NCBI GenBank assembly: GCA_025463055.1
Contig: JAOAPV010000070.1
Coordinates: 62,001-126,000, forward strand
DNA from: Candidatus Acidiferrum typicum
Lineage (GTDB): Bacteria > Acidobacteriota > Terriglobia > Acidiferrales > UBA7541
DNA length: 64,000 bases
Reading direction: 5' to 3'
In this document: positions 1-64,000 of the stretch, one piece after another
How positions within the stretch are numbered: position 1 is the first letter of the stretch
Layout: every line of letters begins with the position of its first letter
Translations under genes and position numbers: made by a program
Notes under the pieces: generated by a model
The model's database searches: none
What the model was told of the DNA's origin: nothing
Seen by the model: only the letters and a program-made list of their open reading frames with translations

Positions 1-1
1 A

Positions 2-265
2 AGCGGAATCGTGCTTGTGTACAACGGCGCCGACGACCAACTGATTTACCGCACCGGCGTCGCGGTTTTCGACAGAAAAGATCCGCGCAAGCTGCTTTCG
101 CGCACGGATCAGCCCATTTTCGCTCCGGAAAAAGAATGGGAGAAAGTCGGCCAGGTGCCCAACGTGGTTTTCGTTGAAGGCATGGCGCGCTGGGGCAAGC
201 GATGGCTTTATTATTACGGCGGAGCGGACAAATACGTCGGAGTTGCCGAAGCGCCGGTGCAGTGA
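2..265 (+). CDS. GH130-type glycosidase/phosphorylase, C-terminal fragment
   Basis: Only the last 87 residues are in the window; the frame is open from base 2. The fragment reads through LVYNGADDQLIYRTGVAV, a DP-x-K-L-L-x-R segment and the ending YYYGGADKYVGVAEAP. This fits the last blades of GH130 five-bladed propeller enzymes (beta-mannoside phosphorylases and hydrolases), whose C-terminus carries the same YYGxAD-x-x-G-x-A pattern. The substrate cannot be told because the catalytic part lies outside the window. GH43-like enzymes are a less likely alternative. It ends about 50 bp before the convergent DUF2934 gene, and an AT-rich stretch with AGCGCGCT followed by six T follows the stop but makes only a weak terminator. 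Confidence 0.7.
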   Translation, partial: SGIVLVYNGADDQLIYRTGVAVFDRKDPRKLLSRTDQPIFAPEKEWEKVGQVPNVVFVEGMARWGKRWLYYYGGADKYVGVAEAPVQ

Positions 266-317
266 CGCTTGCGGCAAAAAGTAACGAAGATCCCGATAAA
301 GCGCGCTATTTTTTAAA

Positions 318-566
318 CTACGCGACAGCCGAGTTCACTTTGGGGTTGCGTCGCGCCTTGCCGTTCCCGTTCTCAGTGGCTTTGCCGTTCTCATTGATCA
401 ACTGACGCTCTGCCTCAATCCAATCCTCTGCTTCATTTCCCGGCATGCCACCGCGTTCCATGTAAATGCGATACGCTCGAAGGGCGATCTCTTCCTGTGT
501 CGGTTGATTCTTTGCGACTCGGGGGTTTTGCAAGGTGGGCGAGGAGCTTTCCCTCGTCTTGGCCAT
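318..566 (-). CDS. DUF2934 domain protein
   Basis: This 82-residue protein has the DUF2934 core at about residues 24-58, with the pattern E-E-I-A-x-R-A-Y-x-I-Y followed by G-x-x-x-x-D-W-x-x-A-E-x-x-L. This small soluble domain is very common in Acidobacteriota and has no known function. The flanks are charged and low in complexity: a Ser/Thr/Pro-rich N-terminus and an Asn/Gly/Lys-rich tail. The ATG at 566 is preceded by AAGGAG with a 5-base gap, which fixes the start. The next gene upstream on the same strand starts the other way round from a separate unit, so it is probably monocistronic. Confidence 0.75.
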   Translation of the reverse strand: MAKTRESSSPTLQNPRVAKNQPTQEEIALRAYRIYMERGGMPGNEAEDWIEAERQLINENGKATENGNGKARRNPKVNSAVA

Positions 567-704
567 CTTTTCTCCTTTCGGTCTGGGGCTTCCATTCTAC
601 GTTCGTCGAAAACGGCACGCCAACGAAGATTCAAATAAGATGCATCATCGAAGCAAATGCATACATCTTTGTTGGCCATCAGACGCCCAGCGACGGTTAC
701 CTTA

Positions 705-1457
705 CTAGGCGCTCTGCGCCCTCTTTTCGAGTTTCCTTTCGGCGACCGCAGTCGCTTCCTGAAGCGTTTTATCGATGCGACGCGAGCGGGCATCCGGAGT
801 GCGGTAATAGAAAATTCCAAACAAGTGACTGCGGCGCTGGGACGGAGACATTTGCCTCCAGCCTTCGAGGGCACGCGGATCACGTGCGAAAGCCACTCGC
901 AATAGAGGCGGAAGCTCGTGTTCAGCGTCCATCACCGCGAGCAAGCGTTCAGCCATCTGCTCCGCCCGCCGGTCGCGCGCTTCCTGGCTCGTGACCTGCA
1001 TAATCCACTTGCCAATTTCGCTGCGAGTTGAGTAGTTCAAGGTGTCGAACCATTTGCGCAGCAGGGCGTCTTCCTTGAAAAAGCGCTTGAGTTCAGCAGG
1101 AACGATAGCGACACGCTCCGCAAGATCGGGCTCGAGCCGAAATCGCGCGGACATGCCCTGGCGCACATCGCCGCCCATTTGCATGCGCTTGTTCACCAGC
1201 AGGATGTGCCCGCCGCCGCGCACCGGAAACAACGACGTGCGAAACGCGAAGCCGTTGATTTCGCCTCTTACGCGCAGCTGCCCTCGAGTCCCCCATACTT
1301 TGCCGACAGCGAACGGGATGCGAATAATGGTCCAGCCAAGCCGGGTTTGAATGCGTTCGAGCACGGCGCTGAATGTTTTTGCAATTGGTTTGGGTTTGAG
1401 CTTCGCCAATTCACACCAGGTGAGCGATTCTACTACGTCGTTCCGACACGTAAGCAC
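705..1457 (-). CDS. YdeI/OmpD-associated family protein with DUF1905 domain
   Basis: A 250-residue protein with two parts. Residues about 27-105 match DUF1905 (FSAVLER then a GWTIIRIPF segment, W-G-x-R-G-x-V-R-G). Residues about 110-240 match the YdeI/OmpD-associated, bacteriocin-protection-like family (L-x-x-x-P-x-x-L-x-W-x-x-L-S-type helices, K-W-x-x-x-A-K-x-x-E-T-R-x-x-R-like register, Y-R-T-P-D-A-R-x-R-R near the end). The role in the cell is unknown; some relatives protect against antimicrobial peptides. The assigned start is GTG 1457 without a clear ribosome site; TTG 1409, just before the DUF1905 core, is an alternative. The stop is followed by 138 bp without a gene before DUF2934. Confidence 0.65.
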   Translation of the reverse strand: MLTCRNDVVESLTWCELAKLKPKPIAKTFSAVLERIQTRLGWTIIRIPFAVGKVWGTRGQLRVRGEINGFAFRTSLFPVRGGGHILLVNKRMQMGGDVRQGMSARFRLEPDLAERVAIVPAELKRFFKEDALLRKWFDTLNYSTRSEIGKWIMQVTSQEARDRRAEQMAERLLAVMDAEHELPPLLRVAFARDPRALEGWRQMSPSQRRSHLFGIFYYRTPDARSRRIDKTLQEATAVAERKLEKRAQSA

Positions 1458-1486
1458 GACGAGAATAGGTAGCTGAGAGCACTAGG

Positions 1487-1523
1487 TTGATGTGTGATCT
1501 GTGTGATGCTAAAATGTATCACA
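1487..1523 (+). promoter_or_regulatory. Promoter with inverted repeat for a leaderless toxin-antitoxin mRNA
   Basis: TTGATG (1487-1492), a 17-bp spacer and TAAAAT (1510-1515) make a good sigma70-like promoter. The likely antitoxin ATG (1523) begins 8 bases after the -10 box, where transcription would start, and no Shine-Dalgarno sequence is present. A perfect inverted repeat TGTGAT-N10-ATCACA (1502-1507, 1518-1523) covers the -10 box and start codon. This is where antitoxins normally bind for autoregulation; the half-sites also resemble CRP/FNR-family half-sites. Confidence 0.55.
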
Positions 1524-1762
1524 TGAAGAAAGCCACCATTCGAGACCTTCGGTACCGCTTTTCAAAGGTGGAGGACATGCTCAGCGACGGCGAAGAGATC
1601 CACATCACAAAACGCAAGCGCACCGTCGCTCGATTGTTGCCGGCGCAAGCAAACTCCGCGCCGCAGCGGCCTGATTTTCTAGGCCGGCTGAAGAAGATCT
1701 ACAAAAAGACTTTGAAGACTGCCGGCGCGGACCTCATTTCATTGGAGCGGGACCGCTTTTGA
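1523..1762 (+). CDS. Antitoxin of a type II toxin-antitoxin pair (Phd/YefM-like)
   Basis: A 79-residue protein starting MKKATIRDLRYRFSKVED. The pattern (T-x-R-D-L-R x R-F-x-x-V x x x L x x G E-x-I x I-T-x-R x R x V A-R-L-L-P) is that of Phd/prevent-host-death antitoxins: an N-terminal DNA-binding beta-alpha fold followed by a basic, poorly ordered C-terminus that binds the toxin. It overlaps the PIN toxin by four bases (TTGA), so the two are translationally coupled. An in-frame TTG (1487) and ATG (1490) upstream would add about 12 residues, but they lie inside the promoter, so ATG 1523 is preferred. It probably represses its own promoter. Confidence 0.75.
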   Translation: MKKATIRDLRYRFSKVEDMLSDGEEIHITKRKRTVARLLPAQANSAPQRPDFLGRLKKIYKKTLKTAGADLISLERDRF

Positions 1763-2199
1763 GCGTTTACGCCGACACCAGCTTTTTGGTTTCCCTTTAC
1801 GTTCTGGATGTGAACTCCGCGCGGGCCGACGCTAGCATGAGGCGCACGAACCTGCCGATCGTAATTTCAACGTTGGTCGAGCTGGAGCTCACCAATGCGA
1901 TCTCATTGCGTCTTTTTCGCCGAGAACTCAAGACAGCGGGAGCCAAGGCAGCGTACACCTTGGTTCGCAAGGACATTGAAGACGGCGTGCTGGAAAGCAA
2001 GCCGATTCCCAACGTCGCGTTTGAACGGGCCAAACAGATCGCACGACGGGGAACGCCGCGCTTGGGTACCTGGACCCTTGACGTGCTGCACGTTGCACTG
2101 GCTTTGCAATTTGGCGCCGAGGCTTTCTATACGTTTGATGCTCGTCAAGCAAAGCTCGCAGTCGCTGAGGGACTTGCTTTGGCTAGTCTCTCCAGTTAG
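1759..2199 (+). CDS. PIN-domain toxin (VapC-like ribonuclease)
   Basis: A 146-residue PIN domain protein. The N-terminal YADTSFLVSLY gives the first catalytic aspartate, ELELTNAI around residue 41 the glutamate, TLDVLHVALAL near residue 107 the third acid, and FDARQAKLA near residue 127 the fourth. All acidic residues expected for Mg-dependent ribonuclease activity are present, so the toxin should be active on RNA (tRNA or rRNA in characterised VapC proteins). The start is TTG at 1759, overlapping the antitoxin stop; no other start gives the DTSF motif. The stop is followed by a short GCCCA/TGGGC hairpin without a T tract. Confidence 0.8.
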   Translation: MSVYADTSFLVSLYVLDVNSARADASMRRTNLPIVISTLVELELTNAISLRLFRRELKTAGAKAAYTLVRKDIEDGVLESKPIPNVAFERAKQIARRGTPRLGTWTLDVLHVALALQFGAEAFYTFDARQAKLAVAEGLALASLSS

Positions 2200-2225
2200 T
2201 TCTGCCCATAAGTTTTGGGCTTGCG

Positions 2226-4418
2226 TCAGAAGCCGTGCAGTGACCAGACGTTGGAGCTGCCGCTAGCCTGCCAAATCGCTACGCGCTGGCCGTCGGGCGA
2301 TGGAATGGCCCATCCCATATAACGCTGCGTGTCTTGCAACATAGGAATCGCTTTGCCATGCAGATCAACCTTAAGCAAAGTCTGCGTCCCAGACATGTCG
2401 CAGGCGCTTACCCAAATGCTGCGGCTGTCAGCAGCCCAGTCGATGCTCGCGATTCTTGTCCAGCCGTTAAGCGTGAAGGTGCGTTGCTTGCCAGTGTCGA
2501 CGGAAAAAATCTGAATCTCGCCGGGCGCTTGACCCTGGCGCCACGCGGCCATGGCCAGCATCGAACCGTCGCCGGAAAGCGTCCAGTTGAATTTCAGTTC
2601 ACTCGAACGCGTGAATTGCTTGAGCTCGCGTTTCTTCCCAGTGACCGCGTCAAAGCTGAAAAACCGGATGGCATGAAGTTCATTTCTGCTAAAAAGGCAG
2701 AGAGTGGAAGGCGTACGCGCGCACTGGATATTTTCAATCTGCGGCTCTTGCAATACGAGCTGCGGAGTGCCGCCATTGACCGGCACTCGCATGAGATGGA
2801 TCTGGCCCGCGGGCTCGTCGGCGTCAGGCATAACCAGATACAAAATTTCTGAGCCATCTGGGTTCAACCTCGGCACCATCACCGTGTCTTTACCGTCTAC
2901 CAGCAAGTCAGGAGACGGCTGGTCGACTGCTTGTTTGAAAAGGTGGTAAGAGCCATCGCGATCAGACGTAAACAACAGCGACTTGCCGTCCGCTGTCCAG
3001 GTGTAGGGAAAGTTCCTGCCTTCCTCGAGGCTCAACCGCCGAGGAGGGCTAAGGTGATCCGGCCCAGTTTCCACCTCGGAGATGTAGATGTGCGGCTCGC
3101 CGTTCCGCCGCAGAAACGTAAGGCGCTTGCCATTGGCAGAAAAGCTCAAGCCAGTTTTGACGTCAGGTCCACTTGTCAGCCGCTTTGGCTCGCCGACCAG
3201 CTTGCCCGCATGCATATCCACCTGCTGCACCCACAGATTGGAGTCGCGCTGGTTTGGCGGAGGCTCACTAAGTGAATACACAAGCCGTCCATCCGCAGTC
3301 CACGCGACGGTGTCGCCGAGCTGGCGGTTTGAAAGGACGAAATCAACATGGTTCGTTGTTGGATTGCAAATTCCTAAAGCAACGTCTCCGTCGCGATACC
3401 CCGGATTGTACACAGATCGCGTGAAGGCGAATCGGGATCCATCTGGGGACCAAACCAATTGCCCAAAAATCTCGCCGGGTTCCCCAAGAGTTTCGCTGTG
3501 CTGCTCCCCTACGCCTCCACCCTGGCCGGTGACCTTGTGCTGTTGTTCGCCCTGGGCAGATGCCAACCAGATCTCCTGGTTTGTGACGTCCCCTCGTATA
3601 AGGGCGATCCGCGAGCCATCCGGGGAAACGGACCCATTTCGCGCATTTTCCAACAGCTTGCGCGCATTACCGCCCAGAACCGAAATGCTCCAAAGGCTCG
3701 GTCTATCCTCGTATTCGGAGGAGTCTACGGCCAGCACGTGATTTCCATCTGGAAACCAACTGGCCGGCCGCATCTTGGAGTGTTCCGGCAACGTCATCGA
3801 GTGCGTTTCGCCAGTTGCGACGACGCGCAGAAACAGCCCAGACCTATCCGCAAAAGCCAGGTACTTGCTGTCAGGCGAAATCACTGCGCTGATAACCGGA
3901 TCATCCTGCGCGTTTGCCGTAAGCCTTTGCTCAAAGATCTGCACTTTGGGATTGAGTCGGCGGGCGACAACCCATCCGGCACCAGTGCCCATGATTAGGA
4001 CCAGCGAGACGGCGGCTACGATTTGCCAATGATGGCGCGGTCGCGCGGCTGTGGCTTGCGGTTCCTTCGCGATCGAAGCTGTGCTGTTCGGTCTTCCTAC
4101 GGGGGCTACGAACCGGTACCCCCTCCGGGCAAGAGTTTCCACGAAGCGAGGATTTTCGGCGGAATCGCCCAGGGCGTCCCGAAGACGTTTCACGGCGGCA
4201 TTCAGCCCGTGGTCGAAATCCACAAAGGTATCAGCAGGCCAAAGCCGGTTGCGCAGTTCTTCGCGCCTGACGGTCTCTCCCGGCCTTTCCAATAGCATGG
4301 TCAAGATTTGGAAGGGCTGTTCCTGCAAGCGCACCTTGGAGCCATTGCGCCGAAGCTCGCCCGCCCGGAGATCCACCTCAAACGGACCAAACCTAACGAG
4401 ATCGCTTCCGTGGTCCAT
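2226..4418 (-). CDS. Membrane-anchored winged-helix regulator with PD40 beta-propeller
   Basis: A 730-residue protein in three parts. Residues 5-107 form an OmpR/CadC-type winged helix (E-L-R-R-N-G, L-Q-E-Q-P-F-x-I-L, VDFDHGLNAAVKRLRDALGD, LARRGYRFVAPV). Residues about 131-151 are one transmembrane helix (IVAAVSLVLIMGTGAGWVVA). The remaining 560 or so residues contain repeated S-P-D-G-x-x-hydrophobic blades typical of PD40/TolB-like propellers. By analogy with CadC, the DNA-binding domain sits in the cytoplasm and the propeller outside, possibly sensing a ligand or envelope protein. This architecture is abundant in Acidobacteriota and its targets are unknown. ATG 4418 (MDHGSD) is preferred over the upstream GTG at 4433. 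The nearest divergent gene encodes the metalloprotease-like protein. Confidence 0.85.
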   Translation of the reverse strand: MDHGSDLVRFGPFEVDLRAGELRRNGSKVRLQEQPFQILTMLLERPGETVRREELRNRLWPADTFVDFDHGLNAAVKRLRDALGDSAENPRFVETLARRGYRFVAPVGRPNSTASIAKEPQATAARPRHHWQIVAAVSLVLIMGTGAGWVVARRLNPKVQIFEQRLTANAQDDPVISAVISPDSKYLAFADRSGLFLRVVATGETHSMTLPEHSKMRPASWFPDGNHVLAVDSSEYEDRPSLWSISVLGGNARKLLENARNGSVSPDGSRIALIRGDVTNQEIWLASAQGEQQHKVTGQGGGVGEQHSETLGEPGEIFGQLVWSPDGSRFAFTRSVYNPGYRDGDVALGICNPTTNHVDFVLSNRQLGDTVAWTADGRLVYSLSEPPPNQRDSNLWVQQVDMHAGKLVGEPKRLTSGPDVKTGLSFSANGKRLTFLRRNGEPHIYISEVETGPDHLSPPRRLSLEEGRNFPYTWTADGKSLLFTSDRDGSYHLFKQAVDQPSPDLLVDGKDTVMVPRLNPDGSEILYLVMPDADEPAGQIHLMRVPVNGGTPQLVLQEPQIENIQCARTPSTLCLFSRNELHAIRFFSFDAVTGKKRELKQFTRSSELKFNWTLSGDGSMLAMAAWRQGQAPGEIQIFSVDTGKQRTFTLNGWTRIASIDWAADSRSIWVSACDMSGTQTLLKVDLHGKAIPMLQDTQRYMGWAIPSPDGQRVAIWQASGSSNVWSLHGF

Positions 4419-4619
4419 TATCGGGGTCCCCAAGCTGCACCTACAAGTAAGTACGAATCGGGTTAGAAGATGTTTCCTAAATTCGGAGCGTTACACCGCT
4501 TCTATCCTTTTGACGCATAGCCAGTTAGCTCGTTACCCACAGATTGCCTCCGCGTAATCCGCCGGGCATTGAAGTACGCGGCAGCCGTCTCCAACCTGGC
4601 CCTGGTTGGAGGTGTCACC

Positions 4620-5252
4620 GTGCTTATGCAGACGATTTCGAAGACGCTTTGGTTTGTTTCGCTTGTCTTGCCAGTGAGCCCTTGCCTTGCTGCTCAGATC
4701 ACCGCGGAACCTGTTCGGTTGACAATTTCCGTCCATAACGACGCCAACGTGCCCGCCACTGCTATGGCTTTCGCCGAAGTCACAGCAGCTCGAATCTTTC
4801 GGCAGGCAGGGCTTGTAGTGAAGTGGATCATTTGTGCGCCTTCCAGAGACACAGCGGCGGAGTCCACTACTTGCAGCGAAACCGAATTCCCCCGCCATCT
4901 TCAGGTCCGGATCATGTCGCAGCCGCGAAACGCGCCACACTCTACCTTTGGAGTTTCTTATCTAGCCGCTGACGGAACTGGGTGCTATAGCGATATCTTC
5001 TTTATGCGAATCATCGATTTGCATTCCCGTTCCGGCCAAGACATCGGAGCGGTTCTTGGACATGTGATGGCGCACGAGATTGCTCACCTACTGTTAGGGA
5101 TGAGCTCGCATTCCCCGTTTGGAATCATGCGAGCGCAGTGGCAGAAAGAGGAGTTGCTCAAGGCAAGCAAGGGCGAGCTGCTTTTTACCGAGGATGAGTC
5201 GCAACTTATGCGGCAGCGGCTGTCCATGGCCAGGCAAGCGGTGGGAGACTAG
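4620..5252 (+). CDS. Secreted zinc-metalloprotease-like protein, HExxHxxxGxxxH
   Basis: A 210-residue protein with a signal peptide (hydrophobic stretch TLWFVSLVLPVSPCLAAQ, cleavage probably after A-A). The motif HEIAHLLLGMSSH at residues 152-164 is a zinc site, followed by G-I-M at 168-170 that resembles a metzincin Met-turn. The spacing is HExxH-x3-G-x3-H, one residue longer on each side than the metzincin consensus HExxHxxGxxH. I believe this spacing recurs in an acidobacterial family of unknown function. GTG 4620 has GGAGGT six bases upstream and is the best start; ATG 4626 is the alternative. Substrate unknown. It ends 21 bp before the convergent CRTAC1 gene. Confidence 0.6.
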   Translation: MLMQTISKTLWFVSLVLPVSPCLAAQITAEPVRLTISVHNDANVPATAMAFAEVTAARIFRQAGLVVKWIICAPSRDTAAESTTCSETEFPRHLQVRIMSQPRNAPHSTFGVSYLAADGTGCYSDIFFMRIIDLHSRSGQDIGAVLGHVMAHEIAHLLLGMSSHSPFGIMRAQWQKEELLKASKGELLFTEDESQLMRQRLSMARQAVGD

Positions 5253-5273
5253 TGCGGCATCTCAAACGTGCAT

Positions 5274-7043
5274 CTAGTTCTTCTTCGTGGGCAAACTTGC
5301 GGGCGTGCCGGTTCCTTCTTTGATGGTGCGAACGGCATCGACCGAGACGATCTCAAATTTCTCAAGGAGTCCGCTGGGCCAACGCACCTCGACCCAATCG
5401 ATTTTGGCCGCCGTGCCCAATCCGAAGTGCACACGCATGTCGTTATTGGAATCGAAGCTGGAGCCGCTGCGGACTTCGTCGATGAAAGTACGCCCTCCGG
5501 CCCGCACGCGAATGCGCGCGCCGATTCCATCGCGATTAGACTTTGTGCCGATAGTGCGGAGCGCCATCCAATGATTCGCCGTGCGCACCTGGTTGACTAG
5601 CAGGCTCGGCGGCGCATTCATATTGCTGACCACCGCGGACAGCCGGCCATCATTCCACAAATCGCCGATGGCCAGCCCCCGGGATGACATTGCTTTGGTA
5701 ATTCCGGGGCCCGCGCTCGCGGAAATATCGGTGAACTTGCCGTCGCCGTTGTTGTGATACAGGATGCGCGGCTCTTGAAAATTGCTGCCTAGATGCTGGC
5801 TATCCACTTCCGGATAGACGTGCCCATTCACCAGCAGCAGATCGGGCCAGCCATCATTATCGAAATCGAGAAACATCGTTCCCCAACCCAAATATTGCGT
5901 GTTCAACCCGAGCCCCGCCGGGTACGTGACATCGTCGAAGGTACCGTCGCCGTTGTTGCGGTACAACGTCGCTGTATCATCCGAGAAATTCGTCTTGAAA
6001 ATGTCTAGCTTGCCGTCGCCGTTATAGTCCGCCACCGTTGAGCCCATGCCCGCTTGCGCGCGGCCGTCTTCGTTGAAGGCCGCTCCCGCCGTGATCGCCA
6101 CGTCGGTGAAGGTTCCGTCGCGATTATTGCGGTACAGAATGCTTGGCGTGCTATCACATGCGACGAATATGTCCGGCCAGCCGTCGTCGTCAAAATCCAA
6201 AGTCGTCACGCTAAAAGCATAGTGCCCGGTAGTTTTGTCGACGTGCGCCTTGCTAGTGACGTCCTCAAACGTGCCGTCGCCGCGGTTGTGATACAGAATA
6301 TTCTTTGCGCCGGGCAACCCCTGTGGCCCGCACATTACCGGCACGCCCTTCCAAATGCAGGATGATCGTTCCCCCGGAGCAGGCGCTGCCGACAAATCGA
6401 AATCGACATAGTTCGCGACCATTAGATCGACATGCCCGTCGCGATCGTAATCGACAAACGCGCATCCGGTTCCCCAAGCTTTGCCCGAGCCAGCCACGCC
6501 TGCTTTGTCGCTCACGTCGGTGAACGTGCCATTGCCGTTGTTGTGGTACAAAATATTTTTACCGTAATAGGTGACGTAGAGATCGTCCCAGCCATCATCG
6601 TCGTAGTCGCCCACGCAAACGCCTTGTCCCCATCCGGTGTGGGCCAGCCCTGACCTTCCTGTGACGTCGCTGAACGTGCCGTCGTGATTGTTGCGATACA
6701 AATGATTGCTGGGGCCTTTTCCGGCCGGAAATCCTTCGAGCTTGGTTCCGTTGACAATGAAAATGTCCTGCCAGCCATCGTTGTCATAGTCTAAAATGGC
6801 CACTCCCGTTCCGGTGGTTTCGATGATGTACTTCTTCGCGTTCTCCCCGCCGAAAACATTCATCATCGTGATACCGGCTTCCTTCGCCTTGTCAGTGAAG
6901 TAGGCTAGAGGTTTGGATGATTGAGGATTTTGGCGGCTGGAACCGTCTGTCGTCACAACAAGCAGAACCGGCAGCAGAAACGATATACAGACCGACAACG
7001 CGAGCAGAGCCCGGTGCGAATGAGAAGGATTTTTGGAAAGCAT
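5274..7043 (-). CDS. CRTAC1-family protein (FG-GAP/VCBS repeats plus ASPIC/UnbV)
   Basis: A 589-residue exported protein. An N-terminal hydrophobic segment (residues about 11-30) is followed by repeated blades of the type D-Y-D-N-D-G-W-x-D-hydrophobic (calcium-binding FG-GAP/VCBS repeats) alternating with L-Y-R-N-N-x-D-G-T-F-x-D-V. The last 100 residues are an ASPIC/UnbV domain (R-T-I-G-T-K-S-N-R-D-G-I-G-A-R-I-x-V and a final VEVRWPSGLLEKFE). Proteins of this type are integrin-like propellers of unclear role, frequent in Acidobacteria and Planctomycetes, usually next to TPR proteins. The divergent TPR gene starts 103 bp away, matching that pattern. Its stop lies 21 bp from the convergent metalloprotease-like gene. 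Confidence 0.85.
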   Translation of the reverse strand: MLSKNPSHSHRALLALSVCISFLLPVLLVVTTDGSSRQNPQSSKPLAYFTDKAKEAGITMMNVFGGENAKKYIIETTGTGVAILDYDNDGWQDIFIVNGTKLEGFPAGKGPSNHLYRNNHDGTFSDVTGRSGLAHTGWGQGVCVGDYDDDGWDDLYVTYYGKNILYHNNGNGTFTDVSDKAGVAGSGKAWGTGCAFVDYDRDGHVDLMVANYVDFDLSAAPAPGERSSCIWKGVPVMCGPQGLPGAKNILYHNRGDGTFEDVTSKAHVDKTTGHYAFSVTTLDFDDDGWPDIFVACDSTPSILYRNNRDGTFTDVAITAGAAFNEDGRAQAGMGSTVADYNGDGKLDIFKTNFSDDTATLYRNNGDGTFDDVTYPAGLGLNTQYLGWGTMFLDFDNDGWPDLLLVNGHVYPEVDSQHLGSNFQEPRILYHNNGDGKFTDISASAGPGITKAMSSRGLAIGDLWNDGRLSAVVSNMNAPPSLLVNQVRTANHWMALRTIGTKSNRDGIGARIRVRAGGRTFIDEVRSGSSFDSNNDMRVHFGLGTAAKIDWVEVRWPSGLLEKFEIVSVDAVRTIKEGTGTPASLPTKKN

Positions 7044-7146
7044 GTCCCATCGGCATAGTAGGTGGCGCTCGCGGGCCGGTCAAGGCACACGCTGAGGTGG
7101 CAACTGCTCTTTATCGTCGTGCTACTATTTTGAAATTAAAAGCGAT

Positions 7147-8952
7147 ATGGATTTTTTGATAATGCTTAGAGCCCGTGGGATTTTCCGGCTTTGCCGTGCG
7201 GGAGTTTCTGCTGTCGTCTTGATTGCTTTTCTATTGGAGGTAGGTCCACGCGTCGTGAGCGCGGCTCAGAAAACAAGGGCGTCCGCGCAGGCCGAGGCGA
7301 TATATGCGGAGGGAATGCAGGCCCTGCAGCGCGGCGATCTCTTGGCGGCAGAAACTGCTTTCGAAAAAGTTCTGCGCCTGGTTCCCGGCAGCCCTGAAGC
7401 TCACAATTCATTGGGCTGGGTGCTTCTGGCTCAAGAAAAGACCGATCCCGCGATTCGCGAATTTCAGGCCGCGCTCAAGTTCAAGCCTGAATTTCCCCAG
7501 GCGCATATCAACCTGGCAAATGCATTTCTGCATAATGGCAATCGAGATGGCGCGCTTCGCGAGTCGAAAGAGGCCGTTCGGTTGGCCCCAGCCGATTCGG
7601 AATCCTGCCGCACTCTAGCGCGAGCGCTCGAAGCTTCCGGCGACCTGACTTCTGCAATAGCGGAAACACGCCGTGCCATTGCGCTGGAACCGAACCGCGC
7701 GGAGCTGCACGACGATTTGGGCGCTCTGCTTGTTCAGCAAGGTTTAAATACGGCAGCCCTCAACGAATTTTCTACCGCTCTTGCATTGCAACCCAGCCTG
7801 GGGACGGCGCACTTGCACATGGGCGTGCTGCGCTTCCGCGAGAAATCTTTCGCGCAGGCCATAACGGAGCTAACGGCCGCGATCAACGCAAACGCGGGAG
7901 GATCGCAAGCCCGCTACTATCTTGGTCAAGCGCTGCGAGACACCGGCGATTCCGACGGTGCAATCCGCGAATTCCAGGCCGCCGTCCAGTTGCAACCCGA
8001 TTTCCCTGAAGCACAAAGCGCGCTCGGCGTTCTTCTTCAGCGTGTAGGCCGAGTGGATGATGCGATCGTTTTTTTTCAACGCGTCCTGCAAAGGCAGCCG
8101 GAGAATGCCGATGCTCACAACAATCTTGGCCTCGCGCGCTTACAGCTTGGAGATGCAGACGCTGCCATTCCCGAGTTTCAGACCGCTCTTCGCTTGCAGC
8201 CGCGCGACACCGGATATCAAACCAATCTGGGCATCGCGTACCTTCAGAAAACTGACTTTGACTCGGCGGTTGCGCAATTTCAATCGGGGCTCGAAAACGC
8301 GCCGCGTAACGCGACACTCCACTACGACTTAGGGCTTGCGTTAAAGCTCAAAGACAAACTCACCGAAGCTGTGGCGGAATTTCGCACCGCGGAACAGCTT
8401 GACCCACATCAAGCTGACGTTCACTACACTCTGGGAGTGACCCTGTGGCAACAGGGTGAGTTCACGCTGGCCGTCGACGAGTTGCAGGCGGCCATCGATG
8501 CGAAGCCTGACTACGCCGAGGCTTTTTACACACTCGGAACCGTTTTGAAGCAGCAGAACAAATTGCAGCAGGCAGCGGATGCTTTGCGGCAGGCGATCCA
8601 TTTGCAACCTGATTTTGCCGGCGCGCACACCACCTTGGCGGCAGTGCTTCGCCAACTGGGCGACAATGAAGGAGCCGCTGCCGAATCCAAAGCGGGTAGG
8701 GAACTCGGCAAGGAAAAGAACAATCAGCAAACCGCGCTGTTTGCAACGAACTCGGGCAAGCGGCTGCTCAATGCGGGAGACCTGGATGGCGCGATATCGC
8801 AGTTCAAATCAGCGATTCAGGCTGTTCCGGATTACGCGCCCGCACATTTTCAATTGGGCTTGGCGCTGCAGCGAAAGGGCGAAAGGGCAGAATCGGCCCG
8901 AGAATTTCAGAAGGCCCGCGAACTCGACCCCCGGCTCACGCCGCCATCTTAG
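7147..8952 (+). CDS. Large exported TPR-repeat protein
   Basis: A 601-residue protein with a hydrophobic N-terminus (residues about 13-38, FRLCRAGVSAVVLIAFLLEV) that is a signal peptide or anchor. From residue 45 it is nearly all tetratricopeptide repeats of 34 residues, about 15 copies, with the usual W/L-G-Y/A-A-Y/F-A-P pattern (for example A-H-N-S-L-G-W-V-L x x x A-I-R-E-F-x-A-A-L-x-x-x-P). Such solenoids bind other proteins; no enzymatic domain is visible. It is divergent from the CRTAC1 gene with a shared 103-bp promoter region, so the two may act together at the envelope. ATG 7147 or ATG 7162 may be the start; neither has a strong ribosome site. Confidence 0.85.
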   Translation: MDFLIMLRARGIFRLCRAGVSAVVLIAFLLEVGPRVVSAAQKTRASAQAEAIYAEGMQALQRGDLLAAETAFEKVLRLVPGSPEAHNSLGWVLLAQEKTDPAIREFQAALKFKPEFPQAHINLANAFLHNGNRDGALRESKEAVRLAPADSESCRTLARALEASGDLTSAIAETRRAIALEPNRAELHDDLGALLVQQGLNTAALNEFSTALALQPSLGTAHLHMGVLRFREKSFAQAITELTAAINANAGGSQARYYLGQALRDTGDSDGAIREFQAAVQLQPDFPEAQSALGVLLQRVGRVDDAIVFFQRVLQRQPENADAHNNLGLARLQLGDADAAIPEFQTALRLQPRDTGYQTNLGIAYLQKTDFDSAVAQFQSGLENAPRNATLHYDLGLALKLKDKLTEAVAEFRTAEQLDPHQADVHYTLGVTLWQQGEFTLAVDELQAAIDAKPDYAEAFYTLGTVLKQQNKLQQAADALRQAIHLQPDFAGAHTTLAAVLRQLGDNEGAAAESKAGRELGKEKNNQQTALFATNSGKRLLNAGDLDGAISQFKSAIQAVPDYAPAHFQLGLALQRKGERAESAREFQKARELDPRLTPPS

Positions 8953-8980
8953 ACGCGAGCCAGCACATTACCCAGTTCGC

Positions 8981-10228
8981 TTACAACGTCCCGCTTCGCA
9001 GCGCAACTAACTCGCTTCCTACCGGTACGCCGCGCGTCACCTTGACGCGAATTACCGCTTCAAATGTTTTGAGCTCTCCAGTTTGCGAGACCGGCAGGCG
9101 GAGCAGAAGTTCCTGAATCGAACCCTGCCGGCAAACGTATTCCACCGCCGCTTGTGTCCCCAATGTCGTCGTGCCCGCAAGGATCAGCACCGCTTGTCCG
9201 GCGTTGAGTCCCTTGACTAGTCCGATCACTGCGTGATCTTCCGTCAGCGGCGCATTCCCGGCACTCGGAAAATACTCCTTGGGCTCGCCCGGCTGCGGGT
9301 GCACGTTCACGATCGCCTCTTCGCCTTTGCGCGGTCCGGAAGTCATGCGGCGAAAAACAAATTCCTGGGTTCCTGGAAGTTCCAGCAGGGTCAGGTTCTC
9401 GAAAGGCGATCCGATGAAAATCAGGTTATTGTTCTTTGCATCGTCCAGCGAAAAGAGGCTGCCGCGTTTTATGCGAATCTGACGATGGAGCTGGCCGAAA
9501 ACGCGATCAAGCTCGTGGACGGCCAGCACTTCGCCCACGCCGGTGTAGTGGTCCAAAATAAAGCTGCCCTTGTCTTTGACGGTGTCGTAGTACCGCATTC
9601 CCGTTTCGGGACGCCCGACGAAGGCCGCGTTGCTGAAAATTACCCAAGGCTCTTCCTGTCCGGATACAAAGCCATTCCAGAAGACGCGAAACGCGGCAGG
9701 CGCTACTTCGCCCTCTCGGGAGAAACCTGCCTGCGCGGAGTTTCGGCTCCACAGCAGGCCCAGAATCGTAATCGCAGCGACCGTCAGCAGGACACCCAAC
9801 GAAAGCGTTGTTGCAAACCATCTCCGCTGGCTTTGAGCCGCCCTTGGCGCCTGCAAATCGGGCTCGGGGGGCGCGACAGGATGTGCTCTAACGGCTACGG
9901 CGCGATGATGAAATGCCAAGACGTAGGTGCCCTTCGGGAGCTCTACGACGATTCCGTCCTCCGTGCCGTTTGCTCCGTAATAATCCCCAAGCTTCGCGCG
10001 CAACCTCCCGGCCTGTACACGGACCATGGAATCGAGTTGGGGGTCGAAGTCATCCGAGCGGCCGAAGACCTCGGTCGCAATTTGATATTCCTTGATCGGC
10101 GTTCCCGGGTGATCGAGGGCGTGCTTTGCCAAATAGCGGAGGAGTTTGCACAGAGACTCCGAGCCGTGCAGCACGTGGCTGCCGGCGAGCTTTTCGATTT
10201 GTGCGAGACACTGTTCGCGTTCGGACAA
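8981..10228 (-). CDS. Membrane-anchored winged-helix regulator divergent from the Oar receptor
   Basis: A 415-residue protein. Residues 8-105 form a winged-helix-like domain (S-E-S-L-C-K-L-L-R-Y-L, IKEYQIATEVFGR, F-D-P-Q-L-D-S-M-V-R-V-Q-A-G-R-L-R-x-K-L, VVELPKGTYV). One transmembrane helix follows at about 140-160 (LSLGVLLTVAAITILGLLW). The 250-residue outer part has no family I recognise. The layout suggests a one-component regulator sensing the periplasm. The start is taken as TTG 10228, since the reading frame closes 16 bases upstream and the next Met is inside the DNA-binding domain. Its location, divergent from the Oar receptor, points to control of that receptor. An inverted repeat GTGAC-N4-GTCAC (10234-10247) sits just before its start. 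Confidence 0.7.
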   Translation of the reverse strand: MSEREQCLAQIEKLAGSHVLHGSESLCKLLRYLAKHALDHPGTPIKEYQIATEVFGRSDDFDPQLDSMVRVQAGRLRAKLGDYYGANGTEDGIVVELPKGTYVLAFHHRAVAVRAHPVAPPEPDLQAPRAAQSQRRWFATTLSLGVLLTVAAITILGLLWSRNSAQAGFSREGEVAPAAFRVFWNGFVSGQEEPWVIFSNAAFVGRPETGMRYYDTVKDKGSFILDHYTGVGEVLAVHELDRVFGQLHRQIRIKRGSLFSLDDAKNNNLIFIGSPFENLTLLELPGTQEFVFRRMTSGPRKGEEAIVNVHPQPGEPKEYFPSAGNAPLTEDHAVIGLVKGLNAGQAVLILAGTTTLGTQAAVEYVCRQGSIQELLLRLPVSQTGELKTFEAVIRVKVTRGVPVGSELVALRSGTL

Positions 10229-10683
10229 GAGAAGTGACCCCAGTCACATGGTTTAACAGGAGTGTAACAACGAGCGCATGTCTATGCAAGCGCGGACTTT
10301 ACTCCCAGTAACCGTATCACACCGCTTGAGACTTCTATCAGTCACCCCAAATAAAGTAATAGTAACCATCGATTTTTTCCGTTTGACCTTGGTGCGTAGT
10401 CGGGGTGCAGTGCTGGTCTTTCTCTAACTTCGGGGCGCCAGCAGATTTTCGGCTCTTGCTTGGGGTGCGTTTCACGTCGAGGGTGGTTGAGTGGTCTGAG
10501 TGCCTGCGAGTGCAATAACCCGGTCTCGTCGGCGCTGTTTCTTTACGACGCTCATCCTCTTATCTCCTAAATAGGCGTGTACACGAATGCAATCCGGGAA
10601 ACCGGTTCATTCATAACTAATCGCTAGACAGTCCTTAAGTTGTCGCGCTGTCGCGCTAGCTGCGTTTCTCGAAGGAGGATGTA
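10229..10683. promoter_or_regulatory. 455-bp divergent regulatory region with AGTMAC repeats
   Basis: No convincing gene is present. The region lies between the regulator (leftward) and the Oar receptor (rightward). AGTCAC or AGTAAC occurs at 10242, 10307, 10340 and 10361, spaced 65, 33 and 21 bp, close to multiples of a DNA turn. Other marks are the palindrome CGTGTACACG (10576-10585), the 8-bp palindrome AACCGGTT (10600-10607) and a tandem TGTCGCGC pair (10641-10656). AGGAGG (10673-10678) is a strong ribosome site 5 bases before the receptor start. No single promoter stands out. Confidence 0.45.
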
Positions 10684-13600
10684 ATGGTGAGAAAGTCGAT
10701 TTGGGTATTTGCGGTGGTCTTGTGCCTCGTTTGTATGTCAGCGACGCCGAACGCGCAGGCGCAAGCGGTGTACGGCACTATCACCGGGACCGTTACTGAC
10801 CCTCAAGGGTCTGGAGTGGCGGGAGCTAAAGTGGTGGTCACCAATGTGACCAAGGGAACAGTCGAGGAAGCGACGACGAACGAGAGCGGTCTTTTTACCG
10901 TCACGCACCTTATTCCAGACAGCTACAAGGTTCGCGTGGAAGCGTCTGGATTCAAGTCCTACGAAATCGCCAGCGTCCGCGTTGACGTTGACAGTACGGT
11001 TCGCGCCGATGCGCAATTGCAGGTCGGCTCCGTCACGCAGTCGGTTGAAGTCACTGGTGAGATACCTCAACTTCAGACCGAAAAAACCGACGTCGCTACC
11101 ATATTTTCGACGCAACAAATTGAGAGCGTGCCGATTTTCAACCGGAATTTCACTACCTTTCAATTGTTGTCGCCGGGCGCGCAGATCCAAGGCTGGGGAC
11201 ACGCCGCCAGCGAAAACCCTCAGGGTTCGCGGCAGATTTTGACGAACGGCCAGCATTTCGCCGGAACCGGATTTGAGTTGGATGGTACGGATAACCAGGA
11301 TCCTATCCTCGGGATCATCGTAATCAACCCCAACCTGGACTCCATCAACGAAGTGAAGATTACTTCGCAGGACTATGACGCCGAATTTGGCAAGGCCATC
11401 GGCGCCATCGTGACTTCCCAAACCAAGTCGGGGACCAACGAAATACATGGTTCAGCTTTTGACTTTGAACGCTCCAACTCCAATTTTGCCCGCGATCCCT
11501 TCACGCAAAGCAAGATCGGCGTGCCCAGCGGTAACTGGAACCAGTTTGGCGGCACGATCGGCGGTCCGATCAAGAAGAATAAAATCTTCGCTTTCGGAGA
11601 TTACCAAGGCCAGCGGGCTCACGTTGGTGGCTCTGCATCGGATCGCATTCTGACTGCTGCGGAACGGGGCGGTGACCTGAGCGGTTTGGGCAGAAATATC
11701 TACGACCCCTACGTGACGTCCGATGCAGCGCACTGCATTATCGTACCGAATGGGGCGGGGCAGCCGACTCCCGCTCCGCTAGCGTCGCGAACCCAGTTCC
11801 CAGGCAACGTAATTCCTGCCTGCCGGTTGTCCCCGCAGGTGCAGAACCTCCTCAAGCTACTTCCGGTTGGGGCGACACTTAGCGATCCTACGCTGCCGAA
11901 TTTCTTTGGTTCGGGCAGCAACGTTTTGAACGCTGACAATTTTGACGTGCGTGGCGACTACGTCCTTAATACGAAGACGCAGGTTTTCGGAAGATATAGT
12001 TACCAAAAATTTCTTAGGTCCGGACCTGGCCTATTTGGAGCCGTTGCCGGCGGTGCGGCGCTTCCCGCTGACTCCGGCGGCCAATTTGCCGGAACCTCCA
12101 ATGTCCGAAACCAGAGTCTCGCTAGCGGTTTTGACTACACGTTCAGCCCCACTTTGCTAACCGACTTTCGTTTTGGCTATATGCGCTACCACGTTGACGT
12201 GGCACCTGGTGGAGTAGGCACGACACCCGCGACGGACGCGGGGATACCCGGATTAAATCTTAATAGTTTTTCCAGTGGAATGCCCTACTTTCACGCCACC
12301 ACTTCGGGTCTGCCAGACTTTAATTTCGGCTACTCCCTCGGTGCGAATCAGTGCAACTGTCCGCTTCTCGAGAGCGAGCATCAATACCAGTTTGTCAACA
12401 ACTGGACCAAGATCCGCGGAAACCACACCTTGAAGTTCGGAGCGGATATCCGCTACGCTTACAACCTGCGTGTTCCTAGCGACAAACACCGCGCCGGTGA
12501 GCTGACTTTTGCTCAAGACCAGACTCAAGGCCCGGGAGGCGTGGGTGGTTCGGGTTTGGCGGCATTCCTTCTCGGTGACGTGACCTTTTTCGAGCGTTAC
12601 GTAAGCGCCTCCACCAACGCTAGCGAAACTCAGCCGCGCTTTTTCTTCTTTGGTCAGGACACATGGCGGGTCAACAACAAACTGACCGTCAATCTTGGCC
12701 TGCGGTGGGAAATTTACAGGCCGGAATCCGTGATTGGTGCTGGCCAGGGCGGGTGGGTTGATGCAGGCACTGGCGAGGTTCGTGTCGCGGGTTCAACCGG
12801 GGTAGATCTCCGAGGCAATACGAGCACGAGCTTCACACACTTTGCTCCTCGTCTCGGTGTCGCCTACCAATGGGACCCCAAAACCGTGATCCGGCTGGGC
12901 TATGGTCGCAGCTACGACATCGGCGTTTTCGGATCCATCTTCGGCCACGCCGTTACCCAAAACTTGCCAGTCTTGGCTAGCCAGCAGACAAATACGACCA
13001 ACGGACAGGACTTCAACACTGCCTTTTTCCTGTCGACCGGGCCGGCGCCTCTAAACCCGGCAACGGCTCTCGGCGGCACTCTGGCGACGAGCAACTGCAA
13101 CTCCATCACAGATCCGAGCGGCGTCAATCCAGCCACCGGCGTATTCACACCTGACAAGGCCCAGTGCGTCGGCGTCAACGGCAGGCCACTCTTGCCGAAC
13201 GGCATCAATGCCTTTGTTCGACCCTTTAATAACCGTCTCCCGACTGTAGACGCATGGAACGCTACCGTGCAGCGGCAGGTCACATCGACGATCAGCGCGA
13301 CCATCTCCTACGTCGGCAATAAGGGGACGCATACAATTGGCGGCGGCCCGGACTATCCGTTCAACAATCCAAGGTTGGCTGGCTACGATCCTACCCTTTC
13401 AGGTGACGCGGCAACCTTAAACCAGAACTTGCGCAGACCCTTCTATTCTAGCTACGGCTGGACGCAGGGTTTCCGTTACTTCGGGAACGATTTCAATAAC
13501 AAATACAACGCTCTGCAGCTAATTGCAGAAAAGCGATTTGCGTCCGGTTTGTCCTTCAACGCGAACTACACTTGGCAGCATGCTGTAGCCGACGATGATG

Positions 13601-14250
13601 GTGGAACCGCGGGCTTTGACAAGAGTGTCAACTACGGCCCGAACAGCAACTATCGCAATCACGTCTTCATCTTCACTCAGGTCTACCAACTCCCGTTTGG
13701 CACCGGCAAAAGATTTGGCAGCAATGTCGGGCGTCTCGGCGATTTGGTCATCGGAGGTTGGGAGTTGAACGGCACTACGAACTTTTCGAGCGGGTTACCC
13801 TTTACGCCTAGCCTTAGTTCCTGCCATGCATCCAGCGACACAGGGCCATGCCGACCGGACGTGGTTGGCACAATCAAGGCTGGTACGCGAAGTGGAGATC
13901 CGAATGCGCCAGGGTATTGGTACCAAACGACAAACGGAGTTGTTCTTTCAGCTGCCGGGCAGGCCAGTGGGTCATGGGCTCAGCCGGCGGTCGATACGTT
14001 CGGAAATGTTGGACGCAACTCCATGCGTGGACCGAGGTACTTCGACTCCGACCTAGCCCTGTTCAAGAACTTCACCATTACTGAGCGGGCCAAGGCTCAA
14101 TTCCAATTCCAGTTCTACAACATATTTAACCACGTCAATCTGGCGAATCCGGACGGCTGCGTCGATTGCGGTTCCGGGGGCAAGATCACCGGTATTGCTG
14201 CCAACTCTCAACTGCGTTCGCTAACATACGGGTTTAAGCTCAGTTTCTAA
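10684..14250 (+). CDS. Oar-like TonB-dependent outer membrane receptor
   Basis: A 1188-residue protein with signal peptide (cleavage near A-Q-A-Q-A). Residues about 30-115 are a carboxypeptidase-regulatory-like Ig fold (G-T-I-T-G-T-V-T-D-P-Q-G-S-G-V-A-G-A-K-V, ending G-F-K-S-Y-E). Residues about 125-250 form the TonB plug (V-T-G-E-I-P-Q-L-Q-T-E, R-N-F-T-T-F-Q-L-L-S-P-G, N-G-Q-H-F...). The rest is a 22-strand-type barrel ending in the outer-membrane signature Y-G-F-K-L-S-F with a terminal aromatic residue. Oar-like receptors are a hallmark of Acidobacteriota, and most import unknown, probably carbohydrate-derived, ligands. AGGAGG sits 5 bases before ATG. It is followed by a strong terminator and then by fructan and trehalose genes, so a sugar ligand is inferred but not shown. 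Confidence 0.92.
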   Translation: MVRKSIWVFAVVLCLVCMSATPNAQAQAVYGTITGTVTDPQGSGVAGAKVVVTNVTKGTVEEATTNESGLFTVTHLIPDSYKVRVEASGFKSYEIASVRVDVDSTVRADAQLQVGSVTQSVEVTGEIPQLQTEKTDVATIFSTQQIESVPIFNRNFTTFQLLSPGAQIQGWGHAASENPQGSRQILTNGQHFAGTGFELDGTDNQDPILGIIVINPNLDSINEVKITSQDYDAEFGKAIGAIVTSQTKSGTNEIHGSAFDFERSNSNFARDPFTQSKIGVPSGNWNQFGGTIGGPIKKNKIFAFGDYQGQRAHVGGSASDRILTAAERGGDLSGLGRNIYDPYVTSDAAHCIIVPNGAGQPTPAPLASRTQFPGNVIPACRLSPQVQNLLKLLPVGATLSDPTLPNFFGSGSNVLNADNFDVRGDYVLNTKTQVFGRYSYQKFLRSGPGLFGAVAGGAALPADSGGQFAGTSNVRNQSLASGFDYTFSPTLLTDFRFGYMRYHVDVAPGGVGTTPATDAGIPGLNLNSFSSGMPYFHATTSGLPDFNFGYSLGANQCNCPLLESEHQYQFVNNWTKIRGNHTLKFGADIRYAYNLRVPSDKHRAGELTFAQDQTQGPGGVGGSGLAAFLLGDVTFFERYVSASTNASETQPRFFFFGQDTWRVNNKLTVNLGLRWEIYRPESVIGAGQGGWVDAGTGEVRVAGSTGVDLRGNTSTSFTHFAPRLGVAYQWDPKTVIRLGYGRSYDIGVFGSIFGHAVTQNLPVLASQQTNTTNGQDFNTAFFLSTGPAPLNPATALGGTLATSNCNSITDPSGVNPATGVFTPDKAQCVGVNGRPLLPNGINAFVRPFNNRLPTVDAWNATVQRQVTSTISATISYVGNKGTHTIGGGPDYPFNNPRLAGYDPTLSGDAATLNQNLRRPFYSSYGWTQGFRYFGNDFNNKYNALQLIAEKRFASGLSFNANYTWQHAVADDDGGTAGFDKSVNYGPNSNYRNHVFIFTQVYQLPFGTGKRFGSNVGRLGDLVIGGWELNGTTNFSSGLPFTPSLSSCHASSDTGPCRPDVVGTIKAGTRSGDPNAPGYWYQTTNGVVLSAAGQASGSWAQPAVDTFGNVGRNSMRGPRYFDSDLALFKNFTITERAKAQFQFQFYNIFNHVNLANPDGCVDCGSGGKITGIAANSQLRSLTYGFKLSF

Positions 14251-14283
14251 CACCGAAGGATAGCTACACCCCACAAACCAAAA

Positions 14284-14310
14284 GGGAGCCCTGACGGGCT
14301 CCCTTTTTTT
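14284..14310 (+). terminator. Intrinsic terminator after the Oar receptor gene
   Basis: A perfect 8-bp stem GGGAGCCC (14284-14291) with loop TGAC and GGGCTCCC (14296-14303) is followed by seven T. It lies 34 bp after the receptor stop and separates that gene from the next TPR/GH32 unit. Confidence 0.9.
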
Positions 14311-14380
14311 GTGTTCTAATCATTCTTTCTTGATCATTCTTATGCGCTGGACCCCGAGTTACTTTACTTCGGATCGTCAC

Positions 14381-15454
14381 ATGCTTAACGGTCACTATCC
14401 GTTTTTGATTCTCTCGGCCGCCCTGCTTTTGTCCGTGCCGCCGGCCCGCACCCAATCCTCAACTAGCCAGCTTTCACCTTCTCCTAACGCGACCCCAAGC
14501 GCAGCCGGAGCCCAGTCATCGGCGTCAGCTTTGGCGCCGTCGCGCACGCTTCTCGCGCAAGGCAAGTACAATGATGCGCTCGCAGCGCTTCATGACCTCG
14601 AAGAGAAGAATCCCGGTGTAGCGGGGCTTTCGCATGAATTCGGAGTCGCATATTACAAAAAAACTGATTACCTGAACGCGATCGCTTACCTAAAGAAAGC
14701 TCGCGAAGAAAATCCTGATGATGGCGAAGCAATCCAACTGCTGGGCATCTCTTTTTATCTCGCCGGACGGCCTGCCGAAGCCATCGCTCCGCTCGAGAAA
14801 GTACAGACGTGGTTTCCCAGCGCCAATGTCGACGCCTCCTACATCCTCGGCATCTGCTACATCCAGACAAAAGACTATCCGCACGCTCGCGGCGCTTTCG
14901 CCAAAATGTTCGGCGTCTCCTCCGATTCCGCCGCTAGCTATCTTTTCACCGCGCGCATGTTGCTACGTCAAGACTTCGGCCCAGTCGCCGAGGAATACGC
15001 ACAAAAAGCCGTCTCGCTAGATCCCAGACTCCCCCTCGCGCATTTCTTGCTCGGCGAACTGGACCTCTATCACTCCAAAGTTCCCGAAGCCGCCGACGAA
15101 TTTCAAAAAGAGTTGCAGCTCAACCCCGGCTATGCCCCCGCGTACTATAAACTCGCCGATGCCTATTCGCGCATCCAGAAATTCGATGAAGCCGAAAAAC
15201 TGTTACAGCGCTCCATCTGGCTCGATTCCACTTCCACCGGTCCGTACATATTGATGGGAAAAGTTCTCGCGAAAAAGGGCGAGACCGAACTCGCCGTCCG
15301 CACGCTGCAACGCGCCCTCGCGATGGACCCCAACAATCCCGTGCCGCATCACCTGCTCGGCCAAGCCTATCGCGACCTCGGCAAGAGCGAAGACGCGGAG
15401 CGGGAGCTAAGAGTGGCGGCCCAGCTCGAAGAACGCCAGAGCGCGAAACCGTGA
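14381..15454 (+). CDS. Exported TPR-repeat protein, first gene of the GH32 operon
   Basis: A 357-residue protein from ATG 14381 (MLNGHYPFLILSAALLLSV) with a signal peptide, a Ser/Pro/Ala-rich linker to residue about 50, then roughly eight TPR units to the end (for example L-S-H-E-F-G-V-A-Y-Y-K-K-T-D-Y-L-N-A-I and L-L-G-Q-A-Y-R-D-L-G-K-S-E-D-A-E). An upstream ATG would start in the terminator of the previous gene and is unlikely. Its stop overlaps the GH32 start as GTGA, so the two genes are translationally coupled. In Acidobacteria such TPR proteins often accompany secreted hydrolases; a scaffolding role is an inference. Confidence 0.8.
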   Translation: MLNGHYPFLILSAALLLSVPPARTQSSTSQLSPSPNATPSAAGAQSSASALAPSRTLLAQGKYNDALAALHDLEEKNPGVAGLSHEFGVAYYKKTDYLNAIAYLKKAREENPDDGEAIQLLGISFYLAGRPAEAIAPLEKVQTWFPSANVDASYILGICYIQTKDYPHARGAFAKMFGVSSDSAASYLFTARMLLRQDFGPVAEEYAQKAVSLDPRLPLAHFLLGELDLYHSKVPEAADEFQKELQLNPGYAPAYYKLADAYSRIQKFDEAEKLLQRSIWLDSTSTGPYILMGKVLAKKGETELAVRTLQRALAMDPNNPVPHHLLGQAYRDLGKSEDAERELRVAAQLEERQSAKP

Positions 15455-17019
15455 TCTGCATCACCCTTCGCCAAAAGCCGCTCTACCGTTTCGCATTCAT
15501 TTTCCTCTCGGTTTCACTCGGCTCACTTTTCTTTGCCAGTGCTCAGGTCGCCCACGACGAGCCATGGCGCCCGCAATTTCATTTCACTCCTGCCAAGAAC
15601 TTCATGAATGATCCCAACGGTCTCGTCTACTACAAGGGCGAATACCACCTCTTCTACCAGCACAATCCGCAAGGACCCGAGTGGGGACACATGAGCTGGG
15701 GACACGCGATTAGTGCCGACATGCTGTACTGGCGGCATCAGCCATTGGCCATTCCCGAAGAGCCCAACCGCTACATGATTTACTCCGGCAGTGCGGTCGT
15801 CGATTGGCACAATTCCACCGGCCTGTGCACGAGCACCGATTCAAAGGATCCTTCCTGTCTCATCGCCATCTACAGCGCCGCGGCGAAAGACTCGCAAAAG
15901 CAGCATCTGGCCTTCAGCAACGATCGCGGCCGCACGTGGTCCAATTATTCCGCAAATCCCGTCGCAGACTTGAATCAGCCCGATTTTCGCGATCCAAAAG
16001 TTTTCTGGTACGAACCTCAGCAAAAATGGGTAATGGTGACAGTCTTCGCCGACGAAAAAGAAGTAAAAATCCTCGATTCCACCGACCTCAAAAAGTGGAA
16101 GCTGCGCAGCACCTTCGGCCCGCTCGGCGCCGCGAAAGGCCAGTGGGAGTGTCCCGATCTTTTCGAGCTGCCCGTGGGCGAAAAGTCCGGTGCCAAAAAA
16201 TGGGTCATGATCGTAAATCGCAATCCCGGAGCACCCGCCGGCGGTACCGGCGCAGAATATTTCGTCGGCAATTTCGACGGCGCGAAATTCACAAATGAAA
16301 CTCCCGCCGACAAAGAGCTGTGGGCCGACTACGGCAAAGATTTCTACGCCACCAACAGCTTCTCCGATATTCCCGCGAACGACGGCCGGCGAATCTGGAT
16401 CGGCTGGATCAGCAACTGGCAATACGCGAATACCGAACCCACCAAGCTATGGCGCGGTGCGCAATCCCTTCCACGCGTCCTCCACCTCAAAACCTATCCG
16501 GACGGCATCCGCCTCATTCAAACGCCGATCAAAGAGGCTGAGCAGCTCCGCACAAAACAATTGCTTCGCGTCAACGGATCCTCAATTCAGCAGGCAAACT
16601 ATAAGATTCGTGCCGCCAACATCAAAGGCGACACTCTCGAAATCGAAGCAGAGATGAATCCGGGCGCCACCGGCGATACCGGCTTTCGCCTGCGCAAAGG
16701 TCAGAACGAAGAGACCGTCGTCGGCGTCTCCGCCAACACTCACGAAGTCTTTATCGACCGAACGCGCTCGGGCCTCGTCTCTTTCTCGCCGGACTTTCCC
16801 GGCCGCCATCGTGCCAATCTGCACTGGACTTCGCCCGTGAAACTTCATATCTTTTTGGACCGTTCCAGTGTCGAGGTATTCGCAAACGATGGCGAAACCG
16901 TGCTGACCGATCGCATCTATCCGTCGCCGGGCAGCGATGGATTCGAGATATATTCCGAATCCGCCGACGCACAAATTTCGTCGTTAAGCATCTGGAAGTT
17001 AACTTCAATCTGGAAATAA
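15451..17019 (+). CDS. GH32 glycoside hydrolase (levanase/invertase-type fructosidase)
   Basis: A 522-residue exported enzyme (signal peptide to about residue 32). All three GH32 signatures are present: the nucleophile motif N-F-M-N-D-P-N-G (D54), the transition-state R-D-P (R180-P182) and the acid/base motif E-C-P (E233). A beta-sandwich domain follows from about residue 390 (SSVEVFANDGETVLTDRIYP). Members hydrolyse beta-fructosidic bonds in sucrose, inulin or levan; which substrate is used cannot be read from motifs alone. Translation is coupled to the upstream TPR gene (GTG start in GTGA), and the next gene is a fructokinase that would phosphorylate the released fructose. Product is periplasmic or secreted. 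Confidence 0.93.
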   Translation: MICITLRQKPLYRFAFIFLSVSLGSLFFASAQVAHDEPWRPQFHFTPAKNFMNDPNGLVYYKGEYHLFYQHNPQGPEWGHMSWGHAISADMLYWRHQPLAIPEEPNRYMIYSGSAVVDWHNSTGLCTSTDSKDPSCLIAIYSAAAKDSQKQHLAFSNDRGRTWSNYSANPVADLNQPDFRDPKVFWYEPQQKWVMVTVFADEKEVKILDSTDLKKWKLRSTFGPLGAAKGQWECPDLFELPVGEKSGAKKWVMIVNRNPGAPAGGTGAEYFVGNFDGAKFTNETPADKELWADYGKDFYATNSFSDIPANDGRRIWIGWISNWQYANTEPTKLWRGAQSLPRVLHLKTYPDGIRLIQTPIKEAEQLRTKQLLRVNGSSIQQANYKIRAANIKGDTLEIEAEMNPGATGDTGFRLRKGQNEETVVGVSANTHEVFIDRTRSGLVSFSPDFPGRHRANLHWTSPVKLHIFLDRSSVEVFANDGETVLTDRIYPSPGSDGFEIYSESADAQISSLSIWKLTSIWK

Positions 17020-17032
17020 TGAAGAGATTTGC

Positions 17033-17959
17033 GTGACTGCCGACAGGAATTTCATCGTAATTGGCTTGGGCGAGCTCCTCTGGGACATGTTCCCAGAGGG
17101 CAAGCAACTGGGCGGCGCGCCCGCTAATTTTGCCTACATGACGCGCCTGCTGGGCGACGAAGGGATCGTGGCCAGTCGCGTCGGCAGCGATGCGCTGGGG
17201 CGTTCTGCGGGTCGCCGCCTCGAACGCCTGGGTGTTCGCGCCGCTCACGTCCAGCTTGATCCCACGCATCCCACCGGAACCGTGAAGGTCTCCGTCGATC
17301 CCGCTGGCCAACCAACCTTCGACATTGCGGAGTCGGTTGCCTGGGATTTCTTCGAGTGGACGCCGCAGTGGCGCTCCCTCGCCGAGCGCGCGGACGCTGT
17401 TTGCTTCGGCTCGCTAGCGCAGCGTTGCCCGCAGTCACGCGCCACGATTCGTCAGTTCCTCAGCGCCCTGCGTCCCGGCACCACGCGCGTTTTCGACGTC
17501 AATCTTCGCCAATCGTTTTACAATGCAGAGACGCTATCGGAATCCGCCAAGCTCGCGGACATCATGAAGGTAAACACCGACGAGCTGTCCATCGTCGCCA
17601 AGCTGTTGAAAATTCCCTTTGTATATGATGAAGTGCGCGCGGCGCATTGGCTGCGCGACATTCTCGGATTGAAATTAGTGTGCATCACGCGCGGCGCCAA
17701 GGGCAGCTTGCTGGTCAGCGCGGATGAAGTTAGCGAACATCTCGGCTACCGTATTCACGTTGCGGACACGGTGGGAGCTGGCGACGCTTTTACCGCCGCG
17801 CTCGTCTACCATTATTTGCGTCACGCGTCCGTTTCCACTTTGAACGAAGCCGCCAATCGCATGGGCGCCTGGGTGTCCAGTGAAATCGGAGCAACCCCTG
17901 CGCGAGACGAATTTCATCTCGAAAAAGTTCGTGCCGCGGTCGGTGCGGAAGAGTTCTAG
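17033..17959 (+). CDS. PfkB-family sugar kinase, probable fructokinase
   Basis: A 308-residue ribokinase-like enzyme from GTG 17033. The N-terminus G-L-G-E-L-L-W-D-M-F-P-E-G-K-Q-L-G-G-A-P-A-N-F is typical of bacterial fructokinases of the PfkB type, and the ATP-site motif D-T-V-G-A-G-D-A-F (D251 catalytic) is intact. The predicted reaction is ATP plus fructose to fructose 6-phosphate. It starts 13 bp after the GH32 stop and so shares its transcript, giving a hydrolysis-then-phosphorylation pair. AAGAGA five bases before the GTG is a moderate ribosome site. It overlaps the trehalase stop tail to tail by four bases. Confidence 0.88.
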   Translation: MTADRNFIVIGLGELLWDMFPEGKQLGGAPANFAYMTRLLGDEGIVASRVGSDALGRSAGRRLERLGVRAAHVQLDPTHPTGTVKVSVDPAGQPTFDIAESVAWDFFEWTPQWRSLAERADAVCFGSLAQRCPQSRATIRQFLSALRPGTTRVFDVNLRQSFYNAETLSESAKLADIMKVNTDELSIVAKLLKIPFVYDEVRAAHWLRDILGLKLVCITRGAKGSLLVSADEVSEHLGYRIHVADTVGAGDAFTAALVYHYLRHASVSTLNEAANRMGAWVSSEIGATPARDEFHLEKVRAAVGAEEF

Positions 17960-19737
17960 CGGCCTGAACCGGCCTTCGCCGTCTGCTCGTCGGCCAAACG
18001 CGTGACCGAAGTCTCCGGCAATTCGTGCAGCAAGACCAGAAACGCTGCGTTCGTCCATCCGAATCCCACGATGTTCATGTGATAGCCCGCGGTCACTTGC
18101 GTCTCCGAGGAGCGCGTCACTGCATTGTATTTCTCGCGAATCGTGCCGTCGCGCCGGAAATTCTCCGCCACCGTCGAAAGAAATTCATACGACACGCGAT
18201 CGGCTTCCTGGTCAAATTTATACCGCCGGATTCCCTCATCCGCCACCAGCTGGTCCGGAGCCCACGCGTAAGGAAAATCCCACTGGCCGCCCGTTTCGTT
18301 CGGGCTCATCACCAGACCACCCGGCTTTTCGAATGTCGAGAGATGCTGCATGAGCGCCCGCGCCTGCTCCTGCGAAGGAATCCCCGCCCACAGCGGGAAA
18401 AATGTGGTCACGTATTCATAACTCGAGCGTTTCTGATTCTCGAAGTCATAATCGAAATACATTCCGCGTTCGCCATCCCACAAATATTTCTGAATGCGCT
18501 CCCTACGCTCCGCCGCGCGCTTTTTCCATTGTGCTGATTCTTCATCAAGCAGCAGGAGTCCGCTGATTAGTTCCAGGTCTTTTTCGGTTTTGTATAGCAA
18601 GCTGTTCAAGCACACCGGAGCGTAATGGTGCGTCCTCGCGCCGTGCGGGCCGAATCGAAACGAAACATCGTAGCCCGATTCCCGCATCGCCCGATCGCCC
18701 TTATAGTAGTCCGCGCTTAGTGAAGCCGCGCCCGCGGAATCGCACGCTGCTTGCACCATCGTCTTGGAAGAATCACACACCTGCAGAGCAAACAGCGGCC
18801 CCACATGCGCCTCGCCGGCCTTTTGCGGAACAACGTAGTCTCGCCACATATCCTGCGGCTGTCCGAGGAAAAACGCCGCCACTTGCCGGTAATGTCCCGT
18901 CTCGTCCTTCACGCTCTCCGGCGCCGGACCATCTCCAAAATCGTAGTAGCGCGAAAGCCCGGTCGAGCCCGCAAGGTGCGGCTCATGCGTCCAAAGCGCA
19001 TAATCGCGCTTGGCATACTCGTAGGCGCGCGCCAGCCACGCGCGATCTTGTTCGCCGACTGCCTTGTCCTTTAAAACCGAACTGACCAGTGGCATCGGCC
19101 GCGCGTTATACACCGCAAGAATCATGGAAGTAAGAAATGGCGGTTGCGAGCGCGTCAGGTAATACGTGCGATTCGCATTGAGCACCGCGCCATAGTGCTC
19201 GATCTCAAAGAAAAAGTTCTCCACCATGCCCCGCGCCAGCTCGATTCTCTTGTCTTCCACCAGCCCGCGAACAATAAAGTAGCTGTCCCATCCATACATC
19301 TCGTTGAATCTTCCGCCGGGAACCACGTACTTATGGTCGAGGTACAGCAAACCCGGCGGCTCAAGGTTGCTTGTGTCCACCTCGCCTAGTTTGTGAATCA
19401 CTTGTGGCAGGTGCTTCACTTGCACGTTGCACCGTTTTTGCATTTGCTGTACGTCGGCAGGCACATCGAAATCTACGGGAATGTACAGCACGGAAGCCGC
19501 CGCCAATTTTGGATCCACGATCACTTTGCAATCCGTCAGCGAGCGCGTCAGCGTGTCCCATGCAGCAGCTATATAGCTGCGAATCTGCCGCAGCCCCGCT
19601 TCTTTTGCTCCTGCTTCCTGAGCGGAGCTTGCGGGCGCAAAAATCGCGCAGAAAACGGCCGCTGTGAGCACAATTTTGGGACAATGAATGAACGCCTGAT
19701 TGGTCCTCGACGTGGCCCTTGAACGTGGGGTTTTCAT
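17956..19737 (-). CDS. treA: Trehalase, GH37, exported
   Basis: A 593-residue enzyme with a signal peptide (hydrophobic residues 22-38, A-S-S-A cleavage). Signature 1, PGGRFNEMYGWDSY, is at 140-153. Signature 2 is seen as G-G-Q-W-D-F-P-Y-A-W-A-P. The acid in E-S-G-Y-D-V-S-F-R-F and the base in R-E-K-Y-N are kept. It should split trehalose into two glucose in the periplasm. The length is normal for GH37. It is convergent with the fructokinase gene (4-bp overlap), so it has its own promoter in the 120 bp before the SDR gene. Together with GH32 it suggests use of plant or fungal disaccharides. Confidence 0.93.
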   Translation of the reverse strand: MKTPRSRATSRTNQAFIHCPKIVLTAAVFCAIFAPASSAQEAGAKEAGLRQIRSYIAAAWDTLTRSLTDCKVIVDPKLAAASVLYIPVDFDVPADVQQMQKRCNVQVKHLPQVIHKLGEVDTSNLEPPGLLYLDHKYVVPGGRFNEMYGWDSYFIVRGLVEDKRIELARGMVENFFFEIEHYGAVLNANRTYYLTRSQPPFLTSMILAVYNARPMPLVSSVLKDKAVGEQDRAWLARAYEYAKRDYALWTHEPHLAGSTGLSRYYDFGDGPAPESVKDETGHYRQVAAFFLGQPQDMWRDYVVPQKAGEAHVGPLFALQVCDSSKTMVQAACDSAGAASLSADYYKGDRAMRESGYDVSFRFGPHGARTHHYAPVCLNSLLYKTEKDLELISGLLLLDEESAQWKKRAAERRERIQKYLWDGERGMYFDYDFENQKRSSYEYVTTFFPLWAGIPSQEQARALMQHLSTFEKPGGLVMSPNETGGQWDFPYAWAPDQLVADEGIRRYKFDQEADRVSYEFLSTVAENFRRDGTIREKYNAVTRSSETQVTAGYHMNIVGFGWTNAAFLVLLHELPETSVTRLADEQTAKAGSGR

Positions 19738-19857
19738 GGTCCCAAGAGCATATTCCTTTGCCGTACTCGCGGCAATATCTCTGTTATACAGAGTACGATA
19801 CGAGCTTTTGGGCCTGGGGACTCTTACAGGAGGACTTCAGCCGACCCAAGACGTTGT

Positions 19858-20547
19858 TCAGCTAGCGGCGCTGTCAATCGGGATGGTCGTTCCAGTGATA
19901 TTTTTGGCGCGCTCATCCGTGAGCCAAAGTACAAGATCGGCGACATCAACTGGCTTCACCCACGTCGAAAAGTCCGCCCCGGGCATAGCCTTCCGGTTGG
20001 CAGGTGTGTCCATCGTCCCGGGAAGAACTACGTTTGCCGTGACCCCAGCGTCCTTATTCTCTAGCGCTACCGTGCGCACTAGACTCACCAGCGCGGACTT
20101 GAATGTCACATACGCTCCAAGCCCCGCGTGCGGCTCAACGGCCGCGAGGCTGCCGATTGCGACGATGCGGCCCGAGCCCGATTTTCTCAGATGCGGAATC
20201 GCCGCTCGCAAGACGTAAAACGCGGAAGTAAGATTCAGGTCCTGCATCTGTTGCCAAGTGGCATCGTCGGTTTCCGCCACAGATTTGCCCCCTGCAAACC
20301 CGCCTAGCAAATGTACAAGCACATCGAGCCTGCCATAGCGCTCGACCACAGAGCTAATGGCGCCAGCAACCGCCGCCGATTTCGTCAGGTCCGTCGGCAG
20401 CGCAACAAAATTGCCGGCCGGGAAATCTTTCTGCGAAATGCTGCGATCCACCCCGACGACCGTCGCGCCAGTCGCCAGGAATCGCTGGGTCACAAACGTG
20501 CCCAACCCTCCTCGTGCTCCCGTGATGAGAACTACTCTCTCGCTCAT
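19858..20547 (-). CDS. Short-chain dehydrogenase/reductase (SDR)
   Basis: A 229-residue classical SDR: cofactor loop T-G-A-R-G-G-L-G at residues 9-16, L-V-H-L-L-G-G in place of the usual NNAG, a catalytic serine in A-I-G-S-L-A-A, and Y-V-T-F-K supplying Tyr and Lys. The C-terminal part (GTMDT, the W-L-T-D-E segment and T-G-T-T-I-P-I-D) also fits. Substrate is unknown. The ribosome site GGAGG lies 7 bases before ATG 20547. A 9-bp hairpin (20622-20644) lies upstream and could affect the leader. It is transcribed in the same direction as treA, 120 bp apart, but a shared transcript is not clear. Confidence 0.88.
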   Translation of the reverse strand: MSERVVLITGARGGLGTFVTQRFLATGATVVGVDRSISQKDFPAGNFVALPTDLTKSAAVAGAISSVVERYGRLDVLVHLLGGFAGGKSVAETDDATWQQMQDLNLTSAFYVLRAAIPHLRKSGSGRIVAIGSLAAVEPHAGLGAYVTFKSALVSLVRTVALENKDAGVTANVVLPGTMDTPANRKAMPGADFSTWVKPVDVADLVLWLTDERAKNITGTTIPIDSAAS

Positions 20548-20621
20548 ACCTCTGCCTCCTGCTCAATGCCTTTCGGTGCGGATTTTGTGCCGACTCTGCC
20601 ACGATACTCTCGTGCGGACAT

Positions 20622-20644
20622 TCCGCCTTCCTGACGAAGGCGGA
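20622..20644. repeat. REP-like hairpin upstream of the SDR gene
   Basis: Perfect 9-bp arms TCCGCCTTC and GAAGGCGGA around a 5-base loop. No T tract follows on either strand, so it is not an intrinsic terminator. One of three GC-rich palindromes in gaps of this window. Confidence 0.5.
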
Positions 20645-20742
20645 GACATCCACATGTATTCGCGTTAACCTCAAGGCCGTTCCATAAAATGGCGTAAGCC
20701 CTCGGTGAGTAGCCCGCATAGGCAGAAGCACATCTAACAGTC

Positions 20743-21039
20743 ATGTGGAACGTCTTTCGCCGCAAGCCTCGAACGCCGCAGCAAGTCACCACTGGCCGCT
20801 TCGAAATCGAGCGCAACGGTGAAGTCGCCTATCTCAATTACACTTTGGCTGGAAATATTCTGACCCTGGACCATACGGAAGTTCCTGAAAAATTGCATCA
20901 TATGGGCCTTGCGTCCCTGCTAGCAGAAACCGCTTTCCGTTTTGCGCGAGAGCACAACCTCAAGGTCGATATTGTTTGCCCCACAGTACAGCAGTATGTA
21001 GCAAAACACCCGGAGTACTCGGATCTCGTTCTGCACTGA
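20743..21039 (+). CDS. Small GNAT-fold N-acetyltransferase (YjdJ-like)
   Basis: A 98-residue single-domain protein. G-R-F-E-I-E-R-N-G-E-V-A-Y-L-N-Y, then L-T-L-D-H-T-E-V-P-E and the acetyl-CoA loop H-H-M-G-L-A-S-L-L, ending in D-I-V-C-P-T-V-Q-Q-Y-V-x-K-H-P-E-Y, match the short YjdJ/GNAT family (acetyltransferase CG type). The ending P-x-V-x-x-Y-x-x-x-H-P is the best signature. The natural substrate is not known. The ATG has no evident Shine-Dalgarno sequence. It stands alone between two leftward genes. Confidence 0.85.
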   Translation: MWNVFRRKPRTPQQVTTGRFEIERNGEVAYLNYTLAGNILTLDHTEVPEKLHHMGLASLLAETAFRFAREHNLKVDIVCPTVQQYVAKHPEYSDLVLH

Positions 21040-21175
21040 TGTGGCGATTAGGAATTCGTGTGAACCCGTCGCCGGAATGGTGTTGATCCTTCGCATTGAC
21101 CGCTTTCTTAGCATGTGCCGCGCAGCTAGCGAAATTAGATGGGGGTGTTGAAGGCAAAGGTCGCGGCTTGGAAGT

Positions 21176-22393
21176 TCACCCAAACAAGGAGAGCTGTTTA
21201 GTTTGCGTTGAAGCGCGAGCTCTCTGCCGGTCAGCGTAAACCGTTCGACCGCCGAGCGAGGGCAAGATGGCATGTTCCCGAGCCAGAGTGCGCTCGAAGT
21301 CCGCGCTAGGTCGATACGTCTGTTCAACGGTTCGCACGAACTGATCGAGGCGTCGAAACCCTTCGATCTTTTCGGTCTGGCCGACTTTCGCCGACTGCAA
21401 GCCGCGGCGCAACACAGAAATAGATTCATCGTAGGTCTGCAGCGGAACCGGAAAGGGATGGCCATCTTTTCCGCCTAGAGCAAAGGAGAACCTCGCTGGA
21501 TCGGAAAAGCGGCTGGGCGCGCCATGAATGACTTCGGCGATTAGGGCCAGAGTTTGCAGCGTGCGAGGTCCAAGATTCTCGACCAGAAGAAGGGAAGCGA
21601 AATCACGAAGTTCGCGTTCGTACGCCACGGCAAGGACGGAGCCCAAGCGTTTTAGATCCACGTTGTGAGCGCGCACATCATGGTGCGTAGGAAGCTGGAG
21701 ATTGCGAAGCTCATGGAGAGTGCGGTCGGGCGATTGGCGTGCGATGACGAGCAAGGCATCCTGCGCGGGCTTCGCCTGTTGATCTACTAAGTTCGTTATC
21801 GTGCCTTGGTGCTCGCCAATGATGGCCGAATGAGGATTTTTGGTGAAGTCGCGAACCGCGGCCGAGTGCCAATGATAGCGACGGGCAAGGCCTGTCTGAG
21901 CGTTCATGCCCTGCTGCACGACGACCCATTCGCCGGCGCTGCTGACTAGAAACGTATGCAGGTAGAGTTGAAAGCCATCCACAATAGCGTTGTTATCGAT
22001 CTTGGCGGTGAGGCGGCTCGTACGTGCCAAGGATTCTCCATCCAAGCCGATCGGCTCGGCGACCGACCACAACTCTTGTGGAGTTTTTCGAGAGTGTTTG
22101 CCGCGCCCGCCGCACACATAGATGCCCAAGTCGTGGGCACGCGGATTTAGCCCGCGTTTCAGCGCACCCAAAACCGATGTGGTAATCCCGGACGAGTGCC
22201 AATCCATGCCCATCACCGAACCGAGGGCTTGAAACCAGAACGGATCGCTCAGCCGCGAGAAGAATTCCGACTGGCCATAGTGACTGAGAATTGTTTCCGT
22301 AATGGCGGTGCCCAGCAGGGTCATGCGTTCAGCCAGCCACGGTGGCACGCGCCCTCCGTGCAGGGGTAGATCCGCAATTCCAGAACGCTTCAT
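21176..22393 (-). CDS. DUF763 domain protein
   Basis: A 405-residue protein beginning MKRSGIADLPLHGGRVPPWL, the conserved start of the DUF763 family found in archaea and scattered bacteria. Other conserved stretches are V-M-G-M-D-W-H-S-S-G-I-T-T, an H-S-R-K-T-P-Q-E motif, Y-H-W-H-S and L-L-L-V-E-N-L-G-P-R-T-L-Q-T-L-A-L-I-A-E-V-I-H-G-A-P-S-R-F. The many His, Asp and Lys residues look enzymatic, but no reaction is known. The frame stays open for about 100 more codons upstream, overlapping the neighbouring pseudogene, but family homology begins at ATG 22393. TAAAAT lies just upstream on the coding strand. Confidence 0.85.
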   Translation of the reverse strand: MKRSGIADLPLHGGRVPPWLAERMTLLGTAITETILSHYGQSEFFSRLSDPFWFQALGSVMGMDWHSSGITTSVLGALKRGLNPRAHDLGIYVCGGRGKHSRKTPQELWSVAEPIGLDGESLARTSRLTAKIDNNAIVDGFQLYLHTFLVSSAGEWVVVQQGMNAQTGLARRYHWHSAAVRDFTKNPHSAIIGEHQGTITNLVDQQAKPAQDALLVIARQSPDRTLHELRNLQLPTHHDVRAHNVDLKRLGSVLAVAYERELRDFASLLLVENLGPRTLQTLALIAEVIHGAPSRFSDPARFSFALGGKDGHPFPVPLQTYDESISVLRRGLQSAKVGQTEKIEGFRRLDQFVRTVEQTYRPSADFERTLAREHAILPSLGGRTVYADRQRARASTQTKQLSLFG

Positions 22394-22420
22394 AACTGTT
22401 CCCATTTTAGCACCCGAACA

Positions 22421-23465
22421 TTGAGGTGCCGGGTTCCCGCAACCGAAGTAAGAAGGTTGTATCGTCCATCGGACCGTAACTTTCATTCCAGGCAGAAGAA
22501 AGAAGCACAGCTGCCGATAACGGAAGAAGAGCAGAAACAATACGCGGCGTTTCTCATTGAAACTGTCAAGGAACTTCGGGCACTTGACGTGAGCGGGAAC
22601 GATATCCTGTGGCACTACACCATCCTGTGGCACTACACCACTGGCACCGCACTCCTGGAGATCATCAATTCTGGTCAACTCTACGCGACGCAAGTCTCTT
22701 GCTTGAATGACAGCACGGAAATCAGCTATGCAACCGACCTGCTGCGCGATGCTTATGTTGATTTACAGGCAAGTGGGCAGTCGTTTTCCGAAACTGAACG
22801 TCGGTTATTAGCGGACGCGACTAAATACCACAGCAGCCGCGAAACGGTTACGGTGGCCAAGTATAGCAGTTGGTGGTTTGTAGCATGCTTCAGTCAGGAG
22901 AGGGACGATCTCAGCCAATGGCGCGCTTACGGTGGCGCGAGAATGGATACGCAATTGGCTTTCCCACTGGAGGGCCCTTTGGCCCAGGACATACGGTTGC
23001 GCGGGTTAACTATGACTCGGCCTTGCATAGGGTGCTCGCAGCAAAAGTGGCGAGCGCCTCTATCCGATTCTTTAGGGAAGGGCTGCAAAAGCGCGGCGGT
23101 TCTGGAGAGGATTGGGAAAAGGAATTTCCAGTAGAATGGGACACCATGCTTTCTTATCTCAGCCCGATGGTGAAACACGCCGACTTTAAAGGCGAGAACG
23201 AATATCGCGTTGTTCATCAATTGCAGCAAAACGAGTTTCCGAACCTCTAATATCGCCAGAGAAGCAGCTAATGTCGCGGCATTTGCCAATCGCGTATCCT
23301 TCAAGTGACGGCGCTCCATTGAAGCGCCTCGCCATTACGGAAATAATGGTCGGGCCGAGTCGGCATAAAGAGATTTCTGCCTACAGTGTAAGTGCTTTGC
23401 TGAAGCAAAAAGGATACGAAGCAGTTGCGGTCTCAGTCTCCCCCATTCCGTTCCAAGCTACGTAA
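22421..23465 (+). pseudogene. DUF2971 protein gene broken by two frameshifts
   Basis: Three consecutive frames together spell one DUF2971 protein. Frame A (to about 22935) holds D-I-L-W-H-Y-T, C-L-N-D-S-T-E and W-F-V-A-C-F-S-Q-E-R-D-D-L-S-Q-W-R-A-Y-G-G. Frame B continues E-N-G-Y-A-I-G-F to K-G-E-N-E-Y-R-V-V-H and stops at 23250. Frame C (from about 23250) gives M-S-R-H-L-P-I-A, I-T-E-I-M-V-G-P-S-R-H and the end at 23465. An exact 18-bp tandem duplication at 22604-22639 repeats I-L-W-H-Y-T in frame. The family function is unknown, though it is often seen near defence or mobile genes. The true start is unclear; 22421 is simply where the frame opens. Sequencing error cannot be excluded. Confidence 0.75.
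22604..22639 (+). repeat. 18-bp perfect tandem duplication inside the DUF2971 pseudogene
   Basis: ATCCTGTGGCACTACACC occurs twice back to back (22604-22621 and 22622-22639). It keeps the frame and duplicates the conserved ILWHYT motif. Confidence 0.9.
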
Positions 23466-23586
23466 ATCTGTCGTGGGATCAAACGTCCTATGCGGTTGCT
23501 GAGGAACACCGAGGCATCTGACAGTCGACTGGTCGGCAAGCCAAATTGAAATAAGTCTTGTTTATGCTATGTTTTATCTCTGCCTT

Positions 23587-23674
23587 GCCCGGGTGGCGGA
23601 ATGGCAGACGCTGAGGACTTAAAATCCTCCGGGGATTTTTCCTCATGTGGGTTCGACTCCCACCCCGGGCACCA
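23587..23674 (+). tRNA. tRNA-Leu (anticodon TAA)
   Basis: The acceptor arms GCCCGGG (23587-23593) and CCCGGGC (23664-23670) pair perfectly, with discriminator A and an encoded CCA end. The anticodon stem GAGGA/TCCTC encloses the loop CTTAAAA with TAA at 23620-23622. A long variable arm (CGGGGATTTTTCCTCA region) and the T-arm GTTCGACTC identify a type II tRNA-Leu. Upstream, TTGAAA (23546) and TATGTT (23568) separated by 16 bp could be the promoter. The overlapping open frame is an artefact. Confidence 0.96.
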
Positions 23675-23723
23675 TTGTGTCTTCACTCTGTTCCAAGTCG
23701 ATGAATTCAGCACCTCGCAAACG

Positions 23724-24602
23724 ATGATGCGCCGTACACTTCCCGCCCTATGGATTTACTGCTTGGCCATCGGCGCTGCAGCTTGCGCTCTGCTGACTCT
23801 CCCTTCCCGCATACCCGCACAGGAATCGCCGTCGACGCCGACGTATCTTGGTTTCGATCTCAACACCTATCCCGGCGACGATGCGCTTCCTATTCTGCGC
23901 AAGATATTTTCTTTTGCGGGCTACTGGCTCAGCCCTGCGCCCGGAGCTAAGCAAAATAACTGGATGGGTAAGAGGCGACTCTTGTTCGCGCAGAAATTTG
24001 GCTTCCTTCTTCTGTATAACGGTCCGCAAATCGCGGAACTCAAATCCCCATCGCAGACCACGAAACGAGGAATCGCGGACGCAGCAAACGCCGCTGACGC
24101 CGCGAAAAAGGAAGGATTCCCTCCACGGGCGATTATTTTTCTTGATATCGAAGAAGGAGGCCGGCTGCCGGAAAACTATCACGCATATTTGCGAGCGTGG
24201 GTCGATGAACTTGCGCGCGCCGGGTATCGCGCCGGAGTTTATTGCTCTGGCATGCCGGCTAGCGAAGGCCACGACGTGACCATTATCACTGCTGATGACA
24301 TTCGCAATCATATCGGCAAACGCGACGTGGCTTACTTCGTCTATAACGATGCCTGCCCGCCATCGCCCGGCTGTGTCGTCCCGCACAATCCGCCGCCGCC
24401 TTCCGCAAGCGGCGTTTCGTACGCTGCGCTATGGCAGTTCGCGCAATCACCGCGCCGCAAACAATTCACCGCGCATTGCGCCGCCAGTTACAACCGCGAC
24501 GGCAACTGCTACGCGCCGGGTGACACCGCACACGCCTGGTTTCTTGACCTCAACTCCGCCACAAGTCCAGATCCTTCGATCGGTCGCGGCCAGGAACAGT
24601 AG
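23724..24602 (+). CDS. Exported DUF1906 (glycoside hydrolase-like) protein
   Basis: A 292-residue protein from ATG 23724 (or 23727). A signal peptide covers residues about 8-33 (hydrophobic core LWIYCLAIGAAACALLTL, cleavage near I-P-A-Q-E). The mature part begins L-G-F-D-L-N-T-Y-P-G-D, has F-L-D-I-E-E-G-G in the middle with acidic residues where glycoside hydrolase-25-like folds have catalytic acids, then Y-R-A-G-V-Y-C-S-G and Y-A-A-L-W-Q-F. This fits the DUF1906/Rv2525c-like TIM-barrel family, proposed to act on the cell envelope. No operon partner. The ribosome site is not obvious. The frame extended upstream into the tRNA is rejected. Confidence 0.8.
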   Translation: MMRRTLPALWIYCLAIGAAACALLTLPSRIPAQESPSTPTYLGFDLNTYPGDDALPILRKIFSFAGYWLSPAPGAKQNNWMGKRRLLFAQKFGFLLLYNGPQIAELKSPSQTTKRGIADAANAADAAKKEGFPPRAIIFLDIEEGGRLPENYHAYLRAWVDELARAGYRAGVYCSGMPASEGHDVTIITADDIRNHIGKRDVAYFVYNDACPPSPGCVVPHNPPPPSASGVSYAALWQFAQSPRRKQFTAHCAASYNRDGNCYAPGDTAHAWFLDLNSATSPDPSIGRGQEQ

Positions 24603-24701
24603 CAGTAGCGCCAACATATTGTTCGCCTGAGCCGCGAAGGGTTTTCGTCGGCCGGTGCCGAGCTGGAGAGGACAGTGGTCCTCTCCGCCCAGTTGGGCCC
24701 A

Positions 24702-25454
24702 TTAGACTTGCCCGAACCCGCCGTCCACCGGGAGTTCCGCACCTGTAATGTACGAGGCGTCCGAAGATGCGAGGAACGCAACGGCGCCCGCGATCTCATG
24801 TGGTTGGCCGATGCGCTTCATCGGCACCTGGCTGATGATAGTGGTCTTGAATTCTTCCATCGCTTCTTCCGAGAGCCCCGTCCGGGCAAACCCCTCCGGC
24901 GTGTTGATCGGGCCCGGGCTCACCGCGTTCACGCGGATTCCGCGTCCGACCAGCTCAGCCGCAATCGAGCGCGTGAACGATCGCATTGCGGCTTTTGTCG
25001 CCGCATACACCGTGCCGTTCACGACTCCGGTCTCCCCGGCTACGGATGTGTTCAAGATGATCGATGCGCCGTCGTTTAGAAAAGGGAGAGCCTTCTGAAT
25101 CGTGAAATATGCGCCTTTCGTGTTGATATCAAACAACTCGTCATACAGCCCTTCGCCCGTCGCTTCAAACGGCGCAAATTTGTAGATGCCCGCATTGACG
25201 AAGAGGACGTCAATCTTGCCGAACTTTTTGGACACCGTCGCGTACAGCTTATCCAAGTCCGCGGCCTTGGACACGTCAGACTGCACCGCCAAAATTCCGT
25301 TGCCAATCGTCTTTACCGCGTCCTCAAGAGTTTTCGCGTTGCGCCCGGAAATTGCCACGTGCGCGCCCTCTTCCTGCAGCCGCTTCGCCGCCGCAAGTCC
25401 GATGCCGCTGTTTCCTCCGGTAACTACCGCCACTTTTCCTTCGAGCCTCTTCAT
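24702..25454 (-). CDS. Short-chain dehydrogenase/reductase (SDR)
   Basis: A 250-residue classical SDR starting MKRLEGKVAVVTGGNSGIGL: cofactor motif T-G-G-N-S-G-I-G, N-A-G at V-N-A-G-I-Y, catalytic Ser in L-N-T-S-V-A-G-E and Y-A-A-T-K. The end T-G-A-E-L-P-V-D-G-G-F is typical. Substrate unknown, probably an NAD(P)-dependent alcohol or ketone. GGAG seven bases before ATG 25454 decides the start against a frame 15 codons longer. It is divergent from an ArsR-family regulator, and a 20-bp palindrome lies between them, so it is very likely controlled by that regulator. Confidence 0.9.
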   Translation of the reverse strand: MKRLEGKVAVVTGGNSGIGLAAAKRLQEEGAHVAISGRNAKTLEDAVKTIGNGILAVQSDVSKAADLDKLYATVSKKFGKIDVLFVNAGIYKFAPFEATGEGLYDELFDINTKGAYFTIQKALPFLNDGASIILNTSVAGETGVVNGTVYAATKAAMRSFTRSIAAELVGRGIRVNAVSPGPINTPEGFARTGLSEEAMEEFKTTIISQVPMKRIGQPHEIAGAVAFLASSDASYITGAELPVDGGFGQV

Positions 25455-25506
25455 GGTCTTTCTCCAATTCCAAATTGACGTTTTTAGAGTTTCAGCCAAT
25501 TTAGAC

Positions 25507-25526
25507 AGTTAGATGAGCATCTAACT
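25507..25526. promoter_or_regulatory. Perfect 20-bp palindrome, likely ArsR-family operator
   Basis: AGTTAGATG-AG-CATCTAACT has perfect 9-bp arms and a 2-bp centre. It lies 53 bp upstream of the SDR start and 88 bp upstream of the ArsR start. A candidate -35 (TTGACG, 25475-25480) precedes it, so a bound repressor would cover the start of transcription. Confidence 0.7.
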
Positions 25527-25613
25527 ATTCCGTTGCATCTGATCTTGTAGAGGTCGCGGCTGGGTCGTTATTTGTGTTCGTTTGCGGCGGTCTCGGCTAC
25601 ACTGGAGCTGTAC

Positions 25614-25910
25614 ATGGAAAGAGCCCGTATCGAGAAGATTTCAAAGGCTTTGGCGGACGCCACCCGTCTCATGATCTTTGAATCAATCTCCGCCAACAAA
25701 GAGATGATCTGCGGTGAAATCGTGGCCCTTCGCGGTGTCACCCCCGCTACCGTTTCCCATCACCTTAAAATTCTTGCCGATGCCGGCCTTATTGAATGCA
25801 CTCGGAAAGGCCAGTGCGTTCACAATCGTGCGATCCCCGAAACGATTGCGGAATATTCCCAAGCTCTGGCCCGAATGGCGCGCGGCAAAACCTCGCCTGC
25901 CCGTAAGTAG
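25614..25910 (+). CDS. ArsR-family winged-helix repressor
   Basis: A 98-residue regulator, MERARIEKISKALADATRLM. The recognition region is seen at residues about 46-70 as V-T-P-A-T-V-S-H-H-L-K-I-L-A-D-A-G-L-I, followed by the wing (T-R-K-G-Q-C-V-H-N-R). None of the paired Cys motifs of metal-sensing ArsR proteins (such as ELCVCDL) is present; Cys occurs only at the C-G-E and G-Q-C positions, so a metal role is not supported. ATG 25614 with GGAG seven bases before is preferred to a longer frame. Divergent from an SDR gene with an intervening palindrome, it should repress both itself and the SDR in the absence of an unknown signal. Confidence 0.88.
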   Translation: MERARIEKISKALADATRLMIFESISANKEMICGEIVALRGVTPATVSHHLKILADAGLIECTRKGQCVHNRAIPETIAEYSQALARMARGKTSPARK

Positions 25911-26171
25911 CGCAAACGGCTTGCGCGCGTCGCGACGATAACTTTCATATCTTTTGTATTCTCCCGCCTCGCCCCTTCAATGGCCGTCCAGACGATTCGA
26001 TAGTTTCGGTGGATCTCGACGTGGTGCGTTCTACGCGTTGCGTTTTCGGGAGGCCGGGCTGTATCCTTTCTCGCAGACAGGTAATCCAACCTTTGCCTGT
26101 CGAGCGCATTTGTCGTTTGCCCAAATCACGCCGCCAGAAAACCTATCGCGTATTCTTTGAGGAGAGAATCT

Positions 26172-26792
26172 ATGAGCCCGAAAAACCATCGTTCCCACGC
26201 CAAGAGTGAGCAACTCGAGGCCGGATCCGATCGCGCAACTCCGATCCTTCACCAGAAAGCTCGAGAGATTCAGCCGTATGGAAAAATAACGCGCATGCCC
26301 ATCGCCCTCGATGAAAATGTCCGCGCCGAAAGCGTAGGCAACTTAAACCAAATCCTCGCTGACACGATGACTTTGCGCGACATGTACAAGAAGCATCATT
26401 GGCAGGTGTCGGGCCACACATTTTATCAACTGCACTTGCTTTTCGATAAGCATCACGGCGAGCAAGACGAATTGGTGGATGAGATTGCCGAGCGCATCCA
26501 GCTTCTTGGCGGCATCAGCCTGGCTATGGCCGCGGATATTGCCGAAACGACGATAATCCCAAGGCCGCCGCGAGGCCGCGAGGAAGTGCCCGTGCAAATT
26601 TCGCGCCTGCTGGAAGCCCACGAATTTATCCTCAAAGAAGCGCGCACCATGGCCAAGCAAGCCGATGAGGCCGGCGACGACGGCACCAATGACCTGCTTG
26701 TCAGCGACGTGATCCGCACCAACGAACTGCAAGTATGGTTTGTGGCCGAGCACGTGGTGGACGTTCCGGTTGTGCGCGCGGCCAACGCATAA
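26172..26792 (+). CDS. Dps/ferritin-like DNA-binding protein
   Basis: A 206-residue protein of the ferritin-like fold. The ferroxidase region reads K-K-H-H-W-Q-V-S-G, then L-H-L-L-F-D-K-H-H-G-E-Q-D-E-L-V-D-E-I-A-E-R, matching Dps H, D and E ligands from neighbouring subunits. Later helices (L-L-E-A-H-E-F-I-L-K-E-A-R and N-D-L-L-V-S-D-V-I-R-T-N-E-L-Q-V-W) also match. A Lys/Arg/His-rich extension of about 40 residues precedes the core and could bind DNA. It would protect DNA and store iron under oxidative stress. GGAG 7 bases before ATG 26172 supports the start. The DJ-1-like gene is convergent 16 bp away. Confidence 0.85.
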   Translation: MSPKNHRSHAKSEQLEAGSDRATPILHQKAREIQPYGKITRMPIALDENVRAESVGNLNQILADTMTLRDMYKKHHWQVSGHTFYQLHLLFDKHHGEQDELVDEIAERIQLLGGISLAMAADIAETTIIPRPPRGREEVPVQISRLLEAHEFILKEARTMAKQADEAGDDGTNDLLVSDVIRTNELQVWFVAEHVVDVPVVRAANA

Positions 26793-26808
26793 CTCTGTCA
26801 CGTCAGCT

Positions 26809-27390
26809 TCACAGTTCAATTTTCGTGCCAAGAACCACTAGAAACTTGGCCAGCCAGGCCGGGTGTGCGGGCCACGCGGGCGCCGTGACCAGGTTACCGT
26901 CCGCAATTGCTTCGCTGATTCCGAGCTCCGCGAACGTGCCGCCCGCGGTTGTGACATCCGGACCGACGGCGGGATAAGCGCTGCATTTTCTCCCTTTCAA
27001 CACGCCGGCAGCAGCCAGAATCTGCGCCGCGTGACAGATGGCGGCGATGGGCTTTTTCGCCTTGTCGAAGTAGCGCACAATTTCCAGAACGCGCGGATTG
27101 AGCCGAATATATTCGGGAGCGCGGCCGCCGGGAAGCACCAACGCGTCGTAATCTTCGGCTTTGACCTGGTCGAACGTGGCATTCAGCGAAAAATTGTGTC
27201 CGCGTTTTTCTGAGTACGTTTGATCGCCCTCGAAATCGTGAATCGCGGTGCGGACGAATTCGCCGGACTTCTTGCCTGGGCAGACGGCGTGAACCGTGTG
27301 GCCGACCATTAGCAGCGCCTGGAACGGAACCATCACTTCGTAATCTTCCACGTAATCGCCAACCAGCATCAGAATCGATTTCTTCGACAT
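26809..27390 (-). CDS. DJ-1/PfpI family protein
   Basis: A 193-residue class I glutamine-amidotransferase-like protein. G-D-Y-V-E-D-Y-E has the conserved Glu (E15), and [10 protein letters not shown] gives the nucleophile elbow Cys119-His120. The chain [10 protein letters not shown] is typical of PfpI/YraA-like members that act as deglycases, chaperones or proteases depending on the branch. A role in protein or aldehyde damage repair is likely but not certain. GGAGG six bases before ATG 27390 sets the start. Two 19-bp direct repeats lie 20-63 bp upstream and may be its operators. Confidence 0.88.
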
Positions 27391-27409
27391 CGCTTGCCTC
27401 CATCCCAAA

Positions 27410-27453
27410 TTAGGTGCGGTGAACCGGCCCAGAGTTAGGTGCGGCAAACCGGC
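27410..27453. promoter_or_regulatory. Two direct repeats upstream of the DJ-1-like gene
   Basis: TTAGGTGCGGTGAACCGGC (27410-27428) and TTAGGTGCGGCAAACCGGC (27435-27453) match in 17 of 19 positions with a 25-bp period. They lie between the DJ-1-like gene and the tRNA-Leu promoter. This may be a tandem operator or a small duplication. Confidence 0.5.
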
Positions 27454-27458
27454 ATTCG

Positions 27459-27487
27459 TTGACAAAGCCTGCCGCGGCGGGCAAAAT
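27459..27487 (+). promoter_or_regulatory. Promoter of tRNA-Leu (CAG)
   Basis: TTGACA (27459-27464), 17 bp, CAAAAT (27482-27487). The start would lie near 27494, about 53 bp before the tRNA. Confidence 0.55.
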
Positions 27488-27546
27488 TAATTTGCCTCAC
27501 AGTGCTGGCGGGCTCGGCTTGAGCCCGTTCAACACACCGCATACGT

Positions 27547-27633
27547 GCCCGAATGGCGGAACTGGCAGACGCGCTAGATTCAGGTTCTAGTGATCGCAAG
27601 GTCGTGGAGGTTCGAGTCCTCTTTCGGGCACCA
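27547..27633 (+). tRNA. tRNA-Leu (anticodon CAG)
   Basis: The acceptor GCCCGAA (27547-27553) pairs with TTCGGGC (27623-27629); discriminator A and encoded CCA follow. The stem CTAGA/TCTAG holds the loop TTCAGGT with CAG at 27581-27583. The long variable arm and T-loop GGTTCGAGTCC identify a type II tRNA-Leu reading CUG. The DUF72 gene is convergent 17 bp after it. Confidence 0.96.
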
Positions 27634-27650
27634 ATTTTTCTTGTCCATAC

Positions 27651-28355
27651 TTATGACTTAGCGGCGGAAAGCACGGTTTCCGCGTGCAGGGCGCCTTCCG
27701 GCGTGTCTTCGTGCTTGAAATAAATGTACACATCGCCGCTGCCGCCGAGCCGTGCGATTCTTTGTTCCAAGGCTTTGCGTTCTTTCGCTGAATACTCTTC
27801 CTTGCGTAGCCGGAGATACGAGAAATCCGCGGTCTGCACATCCGGAGTTTCGAGCTTTTCGCTTTCGGCATTGCACAGCGCGGCGTTTGCGGCGCGCAAC
27901 GCAGCATACACTTCCTCGCTGAACCACGAAGCGTGGCGAAACTCAAATGCGGAACGCAACGATCTTGGCAGCGTCTCCAGAAAATCCTTCAGCAAAGCGA
28001 CATCGCATTTCAAAAAGGGCGGCAACTGAAACAAGACCGGGCCTAATTTCTTATCCTCATCCAGCGGCTGCAGCGAGCGCAGAAAATCTGAAGTGAAATC
28101 GGCCACATCGCGCAGCCGTGCTACGTGCGTGATTTTCTGGTGCGCCTTGATGGCGAATTGAAAATTCGCCGGAGTCGCTTCGATCCAGCCGCGAAGCAAT
28201 TTCTCCGTTGGGAAGCGGCGAAACGTGTAGTTCACTTCCACCGTGTTCAACCGGCTAGCGTAATGGCCCAAGAATTTTGCGGACGCAAGCTTCGCCGGAT
28301 AGAAGCCCGGCTTCCAGCTCGGATACGCCCATCCCGATGTGCCCGCGCGAATCAT
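27651..28355 (-). CDS. DUF72 domain protein (YecE-like)
   Basis: A 234-residue TIM-barrel-like protein starting M-I-R-A-G-T-S-G-W-A-Y-P-S-W, the DUF72 signature. It continues V-E-V-N-Y-T-F-R-R-F-P, F-A-I-K-A-H-Q-K-I-T-H and L-G-P-V-L-F-Q-L-P-P, and ends with D-V-Y-I-Y-F-K-H-E-D. The family is widespread and of unknown function; a nuclease or DNA-repair link has been proposed. ATG 28355 is used. A GTG one codon upstream (28358) has AAGGAG nine bases before it and may be the true start. Its promoter is shared or near that of the secreted hydrolase just upstream on the same strand (38-bp gap), so both may form one operon. Confidence 0.85.
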   Translation of the reverse strand: MIRAGTSGWAYPSWKPGFYPAKLASAKFLGHYASRLNTVEVNYTFRRFPTEKLLRGWIEATPANFQFAIKAHQKITHVARLRDVADFTSDFLRSLQPLDEDKKLGPVLFQLPPFLKCDVALLKDFLETLPRSLRSAFEFRHASWFSEEVYAALRAANAALCNAESEKLETPDVQTADFSYLRLRKEEYSAKERKALEQRIARLGGSGDVYIYFKHEDTPEGALHAETVLSAAKS

Positions 28356-28393
28356 CACTCTGAATCGCTCCTTCGTTGTTATGCCCCACGGGT

Positions 28394-29179
28394 TCATTTT
28401 GCGAGTAGCGATTTCCAGCGGGCCCAAGCTTCGGTGCGGGCTTTGCGATTGGGTTCGCTTGCATCGGGCGCTTCGCCGGCGCGCATGAAGCCGTGGCCCG
28501 CCCCTTCATAGGTGATCGGCTCGAATGTTTTGCCGGCGGCTTTCATATTTTGAGTCGCCTCGGGAAGAGTCGCATCGATGCGCGCGTCATCTCCCGCATA
28601 GAAGCCGTACACCGGGGCAGTAATGCGAGCCATCGCGGCTTTTTCCGGCGGCACTCCGTAGAAAACAAACGCGGCTGCCAGATCGTTACGATTCGTGGCG
28701 AAGCGGAAGGATTGCCCGCCGCCCCAGCAATATCCTGTAACGAACAGTTTTCCGTTGCTCGCCGGGAGCTTTTTTCCGTAGTCGGCGACTGCGTTCAGGT
28801 CCGCCGTGATCTGATCGGGATTGAGATGGTTTATGGCCTCCATCACTTTGTCCTGCGTAAAAGCTGAACTGCGGCCGCCGTTCGGTCCCATGCCGGAGAG
28901 GAGATCGGGCGCGACAGCGATGTAGCCGGCTTCTGCGAGTTGATCGGCGAGATCCTGAACCCAATCGGTCATGCCAAAGATTTCGTGTATAACGAGAACT
29001 ACCGGCGTTTTGCTCTTCGACTCCGGGTAGACCACGAAGGTCTCGACGGATCGTCCGTCATGCTTGACGGTGACCCATTCGCGGTGGCGCGGCGATTTCT
29101 CCAGCTTGGCCTTGGCCCAGTCTTGCGCCGAAGCAAGCTGCGCGGCGAACAATAAAAGGAGCAATGTGAGGTGTTTCAT
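28394..29179 (-). CDS. Exported dienelactone hydrolase family protein
   Basis: A 261-residue alpha/beta hydrolase with a signal peptide (residues 1-18, cleavage after A-S-A). The nucleophile elbow G-Y-C-W-G-G (C151), the acid in G-D-D-A-R-I-D (197-198) and His in G-A-G-H-G-F (H229) give the Cys-Asp-His triad of dienelactone hydrolases. A V-V-L-V-I-H-E-I-F-G motif forms the oxyanion strand. Such proteins open lactone rings or cleave esters; the substrate is unknown. The signal peptide is unusual for the classical cytoplasmic enzyme but common in acidobacterial homologues. It is followed 38 bp later by DUF72. Confidence 0.87.
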   Translation of the reverse strand: MKHLTLLLLLFAAQLASAQDWAKAKLEKSPRHREWVTVKHDGRSVETFVVYPESKSKTPVVLVIHEIFGMTDWVQDLADQLAEAGYIAVAPDLLSGMGPNGGRSSAFTQDKVMEAINHLNPDQITADLNAVADYGKKLPASNGKLFVTGYCWGGGQSFRFATNRNDLAAAFVFYGVPPEKAAMARITAPVYGFYAGDDARIDATLPEATQNMKAAGKTFEPITYEGAGHGFMRAGEAPDASEPNRKARTEAWARWKSLLAK

Positions 29180-29734
29180 GGATGCCCTGTCTCCTAACAG
29201 GAAGGCATGAAATTTAACACAAAGCTCGGGAGGGACGCGCAGAGCCGCGGAAAAGAGTCTCTATGTCATTAATTCCAAAGAGGGGCTGAAGGGACCTACC
29301 CCCACCCCCGGGTTTTGCCAAAAGAGGCCGCAACCCATTGAAAACAAACGACGGCAGCTCGCAAAGGAGGGCAAAGAGGAATAAAGAGGCCGCAACACTT
29401 TGAAAATAAATGGATTGCGAGACTCGGCCCAGTTGGTCGCCGCAGGGTCCAAATAGGACGAGAGCGATTGTCGGCTAAGGGGTGGGCGGGACATGCTGAA
29501 TGCTAGCCCCTAGTGTACGGATTAGTAAAGGTCTTTACATTGGAAGGTCAAATTCCGGGGTCGAACAGCGATTACGAGCATTGGACATCACCGAGTGAGG
29601 CTTCCCGCCCGTCCAGAATCGCGCACCTGGGTCAATAGCTGTGGGTGTGTGATGGGAAAACGAGACCTTTCCCAATTTGGGAACTTACTTTTAGGCGGTG
29701 GTCGCAGGTTTGAAGACCGGCGAACGCTGATGCA
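29180..29734. other. 555-bp gap without a supported gene
   Basis: I find no gene here; open frames are short and lack family features. It contains a 28-nt near-repeat (29321-29348 and 29383-29410, 24 of 28 identical, core AAAGAGGCCGCAAC then TTGAAAA), a C-rich run near 29300, and the perfect inverted repeat GTAAAG-GT-CTTTAC (29525-29538). It must include the promoter of the dienelactone hydrolase gene. Confidence 0.5.
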
Positions 29735-30772
29735 CTACTTCCCGACTACGATTATCGCGAAGGAGCCGGGCTTTATTTTTCCGCGACGCTCGCCTGGGGC
29801 TGGCGGCTCAAACTCGGCGCTGGGCAGAAAGATCTTGTGCGTTTTTAGATCGAGGCCCATGGTGCGCGCACTTTTCTTGGTCGGAATATTGTCCACCACC
29901 GTGAACTTGTCGGGCGAATCTTCGTGGATCACGGTGAGATTGCCGTCGCCGCAGGATGCGAAGAAATAACTGAGCGCAGGATCGAAGGCAGCGGCGTCTG
30001 GGCCATCACAGATGGCGGGGTTGGCGACGACCTTGCCTGAATCCGCGTCCACGACAGAGGAAACTTTGTCATCGCATACAGCTAGGAGGCGACGGCTCTT
30101 GAGATCACCGGCCAGGCCGGACGGAGATTTGCAGGGCGCGAGAGGCCAGCGATGCGTCTCTTTCAAGTTTTGCGAATCGAGCACGATGAGATTCGATGTC
30201 TCTTCTGCGTTCACGAACATAGTGCCCTTGCCGTCCGCGACCGCGAATTCGGGCTTATCGCCCAGAGGAATCGTCCCGACGACCGAGCCGTCCGCCGCGT
30301 TGATAACGGTGGAGTTTTTGCCGCGGCCATTGAAGGTGAAGACGCGCTTGGTAGCGGGATCGTAGATGATGGCATCGGGATTCGCGTCGGTCTTGGCTGT
30401 GCCGAGTGTCTTCAGAGTCTTCGCGTCGAAGATCGTTACGGTATTAGCTCGTCCGTTACTGGTGAACCCGCGGCCGAGGTCGGGAGCGACGGTGATGCCA
30501 TGCACGCCTGGCGTATCCGGGATATCGCCTTCGATGGCGTAGGTATCGGCATTCATGACTACGACGTGCGTGGCGTGAGAGATGTAGACGCGTCGCGCGT
30601 CGCTATCGACATAGATGTAATCCCAGCCCTCATCGCCAGGAACAGAAACGGTCTTGATTATGTGATAGCCAGAGGCACCCGGCTTGGGCGCAGCGTGGGA
30701 AAATTTCGCGGCGGAAACAAGAGCGACGGCGAAGAGTGCGGCGAGGCTGAGAAAGGTGAGGTGTTTGCGCAT
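29735..30772 (-). CDS. Exported YncE-like beta-propeller protein
   Basis: A 345-residue protein with a signal peptide (MRKHLTFLSLAALFAVALVS, cleavage near H-A-A). The mature chain is a seven-bladed propeller of the YVTN/YncE type: repeated D-x-x-x-x-x-V-Y-x-S/T, T-V-T-I-F-D-A-K-T-L-K-T-L-G, D-P-A-T-K-R-V-F, V-I-N-A-A-D-G-S-V-V-G-T-I-P-L-G. Such propellers are extracytoplasmic binding proteins of varied or unknown function. The frame is open 36 codons upstream, but ATG 30772 begins the signal peptide. The S9 peptidase gene follows in the convergent-looking cluster upstream, on the same strand, but the two are separated by 177 bp. Confidence 0.82.
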   Translation of the reverse strand: MRKHLTFLSLAALFAVALVSAAKFSHAAPKPGASGYHIIKTVSVPGDEGWDYIYVDSDARRVYISHATHVVVMNADTYAIEGDIPDTPGVHGITVAPDLGRGFTSNGRANTVTIFDAKTLKTLGTAKTDANPDAIIYDPATKRVFTFNGRGKNSTVINAADGSVVGTIPLGDKPEFAVADGKGTMFVNAEETSNLIVLDSQNLKETHRWPLAPCKSPSGLAGDLKSRRLLAVCDDKVSSVVDADSGKVVANPAICDGPDAAAFDPALSYFFASCGDGNLTVIHEDSPDKFTVVDNIPTKKSARTMGLDLKTHKIFLPSAEFEPPAPGERRGKIKPGSFAIIVVGK

Positions 30773-30916
30773 GGTTTTCTCTTTTCGTTTCGTGTGTTTC
30801 ATTCGATTGGGCAGCCGAACTGGGTTAGGTATACAGCGGGGAAGATAAACAGCACATAAACGGGTTACGGGCAAAGGCAAAAGATAGCGCTCGCCGAATC
30901 TGAGATCGCGCCGAGC

Positions 30917-30943
30917 TAGGGGCGCAGCAATGCTGCGCCCCTA
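30917..30943. repeat. 27-bp perfect palindrome (REP-like) after the S9 peptidase
   Basis: TAGGGGCGCAGCA (30917-30929) and TGCTGCGCCCCTA (30931-30943) are perfect 13-bp arms with a single base between them. It lies seven bp past the peptidase stop. There is no T tract, so it is a REP-like element or mRNA-end stabiliser rather than an intrinsic terminator. Confidence 0.65.
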
Positions 30944-30949
30944 CAATGA

Positions 30950-33007
30950 CTACGGCTTGGATTTGTGTTGATCGAACCAGCCGGCTACGTACAACATTTT
31001 GGTGATGTGATGGCTGGGACGGCGGCCGATGCCGTGCGGTTCTTCCGGGACGCGGACGAGCACGGATTCGATGTTGAGTAGCTTTAGCGCGGAGTAAAAT
31101 TGCTCTGCTTCGGAAATCGGCGTGCGATAGTCCTCTTCGCCAGTCATGACAAGCGTGGGAGTTTTGATTTTCGCGACTTCATCGGTGAGCGAGCGCTTCA
31201 TGTACTGCTCGGTGTTATCCCAGGGATTGCCGGGAAACCAATATTTTGCGGTGAAGGGAATATCGCTGGTGAGCACGAAGCTGTACCAGTTGATGACGGG
31301 ATAGAGCGCGGCGGCCGCGCGAAAGCGTGTGGTGTGCTCGATGGTCCAGGCCGTGAGCACGCCGCCACCGCTGCCACCTGTGACGAAGAGATTGTTCGTG
31401 TCGATGTAACCCTTGGCCACGACCGCATCGACGCCGCTATTGAGATCGTCGAAATCGTCGCCGGGATAGGCATGATGAATGAGGTTGGCGAATTCTTCTC
31501 CATAGCTAGTGCTGCCGCGCGGATTGGTGTAGAGCACGACGTAGCCCATGGCAGCCCAGACTTGCTTTTCAAGATCGAAACGATCGCCGTAATCGCCGAA
31601 AGGTCCGCCATGAATTTCGAGGATGAGCGGATATTTCTTGGAGGGATCGAAGCCGGGTGGCTGAATGATCCAGCCTTGAATTTTGCGCTTGTCTTTTGAG
31701 GATTCGTACGAGATTTCCTCGACGTGACCAGGCGCTTTCTGCTGCAACAGTTCCTGATTGACAGCGGTTAGCACGCGCATTGCGCCATTGGTTGAGACGG
31801 CGATATCGCCGGGATTGTCCGGGCGTCCGTAGGTGAAAGCGATAGTGCCGGTACGCGAAACGGAAAACGAGCCGCCGCCATAGGCACTGGTGCCCGAGAC
31901 AACATGGTCGGCAATTTTCTTGGAGTTGCCGTCCGGCGTGGTGAAGCCAATTTTCGTATCGCCCTGGTCGTTGTAGAGGAAATAAAGTCCGCTATTGTCA
32001 GACGCCCATTGCGGAGACTGAATGTCGCGGTCGAGCTTGTCCGTAACGGAGTGGGAGCCGCTGCCATCGCGGTTCATGACGTAGAGTTTGGTGGTTTGGT
32101 GTCCCTGGTAGCGGTCATCGAATCCTGTGTAGGCGATCCATTTACCGTTGGGAGAGATCTCTGCGTTATTGTCGGGGCCCTTGCGATTGGTGAGAGCGCG
32201 AAACGCGCCGTCGGCTACGTTGAATTCGTACACTTCCGTATCGAAATATTCGTGATCGGATTCCGGGTGACGGTTCGCGGAGACTAGCAGAAATTTTCCA
32301 TCCGGCGACCAGGCGGCGCGTGTGAGCCCGCCAAGGTCGCTCCCACCGTTGGGAAAGCTGCCGTTCGTAACCTGGCGCGGCGCGCCGCCATCCGCGGAGA
32401 CCACAAACACTTGATGATAGCCGGGCTTAAGGTAGCCGGCGCCGTTGAAGCGGTAAACGAGGCGATCATACGCTGCGGCCGGCTCGGCCCATTTCGCGCC
32501 GGAGGGTGGCGCAGGCAAATCAGCGAGGTGCGGGCCTTTGCCGAGCAGGAGCGCGGAGAACGAAATCATCTTGCCGTCGGGAGACCAAGCGATGGCGTCC
32601 GGGGATTGTTCGAGATTCGTAACGCGCGCGGTTTGCCCGGTGTCCATCCAACGCACGTAAATTTGCTGCTTGCCGTCCACGTCGGAGAGGAAGGCGATGC
32701 GGGTGCTGTCGGGAGACCAACGCGGCGACATGTAGGAGTGGTTGCCCGAGGAAAGCGGCCGCTGATCGGTGCCGTCAACATTGATGACCCACAGATTGGA
32801 GTAACGCTTGTCCGTCATGGGATCGGCGAAGCGGCGGACGTATACAATTTTTTTGCCGTCCGGAGAAATTTGCGGATCGGTGGCGATTTGAAGCTGAAAT
32901 TCGTCCATGGCCGTGAAGGTGTGGGACGAATCCTGCGCGAAAATTAAACTGGGAAACACCAAGGACGCTGCTGCAGCCGCAAGAGCACCGCGCAAACGGA
33001 ATTTCAT
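30950..33007 (-). CDS. S9-family (prolyl oligopeptidase-like) exported peptidase
   Basis: A 685-residue enzyme: signal peptide (residues 1-24), a PD40-type propeller (about 40-400, repeated W-S-P-D-G and W-S-P-D-S motifs), then a C-terminal alpha/beta hydrolase. The catalytic residues are visible as G-G-S-G-G-G (nucleophile Ser), G-E-E-D-Y-R-T-P-I (Asp) and E-E-P-H-G-I (His). It resembles acylaminoacyl-peptidase and dipeptidyl-aminopeptidase branches and should cut short peptides outside the cytoplasm. GGAGG nine bases before ATG 33007 supports the start. The propeller filters substrate size in known S9 enzymes. Confidence 0.92.
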   Translation of the reverse strand: MKFRLRGALAAAAASLVFPSLIFAQDSSHTFTAMDEFQLQIATDPQISPDGKKIVYVRRFADPMTDKRYSNLWVINVDGTDQRPLSSGNHSYMSPRWSPDSTRIAFLSDVDGKQQIYVRWMDTGQTARVTNLEQSPDAIAWSPDGKMISFSALLLGKGPHLADLPAPPSGAKWAEPAAAYDRLVYRFNGAGYLKPGYHQVFVVSADGGAPRQVTNGSFPNGGSDLGGLTRAAWSPDGKFLLVSANRHPESDHEYFDTEVYEFNVADGAFRALTNRKGPDNNAEISPNGKWIAYTGFDDRYQGHQTTKLYVMNRDGSGSHSVTDKLDRDIQSPQWASDNSGLYFLYNDQGDTKIGFTTPDGNSKKIADHVVSGTSAYGGGSFSVSRTGTIAFTYGRPDNPGDIAVSTNGAMRVLTAVNQELLQQKAPGHVEEISYESSKDKRKIQGWIIQPPGFDPSKKYPLILEIHGGPFGDYGDRFDLEKQVWAAMGYVVLYTNPRGSTSYGEEFANLIHHAYPGDDFDDLNSGVDAVVAKGYIDTNNLFVTGGSGGGVLTAWTIEHTTRFRAAAALYPVINWYSFVLTSDIPFTAKYWFPGNPWDNTEQYMKRSLTDEVAKIKTPTLVMTGEEDYRTPISEAEQFYSALKLLNIESVLVRVPEEPHGIGRRPSHHITKMLYVAGWFDQHKSKP

Positions 33008-33220
33008 TAGATCGGACCTCCTCGCAGCGGGGCAGTTAACAACGGGTGCCGATTTGTGTCAAGCCTGTTGCAGAGATGACACTTGCGTTGAGGACGGGCG
33101 ATATCGCCAATTTTCGATGCATCAGGGCGTATATGCCATTCACCTGATTGGGACTGGCATGGATTGTGTCGTATTTCTAGTAGGTCGCATCAAACGGTGG
33201 TGACTCACGGAGGACGAGCA

Positions 33221-33682
33221 GTGACTCACAAACCAAAGGTGCTTTTCTTTTCTACGGGTGATGCGACGCGCAGTCAGATGGCGGAAGGTTTTCTGCACGC
33301 ATTTGCGGGCGACAAGTTCATCGGCGTAAGCACGGCGGTGAAGACGCCCGATAGAAATCCACTGACAGTTGATGTAATGAAAGAAGTGGGCGTGGATATT
33401 TCGAACCAACACTCCGAGGAATTGGCGCAATCCCTGAAGGAGCATTTTGCCTGCGTAGTTACAGTGTGCGATGCCGCGAGAGAGCGCTTTCCGGTTTGGC
33501 CGTTCACGCATAATCTGTTTCATTGGAGCCTGCCAGACCCCACCGCATCTACGGGATCGCCGGAAGAGCGGAAAACGGTTTTCCGGCGAGTGCGCGACGA
33601 AATCCGCCAAAAAGTCGCGGAATTCACTAAACAGAGAGTCCCAGGATCTCGACATAACGCTGCCGAAGAAATGAAATCTTAG
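33221..33682 (+). CDS. ArsC/low-molecular-weight phosphatase-like protein lacking the catalytic cysteine
   Basis: A 153-residue protein with the LMW-PTPase fold typical of thioredoxin-coupled arsenate reductases. The P-loop reads F-F-S-T-G-D-A-T-R-S-Q: serine 11 stands where the nucleophile Cys of the C-x5-R loop belongs, while R17-S18-Q19 are kept. The second redox Cys is present (V-T-V-C, residue 83), the third (about 90) is Phe, and the acid in L-P-D-P (D106) is kept. As read it should not reduce arsenate by the known mechanism; it may bind a phosphorylated or arsenical ligand. GTG 33221 with GGAGG seven bases upstream sets the start. No ars operon is nearby. Confidence 0.8.
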   Translation: MTHKPKVLFFSTGDATRSQMAEGFLHAFAGDKFIGVSTAVKTPDRNPLTVDVMKEVGVDISNQHSEELAQSLKEHFACVVTVCDAARERFPVWPFTHNLFHWSLPDPTASTGSPEERKTVFRRVRDEIRQKVAEFTKQRVPGSRHNAAEEMKS

Positions 33683-33854
33683 GCGCAAGGACAGCCGTCC
33701 ATTTCCGCTGCGCAAATTTCGCTGAACAAATTGAGAAGGCTGCAGGCTCTACTTAGAGTGAAGTGGTTCCTTGTGACAACGTGTGTGCACCCGCATAATT
33801 AAGGCGTAGGCCGCATCTGGGAACGAGACGATGCAATGTAGGCGGAGGCACATT

Positions 33855-34142
33855 ATGCCGGCGAAGAAGTTGAGTGACGCAGAAGTGCAGGAGCGCCTGA
33901 AGAAGGCGACGGGCTGGAGCTTGGCGAACGGAAAGCTTCATCGCGAATTTCAGTGCAAAGACTTTGTGGCGGCGTTCGGGAATATGACGCGGGTGGCGCT
34001 GGTGGCGGAGTCGATGAACCATCATCCGGAATGGTGCAATGTGTGGAACAAAGTGGTGATCGATTTGAATACGCACAGCGTCAAGGGAATCAGCGATTAC
34101 GATTTCACGCTGGCGGAAAAGATCAACGACATTTTCGCGTAA
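33855..34142 (+). CDS. phhB: Pterin-4-alpha-carbinolamine dehydratase
   Basis: A 95-residue enzyme, MPAKKLSDAEVQERL start, with the catalytic signature E-S-M-N-H-H-P-E-W (His56-His57-Pro58), followed by V-I-D-L-N-T-H-S-V-K-G-I-S-D-Y-D-F-T-L-A. It dehydrates 4a-hydroxytetrahydrobiopterin during regeneration of the pterin cofactor of aromatic amino acid hydroxylases; in some bacteria it also acts as a DCoH-like partner protein. No hydroxylase gene is in the window. GGAGG seven bases before ATG 33855 fixes the start over an upstream ATG. It appears monocistronic. Symbol assigned by family only. Confidence 0.92.
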   Translation: MPAKKLSDAEVQERLKKATGWSLANGKLHREFQCKDFVAAFGNMTRVALVAESMNHHPEWCNVWNKVVIDLNTHSVKGISDYDFTLAEKINDIFA

Positions 34143-34283
34143 GCAAGCCTGAATTGAGATTCAGCAGGTGTCGGCGATTTGACTTCGAGTCGCTTCGTCG
34201 GACAATTCCAGAATCGGCGTTGCGCACACACCCAACAACGTTCACCGCTCACCTATTTGTGAGATAACCTCTACTACGAAATA

Positions 34284-35270
34284 ATGGCCGCACTCTCTCA
34301 GCGAGCCTTGCGCGGTTGGTGGCTCATCATTTTGCGGTGGGTCGCCGCGCTTGTTGTACTGGGCGTGCTGCTGCATTTTCTTCCGGTAGCCCCTCTTCGC
34401 GCGGCAATCGCGCGAGTTCCAGTGCCCATCTTTTTTGCGGTGTTGTTGGGATACCTGCTGACGCATTGCATTGGCGTGCTGAAATGGCGGATGGTCGTCA
34501 ACGCAGCGGGCGCAGGGCTAGATTTTGCAACCAGTGCGCAGTGCTATGCCGGCGGACTCTTCGGCACCCTATTTCTCCCTTCGATTGTCGGCGGGGACGT
34601 GGTGCGGCTGGCGGTGGGATTGCGCCGGAGCCCGCGTCCAGCAGCGGTGTTGACGGGCAACCTGGTGGACCGCTTTTTGGACGTAACGGCGCAGGCCGGA
34701 CTGGTGTTGCTGGGATTGTTTCTGGCTCCAGAGTTGGAACTGGTGCCGGACGAGTTGGAAGACAAGCTGGAAAAGGATTTCGTGGTCGTCGCGATTGCGC
34801 TGATTTTGTTGCTCGGCGTAATGTTTCGGCTGCGCAAGAAGATTTTGGCCCGGCGCTCGGTTCGTTTTCGCAGGCGTTTGGCGCGACTGCGACATGCGCT
34901 TCGCTCGGTGTCGAAGCGTCCGCGTGTGCTGGTATTGGGCTGGCTGCTGGGCACCGGCATTCAGACTTGCTTCCTGCTGCTCACGGCGCAACTCGCGGAA
35001 TATTGCGGGCTGAAACTGCCGCTGAGTGTATGGCTGTTCGCTTGGCCGCTGGCAAAGTTGGCGGCGGTGCTGCCGCTGACACAGGGCGGGATCGGAGTGC
35101 GAGAGGCGGCGCTGGTTGCGCTGCTGGCGCCGTTTGGGGCGCCGGGGCCCTTGGTGCTGGCGGCGGGTTTGGTATGGGAAGCTGTGATCATCACTGGCGG
35201 GCTGATTGCGGGCGCGGTGGCGCTGGCACTCCGACGGGGAGGAGACAGCCCCGCTATATCGCAAGGCTAG
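34284..35270 (+). CDS. Lysylphosphatidylglycerol synthase TM-region family protein
   Basis: A 328-residue integral membrane protein with about eight helices, beginning after a short basic N-terminus (residues 12-35, LIILRWVAALVVLGVLLHFL). The loop F-L-P-S-I-V-G-G-D-V-V-R and the late motif L-P-L-T-Q-G-G-I-G-V-R-E-A-A are the hallmarks of the LPG_synthase_TM/UPF0104 family, which includes the flippase part of MprF and related lipid-handling proteins. There is no aminoacyl-transfer domain, so it is not a full MprF. Its substrate is unknown; a polyprenyl or lipid carrier is possible. No clear Shine-Dalgarno precedes ATG 34284. Confidence 0.85.
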   Translation: MAALSQRALRGWWLIILRWVAALVVLGVLLHFLPVAPLRAAIARVPVPIFFAVLLGYLLTHCIGVLKWRMVVNAAGAGLDFATSAQCYAGGLFGTLFLPSIVGGDVVRLAVGLRRSPRPAAVLTGNLVDRFLDVTAQAGLVLLGLFLAPELELVPDELEDKLEKDFVVVAIALILLLGVMFRLRKKILARRSVRFRRRLARLRHALRSVSKRPRVLVLGWLLGTGIQTCFLLLTAQLAEYCGLKLPLSVWLFAWPLAKLAAVLPLTQGGIGVREAALVALLAPFGAPGPLVLAAGLVWEAVIITGGLIAGAVALALRRGGDSPAISQG

Positions 35271-35429
35271 GCGGTCCGGTACTCTGACCGCTTTCGCGAC
35301 ATCCCCGTCCCAAAAGCGGTCGATAACTTTGTATAACGTGGTCACCGTCCCCGCAGGTATGCCTAATGTTTCCTTGTAGATAGCCAGGCAATGAATCGTG
35401 GCGCTTGGCCTGCCAGTTGAACCACTGAC

Positions 35430-36155
35430 ATGAGCGCAGCTCCCTACACGTTCTACGCTGACGCCCCTCCCCACAGGCCTTCTAGCTTGCTGGCTCAGGC
35501 GCGAAACGGAAACCCAGAGGCCTTCGCGGAGATGGTTTCGCCGTATTTGCCGACGCTATACCGCCGTGCTCGCGGGCTCACAGGAAACGCTGCGGATGCA
35601 CAGGATGTCAGCCAAGAGACGGTGCTGAAGGCGTGGTCGCGCCTGGAGCAGTTTGCCGGGAAGCAAGACGAGTCGATCGACGATTTTCGCGCGTGGATCT
35701 CGCGCATTGCGGCGAACACCTCCATCGACCTATTGCGCCAGCGTCGCGACGGCAAAATCGCTTCGCTCGATCAGACCAAGGGCGAAAGCGACGAGACGCT
35801 GGGCAGCGGGATCGCGTCCGAAGAACAGGATCCGGAAGAACGCTGCGCGCGGCGCGAAACGGGGCGGCTGCTTGCGAAAGCCATTGTGCAACTGCCGCCT
35901 GATCTGCGGCAAGCTTGCTTACTTCGCGATGTGCTGCACTATTCGACGCAGGAAGTCGCCAGCCGCCTGGGAATATCGGTTGTAGCTGTCCGGTTGCGCC
36001 TATTCCGAGCGCACCGCCGGCTACGTGAAAAACTTCAGGACGGGCTGCGGCCCGGTGCGCGTCAGGACGGCATTCGCGCGCGGGCGGAATACCAAGGACA
36101 AAGTGCGGGACGCTTCGCTCGCATGTCTACGCCGGAGTGCGTCGCCGGGGACTAA
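35430..36155 (+). CDS. ECF-family RNA polymerase sigma factor
   Basis: A 241-residue sigma-70-type protein. Region 2 spans about residues 25-95 (A-F-A-E-M-V-S-P-Y, Y-R-R-A-R-G-L, A-Q-D-V-S-Q-E-T-V-L-K-A-W, F-R-A-W-I-S-R-I-A-A-N-T-S-I-D). Region 4 is at about 145-195 (L-P-P-D-L-R-Q-A-C-L-L-R-D, T-Q-E-V-A-S-R-L-G-I-S-V-V-A-V-R-L-R-L-F-R-A-H). A 40-residue tail follows that is not part of the core. No anti-sigma gene with a zinc-finger or zf-HC2 motif lies next to it, unlike most ECF systems. Its stop touches that of the frameshifted FNT gene. Confidence 0.9.
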   Translation: MSAAPYTFYADAPPHRPSSLLAQARNGNPEAFAEMVSPYLPTLYRRARGLTGNAADAQDVSQETVLKAWSRLEQFAGKQDESIDDFRAWISRIAANTSIDLLRQRRDGKIASLDQTKGESDETLGSGIASEEQDPEERCARRETGRLLAKAIVQLPPDLRQACLLRDVLHYSTQEVASRLGISVVAVRLRLFRAHRRLREKLQDGLRPGARQDGIRARAEYQGQSAGRFARMSTPECVAGD

Positions 36156-37026
36156 TTAAGCCGCGCGCGTGCTTTCTTTGCCGGCCACCACCTGCGCGTG
36201 GTTGAGGAAGGCCACCAGAGAAACTCCGCCAAGAACATTTCCTATCAATGTGGGCAGGAAAAAGCGCAGGAGGTAGTAACCCCAGGATTCCGGCGCCAGT
36301 GACCACCAGGAAAAAATTCTCATTGGAACCGGCGATAATGTGGTGAAAGCCGCCGAGCCCGATCAGGTAAGTCACGATGATTATGATCCCGACGCGCGAC
36401 GACTCCGCTCCCGGCAACAGCCAAACCATCAGCGCAATCAGCCAACCCGCAAACACGGCGCGTGTAAGCGCCACCCAGAAAGCGTCTCCCGAGCCTTCCT
36501 GGCTGACCTGAATGAGCGTCTGCTGCACGTGGGGATTGAACACCGCAATTTTCCCGATACACAGCGCAAAGAGAAATGTCCCTACCGGATTGGATAGTAA
36601 AACCACGCCCCACAGCCTGGCCACGCTCGCTAAGGTCGACGCATTTTTGCGCAACAAGAGGGGAAGAATCACGGTGAGCGTATTTTCCGTGTAGAGCTGC
36701 GGGCGCCCCAGGATGACCATGAGAAAGCCCACCCTATATCCCAGTTTGTAGATCAGCGGGCTCCACGCGCTGTCTGGAAGGTGCGCCGCCAGGAGCCCTT
36801 CCGCCACGAGTGAGAACCCCATTGTCAAACCAGCCGCGAATCCAGACCAAGCCAGCGCGGAAGAAGGCCGCTTGAGTTCGTCCTCTCCCTCCCGGAAGAT
36901 GGCTTCGTACACCACGCTGGCGCTGATAGCGACTCGTACTTCTACCTGCTTCTCTTCCGCCGGGCTTGTCACCGCGGCAGGTGGATGTTCCTCTTCCGGC
37001 TTCTTACGCTTTGCGGCAGTGCTCAT
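36156..37026 (-). CDS. Formate/nitrite transporter (FNT) family protein, frameshifted near the 3' end
   Basis: The frame from ATG 37026 encodes an FNT channel: an acidic N-terminus of about 40 residues, then the helices G-F-S-L-V-A-E-G-L-L, L-Y-T-E-N-T-L-T-V-I and L-I-G-L-G-G-F-H-H-I-I-A-G-S-N-E. Near 36291 (GCC-GGA on the coding strand) one extra G shifts the reading frame. Removing it restores V-T-G-A-E-S-W-G-Y-Y-L-L-R-F-F-L-P-T-L-I-G-N-V-L-G and a 289-residue protein ending at 36156, one base from the convergent sigma-factor stop; read as is, the product loses its last helix and runs to 36127. FNT proteins move formate, nitrite or lactate. True mutation or assembly error cannot be separated. 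Confidence 0.8.
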
Positions 37027-37196
37027 GCTGGTCTCACGACGCGCCGGGAATCCATCATGATGAGCATTTTTGTTGAAGGAAGCCTATCCGACGAAGCATG
37101 TAAGCAGGGTCGTGGTCGGCGTGTAGTGCGGGCGGGAGATGCTGCGGGACTGTGCCGAGCAGTCAAGAATAGCGTTATGGGCTGCGTTTTTTGAAG

Positions 37197-37225
37197 TTGA
37201 CACGCACGATTTGCGGTGCTAAAAA
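37197..37225 (+). promoter_or_regulatory. Strong sigma70-like promoter of a gene-free transcript
   Basis: TTGACA (37197-37202), exactly 17 bp, TAAAAA (37220-37225). Predicted start near 37231. It points away from the FNT gene, and the first downstream element is a set of hairpins and a terminator rather than a gene. Confidence 0.65.
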
Positions 37226-37230
37226 GCGCG

Positions 37231-37400
37231 CAGACATGCCCTCTGGTGGTAAGTCTCTTACCGCATTGCGGCGACATCACGCGAGTGAGTCACCAGACCT
37301 GCCTGGCAGGGCAGGCCTGTTTTGCTGCTGAGGAATGTCAGCAACACCCCACCACCCCGGGAGGTGAGAACGGAAGCGTTTTCACCTCCTTTTTATTTTC
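37231..37400 (+). ncRNA. Candidate structured RNA (sRNA or riboswitch-like leader)
   Basis: About 165 nt between a promoter and a terminator, with no ORF. A 7-bp closing helix (37242-37248 with 37291-37297) encloses three small hairpins: GTAAG/CTTAC with loop TCT, CGC/GCG with loop ATT, and TCAC/GTGA capped by GCGA. Further helices are CCTGCC/GGCAGG (37298-37315) and GCTGA/TCAGC (37327-37342). The layout resembles a multi-branched aptamer followed by an expression platform. The ABC ATPase gene starts 44 bp after the terminator stem, so control by attenuation is possible; an independent sRNA is equally possible. I recognise no known RNA family. Confidence 0.5.
37360..37400 (+). terminator. Intrinsic terminator of the candidate RNA
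   Basis: GGAGGTGAGAAC (37360-37371), loop GGAAGC, GTTTTCACCTCC (37378-37389), a 12-bp stem with one G-U pair, followed by TTTTTATTTT. Confidence 0.85.
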
Positions 37401-37443
37401 TTCCTCGACGCACTAAACTCTTTAGGACATACCGGCTTACGCC

Positions 37444-38239
37444 ATGGCGCACAGTCCAAGCCCACATCCTCTTCTCGCCCTGAAACACGTCACCGTGATG
37501 CGGGGAGAGCACCCGGCGCTGCAAGATATCACCGTACGCGTTGAAGCCGGCGAGCATGTCTGCATTTTGGGACCGAATGGCTGCGGCAAGTCCACGCTGA
37601 TTAAGACCATCACGCGAGAATGCCATCCACTTGCTAAAGAAGGCTCTTCCATCTCGATTCTCGGGCGGGAGCGCTGGAACGTGTTTGAGTTGCGTTCCCT
37701 GCTAGGCATCGTTTCTCCGGATCTTTTTGGCCTCTTGCACGACCGATGCGACTGGCCGCGACGTGGTGCTTTCCGGTTTTTTCGGTAGCACACGGATTTT
37801 CCCGCATCACTCGCCCAGTACAGATCTGCTCGAGAAGAGCGAAGTGTCGCTCGCGCGTTTGGGGATTACACACCTTGCGGCGCGCCCAGTGGCGCAGATG
37901 TCCTCAGGTGAAGCGAAGCGCACGCTGATCGCTCGCGCGTTGGTGCACGAACCGCAAACTCTGCTCTTCGATGAGCCCAGCAATGGACTCGACATTGGAG
38001 CGCAGATGCAATTGCGCGACACCATGCGCTCTCTCGCGAGAGGCGGGCTGGGCATTCTCTTGGTCACGCATCATGTTTCGGAAATTATTCCGGAAATTGA
38101 GCGAGTCGTGTTGCTGCGCGAAGGCCGCATCGTTGCCGACGGGTCAAAGCAGGGGACGCTTACATCGGAGAAACTTTCCGCTCTCTTTGGCGCAGACATT
38201 CACATCGCAAGCCGCGACGGGTACTTTTCCGCATTTTGA
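37444..38239 (+). pseudogene. ABC transporter ATP-binding protein (ModF/YlmA-like) with a frameshift
   Basis: Two frames join into one 264-residue ATPase. The first (37444 to about 37728) has Walker A G-P-N-G-C-G-K-S-T (43-51) and I-S-I-L-G-R. The second (to 38239) has the signature Q-M-S-S-G-E-A-K-R, Walker B T-L-L-F-D-E-P-S-N-G-L-D and the H-loop L-V-T-H-H. They meet at the run TTTTT (37724-37728): removing one T gives S-P-D-L-L-A-S-C-T-T-D-A-T-G-R-D-V-V-L-S-G-F. The domain order fits single-domain ModF/YlmA-like ATPases. Either the gene is dead or the T run is miscalled. A candidate regulatory RNA lies directly upstream. Confidence 0.78.
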
Positions 38240-38306
38240 ACGGATTGCGCTTTACGGAGTAAAAGACTGGGGAAAAAAAGTCGAGCGGTAAGAAGACGAG
38301 TCCATC

Positions 38307-38726
38307 TCAGCCCTGAGACTTGTCCCCTCGATGGCTGGCCACGGTGCGCGCTTCCGGACTGCGCGGCGTCCAGTCTTCAGGAGGAAATGCCACGCGCCAA
38401 AAGGCCGGCCGCGGCGACGAAAACTCCAGTCCAATTTCCGCTTTGCCAGCGCGTACCGGACCGAGGAACGCCACGTGGCATTCCTGCTCTTCCTGCGTGC
38501 GCTTATGTTGGAGCAGCACTTTGCTGCCGCTAGTGAGTCGCGCCTTCATAAGCACGAGTGCTCCGTGCGCATTAATAGCCAGCGTTTCCGTCTCCTCTTC
38601 TATGTTCTTGCCTTGAACATCTTCGCCACGAATCCGCACGGCCACCTGCATCAGCACTCGCTGACTGCGGCGCCGCGCCACATGTGACGACCCATTGGGG
38701 TTCTGACCCATCCGAACCTCGCTCAT
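38307..38726 (-). CDS. PilZ-domain protein
   Basis: A 139-residue protein. The c-di-GMP-binding pattern R-R-R-S-Q-R-V (residues about 18-24, R-x-x-x-R) is followed by a beta-barrel with T-L-A-I-N-A-H-G-A-L-V-L (D/N-x-S/A-x-x-G-type motif, here N-A-H-G) and I-G-L-E-F. The domain is complete but has no enzyme attached, so it is a stand-alone effector of cyclic di-GMP. A diguanylate cyclase lies 11 kb away (49572-50885). ATG 38726 gives the shortest N-terminus. Its promoter must lie in the 86 bp after the citrate synthase stop. Confidence 0.75.
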   Translation of the reverse strand: MSEVRMGQNPNGSSHVARRRSQRVLMQVAVRIRGEDVQGKNIEEETETLAINAHGALVLMKARLTSGSKVLLQHKRTQEEQECHVAFLGPVRAGKAEIGLEFSSPRPAFWRVAFPPEDWTPRSPEARTVASHRGDKSQG

Positions 38727-38812
38727 TCAACTATAGCGGGCCGCACAGAATTGTCGAGCGTCTTGCGGTCTGGCGTATCCAAAAATGTCACTGCTGATTT
38801 GCCACGGAGCTG

Positions 38813-40153
38813 TTAGCTGCGCTCGTCGATCGGCACGTACTGGCGGGTGTCGTGACCCAAATAAATCTGCCGCGGACGCGCAATTTTTTGCTCGGGATCA
38901 AGGAGCAGCTCTTCCCATTGCGAAATCCAGCCGGAGGTGCGCGGAATAGCAAACAGGACGGGGAACATGGTCATGGGGAAGCCCATCGACTGGTAGATCA
39001 GCCCCGTGTAGAAGTCCACGTTGGGATATAGCTTGCGCTTGACGAAATAATCGTCTTCCAGCGCGATCCGCTCACACTCCAGCGCGATTTCCAGCAGCGG
39101 ATTCTTGCCCATCAGGTCGAAGACATCATACGCAACCTTTTTGATGATGCGCGCGCGTGGATCGTAATTCTTGTAGACGCGATGGCCAAAACCCATCAGC
39201 TTGGTTTCGCCGGTCTTCACGCGCTTGATGAATTCCGGCACTTTCTGCACGGACCCGATCTCCATCAGCATGCGCAGCACTTCTTCGTTCGCGCCGCCGT
39301 GCAGCGGGCCGTACAGGGCTGCAATGGCCGCCGCGGTAGCGGAGTAAGGGTCCACATGGGAACTCCCTACATTGCGAATGGTGCTGGTCGAACAGTTTTG
39401 CTCGTGATCGGCATGCAGTATGAATAGGACGTCGAGCGCGTGCTCCAAAGTCGGGTTCGGCCGGTAGCGGCTTTCCGTCGTGCGGAAGAGCATGTTCAGG
39501 AAATTTCCTGGATAACTCAGCTCGTTGTCCGGATAGACAAACGGCATACCCAGGGAGTGGCGGTAAGAAAACGCCGCGATGGTCGGCATCTTTCCGATTA
39601 GCCGATAGGTCTGCTTCCTGCGCGATTCCGCGCTGAAAACGTCCTTAGCATCGTGATAGAAGGTCGAAAGTGCTGCGATGGTCGAAATGAGCATGCCCAT
39701 GGGATGGGCATCGTAGTGAAAACCGTCCAAAAATTTCTTGATGCTCTCGTGAATGAAGGTGTGGTGTGTGACGTTGTACGCCCAGTCCTTCAACTGCCCG
39801 GAGGTAGGCAGTTCGCCGTGCACGAGCAGGTACGCGGTCTCCAGATACGTGCTTTTTTCGGCAAGATCTTCGATGGGATACCCGCGATACCGCAAAATGC
39901 CTGCGTCGCCATCGATATAGGTGATGCGGCTGATGCACGAGGCAGTGTTGTTGAAGGCCGGGTCGTAGCTCATCATCCCAAATTCTTTGGGGTCCACCTT
40001 GATTTGGCGCAAATCCGAGGCGCGTATCGTGCCGTGCGTGATGGGCACTTCGTAGCTCCGCCCGGTGCGATTGTCCGTGACGGTCAAGGTTTCGCGGGAC
40101 GCCGAAGTACCCTCGGCTTTTCGCGTAGTTGTGACGGTTGGAGCGGAATCCAT
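38813..40153 (-). CDS. gltA: Citrate synthase
   Basis: A 446-residue type II citrate synthase. Catalytic His in S-S-H-V-D-P-Y-S, the second in L-Y-G-P-L-H-G-G-A-N-E-E-V, and G-F-G-H-R-V-Y-K-N-Y-D-P-R-A with the third His and the Arg that hold oxaloacetate and citrate. The N-terminal 40 residues (T-V-T-T-T-R-K-A-E-G... T-D-N-R-T-G-R-S-Y-E-V-P-I) fit the long form of the family. It condenses acetyl-CoA with oxaloacetate at the entry of the TCA cycle. GAGG eight bases before ATG 40153 supports the start. It is divergent from the pirin gene. Confidence 0.97.
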   Translation of the reverse strand: MDSAPTVTTTRKAEGTSASRETLTVTDNRTGRSYEVPITHGTIRASDLRQIKVDPKEFGMMSYDPAFNNTASCISRITYIDGDAGILRYRGYPIEDLAEKSTYLETAYLLVHGELPTSGQLKDWAYNVTHHTFIHESIKKFLDGFHYDAHPMGMLISTIAALSTFYHDAKDVFSAESRRKQTYRLIGKMPTIAAFSYRHSLGMPFVYPDNELSYPGNFLNMLFRTTESRYRPNPTLEHALDVLFILHADHEQNCSTSTIRNVGSSHVDPYSATAAAIAALYGPLHGGANEEVLRMLMEIGSVQKVPEFIKRVKTGETKLMGFGHRVYKNYDPRARIIKKVAYDVFDLMGKNPLLEIALECERIALEDDYFVKRKLYPNVDFYTGLIYQSMGFPMTMFPVLFAIPRTSGWISQWEELLLDPEQKIARPRQIYLGHDTRQYVPIDERS

Positions 40154-40318
40154 TGAACAAACCTCAGAATGCAGGGGCGAAAATCAACACTATCACTTTA
40201 CACCCAAAGAGCGCTTGCCGGAAATGGGACGAACGGATAGCGAGGAACAATAAGTCGTTGAATCTAAACTGACAGGTAGTGTCTCGAACGGTGGGTGATG
40301 TCGATGCAGATGTGCCTC

Positions 40319-40347
40319 TTGACAATAGTCGTTATAACGAGTAGTAT
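40319..40347 (+). promoter_or_regulatory. Pirin gene promoter with a palindrome between -35 and -10
   Basis: TTGACA (40319-40324), 17 bp, TAGTAT (40342-40347). The spacer contains the perfect 12-bp palindrome TCGTTATAACGA (40329-40340), well placed for a repressor that blocks RNA polymerase. Predicted start near 40354, giving an 80-nt leader. Confidence 0.7.
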
Positions 40348-40358
40348 CAGCCCCATGC

Positions 40359-40390
40359 CACAGGCTTCCGCCTGTGTCCTGAGGCCTCAG
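40359..40390. repeat. REP-like hairpin and palindrome in the pirin leader
   Basis: CACAGGC-TTCC-GCCTGTG (40359-40376) is a perfect 7-bp stem with a tetraloop, followed after two bases by the perfect palindrome CTGAGGCCTCAG (40379-40390). No T tract follows. It lies in the predicted 5' leader of the pirin mRNA. Confidence 0.6.
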
Positions 40391-40433
40391 CGCCGCTGAA
40401 TCAGGCTGCGACGGCTTCTCTGAAGAGGACATC

Positions 40434-41132
40434 ATGATTAAGATTCGCAAGAGCAACGAACGCGGCCATGCCGATCACGGTTGGCTCAACACGCATTTCA
40501 CGTTTTCTTTCGCCGAGTACTACGACCCCAAGCATGTGCACTTTCGCACTTTGCGCGTCATGAATGACGACCGCGTCGCCGGCGGCGGTGGTTTCCCCAT
40601 GCACCCGCACCGCGACATGGAAATTGTCACGTACGTGCTCGAGGGCGAGCTGGAACATCGCGACAGCATGGGCAACGGCTCAGTGATCAAGCCGGGCGAC
40701 ATCCAGTACATGAGCGCTGGCACTGGCGTGACGCACAGCGAGTTCAACGCTTCCAAAACCGAACCCGTACATCTCTATCAAATTTGGATGTTCCCGGAGA
40801 ATCAGGGCCTGAAGCCCGCGTACGACCAGAAGAATTTCACGGAAGCGGACAAGCGCGGCAAGTTGCGCTTGCTCGCCTCGCCCGACGGCCGCGATGGCGC
40901 GGTAAAAATCCGCCAGGATAATGAACTCTACGCCACGGTGCTGGGCGCCGGCGAATCCGTAAAGCATGAGCTCAAGCCCGAGCGCCACGCCTACGTGCAA
41001 GTAGCGCGCGGAAGCGTAAAGCTCAACGGAAAAGAACTGGCCGAAGGCGACGGTGCCGCCATTTCCGCGGAGAAATCGCTGGAGCTGACTGGAGTAAACG
41101 ACGCAGAAGTCTTGCTGTTTGATTTGGCGTAA
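40434..41132 (+). CDS. Pirin-family protein (YhhW-like quercetinase)
   Basis: A 232-residue bicupin. The metal ligands are visible as H-P-H (H57, H59) and T-H-S-E (H101, E103), the 2-His-1-Glu-plus-His set of pirins such as E. coli YhhW, which oxidises quercetin. The start M-I-K-I-R-K-S-N-E-R-G and the D-H-G-W-L-N-T-H-F-T-F-S-F segment are conserved in this branch. A role in redox sensing or flavonoid turnover is known for relatives, not proven here. Transcription is probably controlled through the palindrome in its promoter. A strong terminator follows 17 bp after the stop. Confidence 0.92.
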   Translation: MIKIRKSNERGHADHGWLNTHFTFSFAEYYDPKHVHFRTLRVMNDDRVAGGGGFPMHPHRDMEIVTYVLEGELEHRDSMGNGSVIKPGDIQYMSAGTGVTHSEFNASKTEPVHLYQIWMFPENQGLKPAYDQKNFTEADKRGKLRLLASPDGRDGAVKIRQDNELYATVLGAGESVKHELKPERHAYVQVARGSVKLNGKELAEGDGAAISAEKSLELTGVNDAEVLLFDLA

Positions 41133-41149
41133 GCCGCGAAATAGCGTGG

Positions 41150-41182
41150 AGTGCGGGAACGCGGTGAGTTCCCGCACTTTTT
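41150..41182 (+). terminator. Intrinsic terminator of the pirin gene
   Basis: AGTGCGGGAAC (41150-41160), a 7-base loop and GTTCCCGCACT (41168-41178) form an 11-bp stem followed by TTTT. Confidence 0.88.
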
Positions 41183-41243
41183 AGGCGCGGGGCGCGCACA
41201 CGCGAGTTGCTGACGAGGTTGAGTAGAGATACGTTTTGGATTC

Positions 41244-42362
41244 TTAGCCGCGAGTGCGCTGGAATTCGCGCATGAAATCCACGAGCTCTTGCACGGCGTC
41301 GAGACCGACGGCGTTGTATTGCGAGACTCGCATGCCGCCTACCGAGCGATGTCCGGGGGTGCCGACTAGGCCTGCTGCTGCGGCTTGCTCACCGAATTTC
41401 TTCTCGATGGCTTCATCGCCGCCGGCTACGCGGAAGACGACATTCATGCGCGAGCGAGAGGCTTTCTCGACCGGGCAGGAGTAATAGTCGCCGGCGTCAA
41501 TCGCGTCGTAGAGCAGCTTGGCCTTCGCTTCGTTGCGTTTTTCGATCGCGCTCAGGCCGCCTTCGGCCTCCATCCATTCCATCACCAATCCCAAAATGTA
41601 AACCGCAAACGTGGGCGGCGTGTTGTAGAGCGAGCGCTCCTTGATATGCGTTCGGTATTGCAGCAACGTGGGCAGGTTCTTGTCCGCCCGCTCGGCCAGA
41701 TCCTTGCGCACGATCACCACCGTGACGCCGCTCGGCCCTAGATTTTTCTGCGCGCCGGCGAAAATCAAGCCGAACTTCTTCACGTCGATAGCGCGAGAGG
41801 CGATATCCGAAGACATGTCTGCTACCAGCGGCGCGCTGCCAGTCTCTGGCATCGTGTGCCACTGCGTGCCTTCGATCGTATTGTTCGTGCACATGTGGAC
41901 GTAGGAAGGCTCGGCTGAAAACTTAATTTCGTTTTGCCGCGGCACGCGCGTGAACTTTTCCGTTTCCGTCGACGCCGCAACCGTGTGCAGCACGCCTTTC
42001 TTCAACTCGCCGAGCACCTTCGCCGTCCACGTGCCGGTATGAAGCAAATCCACCGGCTTGCCCGGCTGGCACAAATTCATCGGCACCATGGTGAACTGCA
42101 TGCTCCCGCCGCCCTGTAAGAACAGCACGGCGTACTCGTCCGGAATGGCCAAGTGCTTGCGCAGCCCTTGTTCCGCGCGAGACGCGATGCCCTCAAACTC
42201 GGGCGAGCGATGGCTCATCTCCATTACGGACATGCCGCTGCCGCGCCAATCCAGCAACTCCTCGCGAATGCGCTCCAGCACCGGCAACGGCAGCGCCGCC
42301 GGCCCCGCATTAAAATTGTGCACCCGCTTAACGTCACGCCCCGCAATTGTAGAAGTGCCCAC
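41244..42362 (-). CDS. serC: Phosphoserine aminotransferase
   Basis: A 372-residue class V aminotransferase. The start V-H-N-F-N-A-G-P-A-A-L-P, the W-R-G-S-G-M-S-V-M-E-M-S-H-R segment and F-A-G-A-Q-K-N-L-G-P-S-G with PLP lysine K206 are diagnostic of SerC. It converts 3-phosphohydroxypyruvate to phosphoserine in serine synthesis, and acts in pyridoxal phosphate synthesis in some bacteria. It starts at GTG 42362, four bp after the small lipoprotein stop, with AGAGGA as ribosome site inside the end of that gene, so it is the third gene of the rnr operon. Confidence 0.96.
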   Translation of the reverse strand: MGTSTIAGRDVKRVHNFNAGPAALPLPVLERIREELLDWRGSGMSVMEMSHRSPEFEGIASRAEQGLRKHLAIPDEYAVLFLQGGGSMQFTMVPMNLCQPGKPVDLLHTGTWTAKVLGELKKGVLHTVAASTETEKFTRVPRQNEIKFSAEPSYVHMCTNNTIEGTQWHTMPETGSAPLVADMSSDIASRAIDVKKFGLIFAGAQKNLGPSGVTVVIVRKDLAERADKNLPTLLQYRTHIKERSLYNTPPTFAVYILGLVMEWMEAEGGLSAIEKRNEAKAKLLYDAIDAGDYYSCPVEKASRSRMNVVFRVAGGDEAIEKKFGEQAAAAGLVGTPGHRSVGGMRVSQYNAVGLDAVQELVDFMREFQRTRG

Positions 42363-42366
42363 GATC

Positions 42367-42597
42367 TCATTTCCTCTCTAATGATTTGCCGGCTAACTCG
42401 CAGTCGGCCCACCAAGAATGCGTCTTACGCTCCACATCGCTGTAGTGGAAGAGCTCGCAAGAGTTCCTGTTTCTTTGTCCTCTCCATTGTGGCGGCTGCC
42501 CATCGATCGGGCAAGTTGTGCCTGAATGTTCTTTCGAGCAGCCGGACAGTGCAAGCGCAATCAGTGTAGCGCCAAGCGCCAACAACAGTTTATCCAT
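42367..42597 (-). CDS. Small lipoprotein of unknown function
   Basis: A 76-residue protein from ATG 42597: M-D-K-L-L-L-A-L-G-A-T-L-I-A-L-A-L-S-G-C, a lipoprotein signal with lipobox L-S-G-C (Cys20). The mature part has paired Cys (T-C-P-I-D-G-Q-P, N-S-C-E-L-F-H and W-A-D-C) that could bind metal or form disulfides, and the motif F-H-Y-S-D-V-E-R-K-T-H-S-W-W. I know no family. The start ATG shares one base with the rnr stop (TGATG), and serC begins four bp after its own stop, so all three are translationally coupled. Confidence 0.7.
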   Translation of the reverse strand: MDKLLLALGATLIALALSGCSKEHSGTTCPIDGQPPQWRGQRNRNSCELFHYSDVERKTHSWWADCELAGKSLERK

Positions 42598-45167
42598 CAC
42601 GTTTTGTCGGCCAATGCGAATTCGACGCGGCGGCGCATGGGGTCGATGCGCTCGGCGCGCACTCGCACACGGTCGCCGTGCTGCCAAATCAACTGCTTCG
42701 GTTTTGCGCCGCGGCCTCGTCCCGCTCCGCCCTTGCGCTTGTCGCTGGTCGGCATTGCTACGATCGCGTGATCGCGTTCGCGATAGACACAGCGCGCGCC
42801 CGTTGCTTCCTCTAATGCGTTGATCGGTAGTAATCCTTCGACGAAGATGTCGAACAGTTCCACGAAGCACCCAAATTTCTGCACCGAGGTAATCAGCCCG
42901 TCGAACTCCTCGCCGAGGTGCTCCTCCATGAACTGCGCGGTCTTCCAATCCATCAGCTCGCGCTCGGCGCCATTGGCGCGGCGCTCCGCTTCCGAAGTTT
43001 CCGCGGCAATCCCCTCGAGTTGGCCGTGCGAATACACCACCGCCTCGCCGTCGCGCGGAACGTGCGGCGTCCCGGGCGCGGAGGCCTGCGGATGCTCCAG
43101 CGCCCACTTCAATACGCGGTGAACAATCAAATCCGGATACCGCCGAATCGGCGAAGTGAAATGCGTGTACTCGTCAAAGCCCAGCGCGAAGTGTCCCAGC
43201 GGGTCCGCGGCGTACCGCGCTTGCTTCAACGACCGCAGCATCAAGTACGAAATGATGCGCTCCTCCGGTTTTCCGGCAACTTTCCGGACCAGCCTCTGAT
43301 AGTGCTGCGGCGTAATCTGCAGGTCCTCCGCCGCGCCCGGCAGAGCCACGCGCATCCCGCGTTCGCGCCCCTTGCCATAAGAATCCGGCCGCCCAGCCTT
43401 CGCCGGCGACGGCACGCGCCCGTGGCGCACGGCAACCTCGCGCTGATACAAATTCTCTACTCCCAGCGAATAACCAAACGCGCGCGCCAGCTCCTCGAAT
43501 TCCAGCACCTTGCGCGCGTCCGGTTTTTCGTGCACGCGATGTAGCGCGGGAATACCGCGATTGATCAAATATCCCGCCACCGCGCGGTTCGCCGCCAGCA
43601 TGAATTCCTCGATCAGCCGGTGTGCGATGTTGCGTTCGCTGCGCGTGATGTTGATCATGCGTTGCTGCTCGTCGAACTCGATCACTGGCTCCGGCAAATC
43701 AAAATCGATCGAGCCATGCTCGTTGCGCCGCGCGTTCAGCAGAAGCGCCAGTTCTTTCATGTCGCGAAAGTGGTGCGTCAGCGCGGCGTAAAGAGCCGTC
43801 GCCTCCGCGTCGCCCTCGAGCACTTTATTGACATTGGTGTACGTCATGCGCTCGGCTGATTTGATAATCCCCGGCGTCATCCGCGAGCTCTTCATCCGGC
43901 CCGCTGCGTCAAACTCCATTAGCGCGCTCATCACCAGCCGCTCCTCGCGGGGTTTGAGCGAGCACATGCCGTTCGAAAGCGCCTCCGGCAGCATGGGCAC
44001 CGCGCGATCCGGAAAATACACGGACGTCCCGCGCAAACGCGCCTCGGCATCCAACTCCGTCAGAGTGCGAACATAATGCGCCACGTCCGCAATGTGCACC
44101 TGCAAGTGCCAGCCACCGTCCGCGCGACGCTCGACGTACACGGCATCGTCAAAGTCCCGCGCTGTCTCGCCGTCGATCGTCACAATCGGCAAATGACGGA
44201 AATCTTCGCGCCCCGCCAGGTCCGGTTCCTGCACCGGCATCGCGCGCTGCTCCGCTTCTCGCACTACCTCCGCCGGAAACGCGTGGGGCAAATGATGTTT
44301 GCGAATAATAATTTCCGTGTCGACGCCGAGTTCGCCAGGCCGCCCCAAAATCTCGATCACCCGACCCGTCGGCGCGGCGCCCCCTCGCGGATACCGCACC
44401 AGCTCGACGTTCACCACCGCGCCGTCCAACTCTTCCAGACGCGGAATGCGCCGCCCTTTCAGGCTCCGCTCATCCGTGCCGCTGAAACCAAGCTTCTTGG
44501 CCAGCCCTGGAGTCAGTTCCATCCCTGGAGGAATCTCGATCGCATGCTGCATGCGGGCGTCGTATGGCAGCACGCTATTGCCTCGCGTGCCATAGCGAAA
44601 TAATCCCACAACCGTCGGATGCGCTCGCCCGAGCACGCGAAGGATTCGCCCCTCGGCACGTTGCCCATCTCCGGAACCACTCACGCGCTGAATTTTTACC
44701 AGGACGCGATCCCCGTGCATTGCGTCTTCGACGCCATCGCGCGGAATGAACACGTCGCGATCCAGCCACTCCACCGGCGGATCAGGCACGACGAATCCGT
44801 ATCCATCGTGATGCAGCACGAGTCGGCCCGTAATTTCGTTTCGGCTGGCAGGTGCGCGGTCCGGAGCCGCGGCTCGTTGCGAGCTAACTCCTGACCCTGC
44901 GCTCGTCGACCTTCGTCCGGCACCGTCACCGCCGCTACCCCGGCTGTCCCCGCGCTCTTCCTTGCGGCCAGCCAGCCGATAGCGGCCGCCGGGCAACTCC
45001 TCAATGGCGCGCCTCTTTTTCAGCGTATTCAGCATTTTGTGCAGGGCGTTGCGGTCTGCTCGACGCGTGTGCAGGCCTGCCGCAATATCGTCGGTCGACG
45101 CAGGATCTCGCCTAACTTGCAGAAACCTAAGGATGTTATCCGAACTCAGATGTGAGGGGCGCGGCAT
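42597..45167 (-). CDS. rnr: Ribonuclease R
   Basis: An 856-residue exoribonuclease. Domains in order: N-terminal winged helix (residues about 5-65), a charged linker, cold-shock domain (G-R-L-V-L-H-H-D-G-Y-G-F-V-V-P at about 112-126), RNB domain with the catalytic acids in T-I-D-G-E-T-A-R-D-F-D-D-A-V, H-F-T-S-P-I-R-R-Y-P-D-L, and an S1 domain near 730-800. The C-terminus is basic and Gly-rich. It degrades structured RNA 3' to 5' and takes part in rRNA and tmRNA quality control. It heads the rnr-lipoprotein-serC operon and is preceded by a hairpin-rich leader. Confidence 0.96.
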   Translation of the reverse strand: MPRPSHLSSDNILRFLQVRRDPASTDDIAAGLHTRRADRNALHKMLNTLKKRRAIEELPGGRYRLAGRKEERGDSRGSGGDGAGRRSTSAGSGVSSQRAAAPDRAPASRNEITGRLVLHHDGYGFVVPDPPVEWLDRDVFIPRDGVEDAMHGDRVLVKIQRVSGSGDGQRAEGRILRVLGRAHPTVVGLFRYGTRGNSVLPYDARMQHAIEIPPGMELTPGLAKKLGFSGTDERSLKGRRIPRLEELDGAVVNVELVRYPRGGAAPTGRVIEILGRPGELGVDTEIIIRKHHLPHAFPAEVVREAEQRAMPVQEPDLAGREDFRHLPIVTIDGETARDFDDAVYVERRADGGWHLQVHIADVAHYVRTLTELDAEARLRGTSVYFPDRAVPMLPEALSNGMCSLKPREERLVMSALMEFDAAGRMKSSRMTPGIIKSAERMTYTNVNKVLEGDAEATALYAALTHHFRDMKELALLLNARRNEHGSIDFDLPEPVIEFDEQQRMINITRSERNIAHRLIEEFMLAANRAVAGYLINRGIPALHRVHEKPDARKVLEFEELARAFGYSLGVENLYQREVAVRHGRVPSPAKAGRPDSYGKGRERGMRVALPGAAEDLQITPQHYQRLVRKVAGKPEERIISYLMLRSLKQARYAADPLGHFALGFDEYTHFTSPIRRYPDLIVHRVLKWALEHPQASAPGTPHVPRDGEAVVYSHGQLEGIAAETSEAERRANGAERELMDWKTAQFMEEHLGEEFDGLITSVQKFGCFVELFDIFVEGLLPINALEEATGARCVYRERDHAIVAMPTSDKRKGGAGRGRGAKPKQLIWQHGDRVRVRAERIDPMRRRVEFALADKT

Positions 45168-45426
45168 AGGAGGGTGACTCGGCGGCTACGTGCTCTTGTT
45201 CAATTTTGATTCTACTCAACTTTTTTGCTTGGGAATGAAACTTTTTTCGCGCCACCGGGGTTTCATAGGCAGGCCAACACACGACCGGTTAGCCGCCCTC
45301 CGTCAGGCTAGCCGGTTTTCCCGGAAACGGGAAAACTAAGGGAGGCGGGAAGACCTGGCCCGCCTCCCTTTCTATTTTACGTGTGCTTCCTTCGTGAGCT
45401 TTATACGGCAGGCTTCTTCTTCCTTT
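45168..45426. other. Hairpin-rich region between puuD-like gene and rnr
   Basis: No gene. On the strand of rnr three stems lie in a row: GGGAGGCGGG/CCCGCCTCCC (45340-45368), GTTTTCCCG/CGGGAAAAC with a GAAA (or TTTC) loop (45315-45336), and CCGGCTAGCC/GGCTAACCGG, nearly complementary (about 45284-45315). A 7-bp inverted repeat ATGAAAC/GTTTCAT lies upstream of the rnr start. CCGCCCTCC could pair with the GGGAGGCGG arm instead, so alternative folds are possible. Confidence 0.5.
45340..45378 (+). terminator. Bidirectional intrinsic terminator between the puuD-like gene and rnr
   Basis: A 10-bp stem GGGAGGCGGG (45340-45349) / CCCGCCTCCC (45359-45368) with a 9-base loop. TTTCTATTTT follows on the plus strand and TTAGTTTT on the minus strand. 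The main need is to end the leftward transcript from the yqeY operon. Confidence 0.75.
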
Positions 45427-46206
45427 TTATCTCGCTACCGTACTTAGAAACGGATAATGGGTGGCCGCCCCCATAAAAAACAGCATCGGAAACGAAAGCC
45501 ATAGCGACGTCCGCGCGGTGAGGAATGTCCACCGCATCATGCGCTCCGCTTCCGCAGGCAAGGGGGTCCCCTGCTCGGCGGCTGCCCGGGTCCATTGAAT
45601 CAGGCGCTTTTGTGCGCGCCACACTACGCCCCACGTATTCAGGAGCATCACAAACCCGAGCCCGCCTCCCACGCTAATCGCCAGATGCCCGTTGGAAACG
45701 CTCTCCCCGCCGTTCAGCGCCATCACGATCCAAGAGGCCGCAATCACAATCGCGCCAATCCCAATGGCTCGCACCCACACCGAATCGCGAATCCCCTTAG
45801 CCGGAAGCTGCAGCAGGTAAATTCCCTCGTACGCCACCACCCAAACCAGCACCCACCAACCAAACCATCGCAACGCCAGCCGCGGATCGCCCGAATTGCG
45901 CGCATCCGTGACGAGCAAAGAGAAAAAGTAGCGCATGCCGACAATAACGGTGACCAGCGCCGACCAGCGGAACCACGCCATCGCCCGCGCCATCAGCACA
46001 GGATAAACCTTCACGCGAACGCCCGGTTCCAGCGCCTTCATCGAAGGCGTGCCAACCAAATTAAAGAAGTACAGCAAGCCAATCCAAATGATCCCGAAAA
46101 TAAAATGCAGCCACCTCAGCGCGATTAACTCGTTGGCCGCGGGGTCGCTCAAAAAACTCAAGTGCGGCTTCCATTCAGGGAACGACGCCAGCAGCGACAA
46201 GCACAT
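45427..46206 (-). CDS. Membrane protein with urate-oxidase N-terminal (PuuD-like) domain
   Basis: A 259-residue protein of about seven helices. L-R-W-L-H-F-I-F-G-I-I-W-I-G-L-L-Y-F-F-N-L is the signature of the Urate_ox_N family, whose full-length members (PuuD) oxidise urate at a cytochrome c tail. Here the cytochrome part is missing: no C-x-x-C-H occurs, so it is a membrane-only form. Urate oxidation by it alone is not established; it may be a heme protein or electron carrier. ATG 46206 with GGAGG six bases before is preferred over a start six codons up. It is the last gene of a yqeY-DUF2141-PuuD-like operon. Confidence 0.7.
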   Translation of the reverse strand: MCLSLLASFPEWKPHLSFLSDPAANELIALRWLHFIFGIIWIGLLYFFNLVGTPSMKALEPGVRVKVYPVLMARAMAWFRWSALVTVIVGMRYFFSLLVTDARNSGDPRLALRWFGWWVLVWVVAYEGIYLLQLPAKGIRDSVWVRAIGIGAIVIAASWIVMALNGGESVSNGHLAISVGGGLGFVMLLNTWGVVWRAQKRLIQWTRAAAEQGTPLPAEAERMMRWTFLTARTSLWLSFPMLFFMGAATHYPFLSTVAR

Positions 46207-46231
46207 AGCGTACCTCCGGCACATATATCGA

Positions 46232-46708
46232 CTACAAATACTTGACGTGAATCTTCAGGTCGAGCCGGCCGCCAGTATACTGAAATGCAGCCGCGCTGAA
46301 TTTAGGCGGCCCCATGTGGCCTTTCGCGTCATTCGATGCGCCCACTCCCTCGCGGGGCATGCCGATGAAATTCGTGTCCAGCTTGCCGTTGGAGTTTTCG
46401 TCATGCACAACAGACACAGCAAAGGTCCCAGAAGCGACTCCGGTAAACTCGCAGACTGCCTGGCGATCCACGATCTTTGCGGTCAGTCGCGCGACGGCTT
46501 TTTCGGCTTTCTTAGGGAACGCGTCGGCTTGCGTCGACGAATACAGCGCGCACAGCATTTGACCGGTGTCGTTTCGCAGACCGCTAATCTCAACGTGGAT
46601 GACGTTTTCCGCCGGCCTCGGCGTCTGTCCAAACGCACCGGGCGCGCCAAGCAGGCCAACCAGCGACGCCACCAAGCCGATTTTTCTCCATGCCCCAAAT
46701 TCGCGCAT
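46232..46708 (-). CDS. DUF2141 domain protein, exported
   Basis: A 158-residue protein with a signal peptide (residues about 8-27, K-I-G-L-V-A-S-L-V-G-L-L-G). The mature part V-I-H-V-E-I-S-G-L-R-N-D-T-G-Q-M-L-C-A-L-Y, F-A-V-S-V-V-H-D-E-N-S-N-G-K-L-D-T-N-F-I-G-M-P-R-E-G is the DUF2141 pattern, including the D-x-N-x-N-G-K-x-D loop that looks like a calcium site. No function is known. It sits 25 bp upstream of the PuuD-like gene and 27 bp downstream of yqeY, in one operon. Confidence 0.85.
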   Translation of the reverse strand: MREFGAWRKIGLVASLVGLLGAPGAFGQTPRPAENVIHVEISGLRNDTGQMLCALYSSTQADAFPKKAEKAVARLTAKIVDRQAVCEFTGVASGTFAVSVVHDENSNGKLDTNFIGMPREGVGASNDAKGHMGPPKFSAAAFQYTGGRLDLKIHVKYL

Positions 46709-46735
46709 GATCGTCCCCCTCGCTATTTACACCTA

Positions 46736-47182
46736 CTAGGAAAGACGGGAGCGGACGCGGTCGCTGAGGGCTTTGCCGTCGACAGTCTTGCCTTCGAGCG
46801 CGGCTTTAGCCGCTTTGACGACAGCGCCCATTTGCTTGATTGAGGTTGCGCCGCTTTCGGCGATAGCTTTAGCGATAGCGGCGTCCATTTCGCCCTCGCT
46901 CGCGCCGGCGGGGAGATAGGTCTCGATGATGGCCAGTTCCTTGGTTTCCTTTTCGACGAGGTCGTTGCGGTTGCCCTTAGTGAATTGGTCGATGGATTCT
47001 TTGCGCTGCTTGACTAGCGTTTGCAGGAGCTGGATGGATTCGGGTTCATCGAGCTTGCGGAGCTTCTCGTTTTCCTTGTAAGTGATAGCGGACTTGACCA
47101 TGCGAATGACGCTGAGGCGGAGCTCGTCTTTGGCGCGCATGGCGTCGGTGAGATCTTTCTGGATTTTTTCGGCAAGAGTCAT
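46736..47182 (-). CDS. GatB/YqeY domain protein
   Basis: A 148-residue helical protein beginning M-T-L-A-E-K-I-Q-K-D-L-T-D-A-M-R-A-K-D, with L-R-L-S-V-I-R-M-V-K-S-A-I, then Y-L-P and Q-M-G-A-V-V-K-A-A-K. This is the YqeY family, homologous to the C-terminal tRNA-binding domain of GatB. A stand-alone protein of this type probably helps tRNA-dependent amidation or binds tRNA; its exact job is not settled. The frame upstream of ATG 47182 is spurious. It is the first gene of the operon with DUF2141 and the PuuD-like protein. Confidence 0.9.
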   Translation of the reverse strand: MTLAEKIQKDLTDAMRAKDELRLSVIRMVKSAITYKENEKLRKLDEPESIQLLQTLVKQRKESIDQFTKGNRNDLVEKETKELAIIETYLPAGASEGEMDAAIAKAIAESGATSIKQMGAVVKAAKAALEGKTVDGKALSDRVRSRLS

Positions 47183-47269
47183 GGCAAAGAATATAGCAGA
47201 GGAAAAGAGTTCAAGAGCGAAAGAGTACAGAACGTGAGTACGAGGATTCTGAGGTAGGATTTCGTCACT

Positions 47270-48421
47270 ATGAGCGAGCAACGATTTGGCGTGGCGGTGA
47301 TTGGGGCCGGGGTGTTCGGGGCGTGGACCGCTTGGCATTTGGCCCGGCGAGGGCGGCGCGTATTGTTGGTGGACGCCTATGGTCCGGGGAATGCGCGTGC
47401 GAGCTCGGCTGGGGAGTCGCGGATCATTCGCATGGGATATGGGGCGGACGAACTCTATACGCGCTGGTCGCAGCGATCGTTGGCGCAATGGAAAGAATTT
47501 TTTGCGGCGACGCGGCACGCATTGTTTCACGAGACCGGAGTTTTGTGGCTGGCCGGAACAAACGAAACGCGCGTGCAGCAAACCATCGAGACGTTGCGAC
47601 GGTGTGGCGTTCCTTTTCAAGAATTAAGCCGGGCGGAGTTGGAGAGACGATATCCGCAGATTGGATTAGATGGAATCACCAAGGGGCTATTGGAGCCAAA
47701 CAGTGGCGTGCTGATGGCGCGGCGCGCAGTCGCCGCGGTTGTGGAAGACGCCATGCGTGGCAGCGTGGAATATCGCGTCGCGCAAATTGCGGAACCGCGA
47801 GCGATGGGACCGATTTCTTTTGTGACGACGACCTCGGGCGAGCGCATCGAGGCGGAGCACTTTGTTTTTGCTTGCGGAGCCTGGTTGGGGAAGCTGTTCC
47901 CGGAAATTTTGGGAGCTCGGATTTTTCCGAGCCGGCAGGAAGTGTTTTTCTTTGGCGTGCCGGCAGGCGACTCGCGGTTCGCCCCGCCGGCGCTGCCCAC
48001 GTGGTTGTTTCAGGAGGACGAAATTTATGGCATGCCGGACCTGGAGAGCCGGGGGCTGAAGTTTGCGCTAGATCGGCATGGCGAGAAGGTCGATCCGGAC
48101 ACGCAATCGCGCTTGCCGACCGTTGCAGGAGCGGATGAAGCCCGGCGTTTTGTCGAGCAGCGATTTCCCGCACTGCGCGGCGCCCCCATTGTCGAGACGC
48201 GCGTTTGCCAGTACGAAAACACCTGGAACGGAGATTTTTTGATCGACCGGCATCCGGGTATAGAGAACGTTTGGTTTGTGGGCGGAGGATCGGGGCACGG
48301 GTTTAAGCATGGGCCTGCAGTCGGGGAGTATCTTGCAGCGCGGATTTTGGAAGGATCAGAAGGGGAGCCGAGATTTTCGTTGGCGAGCAAGGAAATGGTG
48401 CAAAAGAGAGCAGTGTTCTAG
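47270..48421 (+). CDS. FAD-dependent amine oxidoreductase (sarcosine/N-methyltryptophan oxidase type)
   Basis: A 383-residue DAO-fold enzyme. FAD-binding motif V-A-V-I-G-A-G-V-F-G-A-W-T-A-W at residues 8-22. Cys313 in R-V-C-Q-Y-E-N-T-W-N-G-D-F-L-I-D matches the covalent FAD site of monomeric sarcosine oxidase (C-x-Y-T-x-T-P-D-x-x-F-x-I-D) and is followed by G-G-G-S-G-H-G-F-K. It should oxidise secondary amino groups (sarcosine, N-methyltryptophan or related) with release of hydrogen peroxide. The exact amine is unknown. It is divergent from the yqeY operon. Confidence 0.85.
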   Translation: MSEQRFGVAVIGAGVFGAWTAWHLARRGRRVLLVDAYGPGNARASSAGESRIIRMGYGADELYTRWSQRSLAQWKEFFAATRHALFHETGVLWLAGTNETRVQQTIETLRRCGVPFQELSRAELERRYPQIGLDGITKGLLEPNSGVLMARRAVAAVVEDAMRGSVEYRVAQIAEPRAMGPISFVTTTSGERIEAEHFVFACGAWLGKLFPEILGARIFPSRQEVFFFGVPAGDSRFAPPALPTWLFQEDEIYGMPDLESRGLKFALDRHGEKVDPDTQSRLPTVAGADEARRFVEQRFPALRGAPIVETRVCQYENTWNGDFLIDRHPGIENVWFVGGGSGHGFKHGPAVGEYLAARILEGSEGEPRFSLASKEMVQKRAVF

Positions 48422-48621
48422 GGAAGAAGTAATAACGCAGCGATTAAGTTACCGCGCATTATTGATGCGTCCTCAGGGGGCTTCGCTGCATCCAAGTTTT
48501 GCCTGTGGTGGGTGTACGTTTTGAGTGTCCGTTGACTTAATTACAGCATCGAGTGCACGCCCATTTTCGCCCGCATGCGCAAGCGCGTGCGATTGGGCAG
48601 CGCCACTCAGCAACTTTCGCG

Positions 48622-49527
48622 ATGACGTCAAAAACCGACTCAAGCTCCCCGGCCACTTCGCCGTTTCCGAGCATTACGATCATTACGCCCGTAATCGGCG
48701 ATGTGCAGCACCTCGAGGCGACACTCCGTTCCGTGATCTATCAGTGTTATCCCAATCTGGAATACATCGTCATTGAAGATGGCACAAGGAACGAGAGCCG
48801 AGAAATTCTACAAAGGTATCGTGCACATTTTTTGTGGCAAACCTGCCCGCCGGGGACCGAACTTTGTGCCGCGCTCAACATGGCATTTGCGAAAGCATCG
48901 GGAGAAATCCTGGGCTGGCTCGAGCCCAGCGAAATGCTTCTCACGAATGGACTGCACGTGATTGGCAGTGTCTTCGCGTCTTTCCCGGATATTGAGTGGA
49001 TTACCGGGCGGCCATTTAATTTCAGTCTCAGTGGCATGCCGGCAGGACTGAAGCATCTGGAGCGCTGGTCGCGCATTCGCTTTTTAGCCGGCGGCAACAA
49101 GTACATTCATCGCGATACGACGTTTTGGCGGCGAGGTCTTTGGGAGCGCGCTGGAGGAGCGCTCGCTAGCGAGCACGGTCTAGCCGGAGAGTTCGATCTA
49201 TTCGTGCGCTTCTTTCGGCAAGCGCAGCTTTATTCGGTGGACGCTCTGATCGGGGGCTATCGAACGCATCCCGGCAATCACAGCGCGACTGGCAGCCATC
49301 GTCGCTACAACAAAATTTGCGACGAGATTGCGGACCGCGAACTGGCAGGCGTTTCCGGAGCTTACGCCGCGAAACTGTTTCGCAAGCTTACGTGGGTTGT
49401 CTCACACATTCCGAAGGTACGCAGCCTGTGGCATAAGTACGCCCTGCAAAGCATCTACCGCTGTCCCGGGTGGGATTGGCATCCGAGAATCATCAACCGA
49501 GGAGACAAGTGGATTTTTGAGAAGTGA
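48622..49527 (+). CDS. Family 2 glycosyltransferase
   Basis: A 301-residue GT2 enzyme. S-I-T-I-I-T-P-V-I-G-D at the nucleotide-binding start, V-I-E-D-G-T-R-N-E-S-R-E-I for the first acidic motif, G-E-I-L-G-W-L-E-P-S-E for the metal site region (usually DxD, here L-E-P-S-E), and W-R-R-G-L-W-E-R-A-G. The changed DxD region is like that of some cell-envelope GT2 members. ATG 48622 removes an implausible 23-residue N-terminal extension. No polysaccharide cluster surrounds it, so its acceptor is unknown. Confidence 0.8.
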   Translation: MTSKTDSSSPATSPFPSITIITPVIGDVQHLEATLRSVIYQCYPNLEYIVIEDGTRNESREILQRYRAHFLWQTCPPGTELCAALNMAFAKASGEILGWLEPSEMLLTNGLHVIGSVFASFPDIEWITGRPFNFSLSGMPAGLKHLERWSRIRFLAGGNKYIHRDTTFWRRGLWERAGGALASEHGLAGEFDLFVRFFRQAQLYSVDALIGGYRTHPGNHSATGSHRRYNKICDEIADRELAGVSGAYAAKLFRKLTWVVSHIPKVRSLWHKYALQSIYRCPGWDWHPRIINRGDKWIFEK

Positions 49528-49571
49528 GGTGAGCTTAGCAGACGGAAAGCCAGAAATGGCTGTCCCAGGGG

Positions 49572-50885
49572 TCACGCTTTTTGGGCGCGGCGGCGCGGCG
49601 TTAGCGATGTGGGATGGCGTTTGCCGCGGCGGGATTTCTCGTAATAGAGCTGCGCATCCGCGTCGGAAAGAAGTTTTTCGATGCGCTCACCGTGACCGTT
49701 GTAGATCGATATCCCAATACTCGCAGAGAGCTGCGGATACTCGGGGTCGCTGGCCATGACGGCGCGGATACGGTTAGCCACGCGCTCGGCTTCATCGTGC
49801 AGGGTTTCCGGCAAGACAAGAGCGAATTCATCACCACCGTAGCGAGCGGCCGTGTCGATTGCGCGGCAGTGAATACGCAGGATGTGCGCAAGTCGATTGA
49901 GCGCATGACTACCGACGAGGTGGCCGTGCGTGTCGTTGATCTTCTTCAAGCCATCGAGATCGAGAAGCAGGACGGCGAAGGGCCGTCCGTTTCGATTGGT
50001 GCGTTCGGTTTCCGCTTCCAGCACGTCGAGTAGCCGCCGATAGTTTGCCAAGCCGGTGAGCGGGTCGCTGACGGCAAGGTGGCTCACTTGCTCGAAGAGG
50101 CGCGCATTGTCCAGGAGAGCGCCGCCCAGAGCGACGGCGTAACTTGTCACGGTCAGTGCCTGCGCGAGAACGAATGGGGAATCGAGCAGCCGCTGGGACT
50201 GCGAGGCGGCTATCTGGGCACCGAGGTTCATCCAGGCGGCAATGTATATAGTGCGGTCGAAGGCGGAATCTTCGAGCTCAAGCCGGCGCCGATACCAGAT
50301 CAAGGCAACCAGAAAGATACCAGCCGGCAGGAGCTGCTGGGGGCTGGGGAAGACTGCCCCGGGATGGGGCGAAACTTCCGGGGGAAGGCGGCGCAAGGCG
50401 GCTGTAATAAGGTAGGTCGAGGCCATCACCGTGAGCAGGGCGCCAGCGATCTCCCGGCGTGGGTGGCGCGACCGAGGCAGGAAGTGCTCTACGAGCAGGG
50501 CGACCACGAACAGCAGCGCCAGAACGATACGGCTGACCCACCAGGAAACCGGCGCCCAGCGCAACTGCACCTGCTCCTGCTGGAACTGAAAGAAGAGGAG
50601 GCTCGAGGCGGCCAGAATGGTCCCAGAGAGAAGAAAACCGGCACCTAGGATCAGGGAGATACGGTCCTGGGTACCCTGAAAACGCACGAGAGTAACGGCA
50701 GCGAAGACGAAGGCGAGTAAGCCTGTCGTGACTTGGAGATAACCCTGCAAGACAGGGTCTGGCTCAAGGGGCACAAGCCGAAGCCACATGGCGAAGAATA
50801 GAAGGACGATAAATCCGGCAACGCTCGCCAGGATAGGACCTATGCGACCTCGCTGGGGGCTGTTAGTCAAAGCGGACTCGGCCAT
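49572..50885 (-). CDS. Membrane-bound diguanylate cyclase (GGDEF)
   Basis: A 437-residue protein. Residues about 20-240 contain seven or so hydrophobic helices (L-A-S-V-A-G-F-I-V-L-L-F-F-A-M-W-L and following), a sensory membrane domain without a family I can name. Residues about 270-425 are a GGDEF domain with S-D-P-L-T-G-L-A-N-Y-R, L-L-L-D-L-D-G-L-K and the active motif R-Y-G-G-D-E-F. The last glycine-glycine is intact, so the enzyme should make cyclic di-GMP from GTP. A PilZ effector gene lies 11 kb upstream. No Shine-Dalgarno precedes ATG 50885; the upstream gap has TCTAATTAGA palindromes. Confidence 0.9.
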   Translation of the reverse strand: MAESALTNSPQRGRIGPILASVAGFIVLLFFAMWLRLVPLEPDPVLQGYLQVTTGLLAFVFAAVTLVRFQGTQDRISLILGAGFLLSGTILAASSLLFFQFQQEQVQLRWAPVSWWVSRIVLALLFVVALLVEHFLPRSRHPRREIAGALLTVMASTYLITAALRRLPPEVSPHPGAVFPSPQQLLPAGIFLVALIWYRRRLELEDSAFDRTIYIAAWMNLGAQIAASQSQRLLDSPFVLAQALTVTSYAVALGGALLDNARLFEQVSHLAVSDPLTGLANYRRLLDVLEAETERTNRNGRPFAVLLLDLDGLKKINDTHGHLVGSHALNRLAHILRIHCRAIDTAARYGGDEFALVLPETLHDEAERVANRIRAVMASDPEYPQLSASIGISIYNGHGERIEKLLSDADAQLYYEKSRRGKRHPTSLTPRRRAQKA

Positions 50886-50917
50886 AGTTTAATTTTCGAC
50901 TGTGGGCCAGGTCGCCT

Positions 50918-50927
50918 TCTAATTAGA
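50918..50927. promoter_or_regulatory. TCTAAT palindromes upstream of the GGDEF gene
   Basis: TCTAATTAGA (50918-50927) is a perfect 10-bp palindrome, CTAATT recurs at 50930-50935, and AATTAGA-N4-TCTAATT (51038-51055) overlaps the stop of the DNA ligase gene. Together they mark the upstream gap as a possible regulator-binding region. Confidence 0.4.
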
Positions 50928-51049
50928 CTCTAATTTGGTTGCACGCGTTGCGAGAGAACATAGGTGAGCTTTCACTAAGAGATAATGGTGTACTGGTTGA
51001 GTGTACAGCTGGCCGGAAGTACAGGCGATCCGTGCGAAATTAGAACCAT

Positions 51050-52675
51050 CTAATTGTTTTTCGAGTGCTGTGAGTTGAATATTTCGCGGACGCGGGCGAG
51101 CGTGTCGATCTCAGCGGCAGGCTTATCAGGGCGTAAACGCACGATGCGGGGGAAGCGTAGGGCGAAACCGCTGTCGTGGCGCTCGGACCGCTGGATATTG
51201 TTGAAGGCTACCTCCAGGACGACCGTAGGCTCCACGTCTCTCTGGTAACCCCGGTCCTCCGTCGTGTGTTCCAGGAAATATTGGGTGAGCTCTTTGATTT
51301 CGACATCGGTGAGCCCGGAGTAGGCTTTGCCAATGTTGACTAGGCGGCCGTCGTCGCGCACGGCAAACGTGTAGTCGGAGAGCAAGCCGCGGCGCTTGCC
51401 GTGACCGTACTCCGCTATGGTGACCACGACGTCCAGCGTGGCGAGAGGGCGCTTGAGCTTCATCCAGAATTGCCCCCGGCGGCCGGGAACGTAGGGCGAT
51501 TCAGGGGCTTTGGCAAGGAGACCTTCGTTGCCAGTCTCAAGGGCGAGAAGGAAGCGATTTTCAATTTCCTCGGTTGTCCGGCAAAGCTCGGCCCGGGTGA
51601 ACTGCAGGCCAGGCTGCTCGGCTTTGGCCAAGAGACGCTCAAGCAGCAGCCGGCGCTCGGCCAGCGGAGTTTCGAGCAGAGAACGGTCGTCCAGAAGGAG
51701 AAGGTCGAATGCGACGAAGCTTACGGGGATCTGGGCAGTAGTGAAGAGATCGATTTGTTTGCGGCCGAGGCGTTGCTGGAGCTCGGTGAACGGGATGGCC
51801 CTGCCGTCGCGCCACCCGATTATTTCGCCATCCAGGATGAAATCGCCCCTAATGCTGCGAATCGGCTCGAGGAGCTCGGGGAATTCCGTGACGCGGTCGA
51901 GCGTGCGGGAGTAGATCTCAACTTGCGAACCACGCTTGTGGACTTGAGCCCGGATGCCATCGAACTTATCTTCGACGAGCGCGCCGTTAGGGAAAGCGGC
52001 AACGAGGTCCGCCGGGGTTTCTGCAGGGCTGGCGAGCATGACGGAAATGGGGCGAAAGAGCTCAAGCGATACGGAGGAGAGTTGGTTGGCAATGGCGAGC
52101 CGAAGGACGTCCGTGATATCGCCAAGGAGCATGTTGGCGCGCTGCACGGCAGGAAGAGTTTGGTCAAAGGCCTTGGCGATACCTTCCTCGACAAGGCTCT
52201 CTTTCAGGCCGATGCGCAGCTCACTCGTGGCGATCTTGATGAAGTACTTAGCTTCAAGGGCCGAGAGGCGCTGGAAGGTCTGCTCGAGGAGCGCTTGCTT
52301 GGCGGCAGCGCGGCGCTGCTGGGCCAGGGATGCGTAGACCTCGCCGATTTGCGGCAGGCTGAGAGAGGATCGCACCGGATGTTCGCGGAGGATTTCTTCA
52401 GCACCTGCCCCGAGATCGCCATGATGCCGAAGGACCGGGGCGAGCTGAGCGGGATTCTTTTCGGCGACCTTGGCGACCGCTCGAAGCAGAATCGAGAAGC
52501 CAATCGAAGGAACACGCTCTTCGCGGCGCGGAAAGACCCGGCCGCAAAGATAGAGCGCGCCCAGAGCAGCTTCTTCGACCGGGGCAGTACGTAGATAATC
52601 CGCGACGAGACTGACCTTTTCGGTCTTTTTTGTGGTAGCGGCGATGGATTCGCAGAGTTGGGCGAAGCGCAGCAT
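51050..52675 (-). CDS. ATP-dependent DNA ligase
   Basis: A 541-residue ligase. Residues 1-220 are the N-terminal DNA-binding domain (A-A-T-T-K-K-T-E-K-V at 12-21, E-A-K-Y-F-I-K-I). The nucleotidyltransferase motif I E-D-K-F-D-G-I-R has the AMP-accepting Lys237; motif III is S-F-V-A-F-D-L-L, motif IV N-E-G-L-L-A-K, motif V W-M-K-L-K. An OB-fold domain ends the protein. This is the archaeal/bacterial Lig1-like class, additional to NAD-dependent LigA and usually for repair. No Ku or LigD polymerase part is attached. Its start lacks a clear ribosome site. Confidence 0.9.
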   Translation of the reverse strand: MLRFAQLCESIAATTKKTEKVSLVADYLRTAPVEEAALGALYLCGRVFPRREERVPSIGFSILLRAVAKVAEKNPAQLAPVLRHHGDLGAGAEEILREHPVRSSLSLPQIGEVYASLAQQRRAAAKQALLEQTFQRLSALEAKYFIKIATSELRIGLKESLVEEGIAKAFDQTLPAVQRANMLLGDITDVLRLAIANQLSSVSLELFRPISVMLASPAETPADLVAAFPNGALVEDKFDGIRAQVHKRGSQVEIYSRTLDRVTEFPELLEPIRSIRGDFILDGEIIGWRDGRAIPFTELQQRLGRKQIDLFTTAQIPVSFVAFDLLLLDDRSLLETPLAERRLLLERLLAKAEQPGLQFTRAELCRTTEEIENRFLLALETGNEGLLAKAPESPYVPGRRGQFWMKLKRPLATLDVVVTIAEYGHGKRRGLLSDYTFAVRDDGRLVNIGKAYSGLTDVEIKELTQYFLEHTTEDRGYQRDVEPTVVLEVAFNNIQRSERHDSGFALRFPRIVRLRPDKPAAEIDTLARVREIFNSQHSKNN

Positions 52676-52780
52676 GGCGAGTTCAATTATCGAAGTTCAG
52701 TATCGCACGGGCGGACGCAGCGTTTTGTCGTGTGAAGTTTGCGCTTGCCTGCCCGAGAGGATTCCCACAGAATGGCGGCG

Positions 52781-52796
52781 TTTGAAACGATTCAAA
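52781..52796. promoter_or_regulatory. LacI-type operator before the APC permease
   Basis: TTTGAAACGATTCAAA is palindromic in 7 of 8 positions per arm with a central CpG, the usual form of LacI-family operators (compare T-G-A-A-A-C-G-x-T-T-C-A). It lies 31 bp before the permease start, and the LacI gene is the next gene downstream. Confidence 0.65.
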
Positions 52797-52826
52797 TCGA
52801 CCATTCAATTCCAGGGGACCACCTGA

Positions 52827-54179
52827 TTGAGCACTGAGGTCGCACCAGCAGTAGTGGCGGCGCAGCCGAGACTGCGGCGGTCGCTTACGCTTTGGGATCT
52901 GATCTTATACGGGATGATCGTGCTTCAGCCCGTCGCGCCGATGTCCGCGTTTGGAGCCCTCAGCGACCGCGGCCGGGGTCATGTCGTAACCGCCATTCTA
53001 GTCGCCATGGTGGCCATGCTCTTTACCGCCATCAGTTATGGACGCATGGCGCGAGCCTACCCGAGTGCCGGATCGGCGTTTACTTATGTGGCGCAAGAGA
53101 TCCATCCATCCATCGGATATGTAACCGGCTGGAGCATGGTGATGGATTACATCGTGAATCCATTGGTGTGCGTCATTTGGTGCGCCGGACAGGCGCATGA
53201 ATTTGCGCCGGCCATACCCGATTGGGGTTGGAAGATCATTTTTGCCGTGGCGTTCACGCTGCTGAACCTCCGAGGAATCAAGACCTCGGCGCGTCTGAAC
53301 GCGGGATTGACAGCAGGGATGAGCGCGGTAGTCGTGGTGATCTTCGTGACCGCGATTCGTTACATTTTCGGTCACCCCCACAGCGATCCACATTTTTTCA
53401 CGCGGCCGTTCTACGATCCGCAGACGTTCACCTGGGGCAACCTCTTCGGCTGCACTTCGATTGCGGTGCTCTCCTATATCGGCTTCGATGGCATCTCGAC
53501 TCTTTCCGAAGAAGCGGAGAATCCACGGCGCAATATTTTGCTGGCCACGGTGCTGACGTGTGTGGTGATCGGATTTCTTTCGGCGGCGGAAGTTTACGTG
53601 GCGCAGCTCGTATGGCCGGCCACGGAACCATTTCCGAATGCCGACACTGCTTATGTTTGGGCCGCGGCCCGCACATGGGCGCCCTTGTTTACCATCGTCG
53701 GAGTGACGCTGGTGGTCGCCAATTTCGGGTCGGGAATGGGGGCACACATCGGGGCGGCGCGCCTGCTCTACGGAATGGGCAGAAGCAATGCGCTCCCCAG
53801 TTCGTTTTTTGGCGCGATCGATCCGAAGCACCAGGTGCCGCGGAATAACGTAATCTTTGTGGGCGTGCTGGCGCTGATTGGCTCTTTCTTTCTTACCTTC
53901 GGCCGAGGAATCGAACTCCTGAATTTCGGAGCGCTGATCGCATTTATGGGTGTAAATGCCGCCGCATTTGTCCGCTATTTTTTACATGGGGATGAAAAGA
54001 AAACTTGGAATTTTATCCCGCCGGTATTTGGCTTCCTTATTTGCTTCGCTTTGTGGCTCAGCCTTAGCCGTCCCGCCCAGATTGTAGGAAGCATTTGGAT
54101 GATCGCGGGAATTGCTTTCGGCATATGGAAGACGCGCTGGTTCCGGGAGCCGCTTTCCTTTGAGCCACCTATAGAGTAG
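52827..54179 (+). CDS. APC-superfamily amino acid permease
   Basis: A 450-residue transporter with about 12 helices. The first reads L-T-L-W-D-L-I-L-Y-G-M-I-V-L-Q-P-V-A-P (typical APC fold opening), then Y-P-S-A-G-S-A-F-T-Y-V and I-G-F-D-G-I-S-T-L-S-E-E, the conserved loop before helix 6. Substrate is probably an amino acid or amine; it cannot be specified. It starts at TTG 52827. A LacI-type operator lies just upstream and a LacI regulator gene follows 75 bp downstream, so the pair forms a controlled uptake unit. No enzyme gene accompanies it. Confidence 0.85.
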   Translation: MSTEVAPAVVAAQPRLRRSLTLWDLILYGMIVLQPVAPMSAFGALSDRGRGHVVTAILVAMVAMLFTAISYGRMARAYPSAGSAFTYVAQEIHPSIGYVTGWSMVMDYIVNPLVCVIWCAGQAHEFAPAIPDWGWKIIFAVAFTLLNLRGIKTSARLNAGLTAGMSAVVVVIFVTAIRYIFGHPHSDPHFFTRPFYDPQTFTWGNLFGCTSIAVLSYIGFDGISTLSEEAENPRRNILLATVLTCVVIGFLSAAEVYVAQLVWPATEPFPNADTAYVWAAARTWAPLFTIVGVTLVVANFGSGMGAHIGAARLLYGMGRSNALPSSFFGAIDPKHQVPRNNVIFVGVLALIGSFFLTFGRGIELLNFGALIAFMGVNAAAFVRYFLHGDEKKTWNFIPPVFGFLICFALWLSLSRPAQIVGSIWMIAGIAFGIWKTRWFREPLSFEPPIE

Positions 54180-54254
54180 AACAGCGCCCGCGGGGCTGGT
54201 ATTGCGAAAGCGATAACGTAGCTTGATGATGCGGAGCACCAAGGAGCCATCCTG

Positions 54255-55349
54255 GTGAAGCGGCCTAGCGAAAAAAGCCAAGCAGCAGTAACAATGAGAG
54301 ATGTGGCGACCCAGAGCGGATTTTCGCCTGCGACCGTCTCGATTGTGCTGAACAACGCGCCCCTGGCCCGGTACATCGCCCCAGCAACCAAGAAACGCAT
54401 CGAAGACACTGCCAAGAAACTTGGCTATCGGCCCAACGCAATGGCGCGGTTTCTGCGTAGCAAGCGCAGCCACAGCGTTGGCGTGCTGTTCTTTGATATC
54501 ACCGACCCATTCTGCACGCTGATTATGCGCGGAGTCGAGAACGCTCTCTATCAAGCTTCCTACCTGGCGATTTTCGCCGACGCGCATAACCAACGGAACC
54601 GCTTTGAACGCTATCTGGAACTGCTGCTGGAGCGCCACGTCGAAGGGTTGATCGTGGTGGCCAACTGGCTCTTTGTGGATATTCATGTCCTTGCCGATCT
54701 CAGTAAGAGGAATATTCCCTCCGCGACGATTGGCTGGGAATTGCCCGGAAACAACATCAGTTCCGTAATGGTAGACAACGAGACGGGCGCGCGGCTAGCC
54801 CTCGAGCATCTCCACCAGCTCGGCCATCGCAAAATCGCGTTTATCCGCGGTCCGAAGATGCTGATCGACAGCGCCCCGCGCTGGCGAGGGATACAAAAAT
54901 TCGCGCACGGCGCCGGATTGGAAATCGATCCGGCACTGGTCTTGCAATTGCCCGAATCGCTTGATCCCAATTCCAGTTTCGAGAGTGGATACCGTTACAC
55001 GGAAGACTTGCTGGAGCAGAGGAAAAAATTCACCGCGGTAATGGCTTTCGACGACTTGACGGCATTGGGAGCGATCCGCGCACTTACAAAAGCCGGCGTC
55101 AAAGTCCCGGAGCACTGCTCCGTAACGGGATTTGATGACATCGCGCTGTCATCACTCGCGGCGCCTTCTCTGACCACGGTACGTCAGCCCATGGAGGCTA
55201 TGGGCGCACTCGCCGTGAACATTGTGATGGACGGAATTAACGCCGCTTTAGAAAAGCGCGATTGGAACGTCGTCAATCAGAAAATGAATCCGGAGCTGGT
55301 GATTCGGGATTCGACGCGGGCGGTTTCGCTGACCGGGGGCGATGATTGA
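54255..55349 (+). CDS. LacI-family transcriptional regulator
   Basis: A 364-residue regulator from GTG 54255, AGGAG nine bases upstream. The helix-turn-helix T-M-R-D-V-A-T-Q-S-G-F-S-P-A-T-V-S-I-V-L-N is at about 13-33, the hinge helix region Y-R-P-N-A-M-A-R-F-L-R follows, and the periplasmic-binding-like ligand domain spans 70-340 (V-G-V-L-F-F-D-I-T-D-P-F, F-A-D-A-H-N, F-D-D-I-A-L-S-S-L-A-A-P-S-L-T-T-V-R-Q-P). Ligand unknown. It lies downstream of the APC permease, and a LacI-type operator before that permease suggests control of uptake. The gap holds the weaker repeat TATTGC-GAAA-GCGATA (54200-54215). Confidence 0.9.
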   Translation: MKRPSEKSQAAVTMRDVATQSGFSPATVSIVLNNAPLARYIAPATKKRIEDTAKKLGYRPNAMARFLRSKRSHSVGVLFFDITDPFCTLIMRGVENALYQASYLAIFADAHNQRNRFERYLELLLERHVEGLIVVANWLFVDIHVLADLSKRNIPSATIGWELPGNNISSVMVDNETGARLALEHLHQLGHRKIAFIRGPKMLIDSAPRWRGIQKFAHGAGLEIDPALVLQLPESLDPNSSFESGYRYTEDLLEQRKKFTAVMAFDDLTALGAIRALTKAGVKVPEHCSVTGFDDIALSSLAAPSLTTVRQPMEAMGALAVNIVMDGINAALEKRDWNVVNQKMNPELVIRDSTRAVSLTGGDD

Positions 55350-55367
55350 AATTGCCGGCGATGACGT

Positions 55368-55586
55368 TCACTTGCTGGACTTACTGTGTCTCCGCCACAA
55401 GACCAGGCCAACGATAAGTCCCAGGCCGCCGGTGCCGAGTATGAAGGGTCTCGCGATCGGGATGGCGAGCCAACACAGAATTACCATACCGACGGAGACA
55501 ATTGCGCCGACCGGCGTGCCGGGTACCGTCAATCCGCCGAACCTGCCGATGTAATTCGGTTTGCCAGACGAAGTCTTAGATGGCAT
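55368..55586 (-). CDS. Small membrane protein, two helices
   Basis: A 72-residue protein from ATG 55586 (GTG 55595 gives three more residues). Residues about 16-35 and 45-65 are hydrophobic (G-A-I-V-S-V-G-M-V-I-L-C-W-L-A-I-P-I and G-T-G-G-L-G-L-I-V-G-L-V-L-W), with a Gly-rich centre and a short basic tail (W-R-R-H-S-K-S-S-K). I recognise no family. AAGGTGAG upstream is a fair ribosome site. It is convergent with the LacI gene, stopping 18 bp from it. It may be transcribed with gpmI from upstream (49-bp gap). Confidence 0.55.
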   Translation of the reverse strand: MPSKTSSGKPNYIGRFGGLTVPGTPVGAIVSVGMVILCWLAIPIARPFILGTGGLGLIVGLVLWRRHSKSSK

Positions 55587-55608
55587 AAAACTCACCTTCT
55601 GGGCGGGA

Positions 55609-55641
55609 CCGCTCTCTTACTTCGGGTCCGCTCTCTTACTT
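55609..55641. repeat. Short 14-bp direct repeat between gpmI and the small membrane protein
   Basis: CCGCTCTCTTACTT occurs at 55609-55622 and 55628-55641, a 19-bp period. It overlaps the gpmI stop region. No role is evident. Confidence 0.75.
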
Positions 55642-57195
55642 ATTGATACGCAGATCGCGGCCGGTCATATCTTTTGGTTTGGGCTGGCCGAGTGCGCCGA
55701 GCATCGTTGGGGCGATATCCCGGAGCGATCCATTGGGCTGCAATCGCAGGTGGTCATCATCGGTGACCAGGACGAAAGGAACGGGATTGGTGGTGTGATA
55801 GGTGTGAGCCCCTCCGGTCTTGGGGTCGATCATGGTCTCGGCGTTGCCGTGGTCGGCCGTGATGATCCAAGCCCCACCCCGAGCCTGCAGGGTTTGATAG
55901 ATGCGCGCGAGGCCCGCGTCCACTGCTTCGACGGCTTTGATGGCGGCTTCGAGCTTGCCGGAATGACCAACCATGTCGGCATTGGCGTAATTCATGATGA
56001 TGGCGTCGAACTCGCCCTTCTCAATCGCTTTCACGACCGTGTCGGTAATTCCGGCTGCGGACATTTCCGGTTTGAGGTCGTAGGTAGCGACTTTCGGCGA
56101 GGGGACGAGGATGCGCTCTTCCCCGGCGAAGGGCTTTTCCACCCCGCCATTGAAAAAGTAAGTGACGTGCGCGTATTTTTCGGTTTCCGCGCAACGCAGA
56201 TTTTTGTACCCCACGTCGGCGAAGACTTGCGCCAGGATCTGCTCGAGCTTTTCGGAGCCGATTACATACTTCAGCCACGGCCAGTTTTTGTCGTACTGCG
56301 TCATGCCCACATAGAAAAGATTTTTAGGACGTTTGGGATCGGCAAATTTGTCGAAGTCGGGCGCCGCAAGCGCGTGGGACATCTGGCGCGCGCGGTCAGC
56401 GCGGAAGTTAAAGAAGATCACCGCATCGTCGTCGTGAATCGCTCCGACTGGTGGCGCGGAGGGACCGCTTCCTTTCGTCACTACTATGGGCTTCACGAAT
56501 TCGTCCGTGACGTCCTGTTCATAGCTGCGTTGCAGGGCGGCGAGGGGATCGTCGGTGCGGGTTTCCGCTTCGCCGTGCACCACGGCTCGATAGGCGAGCT
56601 CAACGCGCTCCCAGCGGTTGTCACGGTCCATCGCGTAGTAGCGGCCCACCAGAGTTGCAATCTGCCCGACGCCGAGTTCACGTATTTTTTGCTGCAACTG
56701 CCCGACGAAGTCGCGGCCGCTGTGCGGTGGCGTGTCGCGGCCGTCCATGAAGCAGTGGATGAAAACGTTTTCGACCTTTTGCTGTTTGGCCATTTCGAGC
56801 AGCGCGAATAGATGATGGATGTGCGAGTGCACGCCGCCATCGCTGAGGAGGCCCACCAAGTGCAACTGGCGCTGGCGGCCGCGTTCCATCGCTTGCTGAA
56901 AAAGCGGCACGCTTTGCAGTTGCTTGTTCGCAATGAGCAAATCAATGCGCGTGATGTCCATGTGCACGATGCGGCCCGCGCCGATATTGAGGTGACCGAC
57001 CTCACTGTTGCCCATTTGCCCTTCGGGCAGGCCGACGTACGGGCCGGACGTATGGATCAATGTGTTGGGAAATTTTTTGAGCAACGCGTCATAAATGGGT
57101 TTGCGCGCGAGCGCAATGGCGTTGCCTGTGGTTTCGGCGCGGTAACCCCAGCCGTCAAGCACGGTGAGCACAATTGGTTTCGCAGGTTTTGGCAT
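55636..57195 (-). CDS. gpmI: 2,3-bisphosphoglycerate-independent phosphoglycerate mutase
   Basis: A 519-residue two-domain enzyme of the alkaline phosphatase fold. The N-terminal [12 protein letters not shown] holds metal-binding aspartate 14; S64 in [10 protein letters not shown] is the phosphoserine nucleophile; [12 protein letters not shown] is in the transferase domain; late metal ligands are in [12 protein letters not shown] and I-T-A-D-H-G-N-A-E. It interconverts 2- and 3-phosphoglycerate in glycolysis, using manganese. Length is normal. It is monocistronic or first of a small unit with the 72-residue membrane protein. Confidence 0.97.
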
Positions 57196-57287
57196 AGCTG
57201 GTCAGGATACATGGAGCCGAATTTTCTTGCCACGCGGCGACCGAAGGAGTGAAGACGGGCATGGTTGTCCGGTGCACTAAAAATACC

Positions 57288-57410
57288 TCGACACTTACTT
57301 GATCGTCCGGTATACTCGATGTGTACAGGAATTCGCCCAAACACTTTTGAAAGCGGTAGGTAATCGCCGCTTTTCAACCGTAACGCCAGCATCCTGCTGG
57401 CGTTTTTGCT
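57288..57410 (+). ncRNA. Candidate small RNA with own promoter and terminator
   Basis: TCGACA (57288-57293), 17 bp and TATACT (57311-57316) predict a start near 57323. The transcript holds TTGAAAGCGG/CCGCTTTTCAA (57347-57377, one bulge) and ends in CGCCAGCA-TCC-TGCTGGCG (57384-57402) followed by TTTTT. No ORF or ribosome site exists in the 85 nt, and it points away from gpmI, so it has no mRNA to end. I see no known RNA family. Homologues or covariation were not tested. Confidence 0.5.
57384..57407 (+). terminator. Intrinsic terminator of the candidate small RNA
   Basis: Perfect 8-bp stem CGCCAGCA/TGCTGGCG with a TCC loop followed by TTTTT and more T-rich sequence. Confidence 0.85.
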
Positions 57411-57472
57411 TTTGAACCCGATGCTGCTCTCGTCGCCCAGCACTCTCGTTAACGCAGATTCTGTGACCCCGT

Positions 57473-57548
57473 AACCACCTTTAGAATCAACACTTGTAAA
57501 AGTGTATCAAAACAAAGGGTTTTAACCTCCTTTAGAATGAACACTTGT
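57473..57548. repeat. Two 25-nt direct repeats
   Basis: AACCACC-TTTAGAATCAACACTTGT-type units lie at 57473-57497 and 57524-57548 (51-bp period, two mismatches). On the minus strand the second contains AAGGAGG, a Shine-Dalgarno-like run, but no start codon in a useful frame follows. ACACTT-GTAA-AAGTGT forms a small inverted repeat beside the first. Confidence 0.7.
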
Positions 57549-57632
57549 GAGAAACGGGGGGGAGGGGGTGTCCGCCCGTTTGAGGTACCTCTAGCGGAGG
57601 GCTCTGGCTAGTGAAGTTTCTTGCGCAATCGC

Positions 57633-58904
57633 CTACTTAAAGTCGCGCAGTGCTGTGAGGAGGCGGTCGACTTCTTCGACGGTGTTGTAATGGACCAGGC
57701 CGATACGCAGGAAGCCGCCTAGTTTTTCGCCGCCGAGGCGTTCGCTTAGATTTAGAGCGTAGTAGTTGCCGTCCCAGGTGAAGATGCCGCGGTCGCCGAG
57801 AGATTTCGCGATTTCGGTGGGATTGTGGTCGCCAATGCGGATGGAAACGGTGGAGCAGCGCTCGTGAAAACGATCCTTATCGCTGATGCCGAAGAAGCGT
57901 AGCTTGGGTATGGTGAGCAGGCCCTCGATCAGGCGCGCGAGGAGGGAGGTTTCGTGCTGGTGCGTGACGCGGTAGGCGGCGAGCAGAGCGCTTCGGCGAT
58001 CTGTAGCGGTCGGATCATGGCGGCGGCCAAGTTCGGCGAGGTAATCGACTGCGGCGCCAATTCCTGCGATCAGCTCTTGCACTTGCGTGCCGGTCTCCCA
58101 GCGATCGGGAAGCGCGTCGGTGGCAGGCCGCACTTTGTATGGCCGGAATTGCAGCAGGCGCTCGCGCTTGCCGTAGAGAGTGCCCATGTGGGGGCCGAAG
58201 AATTTATAGGGCGAGCAGACCAGGAAATCGCAATCGAGCGCGCGGACGTCGATAGATCCGTGGGGCGCGTAGTGAACGGCGTCGATGAACATGAGCGCCC
58301 CGGCCTCATGGGCGAGTTTGGTGATTTGCGCGACGGGATTGATCGTGCCCACAGCATTTGAAGCGTAGCCAAGGGCGACGAGTTTTGTTTTTGAATTAAT
58401 CTTGCGCTTTAAATCGTCGAGGTCGAGCGTGCAGTCCGCTTCGTGAATATCCACTTGGCGGATGACCACGCCCTTTTCTTCGAGAGCGCGCCAGGGCGCG
58501 ACGTTGGCATCGTGGTCCAGCGTGGTGACTACGATTTCGTCTCCGGCCGTGAGCTCTCGGCCAATCGCACGCGACAGCGCGAATGTGATCGTGGTCATGT
58601 TCTGCCCGAACACGACTTCATCCGCATCACAGTTGAAAAAGTCGGCCATGGCAGCTCGCGCTGACGCGATCATCGCGTCATTCGTGCGGCTCGTGGCGAA
58701 TGCGCCGCACGTATTCGCGTTGGACGAAGCAAAATAGTTCTGCACGGCGTCGATCACTTGTTTTGGTACTTGCGTGCCCGCGGGGCCGTCAAGAAATGCG
58801 GCGGGCTGACCATGCACCTGTAATTTCAGGGATGGAAATTGCGCTCGTACCCAGGCGGAATCGAGTGGCTTGCTTCCTGTTTCCTGCAAAGCGGGTGTGC
58901 TCAT
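57633..58904 (-). CDS. Cysteine-desulfurase-like aminotransferase (class V)
   Basis: A 423-residue PLP enzyme. F-L-D-G-P-A-G-T-Q-V-P near the start, S-N-A-N-T-C-G-A-F, T-T-L-D-H-D-A-N-V-A-P-W and the PLP lysine K234 in S-P-Y-K-F-F-G-P match the 'cysteine desulfurase-like protein' branch related to SufS and CsdA. The persulfide Cys of SufS is not clearly present in its usual place, and members of this branch are often of uncertain substrate. The gene stands alone; no suf or isc genes are near. Repeated CTCACGA sequences just before the start may be an operator. Confidence 0.85.
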   Translation of the reverse strand: MSTPALQETGSKPLDSAWVRAQFPSLKLQVHGQPAAFLDGPAGTQVPKQVIDAVQNYFASSNANTCGAFATSRTNDAMIASARAAMADFFNCDADEVVFGQNMTTITFALSRAIGRELTAGDEIVVTTLDHDANVAPWRALEEKGVVIRQVDIHEADCTLDLDDLKRKINSKTKLVALGYASNAVGTINPVAQITKLAHEAGALMFIDAVHYAPHGSIDVRALDCDFLVCSPYKFFGPHMGTLYGKRERLLQFRPYKVRPATDALPDRWETGTQVQELIAGIGAAVDYLAELGRRHDPTATDRRSALLAAYRVTHQHETSLLARLIEGLLTIPKLRFFGISDKDRFHERCSTVSIRIGDHNPTEIAKSLGDRGIFTWDGNYYALNLSERLGGEKLGGFLRIGLVHYNTVEEVDRLLTALRDFK

Positions 58905-58910
58905 TTTTGT

Positions 58911-58937
58911 CTCACGATTGTGAGTTTATCTCACGAG
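58911..58937. promoter_or_regulatory. CTCACGA repeats before the cysteine-desulfurase-like gene
   Basis: CTCAC-GATT-GTGAG (58911-58924) is a perfect inverted repeat seven bases upstream of the start codon, and CTCACGAGTG follows at 58930-58939. The repeated half-site suggests a repressor site in the leader. Confidence 0.45.
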
Positions 58938-59088
58938 TGTGCAGCCAAATTGTCCGGCTAGCTAGTTTCTCATAACGTGCGCTCCCGCTGAAATACCGCT
59001 CAGCGTGTTACGATAAATTTCTGTTGTTCACTCATGCCTTGGTGGCGCAGGCTATCAACTCCGCGCTTCGTTTCTCAAGAGGTGCATC

Positions 59089-59742
59089 GTGCCCGAAAGT
59101 TTTACGCCGACGGAGCGCACGCGCGTGGTTCGAGAGCCGCATCGCGGAGCGTACGATCGAGAAACAATTTACAAAATCCTAGATGAAGGAATTGTGTGTC
59201 ACGTTGGATTTTCGACCGCGGATCAGCCGTTTGTGATTCCCACCCTGTACGCGCGGGTCGGCGACGCAATTTATTTTCATGGCTCGGCAGCAAGCCGCAT
59301 GCTTCGCGGCGCGTCCACGGGCATTCCCGTGTGCATCACGGTCACGCTGACCGATGGTTTGGTGCTGGCGCGGTCTGTGTTCAATCACTCCATGAACTAT
59401 CGCTCGGTGGTGGCGCTCGGCAAGGCGACTCTGGTGGAAGCGCCTGGCGAAAAAGTTGAAGCCCTGCGTGCCTTCACCGAGAAAATTCTGCCGGGGCGCT
59501 GGGAAGACGCGCGGCAACCGAATGAGAAAGAACTGAAGGCCACCAGCATTTTGAAACTGGAGCTCACTGAGGTTTCGGCGAAAATTCGCTCAGGTCCCGT
59601 GCAGGACGACGAAGAAGATTACGCCCTGCCCGTGTGGGCCGGGATTGTACCCCTGCGCTTGCAGGCCGATCCGCCTATTCGCGATGAGCGATGCGACCCG
59701 GCGATTCCGACGCCTGCGTATGCGTCGAACTACAAGCGGTGA
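59089..59742 (+). CDS. PPOX-fold flavin-binding protein (pyridoxamine 5'-phosphate oxidase family)
   Basis: A 217-residue protein. R-V-V-R-E-P-H-R-G-A-Y-D-R-E-T-I-Y-K-I-L-D-E-G-I-V-C-H-V-G-F opens the fold, F-H-G-S-A-A-S-R-M-L-R-G contributes the flavin phosphate site, and V-L-A-R-S-V-F-N-H-S-M-N-Y-R-S-V-V-A-L-G-K-A follows. This branch is often annotated as nitroimidazole-resistance-like or FMN-binding; the substrate is unknown. Start GTG 59089 with AGAGG eight bases upstream. It lies alone, divergent from the desulfurase-like gene and convergent with homoserine dehydrogenase. Confidence 0.82.
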   Translation: MPESFTPTERTRVVREPHRGAYDRETIYKILDEGIVCHVGFSTADQPFVIPTLYARVGDAIYFHGSAASRMLRGASTGIPVCITVTLTDGLVLARSVFNHSMNYRSVVALGKATLVEAPGEKVEALRAFTEKILPGRWEDARQPNEKELKATSILKLELTEVSAKIRSGPVQDDEEDYALPVWAGIVPLRLQADPPIRDERCDPAIPTPAYASNYKR

Positions 59743-59786
59743 GAAGCGTTGGTGCTATGCAGCCAATTCAGCGGTAGGCCGTCCGG

Positions 59787-60797
59787 TTAGCTGCAAACGG
59801 CGCGGAGGAAATCTGCGAGCAAGCCGTACCCGGTCGCCTCGATTCCGGGGTTGTGCTCAACGAGGGATAATCCGAAGACATCCAAATCGAAACGGACCGC
59901 AGAGCTTGTGCCTTCCAAGTTTGCAAGCGGATCGGACGCGAGAAGCAGTTCTGGCTGGACGCTGCAGTCCACACCATCGCCGCGTCGTTGGGCTCGGCAC
60001 ACCAGCTTGTAACGCATGCCCGACGCGCGCACCGAGCGGATTTTTTCTTCACCGAGTTCGCGAATGCCGGTGCGCCGAATTTGTTCGAGTCGCACCGGCG
60101 CGTTCATTAACACTATCGCGAGCGCCGCGACCTTGACTGCGGCATCCCAGCCGTCCAAGTCCGCACTGGGATCCGTTTCCGCCACGCCCATGGCCTGCGC
60201 CCGCCTGACTCCCTCCTCAAAGGAACGCCCCTTCTCGATCTCTGTGAGCACGACATTGGTGGTGGAATTCAGCACGCCAGAAAAACCACGCAACTCCGTT
60301 GCCGGCAGGCCGAGCGGAAACATGGAGAAAATTGGCACGCCATCCATAACCGTCGCTTCATACAAAAACTTTTTGCCCTTCTCGCGCGCCAGGGCGGTCA
60401 GTTCGCCAAGCGCATGTACGATCGGCCCTTTATTCACGCTGACGGCATGAGCGCCCAACTCCAACGCAGCTTTGATGTGGTCAATAGCAGGCTGACCCGT
60501 GTGCACATCCAGCGAACTCGCCTCAAAAAACACATCCGCCCTGGCCTGCTCCAGCCACTCCCGCACATTTCGAACTGGTGAGGCGTCGTGCGGCGTCGGC
60601 CAGCGCCCATCCAGAATGGCCAGCGGATGTAAGCCGTCCGGATCGGCAAGCCATCCATTGCGGCGCGTTGCGACGCCCGTGAGCCGCCAGCGCACGTCAT
60701 AGCGGCGGCGAAGTTCTGTCTCTTTCGAGATCAGCAGGCGCAGAAATGCTCTGCCGACATTTCCAAAGCCCACGATGGCGAGGTTATAGGAAGGAAT
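59787..60797 (-). CDS. hom: Homoserine dehydrogenase, probable ATT start
   Basis: A 336-residue NAD(P) enzyme when read from ATT 60797, or 328 from GTG 60773. The Rossmann loop G-F-G-N-V-G-R follows at residues 10-16; the substrate-binding part contains N-K-G-P-I and L-N-S-T-T-N-V-V-L-T-E and D-P-S-A-D-L-D-G-W-D-A-A-V-K. It reduces aspartate semialdehyde to homoserine for threonine and methionine. Starting at GTG would cut the first beta strand (Y-N-L-A-I-V). GGAGGAG lies five to seven bases before the ATT, which makes this the more likely start. No ACT domain is present. Confidence 0.88.
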   Translation of the reverse strand: MPSYNLAIVGFGNVGRAFLRLLISKETELRRRYDVRWRLTGVATRRNGWLADPDGLHPLAILDGRWPTPHDASPVRNVREWLEQARADVFFEASSLDVHTGQPAIDHIKAALELGAHAVSVNKGPIVHALGELTALAREKGKKFLYEATVMDGVPIFSMFPLGLPATELRGFSGVLNSTTNVVLTEIEKGRSFEEGVRRAQAMGVAETDPSADLDGWDAAVKVAALAIVLMNAPVRLEQIRRTGIRELGEEKIRSVRASGMRYKLVCRAQRRGDGVDCSVQPELLLASDPLANLEGTSSAVRFDLDVFGLSLVEHNPGIEATGYGLLADFLRAVCS

Positions 60798-60871
60798 GTG
60801 CGCTCCTCCGCGACAGCTCAGGCGGCAAAACTTCAGACACTTCTACGAATGTTACCGCACTACTGCGCTGC

Positions 60872-63145
60872 TTATTTTGCCGCGGCTAGATTGCTGGCCG
60901 CCGATGCGATCAGCGCCGCCTCATCGCGCAAAACGCCGGCGACCACCACGATGGCTTCATCCGCCTGCTTCCACTCCTTCTGCTCGATGGCTTCGCGCAC
61001 GGCAGGCATAGTTTTGACTGCATAGCCGGTGTAGAAACCTGGTGCGTAGAGCTGGTGCTTGAACCACGGCCGGTTCGGTAAGCCTTGGGAGTTGGTGAGC
61101 TTGCGCTCGCTCTCGATCAGAAGGTGGTTTACTTCGGCGAGCGAAGCGGAGGCGAGTCGCGTGCCACCATTACCGTTAGCTTGATCGAATGCTTTGCGGT
61201 ATTCGCCGGCGCTACGCGTTACTTCTTCGACGGCGTTTTCGAGGGGCGTGAAGTTCAAATGCGGCGGCACAGCTTCCGCCGCGGGCGCAACTAGCGGATG
61301 GCGCGGATCGTCGGTGGCCTTGAACACGCCTTCCTCTATTTCGCGGTTGCGCTCGCGAATGTCATCCCGCGTCTTCTCCGAGAGCGCCTTCAATTCTTTC
61401 AAGTATGTCTGAACGGTGTCCGCGAAGTCGCCGAATTCAAATGGCAGCAAGTCCGCGTCGGCCAGGCGCATCACCGCAGTCCCGCCGGCTTGCGCGAGTG
61501 CGCGGCCATAAACAAAATCGGTGTCACTGAAATGCGTGTACCAATAAAAATCGTCGTAGATGGAGTGGTAGATACCGCCGCCGTCTTCTCCGCTGAATCC
61601 GATGTTGAGGGAGGCCACTCCATCGTGTTGCAGAAACGCGGTGTAGTCTGACCCCGAACCCAGCGCCGGGATTCGCAGGTCGGCACGTTCCCGGATTTCT
61701 TTGCGCTGCTCACCGGATTTCGCTTCCGCGATTTCGTGCAAACGGCTGCGCTTCCAGACAGAAAGCTGCGTCTCCGGATCGGAAACGTCGCGCGCAACAT
61801 CGTTGCTGAATTTCTCAAGCGTATGCGAGCCTTCAATGCCCAGATAGCCGCGGCCATTGCTGTCTGAGTTGACGTAAGCGACAGCATGCGCGCGCAGCTC
61901 GTCATAATGCTCCTCGGCAAATTCCGTCGAGCCCAGCAAACCCGGCTCTTCGCCGTCCCACAAGCAGAGAATAATTGTGCGCTTCGGTTTCCATCCCGCC
62001 TTGAGCAGTTCGCCGAAGGACCGCGCTTCTTCGAGCACCGCGACGGCGCCCGAGATCGGATCTTCCGCGCCATTCACCCATGCGTCATGATGGTTCCCGC
62101 GAATCACCCACTCATCAGGAAACGCCGACCCGGGAATTTTCGCAATCACGTCATAGACGGGCTTGATGTCCCAGTTCGACTTCACCTTCAGATGCACCTT
62201 CGCGGGGCCCGGTCCAACGTGATAGGTAACGCCCAAGCCGCCGCGCCAACCCTCCGGCGCGACACGCCCGGTCAACGCAGCGAGCAGCGGCTGCGCGTCG
62301 GCGTAGGAAATCGGAAGCACGGGGATTTTCGTAATCGTCGGCGCATCCTTAATATTCAGTCGCTTGGCATTTTTCGTGGCGCCAACTCCCGGCGTCAGGG
62401 GATCGCCGGGATAAACGGGCATGTCTGCAACGCTGCCGCGCTGCACACCATCTTTCGGACGCCACGCGCCGCTCGGAAAGGTATCGCCCTGCACGAAGCC
62501 GTCTTCGTGCGGATCGGAATAGATGAGGCAACCCACCGCTCCATGCTCGGCAGCAACTTTAGGCTTGATACCGCGCCAGGAATGAAAATAACGCGCGATC
62601 ACGATGGCACCTTTTACGGAAACGCCCATGCGTTCCAGTTGCTCGTAATCTTCCGGGACGCCGTAGTTCACATAGACCAGGGGCGCGGTGTAATCGCCGT
62701 CAATCGAATACGCGTTGTAGGTGGGCAACTGCTCGTTTTGTTGGTTCGAGGTGGGATCTTGCGGAACCGGTGGCTCCTGCAGCTTGGCCACAAACTTCGG
62801 GCCTCCTTCGACTAGCTCCACCAGGCGCTCTTTCGGCGTCGGGAACAGCACATCGAACTGCTCGATGTGCGCATCCAGGCCAAACTCTTTGAACTTTGCC
62901 AGAATCCATTCGGCGTTTTCTTTGTCATACGCGGAGCCGACATTGTGCGGGCGCGCGGAGAGATGCTGCATGTAGGAGCGCAGGTTTTCCGGGCTCGGAA
63001 TCGCGCGAAGCTTCTCTTCCCATTGGCGTTCGGTGCGAGAAGACTCCGCCGAATAGCCATACAATGTTTGCTCATCAGCGGTGACGCGCGTTCCAAGCGA
63101 CACAGCCGTAAACACAACTCCAGCGATGATGCTCCTGCGATTCAT
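60872..63145 (-). CDS. M28-family metallopeptidase (glutamate carboxypeptidase II-like)
   Basis: A 757-residue exported enzyme. Signal peptide to about 23; a PA-type lid domain (about 110-290); a catalytic domain with zinc ligands in G-N-H-H-D-A-W, D-P-I-S-G (bridging Asp), W-D-G-E-E-P-G-L-L-G-S, Y-V-N-S-D-S-N-G and Y-H-S-I-Y-D-D; and a C-terminal helical domain (about 600-750). This is the order of human GCPII, which removes C-terminal glutamate. All metal ligands are kept. It starts at ATG 63145 with GGAGG close by. Substrate in bacteria is uncertain. Confidence 0.93.
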   Translation of the reverse strand: MNRRSIIAGVVFTAVSLGTRVTADEQTLYGYSAESSRTERQWEEKLRAIPSPENLRSYMQHLSARPHNVGSAYDKENAEWILAKFKEFGLDAHIEQFDVLFPTPKERLVELVEGGPKFVAKLQEPPVPQDPTSNQQNEQLPTYNAYSIDGDYTAPLVYVNYGVPEDYEQLERMGVSVKGAIVIARYFHSWRGIKPKVAAEHGAVGCLIYSDPHEDGFVQGDTFPSGAWRPKDGVQRGSVADMPVYPGDPLTPGVGATKNAKRLNIKDAPTITKIPVLPISYADAQPLLAALTGRVAPEGWRGGLGVTYHVGPGPAKVHLKVKSNWDIKPVYDVIAKIPGSAFPDEWVIRGNHHDAWVNGAEDPISGAVAVLEEARSFGELLKAGWKPKRTIILCLWDGEEPGLLGSTEFAEEHYDELRAHAVAYVNSDSNGRGYLGIEGSHTLEKFSNDVARDVSDPETQLSVWKRSRLHEIAEAKSGEQRKEIRERADLRIPALGSGSDYTAFLQHDGVASLNIGFSGEDGGGIYHSIYDDFYWYTHFSDTDFVYGRALAQAGGTAVMRLADADLLPFEFGDFADTVQTYLKELKALSEKTRDDIRERNREIEEGVFKATDDPRHPLVAPAAEAVPPHLNFTPLENAVEEVTRSAGEYRKAFDQANGNGGTRLASASLAEVNHLLIESERKLTNSQGLPNRPWFKHQLYAPGFYTGYAVKTMPAVREAIEQKEWKQADEAIVVVAGVLRDEAALIASAASNLAAAK

Positions 63146-63276
63146 CCACCCTCCTCACAGACGGACAGGGTCCGTATTCTGCCTCAAATCGGCTGAGATT
63201 TAAAAATTAACTGTGAGTTTCGCTGCGGCACGACATAGCAGGATGTTTGTTTCAAGCGATTTGTTAAAAGGCCGCT

Positions 63277-63798
63277 TCAAATGAGCGGCTTTGACATCAG
63301 AATGTAGTGCGAGGGAGCCTTCGTGACTAAGTCTGCGGGAAATGGCTCGGTGCGAACGAACTCGTATCCGAGGCGCCGGTAAAAAGGCAGCAACTCTTCG
63401 CCGCGCGCGCTGATGACGCGCAAATCCATTACGCGAGAACCTGATTCGCGCGCAAGATTCTCCGCGGCGGTTACCAGTTGCCGGCCAATTCCCGCTCCTT
63501 GCCGCGCCGGCTGCACGGAAAGAAGACCCAAATAGCTGCGGTCGTCGCGGGTCTCAATGTAAACGCATCCGACCAGTGCCCTTGAGTCTAGTCCGCCCGA
63601 ATCCTCGGCGATCAGAAATGTGCCGCCGCTCATGAACGCGCGCACGCCCAAGTCGTCCACGCGATCGCCATCAAATACCACCTGCTCGACAACGAAGGCC
63701 GCGTTGATCAGGCGTGTGAGCTCTTCGACGTCGTTGTCAGAAGCTTGCCGAATACGGATGTTTCCGGAGTGCGGAGCCGTGCTTGCGTTGGTTGACAT
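63277..63798 (-). CDS. GNAT-family N-acetyltransferase
   Basis: A 173-residue GNAT enzyme from ATG 63798. I-R-I-R-Q-A-S-D-N-D-V-E-E-L-T-R-L-I-N-A-A-F opens the fold; the acetyl-CoA-binding loop is L-S-V-Q-P-A-R-Q-G-A-G-I-G-R-Q-L (Q-x-x-G-x-G/A pattern), followed by R-V-I-S-A-R-G-E-E-L-L-P-F-Y-R-R-L-G-Y. Substrate is unknown. The longer frame upstream (to 63870) lacks a start with support and has no homologous region. It is leftward like the M28 gene, 131 bp away. Confidence 0.87.
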   Translation of the reverse strand: MSTNASTAPHSGNIRIRQASDNDVEELTRLINAAFVVEQVVFDGDRVDDLGVRAFMSGGTFLIAEDSGGLDSRALVGCVYIETRDDRSYLGLLSVQPARQGAGIGRQLVTAAENLARESGSRVMDLRVISARGEELLPFYRRLGYEFVRTEPFPADLVTKAPSHYILMSKPLI

Positions 63799-63915
63799 GG
63801 ACGATGGCCAATCAGTCTGCCGATTTGGGAACGGTATCGCAAGCTGGTTCCAAGGGCGGTACGAGTGCACCTCCGGCCTCAGATTTTATTTGAACGGCGA
63901 TAGCAAACCGACTAT

Positions 63916-64000
63916 TTAGCCTTCGACGAAGTGGCAGGAATGCGTCTTCAGCACAAGCCACACTTTTTTCCCTACGGCAAGTTCCAAAGCGCGTTCCGCG
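63916..64000 (-). CDS. ModC-like molybdate transporter ATPase, C-terminal end
   Basis: Only the final 27 residues are in the window: A-E-R-A-L-E-L-A-V-G-K-K-V-W-L-V-L-K-T-H-S-C-H-F-V-E-G. The last part V-W-L-V-x-K-T-H-S-C-H resembles the molybdate-binding (TOBE-like) end of ModC ATPases. Too short for certainty; it runs off the right edge. Confidence 0.5.
   Translation of the reverse strand, partial: AERALELAVGKKVWLVLKTHSCHFVEG

Follow-up and report, generated by a model that had tools for sequence, protein, structure and literature searches.

A predicted autonomous small RNA gene with a conserved A/C-rich tract in one family of Acidobacteriota

The window analyzed here, a stretch of 64,000 nucleotides from Candidatus Acidiferrum typicum (contig JAOAPV010000070.1, positions 62,001 to 126,000), contains around positions 37197-37400 a segment lying between two genes. 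As a sequence-only reading of the window had described, an FNT (formate/nitrite transporter) gene (Pfam PF01226) is divergent from the segment, and an ABC ATPase frame starts on its other side at 37444, 44 nt past 37400. In the window this ATPase is split into overlapping frames (37444-37788 and 37727-38239, + strand), and in several relatives a single frame spans about 260 codons; the split is an assembly frameshift or a decaying gene. The features of the segment, with the evidence for each, are as follows.

37187..37192, + strand: T run, putatively UP-element-like (sequence; alignment of 30 loci)
37197..37202, + strand: -35 hexamer TTGACA (motif scan; 55 of 57 loci)
37217..37225, + strand: extended -10, TGC-TAAAAA, after a 17 nt spacer (TG-N-TA at spacer 17-18 in 55 of 57 loci)
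37232..37399, + strand: predicted small RNA of about 168 nt, start approximate (promoter and terminator positions; covariance model match at 37231-37390)
37233..37250, + strand: 5' strand of P1, the conserved closing helix (partner 37324-37339; covariance model alignment, pair counts)
37253..37291, + strand: P2 arm of the three-way junction, a variable hairpin (four pairs unformed in the window copy)
37293..37320, + strand: P3 arm, a hairpin around CCTGCCTGGCAGGGCAGG (folding; covariance model alignment)
37324..37339, + strand: 3' strand of P1 (covariance model alignment, pair counts)
37341..37358, + strand: A/C-rich tract GCAACACCCCACCACCCC, proposed pairing site (conservation; mostly unpaired in predictions)
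37359..37390, + strand: intrinsic terminator stem-loop of 14 pairs (terminator scan; covariation in the upper part)
37390..37399, + strand: terminator T tract TTTTTATTTT (terminator scan)

The promoter proposed earlier, TTGACA-N17-TAAAAA, lies at 37197-37225 and is the sole match to this pattern (spacer 16-18) in the 64-kb window, where shuffles expect 0.03. A standard sigma70 scan of the window did not return it (0 found), because its last hexamer is off consensus. The start of the predicted RNA (37232) was set 7 nt past the -10, and the T run adjoins the -35 box on its upstream side in most members of the genus (alignment of 30 loci). The promoter was searched at 57 loci (L002 left out) with a script that required TTGAC-N, a spacer of 16-19 and TG-N-TA. 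TTGAC-N and TG-N-TA separated by a spacer of 17 or 18 were found at the expected position, outside the sequence covered by either of the covariance models described below, in 55 of these loci, and the two that failed the pattern (L026 and L082) yet retained TTGACA. Judged from sequence, the RNA appears to have a promoter of its own.

Folding of this strand was significantly more stable than expected, in agreement with the structured transcript first proposed (-76.5 kcal/mol for 37225-37400 vs. -56.6 ± 4.4 kcal/mol in shuffles; z -4.5, reached by 0 of 200). The 7-bp closing helix of that proposal (37242-37248/37291-37297), however, did not hold. It was missing from the window's own minimum-energy fold, and among 26 homologues it showed no double changes, two of its seven pairs formed in only 1 and 2 sequences, and 67.6% of its cells paired vs. 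68.6% in its shuffles. Covariation in this helix had been set by the sequence-only reading as a condition of its proposal, and on that count the helix was rejected; the RNA rests on another one, and the conserved closing helix was placed instead at P1 (37233-37250/37324-37339), which closes a three-way junction and shows covariation within the genus. Most genus members, when folded singly, gave this shared junction. From an alignment of 18 rows (A3, without 12 of the first 30 loci), RNAalifold recovered, unguided, the terminator, P2, P3 and the inner part of P1, while P1 was not recovered from a first, unrefined alignment of 29 rows.

In the alignment of 34 genus members fitted to the covariance model, double changes were found in 32 of 56 pairs (vs. 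10.9 ± 2.2 in shuffled alignments, reached by 0 of 500), and slid structures reached at most 14 such pairs. Since an alignment of this kind leans towards the structure, counts were also made on a MAFFT-only alignment of 26 members (A2, without L002, L026, L027 and L029). Over the whole RNA, this gave 22 double-change cells (vs. 5.7 ± 2.8 shuffled, 0 of 500) and 8 double-change pairs (vs. 4.3 ± 1.5, reached by 9 of 500; 9 and 10 in two slid controls), and further pair types were not raised (40 vs. 42.1 shuffled). From both sets of counts the predicted genus fold is well supported, with part of its covariation dependent on the alignment. In the window copy, P1 is retained by means of G-U pairs and has two partnerless positions, and five of its P2/P3 pairs are unformed; these imperfect pairs may be the reason for its deviant minimum-energy fold. 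Among genera, the 5' domain varies in sequence, length and fold.

The tract and the first letters of the terminator were strongly conserved across eight genera, the tract taking the form CAACA(A)CCCC-ACC(C)(C)-ACCCC, with changes in length and a few divergent members. Within the genus, the tract (37341-37358) was the best-conserved segment of the RNA (mean column identity, gaps set aside, of 0.93, vs. 0.86 for the terminator and 0.82 for the 5' domain). Its mean unpaired probability, as predicted for 55 members, was 0.72, vs. 0.35 for the 5' domain, and exceeded 0.5 in 49 of them, the tract being predicted as more paired than unpaired in 6. By prediction, it would constitute a conserved, unpaired C-rich seed. 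Masking of the tract by a GGUGG motif of the 5' domain, attractive in single folds, was rejected against dinucleotide shuffles: complementarity between the two reached p<0.05 in 2 of 55 members, with a mean z of +0.27 in the 31 genus members (the tract of L021 and L079 having been trimmed too short by the script rule).

The sequence-only reading was right about a terminator with a T tract and short on its length, given as 12 bp: the stem at 37359-37390 has 14 pairs. This predicted intrinsic terminator belongs to the RNA itself, and its stem covaries across seven genera. In a MAFFT-only alignment of 27 sequences (A6, the 31 rows of A5 minus L080, L081, L083 and L084), there were 27 double-change cells (vs. 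6.7 shuffled, 0 of 500), and double changes occurred in 7 of the 14 pairs (vs. 4.3 ± 1.2, reached by 13 of 500). The GGAGG/CCUCC pairs near the base of the stem were invariant in the 27 sequences, and the upper pairs covaried. Two sequences outside this count, L080 and L081, retained GGGAG, with different subsequent letters on both strands.

A 221-bp DNA query matched 31 of 35 congeners (E 3.4e-5 or better) and none of 25 genomes outside the genus at that value (best 0.0024), and the flanks of the RNA had no conserved columns in the alignment of 30 loci. Homologues were also searched by covariance models, as the sequence-only reading had suggested. R1 was built on the RNA body (18 sequences, promoter excluded) and R2 on the 3' module alone (27 sequences from seven genera); the 18 and 27 sequences used for the models match by construction. 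With R1 (E up to 0.1), 67 of 399 genomes of the class were matched, all within the GTDB family of the window and including 33 of 35 congeners (34 of the 36 members of the genus, counting the window's own genome). Among 396 genomes drawn from the phylum, a draw whose count of other family members is not given, R1 matched the window's own genome only. Of 89 family genomes searched, R2 recovered the 67 already matched by R1, 66 of them with at least 40 bits and one, strong by R1, cut by a contig end; the genomes of L080, L081, L083 and L084, excluded from the model, scored 58.1, 58.3, 43.7 and 43.8 bits, respectively. At 40 bits, R2 was present in genera g1 (34 of 36 genomes), g26 (15 of 20), g29 (6 of 6), g25 (4 of 4), g28, g30 and g33 (2 of 2 each) and g2 (2 of 3), and was not detected in g23 (1 genome), g24 (5), g27 (5), g31 (2) or g32 (1). 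Outside the family, there was no match to R1 and none to R2 at 40 bits (best 37.2), in searches that, beyond 40 genomes, ran stricter filters under which weak matches were lost. The layout of promoter, body and terminator, with the promoter examined at 57 loci, recurred in 67 of the 89 family genomes, among them 33 of 35 congeners and members of seven further genera. With this recurrence, the covariation and the unconserved flanks, the earlier suggestion of an independent structured RNA was borne out.

Each genome had one strong match, with weaker second matches also present in the R1 and R2 searches. R2 matches below 40 bits occurred both inside and outside the family. Twelve of these places were retrieved (7 outside, 5 inside); none had the promoter pattern within 250 nt, and several sat, by eye, behind a stop codon like ordinary terminators. 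Two loci of genus g31 (L155 and L156) showed, behind an apparent coding gene, a C-rich run and then a GGGAAGC terminator, without the promoter pattern, which could be a degenerate or ancestral form of the RNA. The core motif was found in 27 stretches from named records, assigned to subdivision 2 (gp2) and other Acidobacteria MAGs, Candidatus Acidiferrum typicum, Candidatus Acidoferrales, Terriglobia and one Bacillota, consistent with the earlier placement of the element in Acidobacteriota. The exception, 'Bacillota bacterium isolate HOT.MB2.40' (L099), looks like a mislabel; its matching genome, G277, is placed in the family of the window.

The genes around the RNA differed among loci. FNT was found upstream on the other strand only at the window's own locus among 30, and a leader of FNT was rejected on this basis. 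Of 33 genus loci with usable downstream sequence, 28 had the ABC ATPase gene directly after the RNA and on its strand (24 of 29 plus 4 of 4). As for the other five, it was 2.6 kb from the RNA in L087, was not present within 2.6 kb downstream in L088, and was not found in the stretch examined in L089-L091 (longer stretches of L027, L026 and L029), where a PilZ gene lay about 100 nt off, followed by citrate synthase, both on the other strand. In other genera, none of the 24 loci keeping the RNA had an ABC gene downstream (approximately 1.2 to 2.5 kb examined); in L077 and L079, a distant match to ABC, with 31-34% identity, lay 2.1 kb upstream. Ten of these 24 loci (g26, g28, g29) had a hybrid histidine kinase gene upstream on the same strand, and a molybdopterin oxidoreductase lay upstream in four (one by Pfam, three by BLAST clustering). 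Genes downstream varied as well (PilZ, GGDEF, STAS and others). The hybrid histidine kinase in this position was noted in L062, L064-L066, L068, L070, L072, L075, L078, L093 and several g1 loci. Since the neighbours change while the RNA stays, over 33 genus loci and 24 loci of other genera, the RNA gene is independent of its neighbours and not tied to one downstream gene.

These data bear directly on the other proposal of the sequence-only reading, a riboswitch or attenuator of a transporter gene. In such a cis-acting leader of the downstream gene (here the ABC ATPase), the terminator would be the switch; the order of genes in most of the genus is compatible with it, and the C-rich tract could in principle, by eye, pair with the GGGAGG of the terminator. 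However, the displaced or missing ABC gene in 5 of 33 genus loci, with PilZ in its place in three of them, the failure to find this gene downstream at any of the 24 loci from other genera, and the lack of conservation 3' of the terminator rule out a leader of the ABC gene by synteny and make a cis-acting leader of any kind very unlikely. Still less credence is given to a short coding transcript, for a small protein or a leader peptide. The earlier statement that the element has no ORF was inaccurate to the letter, as a mechanical ORF of 66 codons crosses it (37216-37416), yet it was sound in substance: among 31 genus members, the longest complete frame within the predicted transcript ranged from 7 to 54 codons and changed its position and frame, none was shared, and indels in the tract and in P2 shift the frames. 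A coding transcript was rejected on this ground.

A divergent housekeeping RNA such as 6S is equally hard to sustain. The perfect -35 box, the length of about 170 nt, the structure and the single copy would all suit it, but 6S RNA has the shape of a long bulged hairpin, and the RNA described here folds as a three-way junction and was detected in a single family among the genomes searched. Moreover, no RF00013 covariance match was found at the element, and a 6S-like match was found elsewhere in this genome (G000:C124:26244-26457, L061; 32.4 bits, E 1.6e-4, below the cut-off of 46.4), on which grounds the 6S identity was rejected. By its match, this separate locus is likely the 6S RNA of the window's genome, and 6S may be under-detected in this lineage. 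Nor was any other family of Rfam 15 recognized: at the gathering cut-off, only two tRNAs were found in the window, both away from the element; the element itself had only four sub-threshold matches at E up to 10 (E 1.9 to 9.4); and six homologue loci matched no family at gathering.

A small RNA gene as such is well supported by promoter, fold, terminator and distribution together. Our preferred reading, which we hold to be probable on balance, is that of an autonomous, single-copy small RNA gene, conserved across most of this family of subdivision 2 Acidobacteriota, that would act in trans through the tract. In the proposed mechanism, the RNA would be transcribed from a sigma70-type promoter of its own and would stop at its own intrinsic terminator; the genus-specific 5' domain (a three-way junction in the genus of the window) would protect and present it; and the C-rich tract would act in trans by base-pairing to short G-rich sites in a restricted group of mRNAs, altering their translation or stability. 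An antisense mechanism of this type, by pairing of the tract with mRNAs, is probably at work, and is proposed because the conserved, exposed C-rich tract beside the terminator resembles the C-rich regions of RoxS. RoxS is related to staphylococcal RsaE. Like the RNA described here, it is a small RNA with C-rich regions able to pair with G-rich target sites, as described for Bacillus subtilis (PMC5419742). It differs from it in having several such regions rather than a single A/C tract beside the terminator, in coming from Firmicutes, another phylum, and in that the present RNA matches no Rfam family.

Candidate targets were searched at 645 predicted starts, validated by their Shine-Dalgarno signal (AGGAG, 98 vs. 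12.8 per equal length upstream). Complements of the tract at these starts were not in excess over those of shuffled tracts (88 vs. 91.1 for 6-mers, 20 vs. 23.3 for 7-mers, 5 vs. 5.1 for 8-mers). Compared with gene interiors, there were 5 vs. 1 complements for 8-mers (1 of 150 shuffled tracts gave as high a ratio) and 88 vs. 70 for 6-mers (10 of 150), which may be at most a hint of pairing at gene starts; duplex energies were the same at starts and in interiors (means of -10.42 and -10.44). Two candidates were followed in 12 and 13 of 30 retrieved loci, with starts placed approximately; strong pairing was not consistently retained, a predicted duplex at least as stable as -20 kcal/mol being seen in 4 of the 12 and 3 of the 13, the window's own included. 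In the window's genome, 14-mer complements of the tract were no commoner than in the control, numbering 26, the element included, vs. 29 for the reversed control. The tests based on starts covered 0.85 Mb of the 5.33-Mb genome, and a small regulon would escape them. In six loci of congeners (L202, L204-L208), TATAAT and a subsequent G-rich run (GGGGGTCAT or similar) occur just before the start codon of a protein of approximately 400 aa; this may represent a very short 5' UTR, whose conserved G-run could contact the C-rich tract. As for Hfq, the only match in the window's genome was sub-threshold (L123:1145-1486, + strand; 22.5 bits vs. a Pfam cut-off of 27), possibly a divergent Hfq-like protein.

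The absence of a conserved antisense target among these starts and in the two candidates followed is one of the observations that would suit a different role for the same tract. Rho prefers unstructured C-rich RNA, and the (A)CCCC repeats, whose number varies, might bind Rho or another C-preferring RNA-binding protein, the RNA acting as a decoy that titrates the bound protein or as a scaffold delivered by it. A tract that changes in length while keeping its A/C composition, that is mostly unpaired in predictions, and that adjoins a terminator base unchanged in 27 sequences while the pairs above it covary, is consistent with this. On the other hand, there is one strong match per genome, and a tract of approximately 10-20 nt is small for a titrating RNA; we consider this decoy or scaffold possible, although rather unlikely. 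In a specific form, which seems more doubtful still, the tract would serve, rather than as an antisense seed, as a C-rich site for docking or titrating a protein, linked to the invariant GGAGG...CCUCC base of the terminator, making a family-wide decoy (of Rho or a C-binding regulator, for example) whose 5' domain is rebuilt in each genus.

The trans-acting small RNA, as preferred here, can be set beside other known systems. In the CcsR/cuckoo RNAs of Alphaproteobacteria, a pyrimidine-rich single-stranded motif is the presumed working part, a likeness shared with the tract. The present RNA differs from them in that it is one gene, has a promoter of its own and matches no Rfam family; CcsR1-4 of Rhodobacter sphaeroides are described as co-transcribed with a DUF1127 gene and excised by RNase E (PMC10253847). 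Acido-1 and Acido-Lenti-1 (RF01686, RF01687), presented in PMC2864571 as candidate non-coding RNAs of Acidobacteria that are not tied to mRNAs, are alike in that respect, but neither model matched the window at gathering or the element at E up to 10. With 6S RNA (RF00013), the likeness lies in an autonomous, structured RNA of similar length (model of 187 positions), and the difference in the separate 6S-like locus and the unmatched element reported above. No title or abstract opening among the matches listed in a literature search, with subscription papers mostly outside its scope, describes this RNA. We conclude that it represents a new, previously uncatalogued RNA family of a known kind, namely an autonomous, probably trans-acting small RNA.

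Acidobacteriota are common in soil, and very few small RNAs are catalogued for them; a 2022 review gives 4 distinct annotated small RNAs for the phylum (PMC9029176). The combination of a variable 5' domain with a conserved C-rich tract over eight genera shows which part of the RNA is kept by selection. The RNA is distributed family-wide within a clear boundary, is described by two covariance models and has an evident segment for mutation, and therefore offers a concrete way into RNA-based control in subdivision 2.
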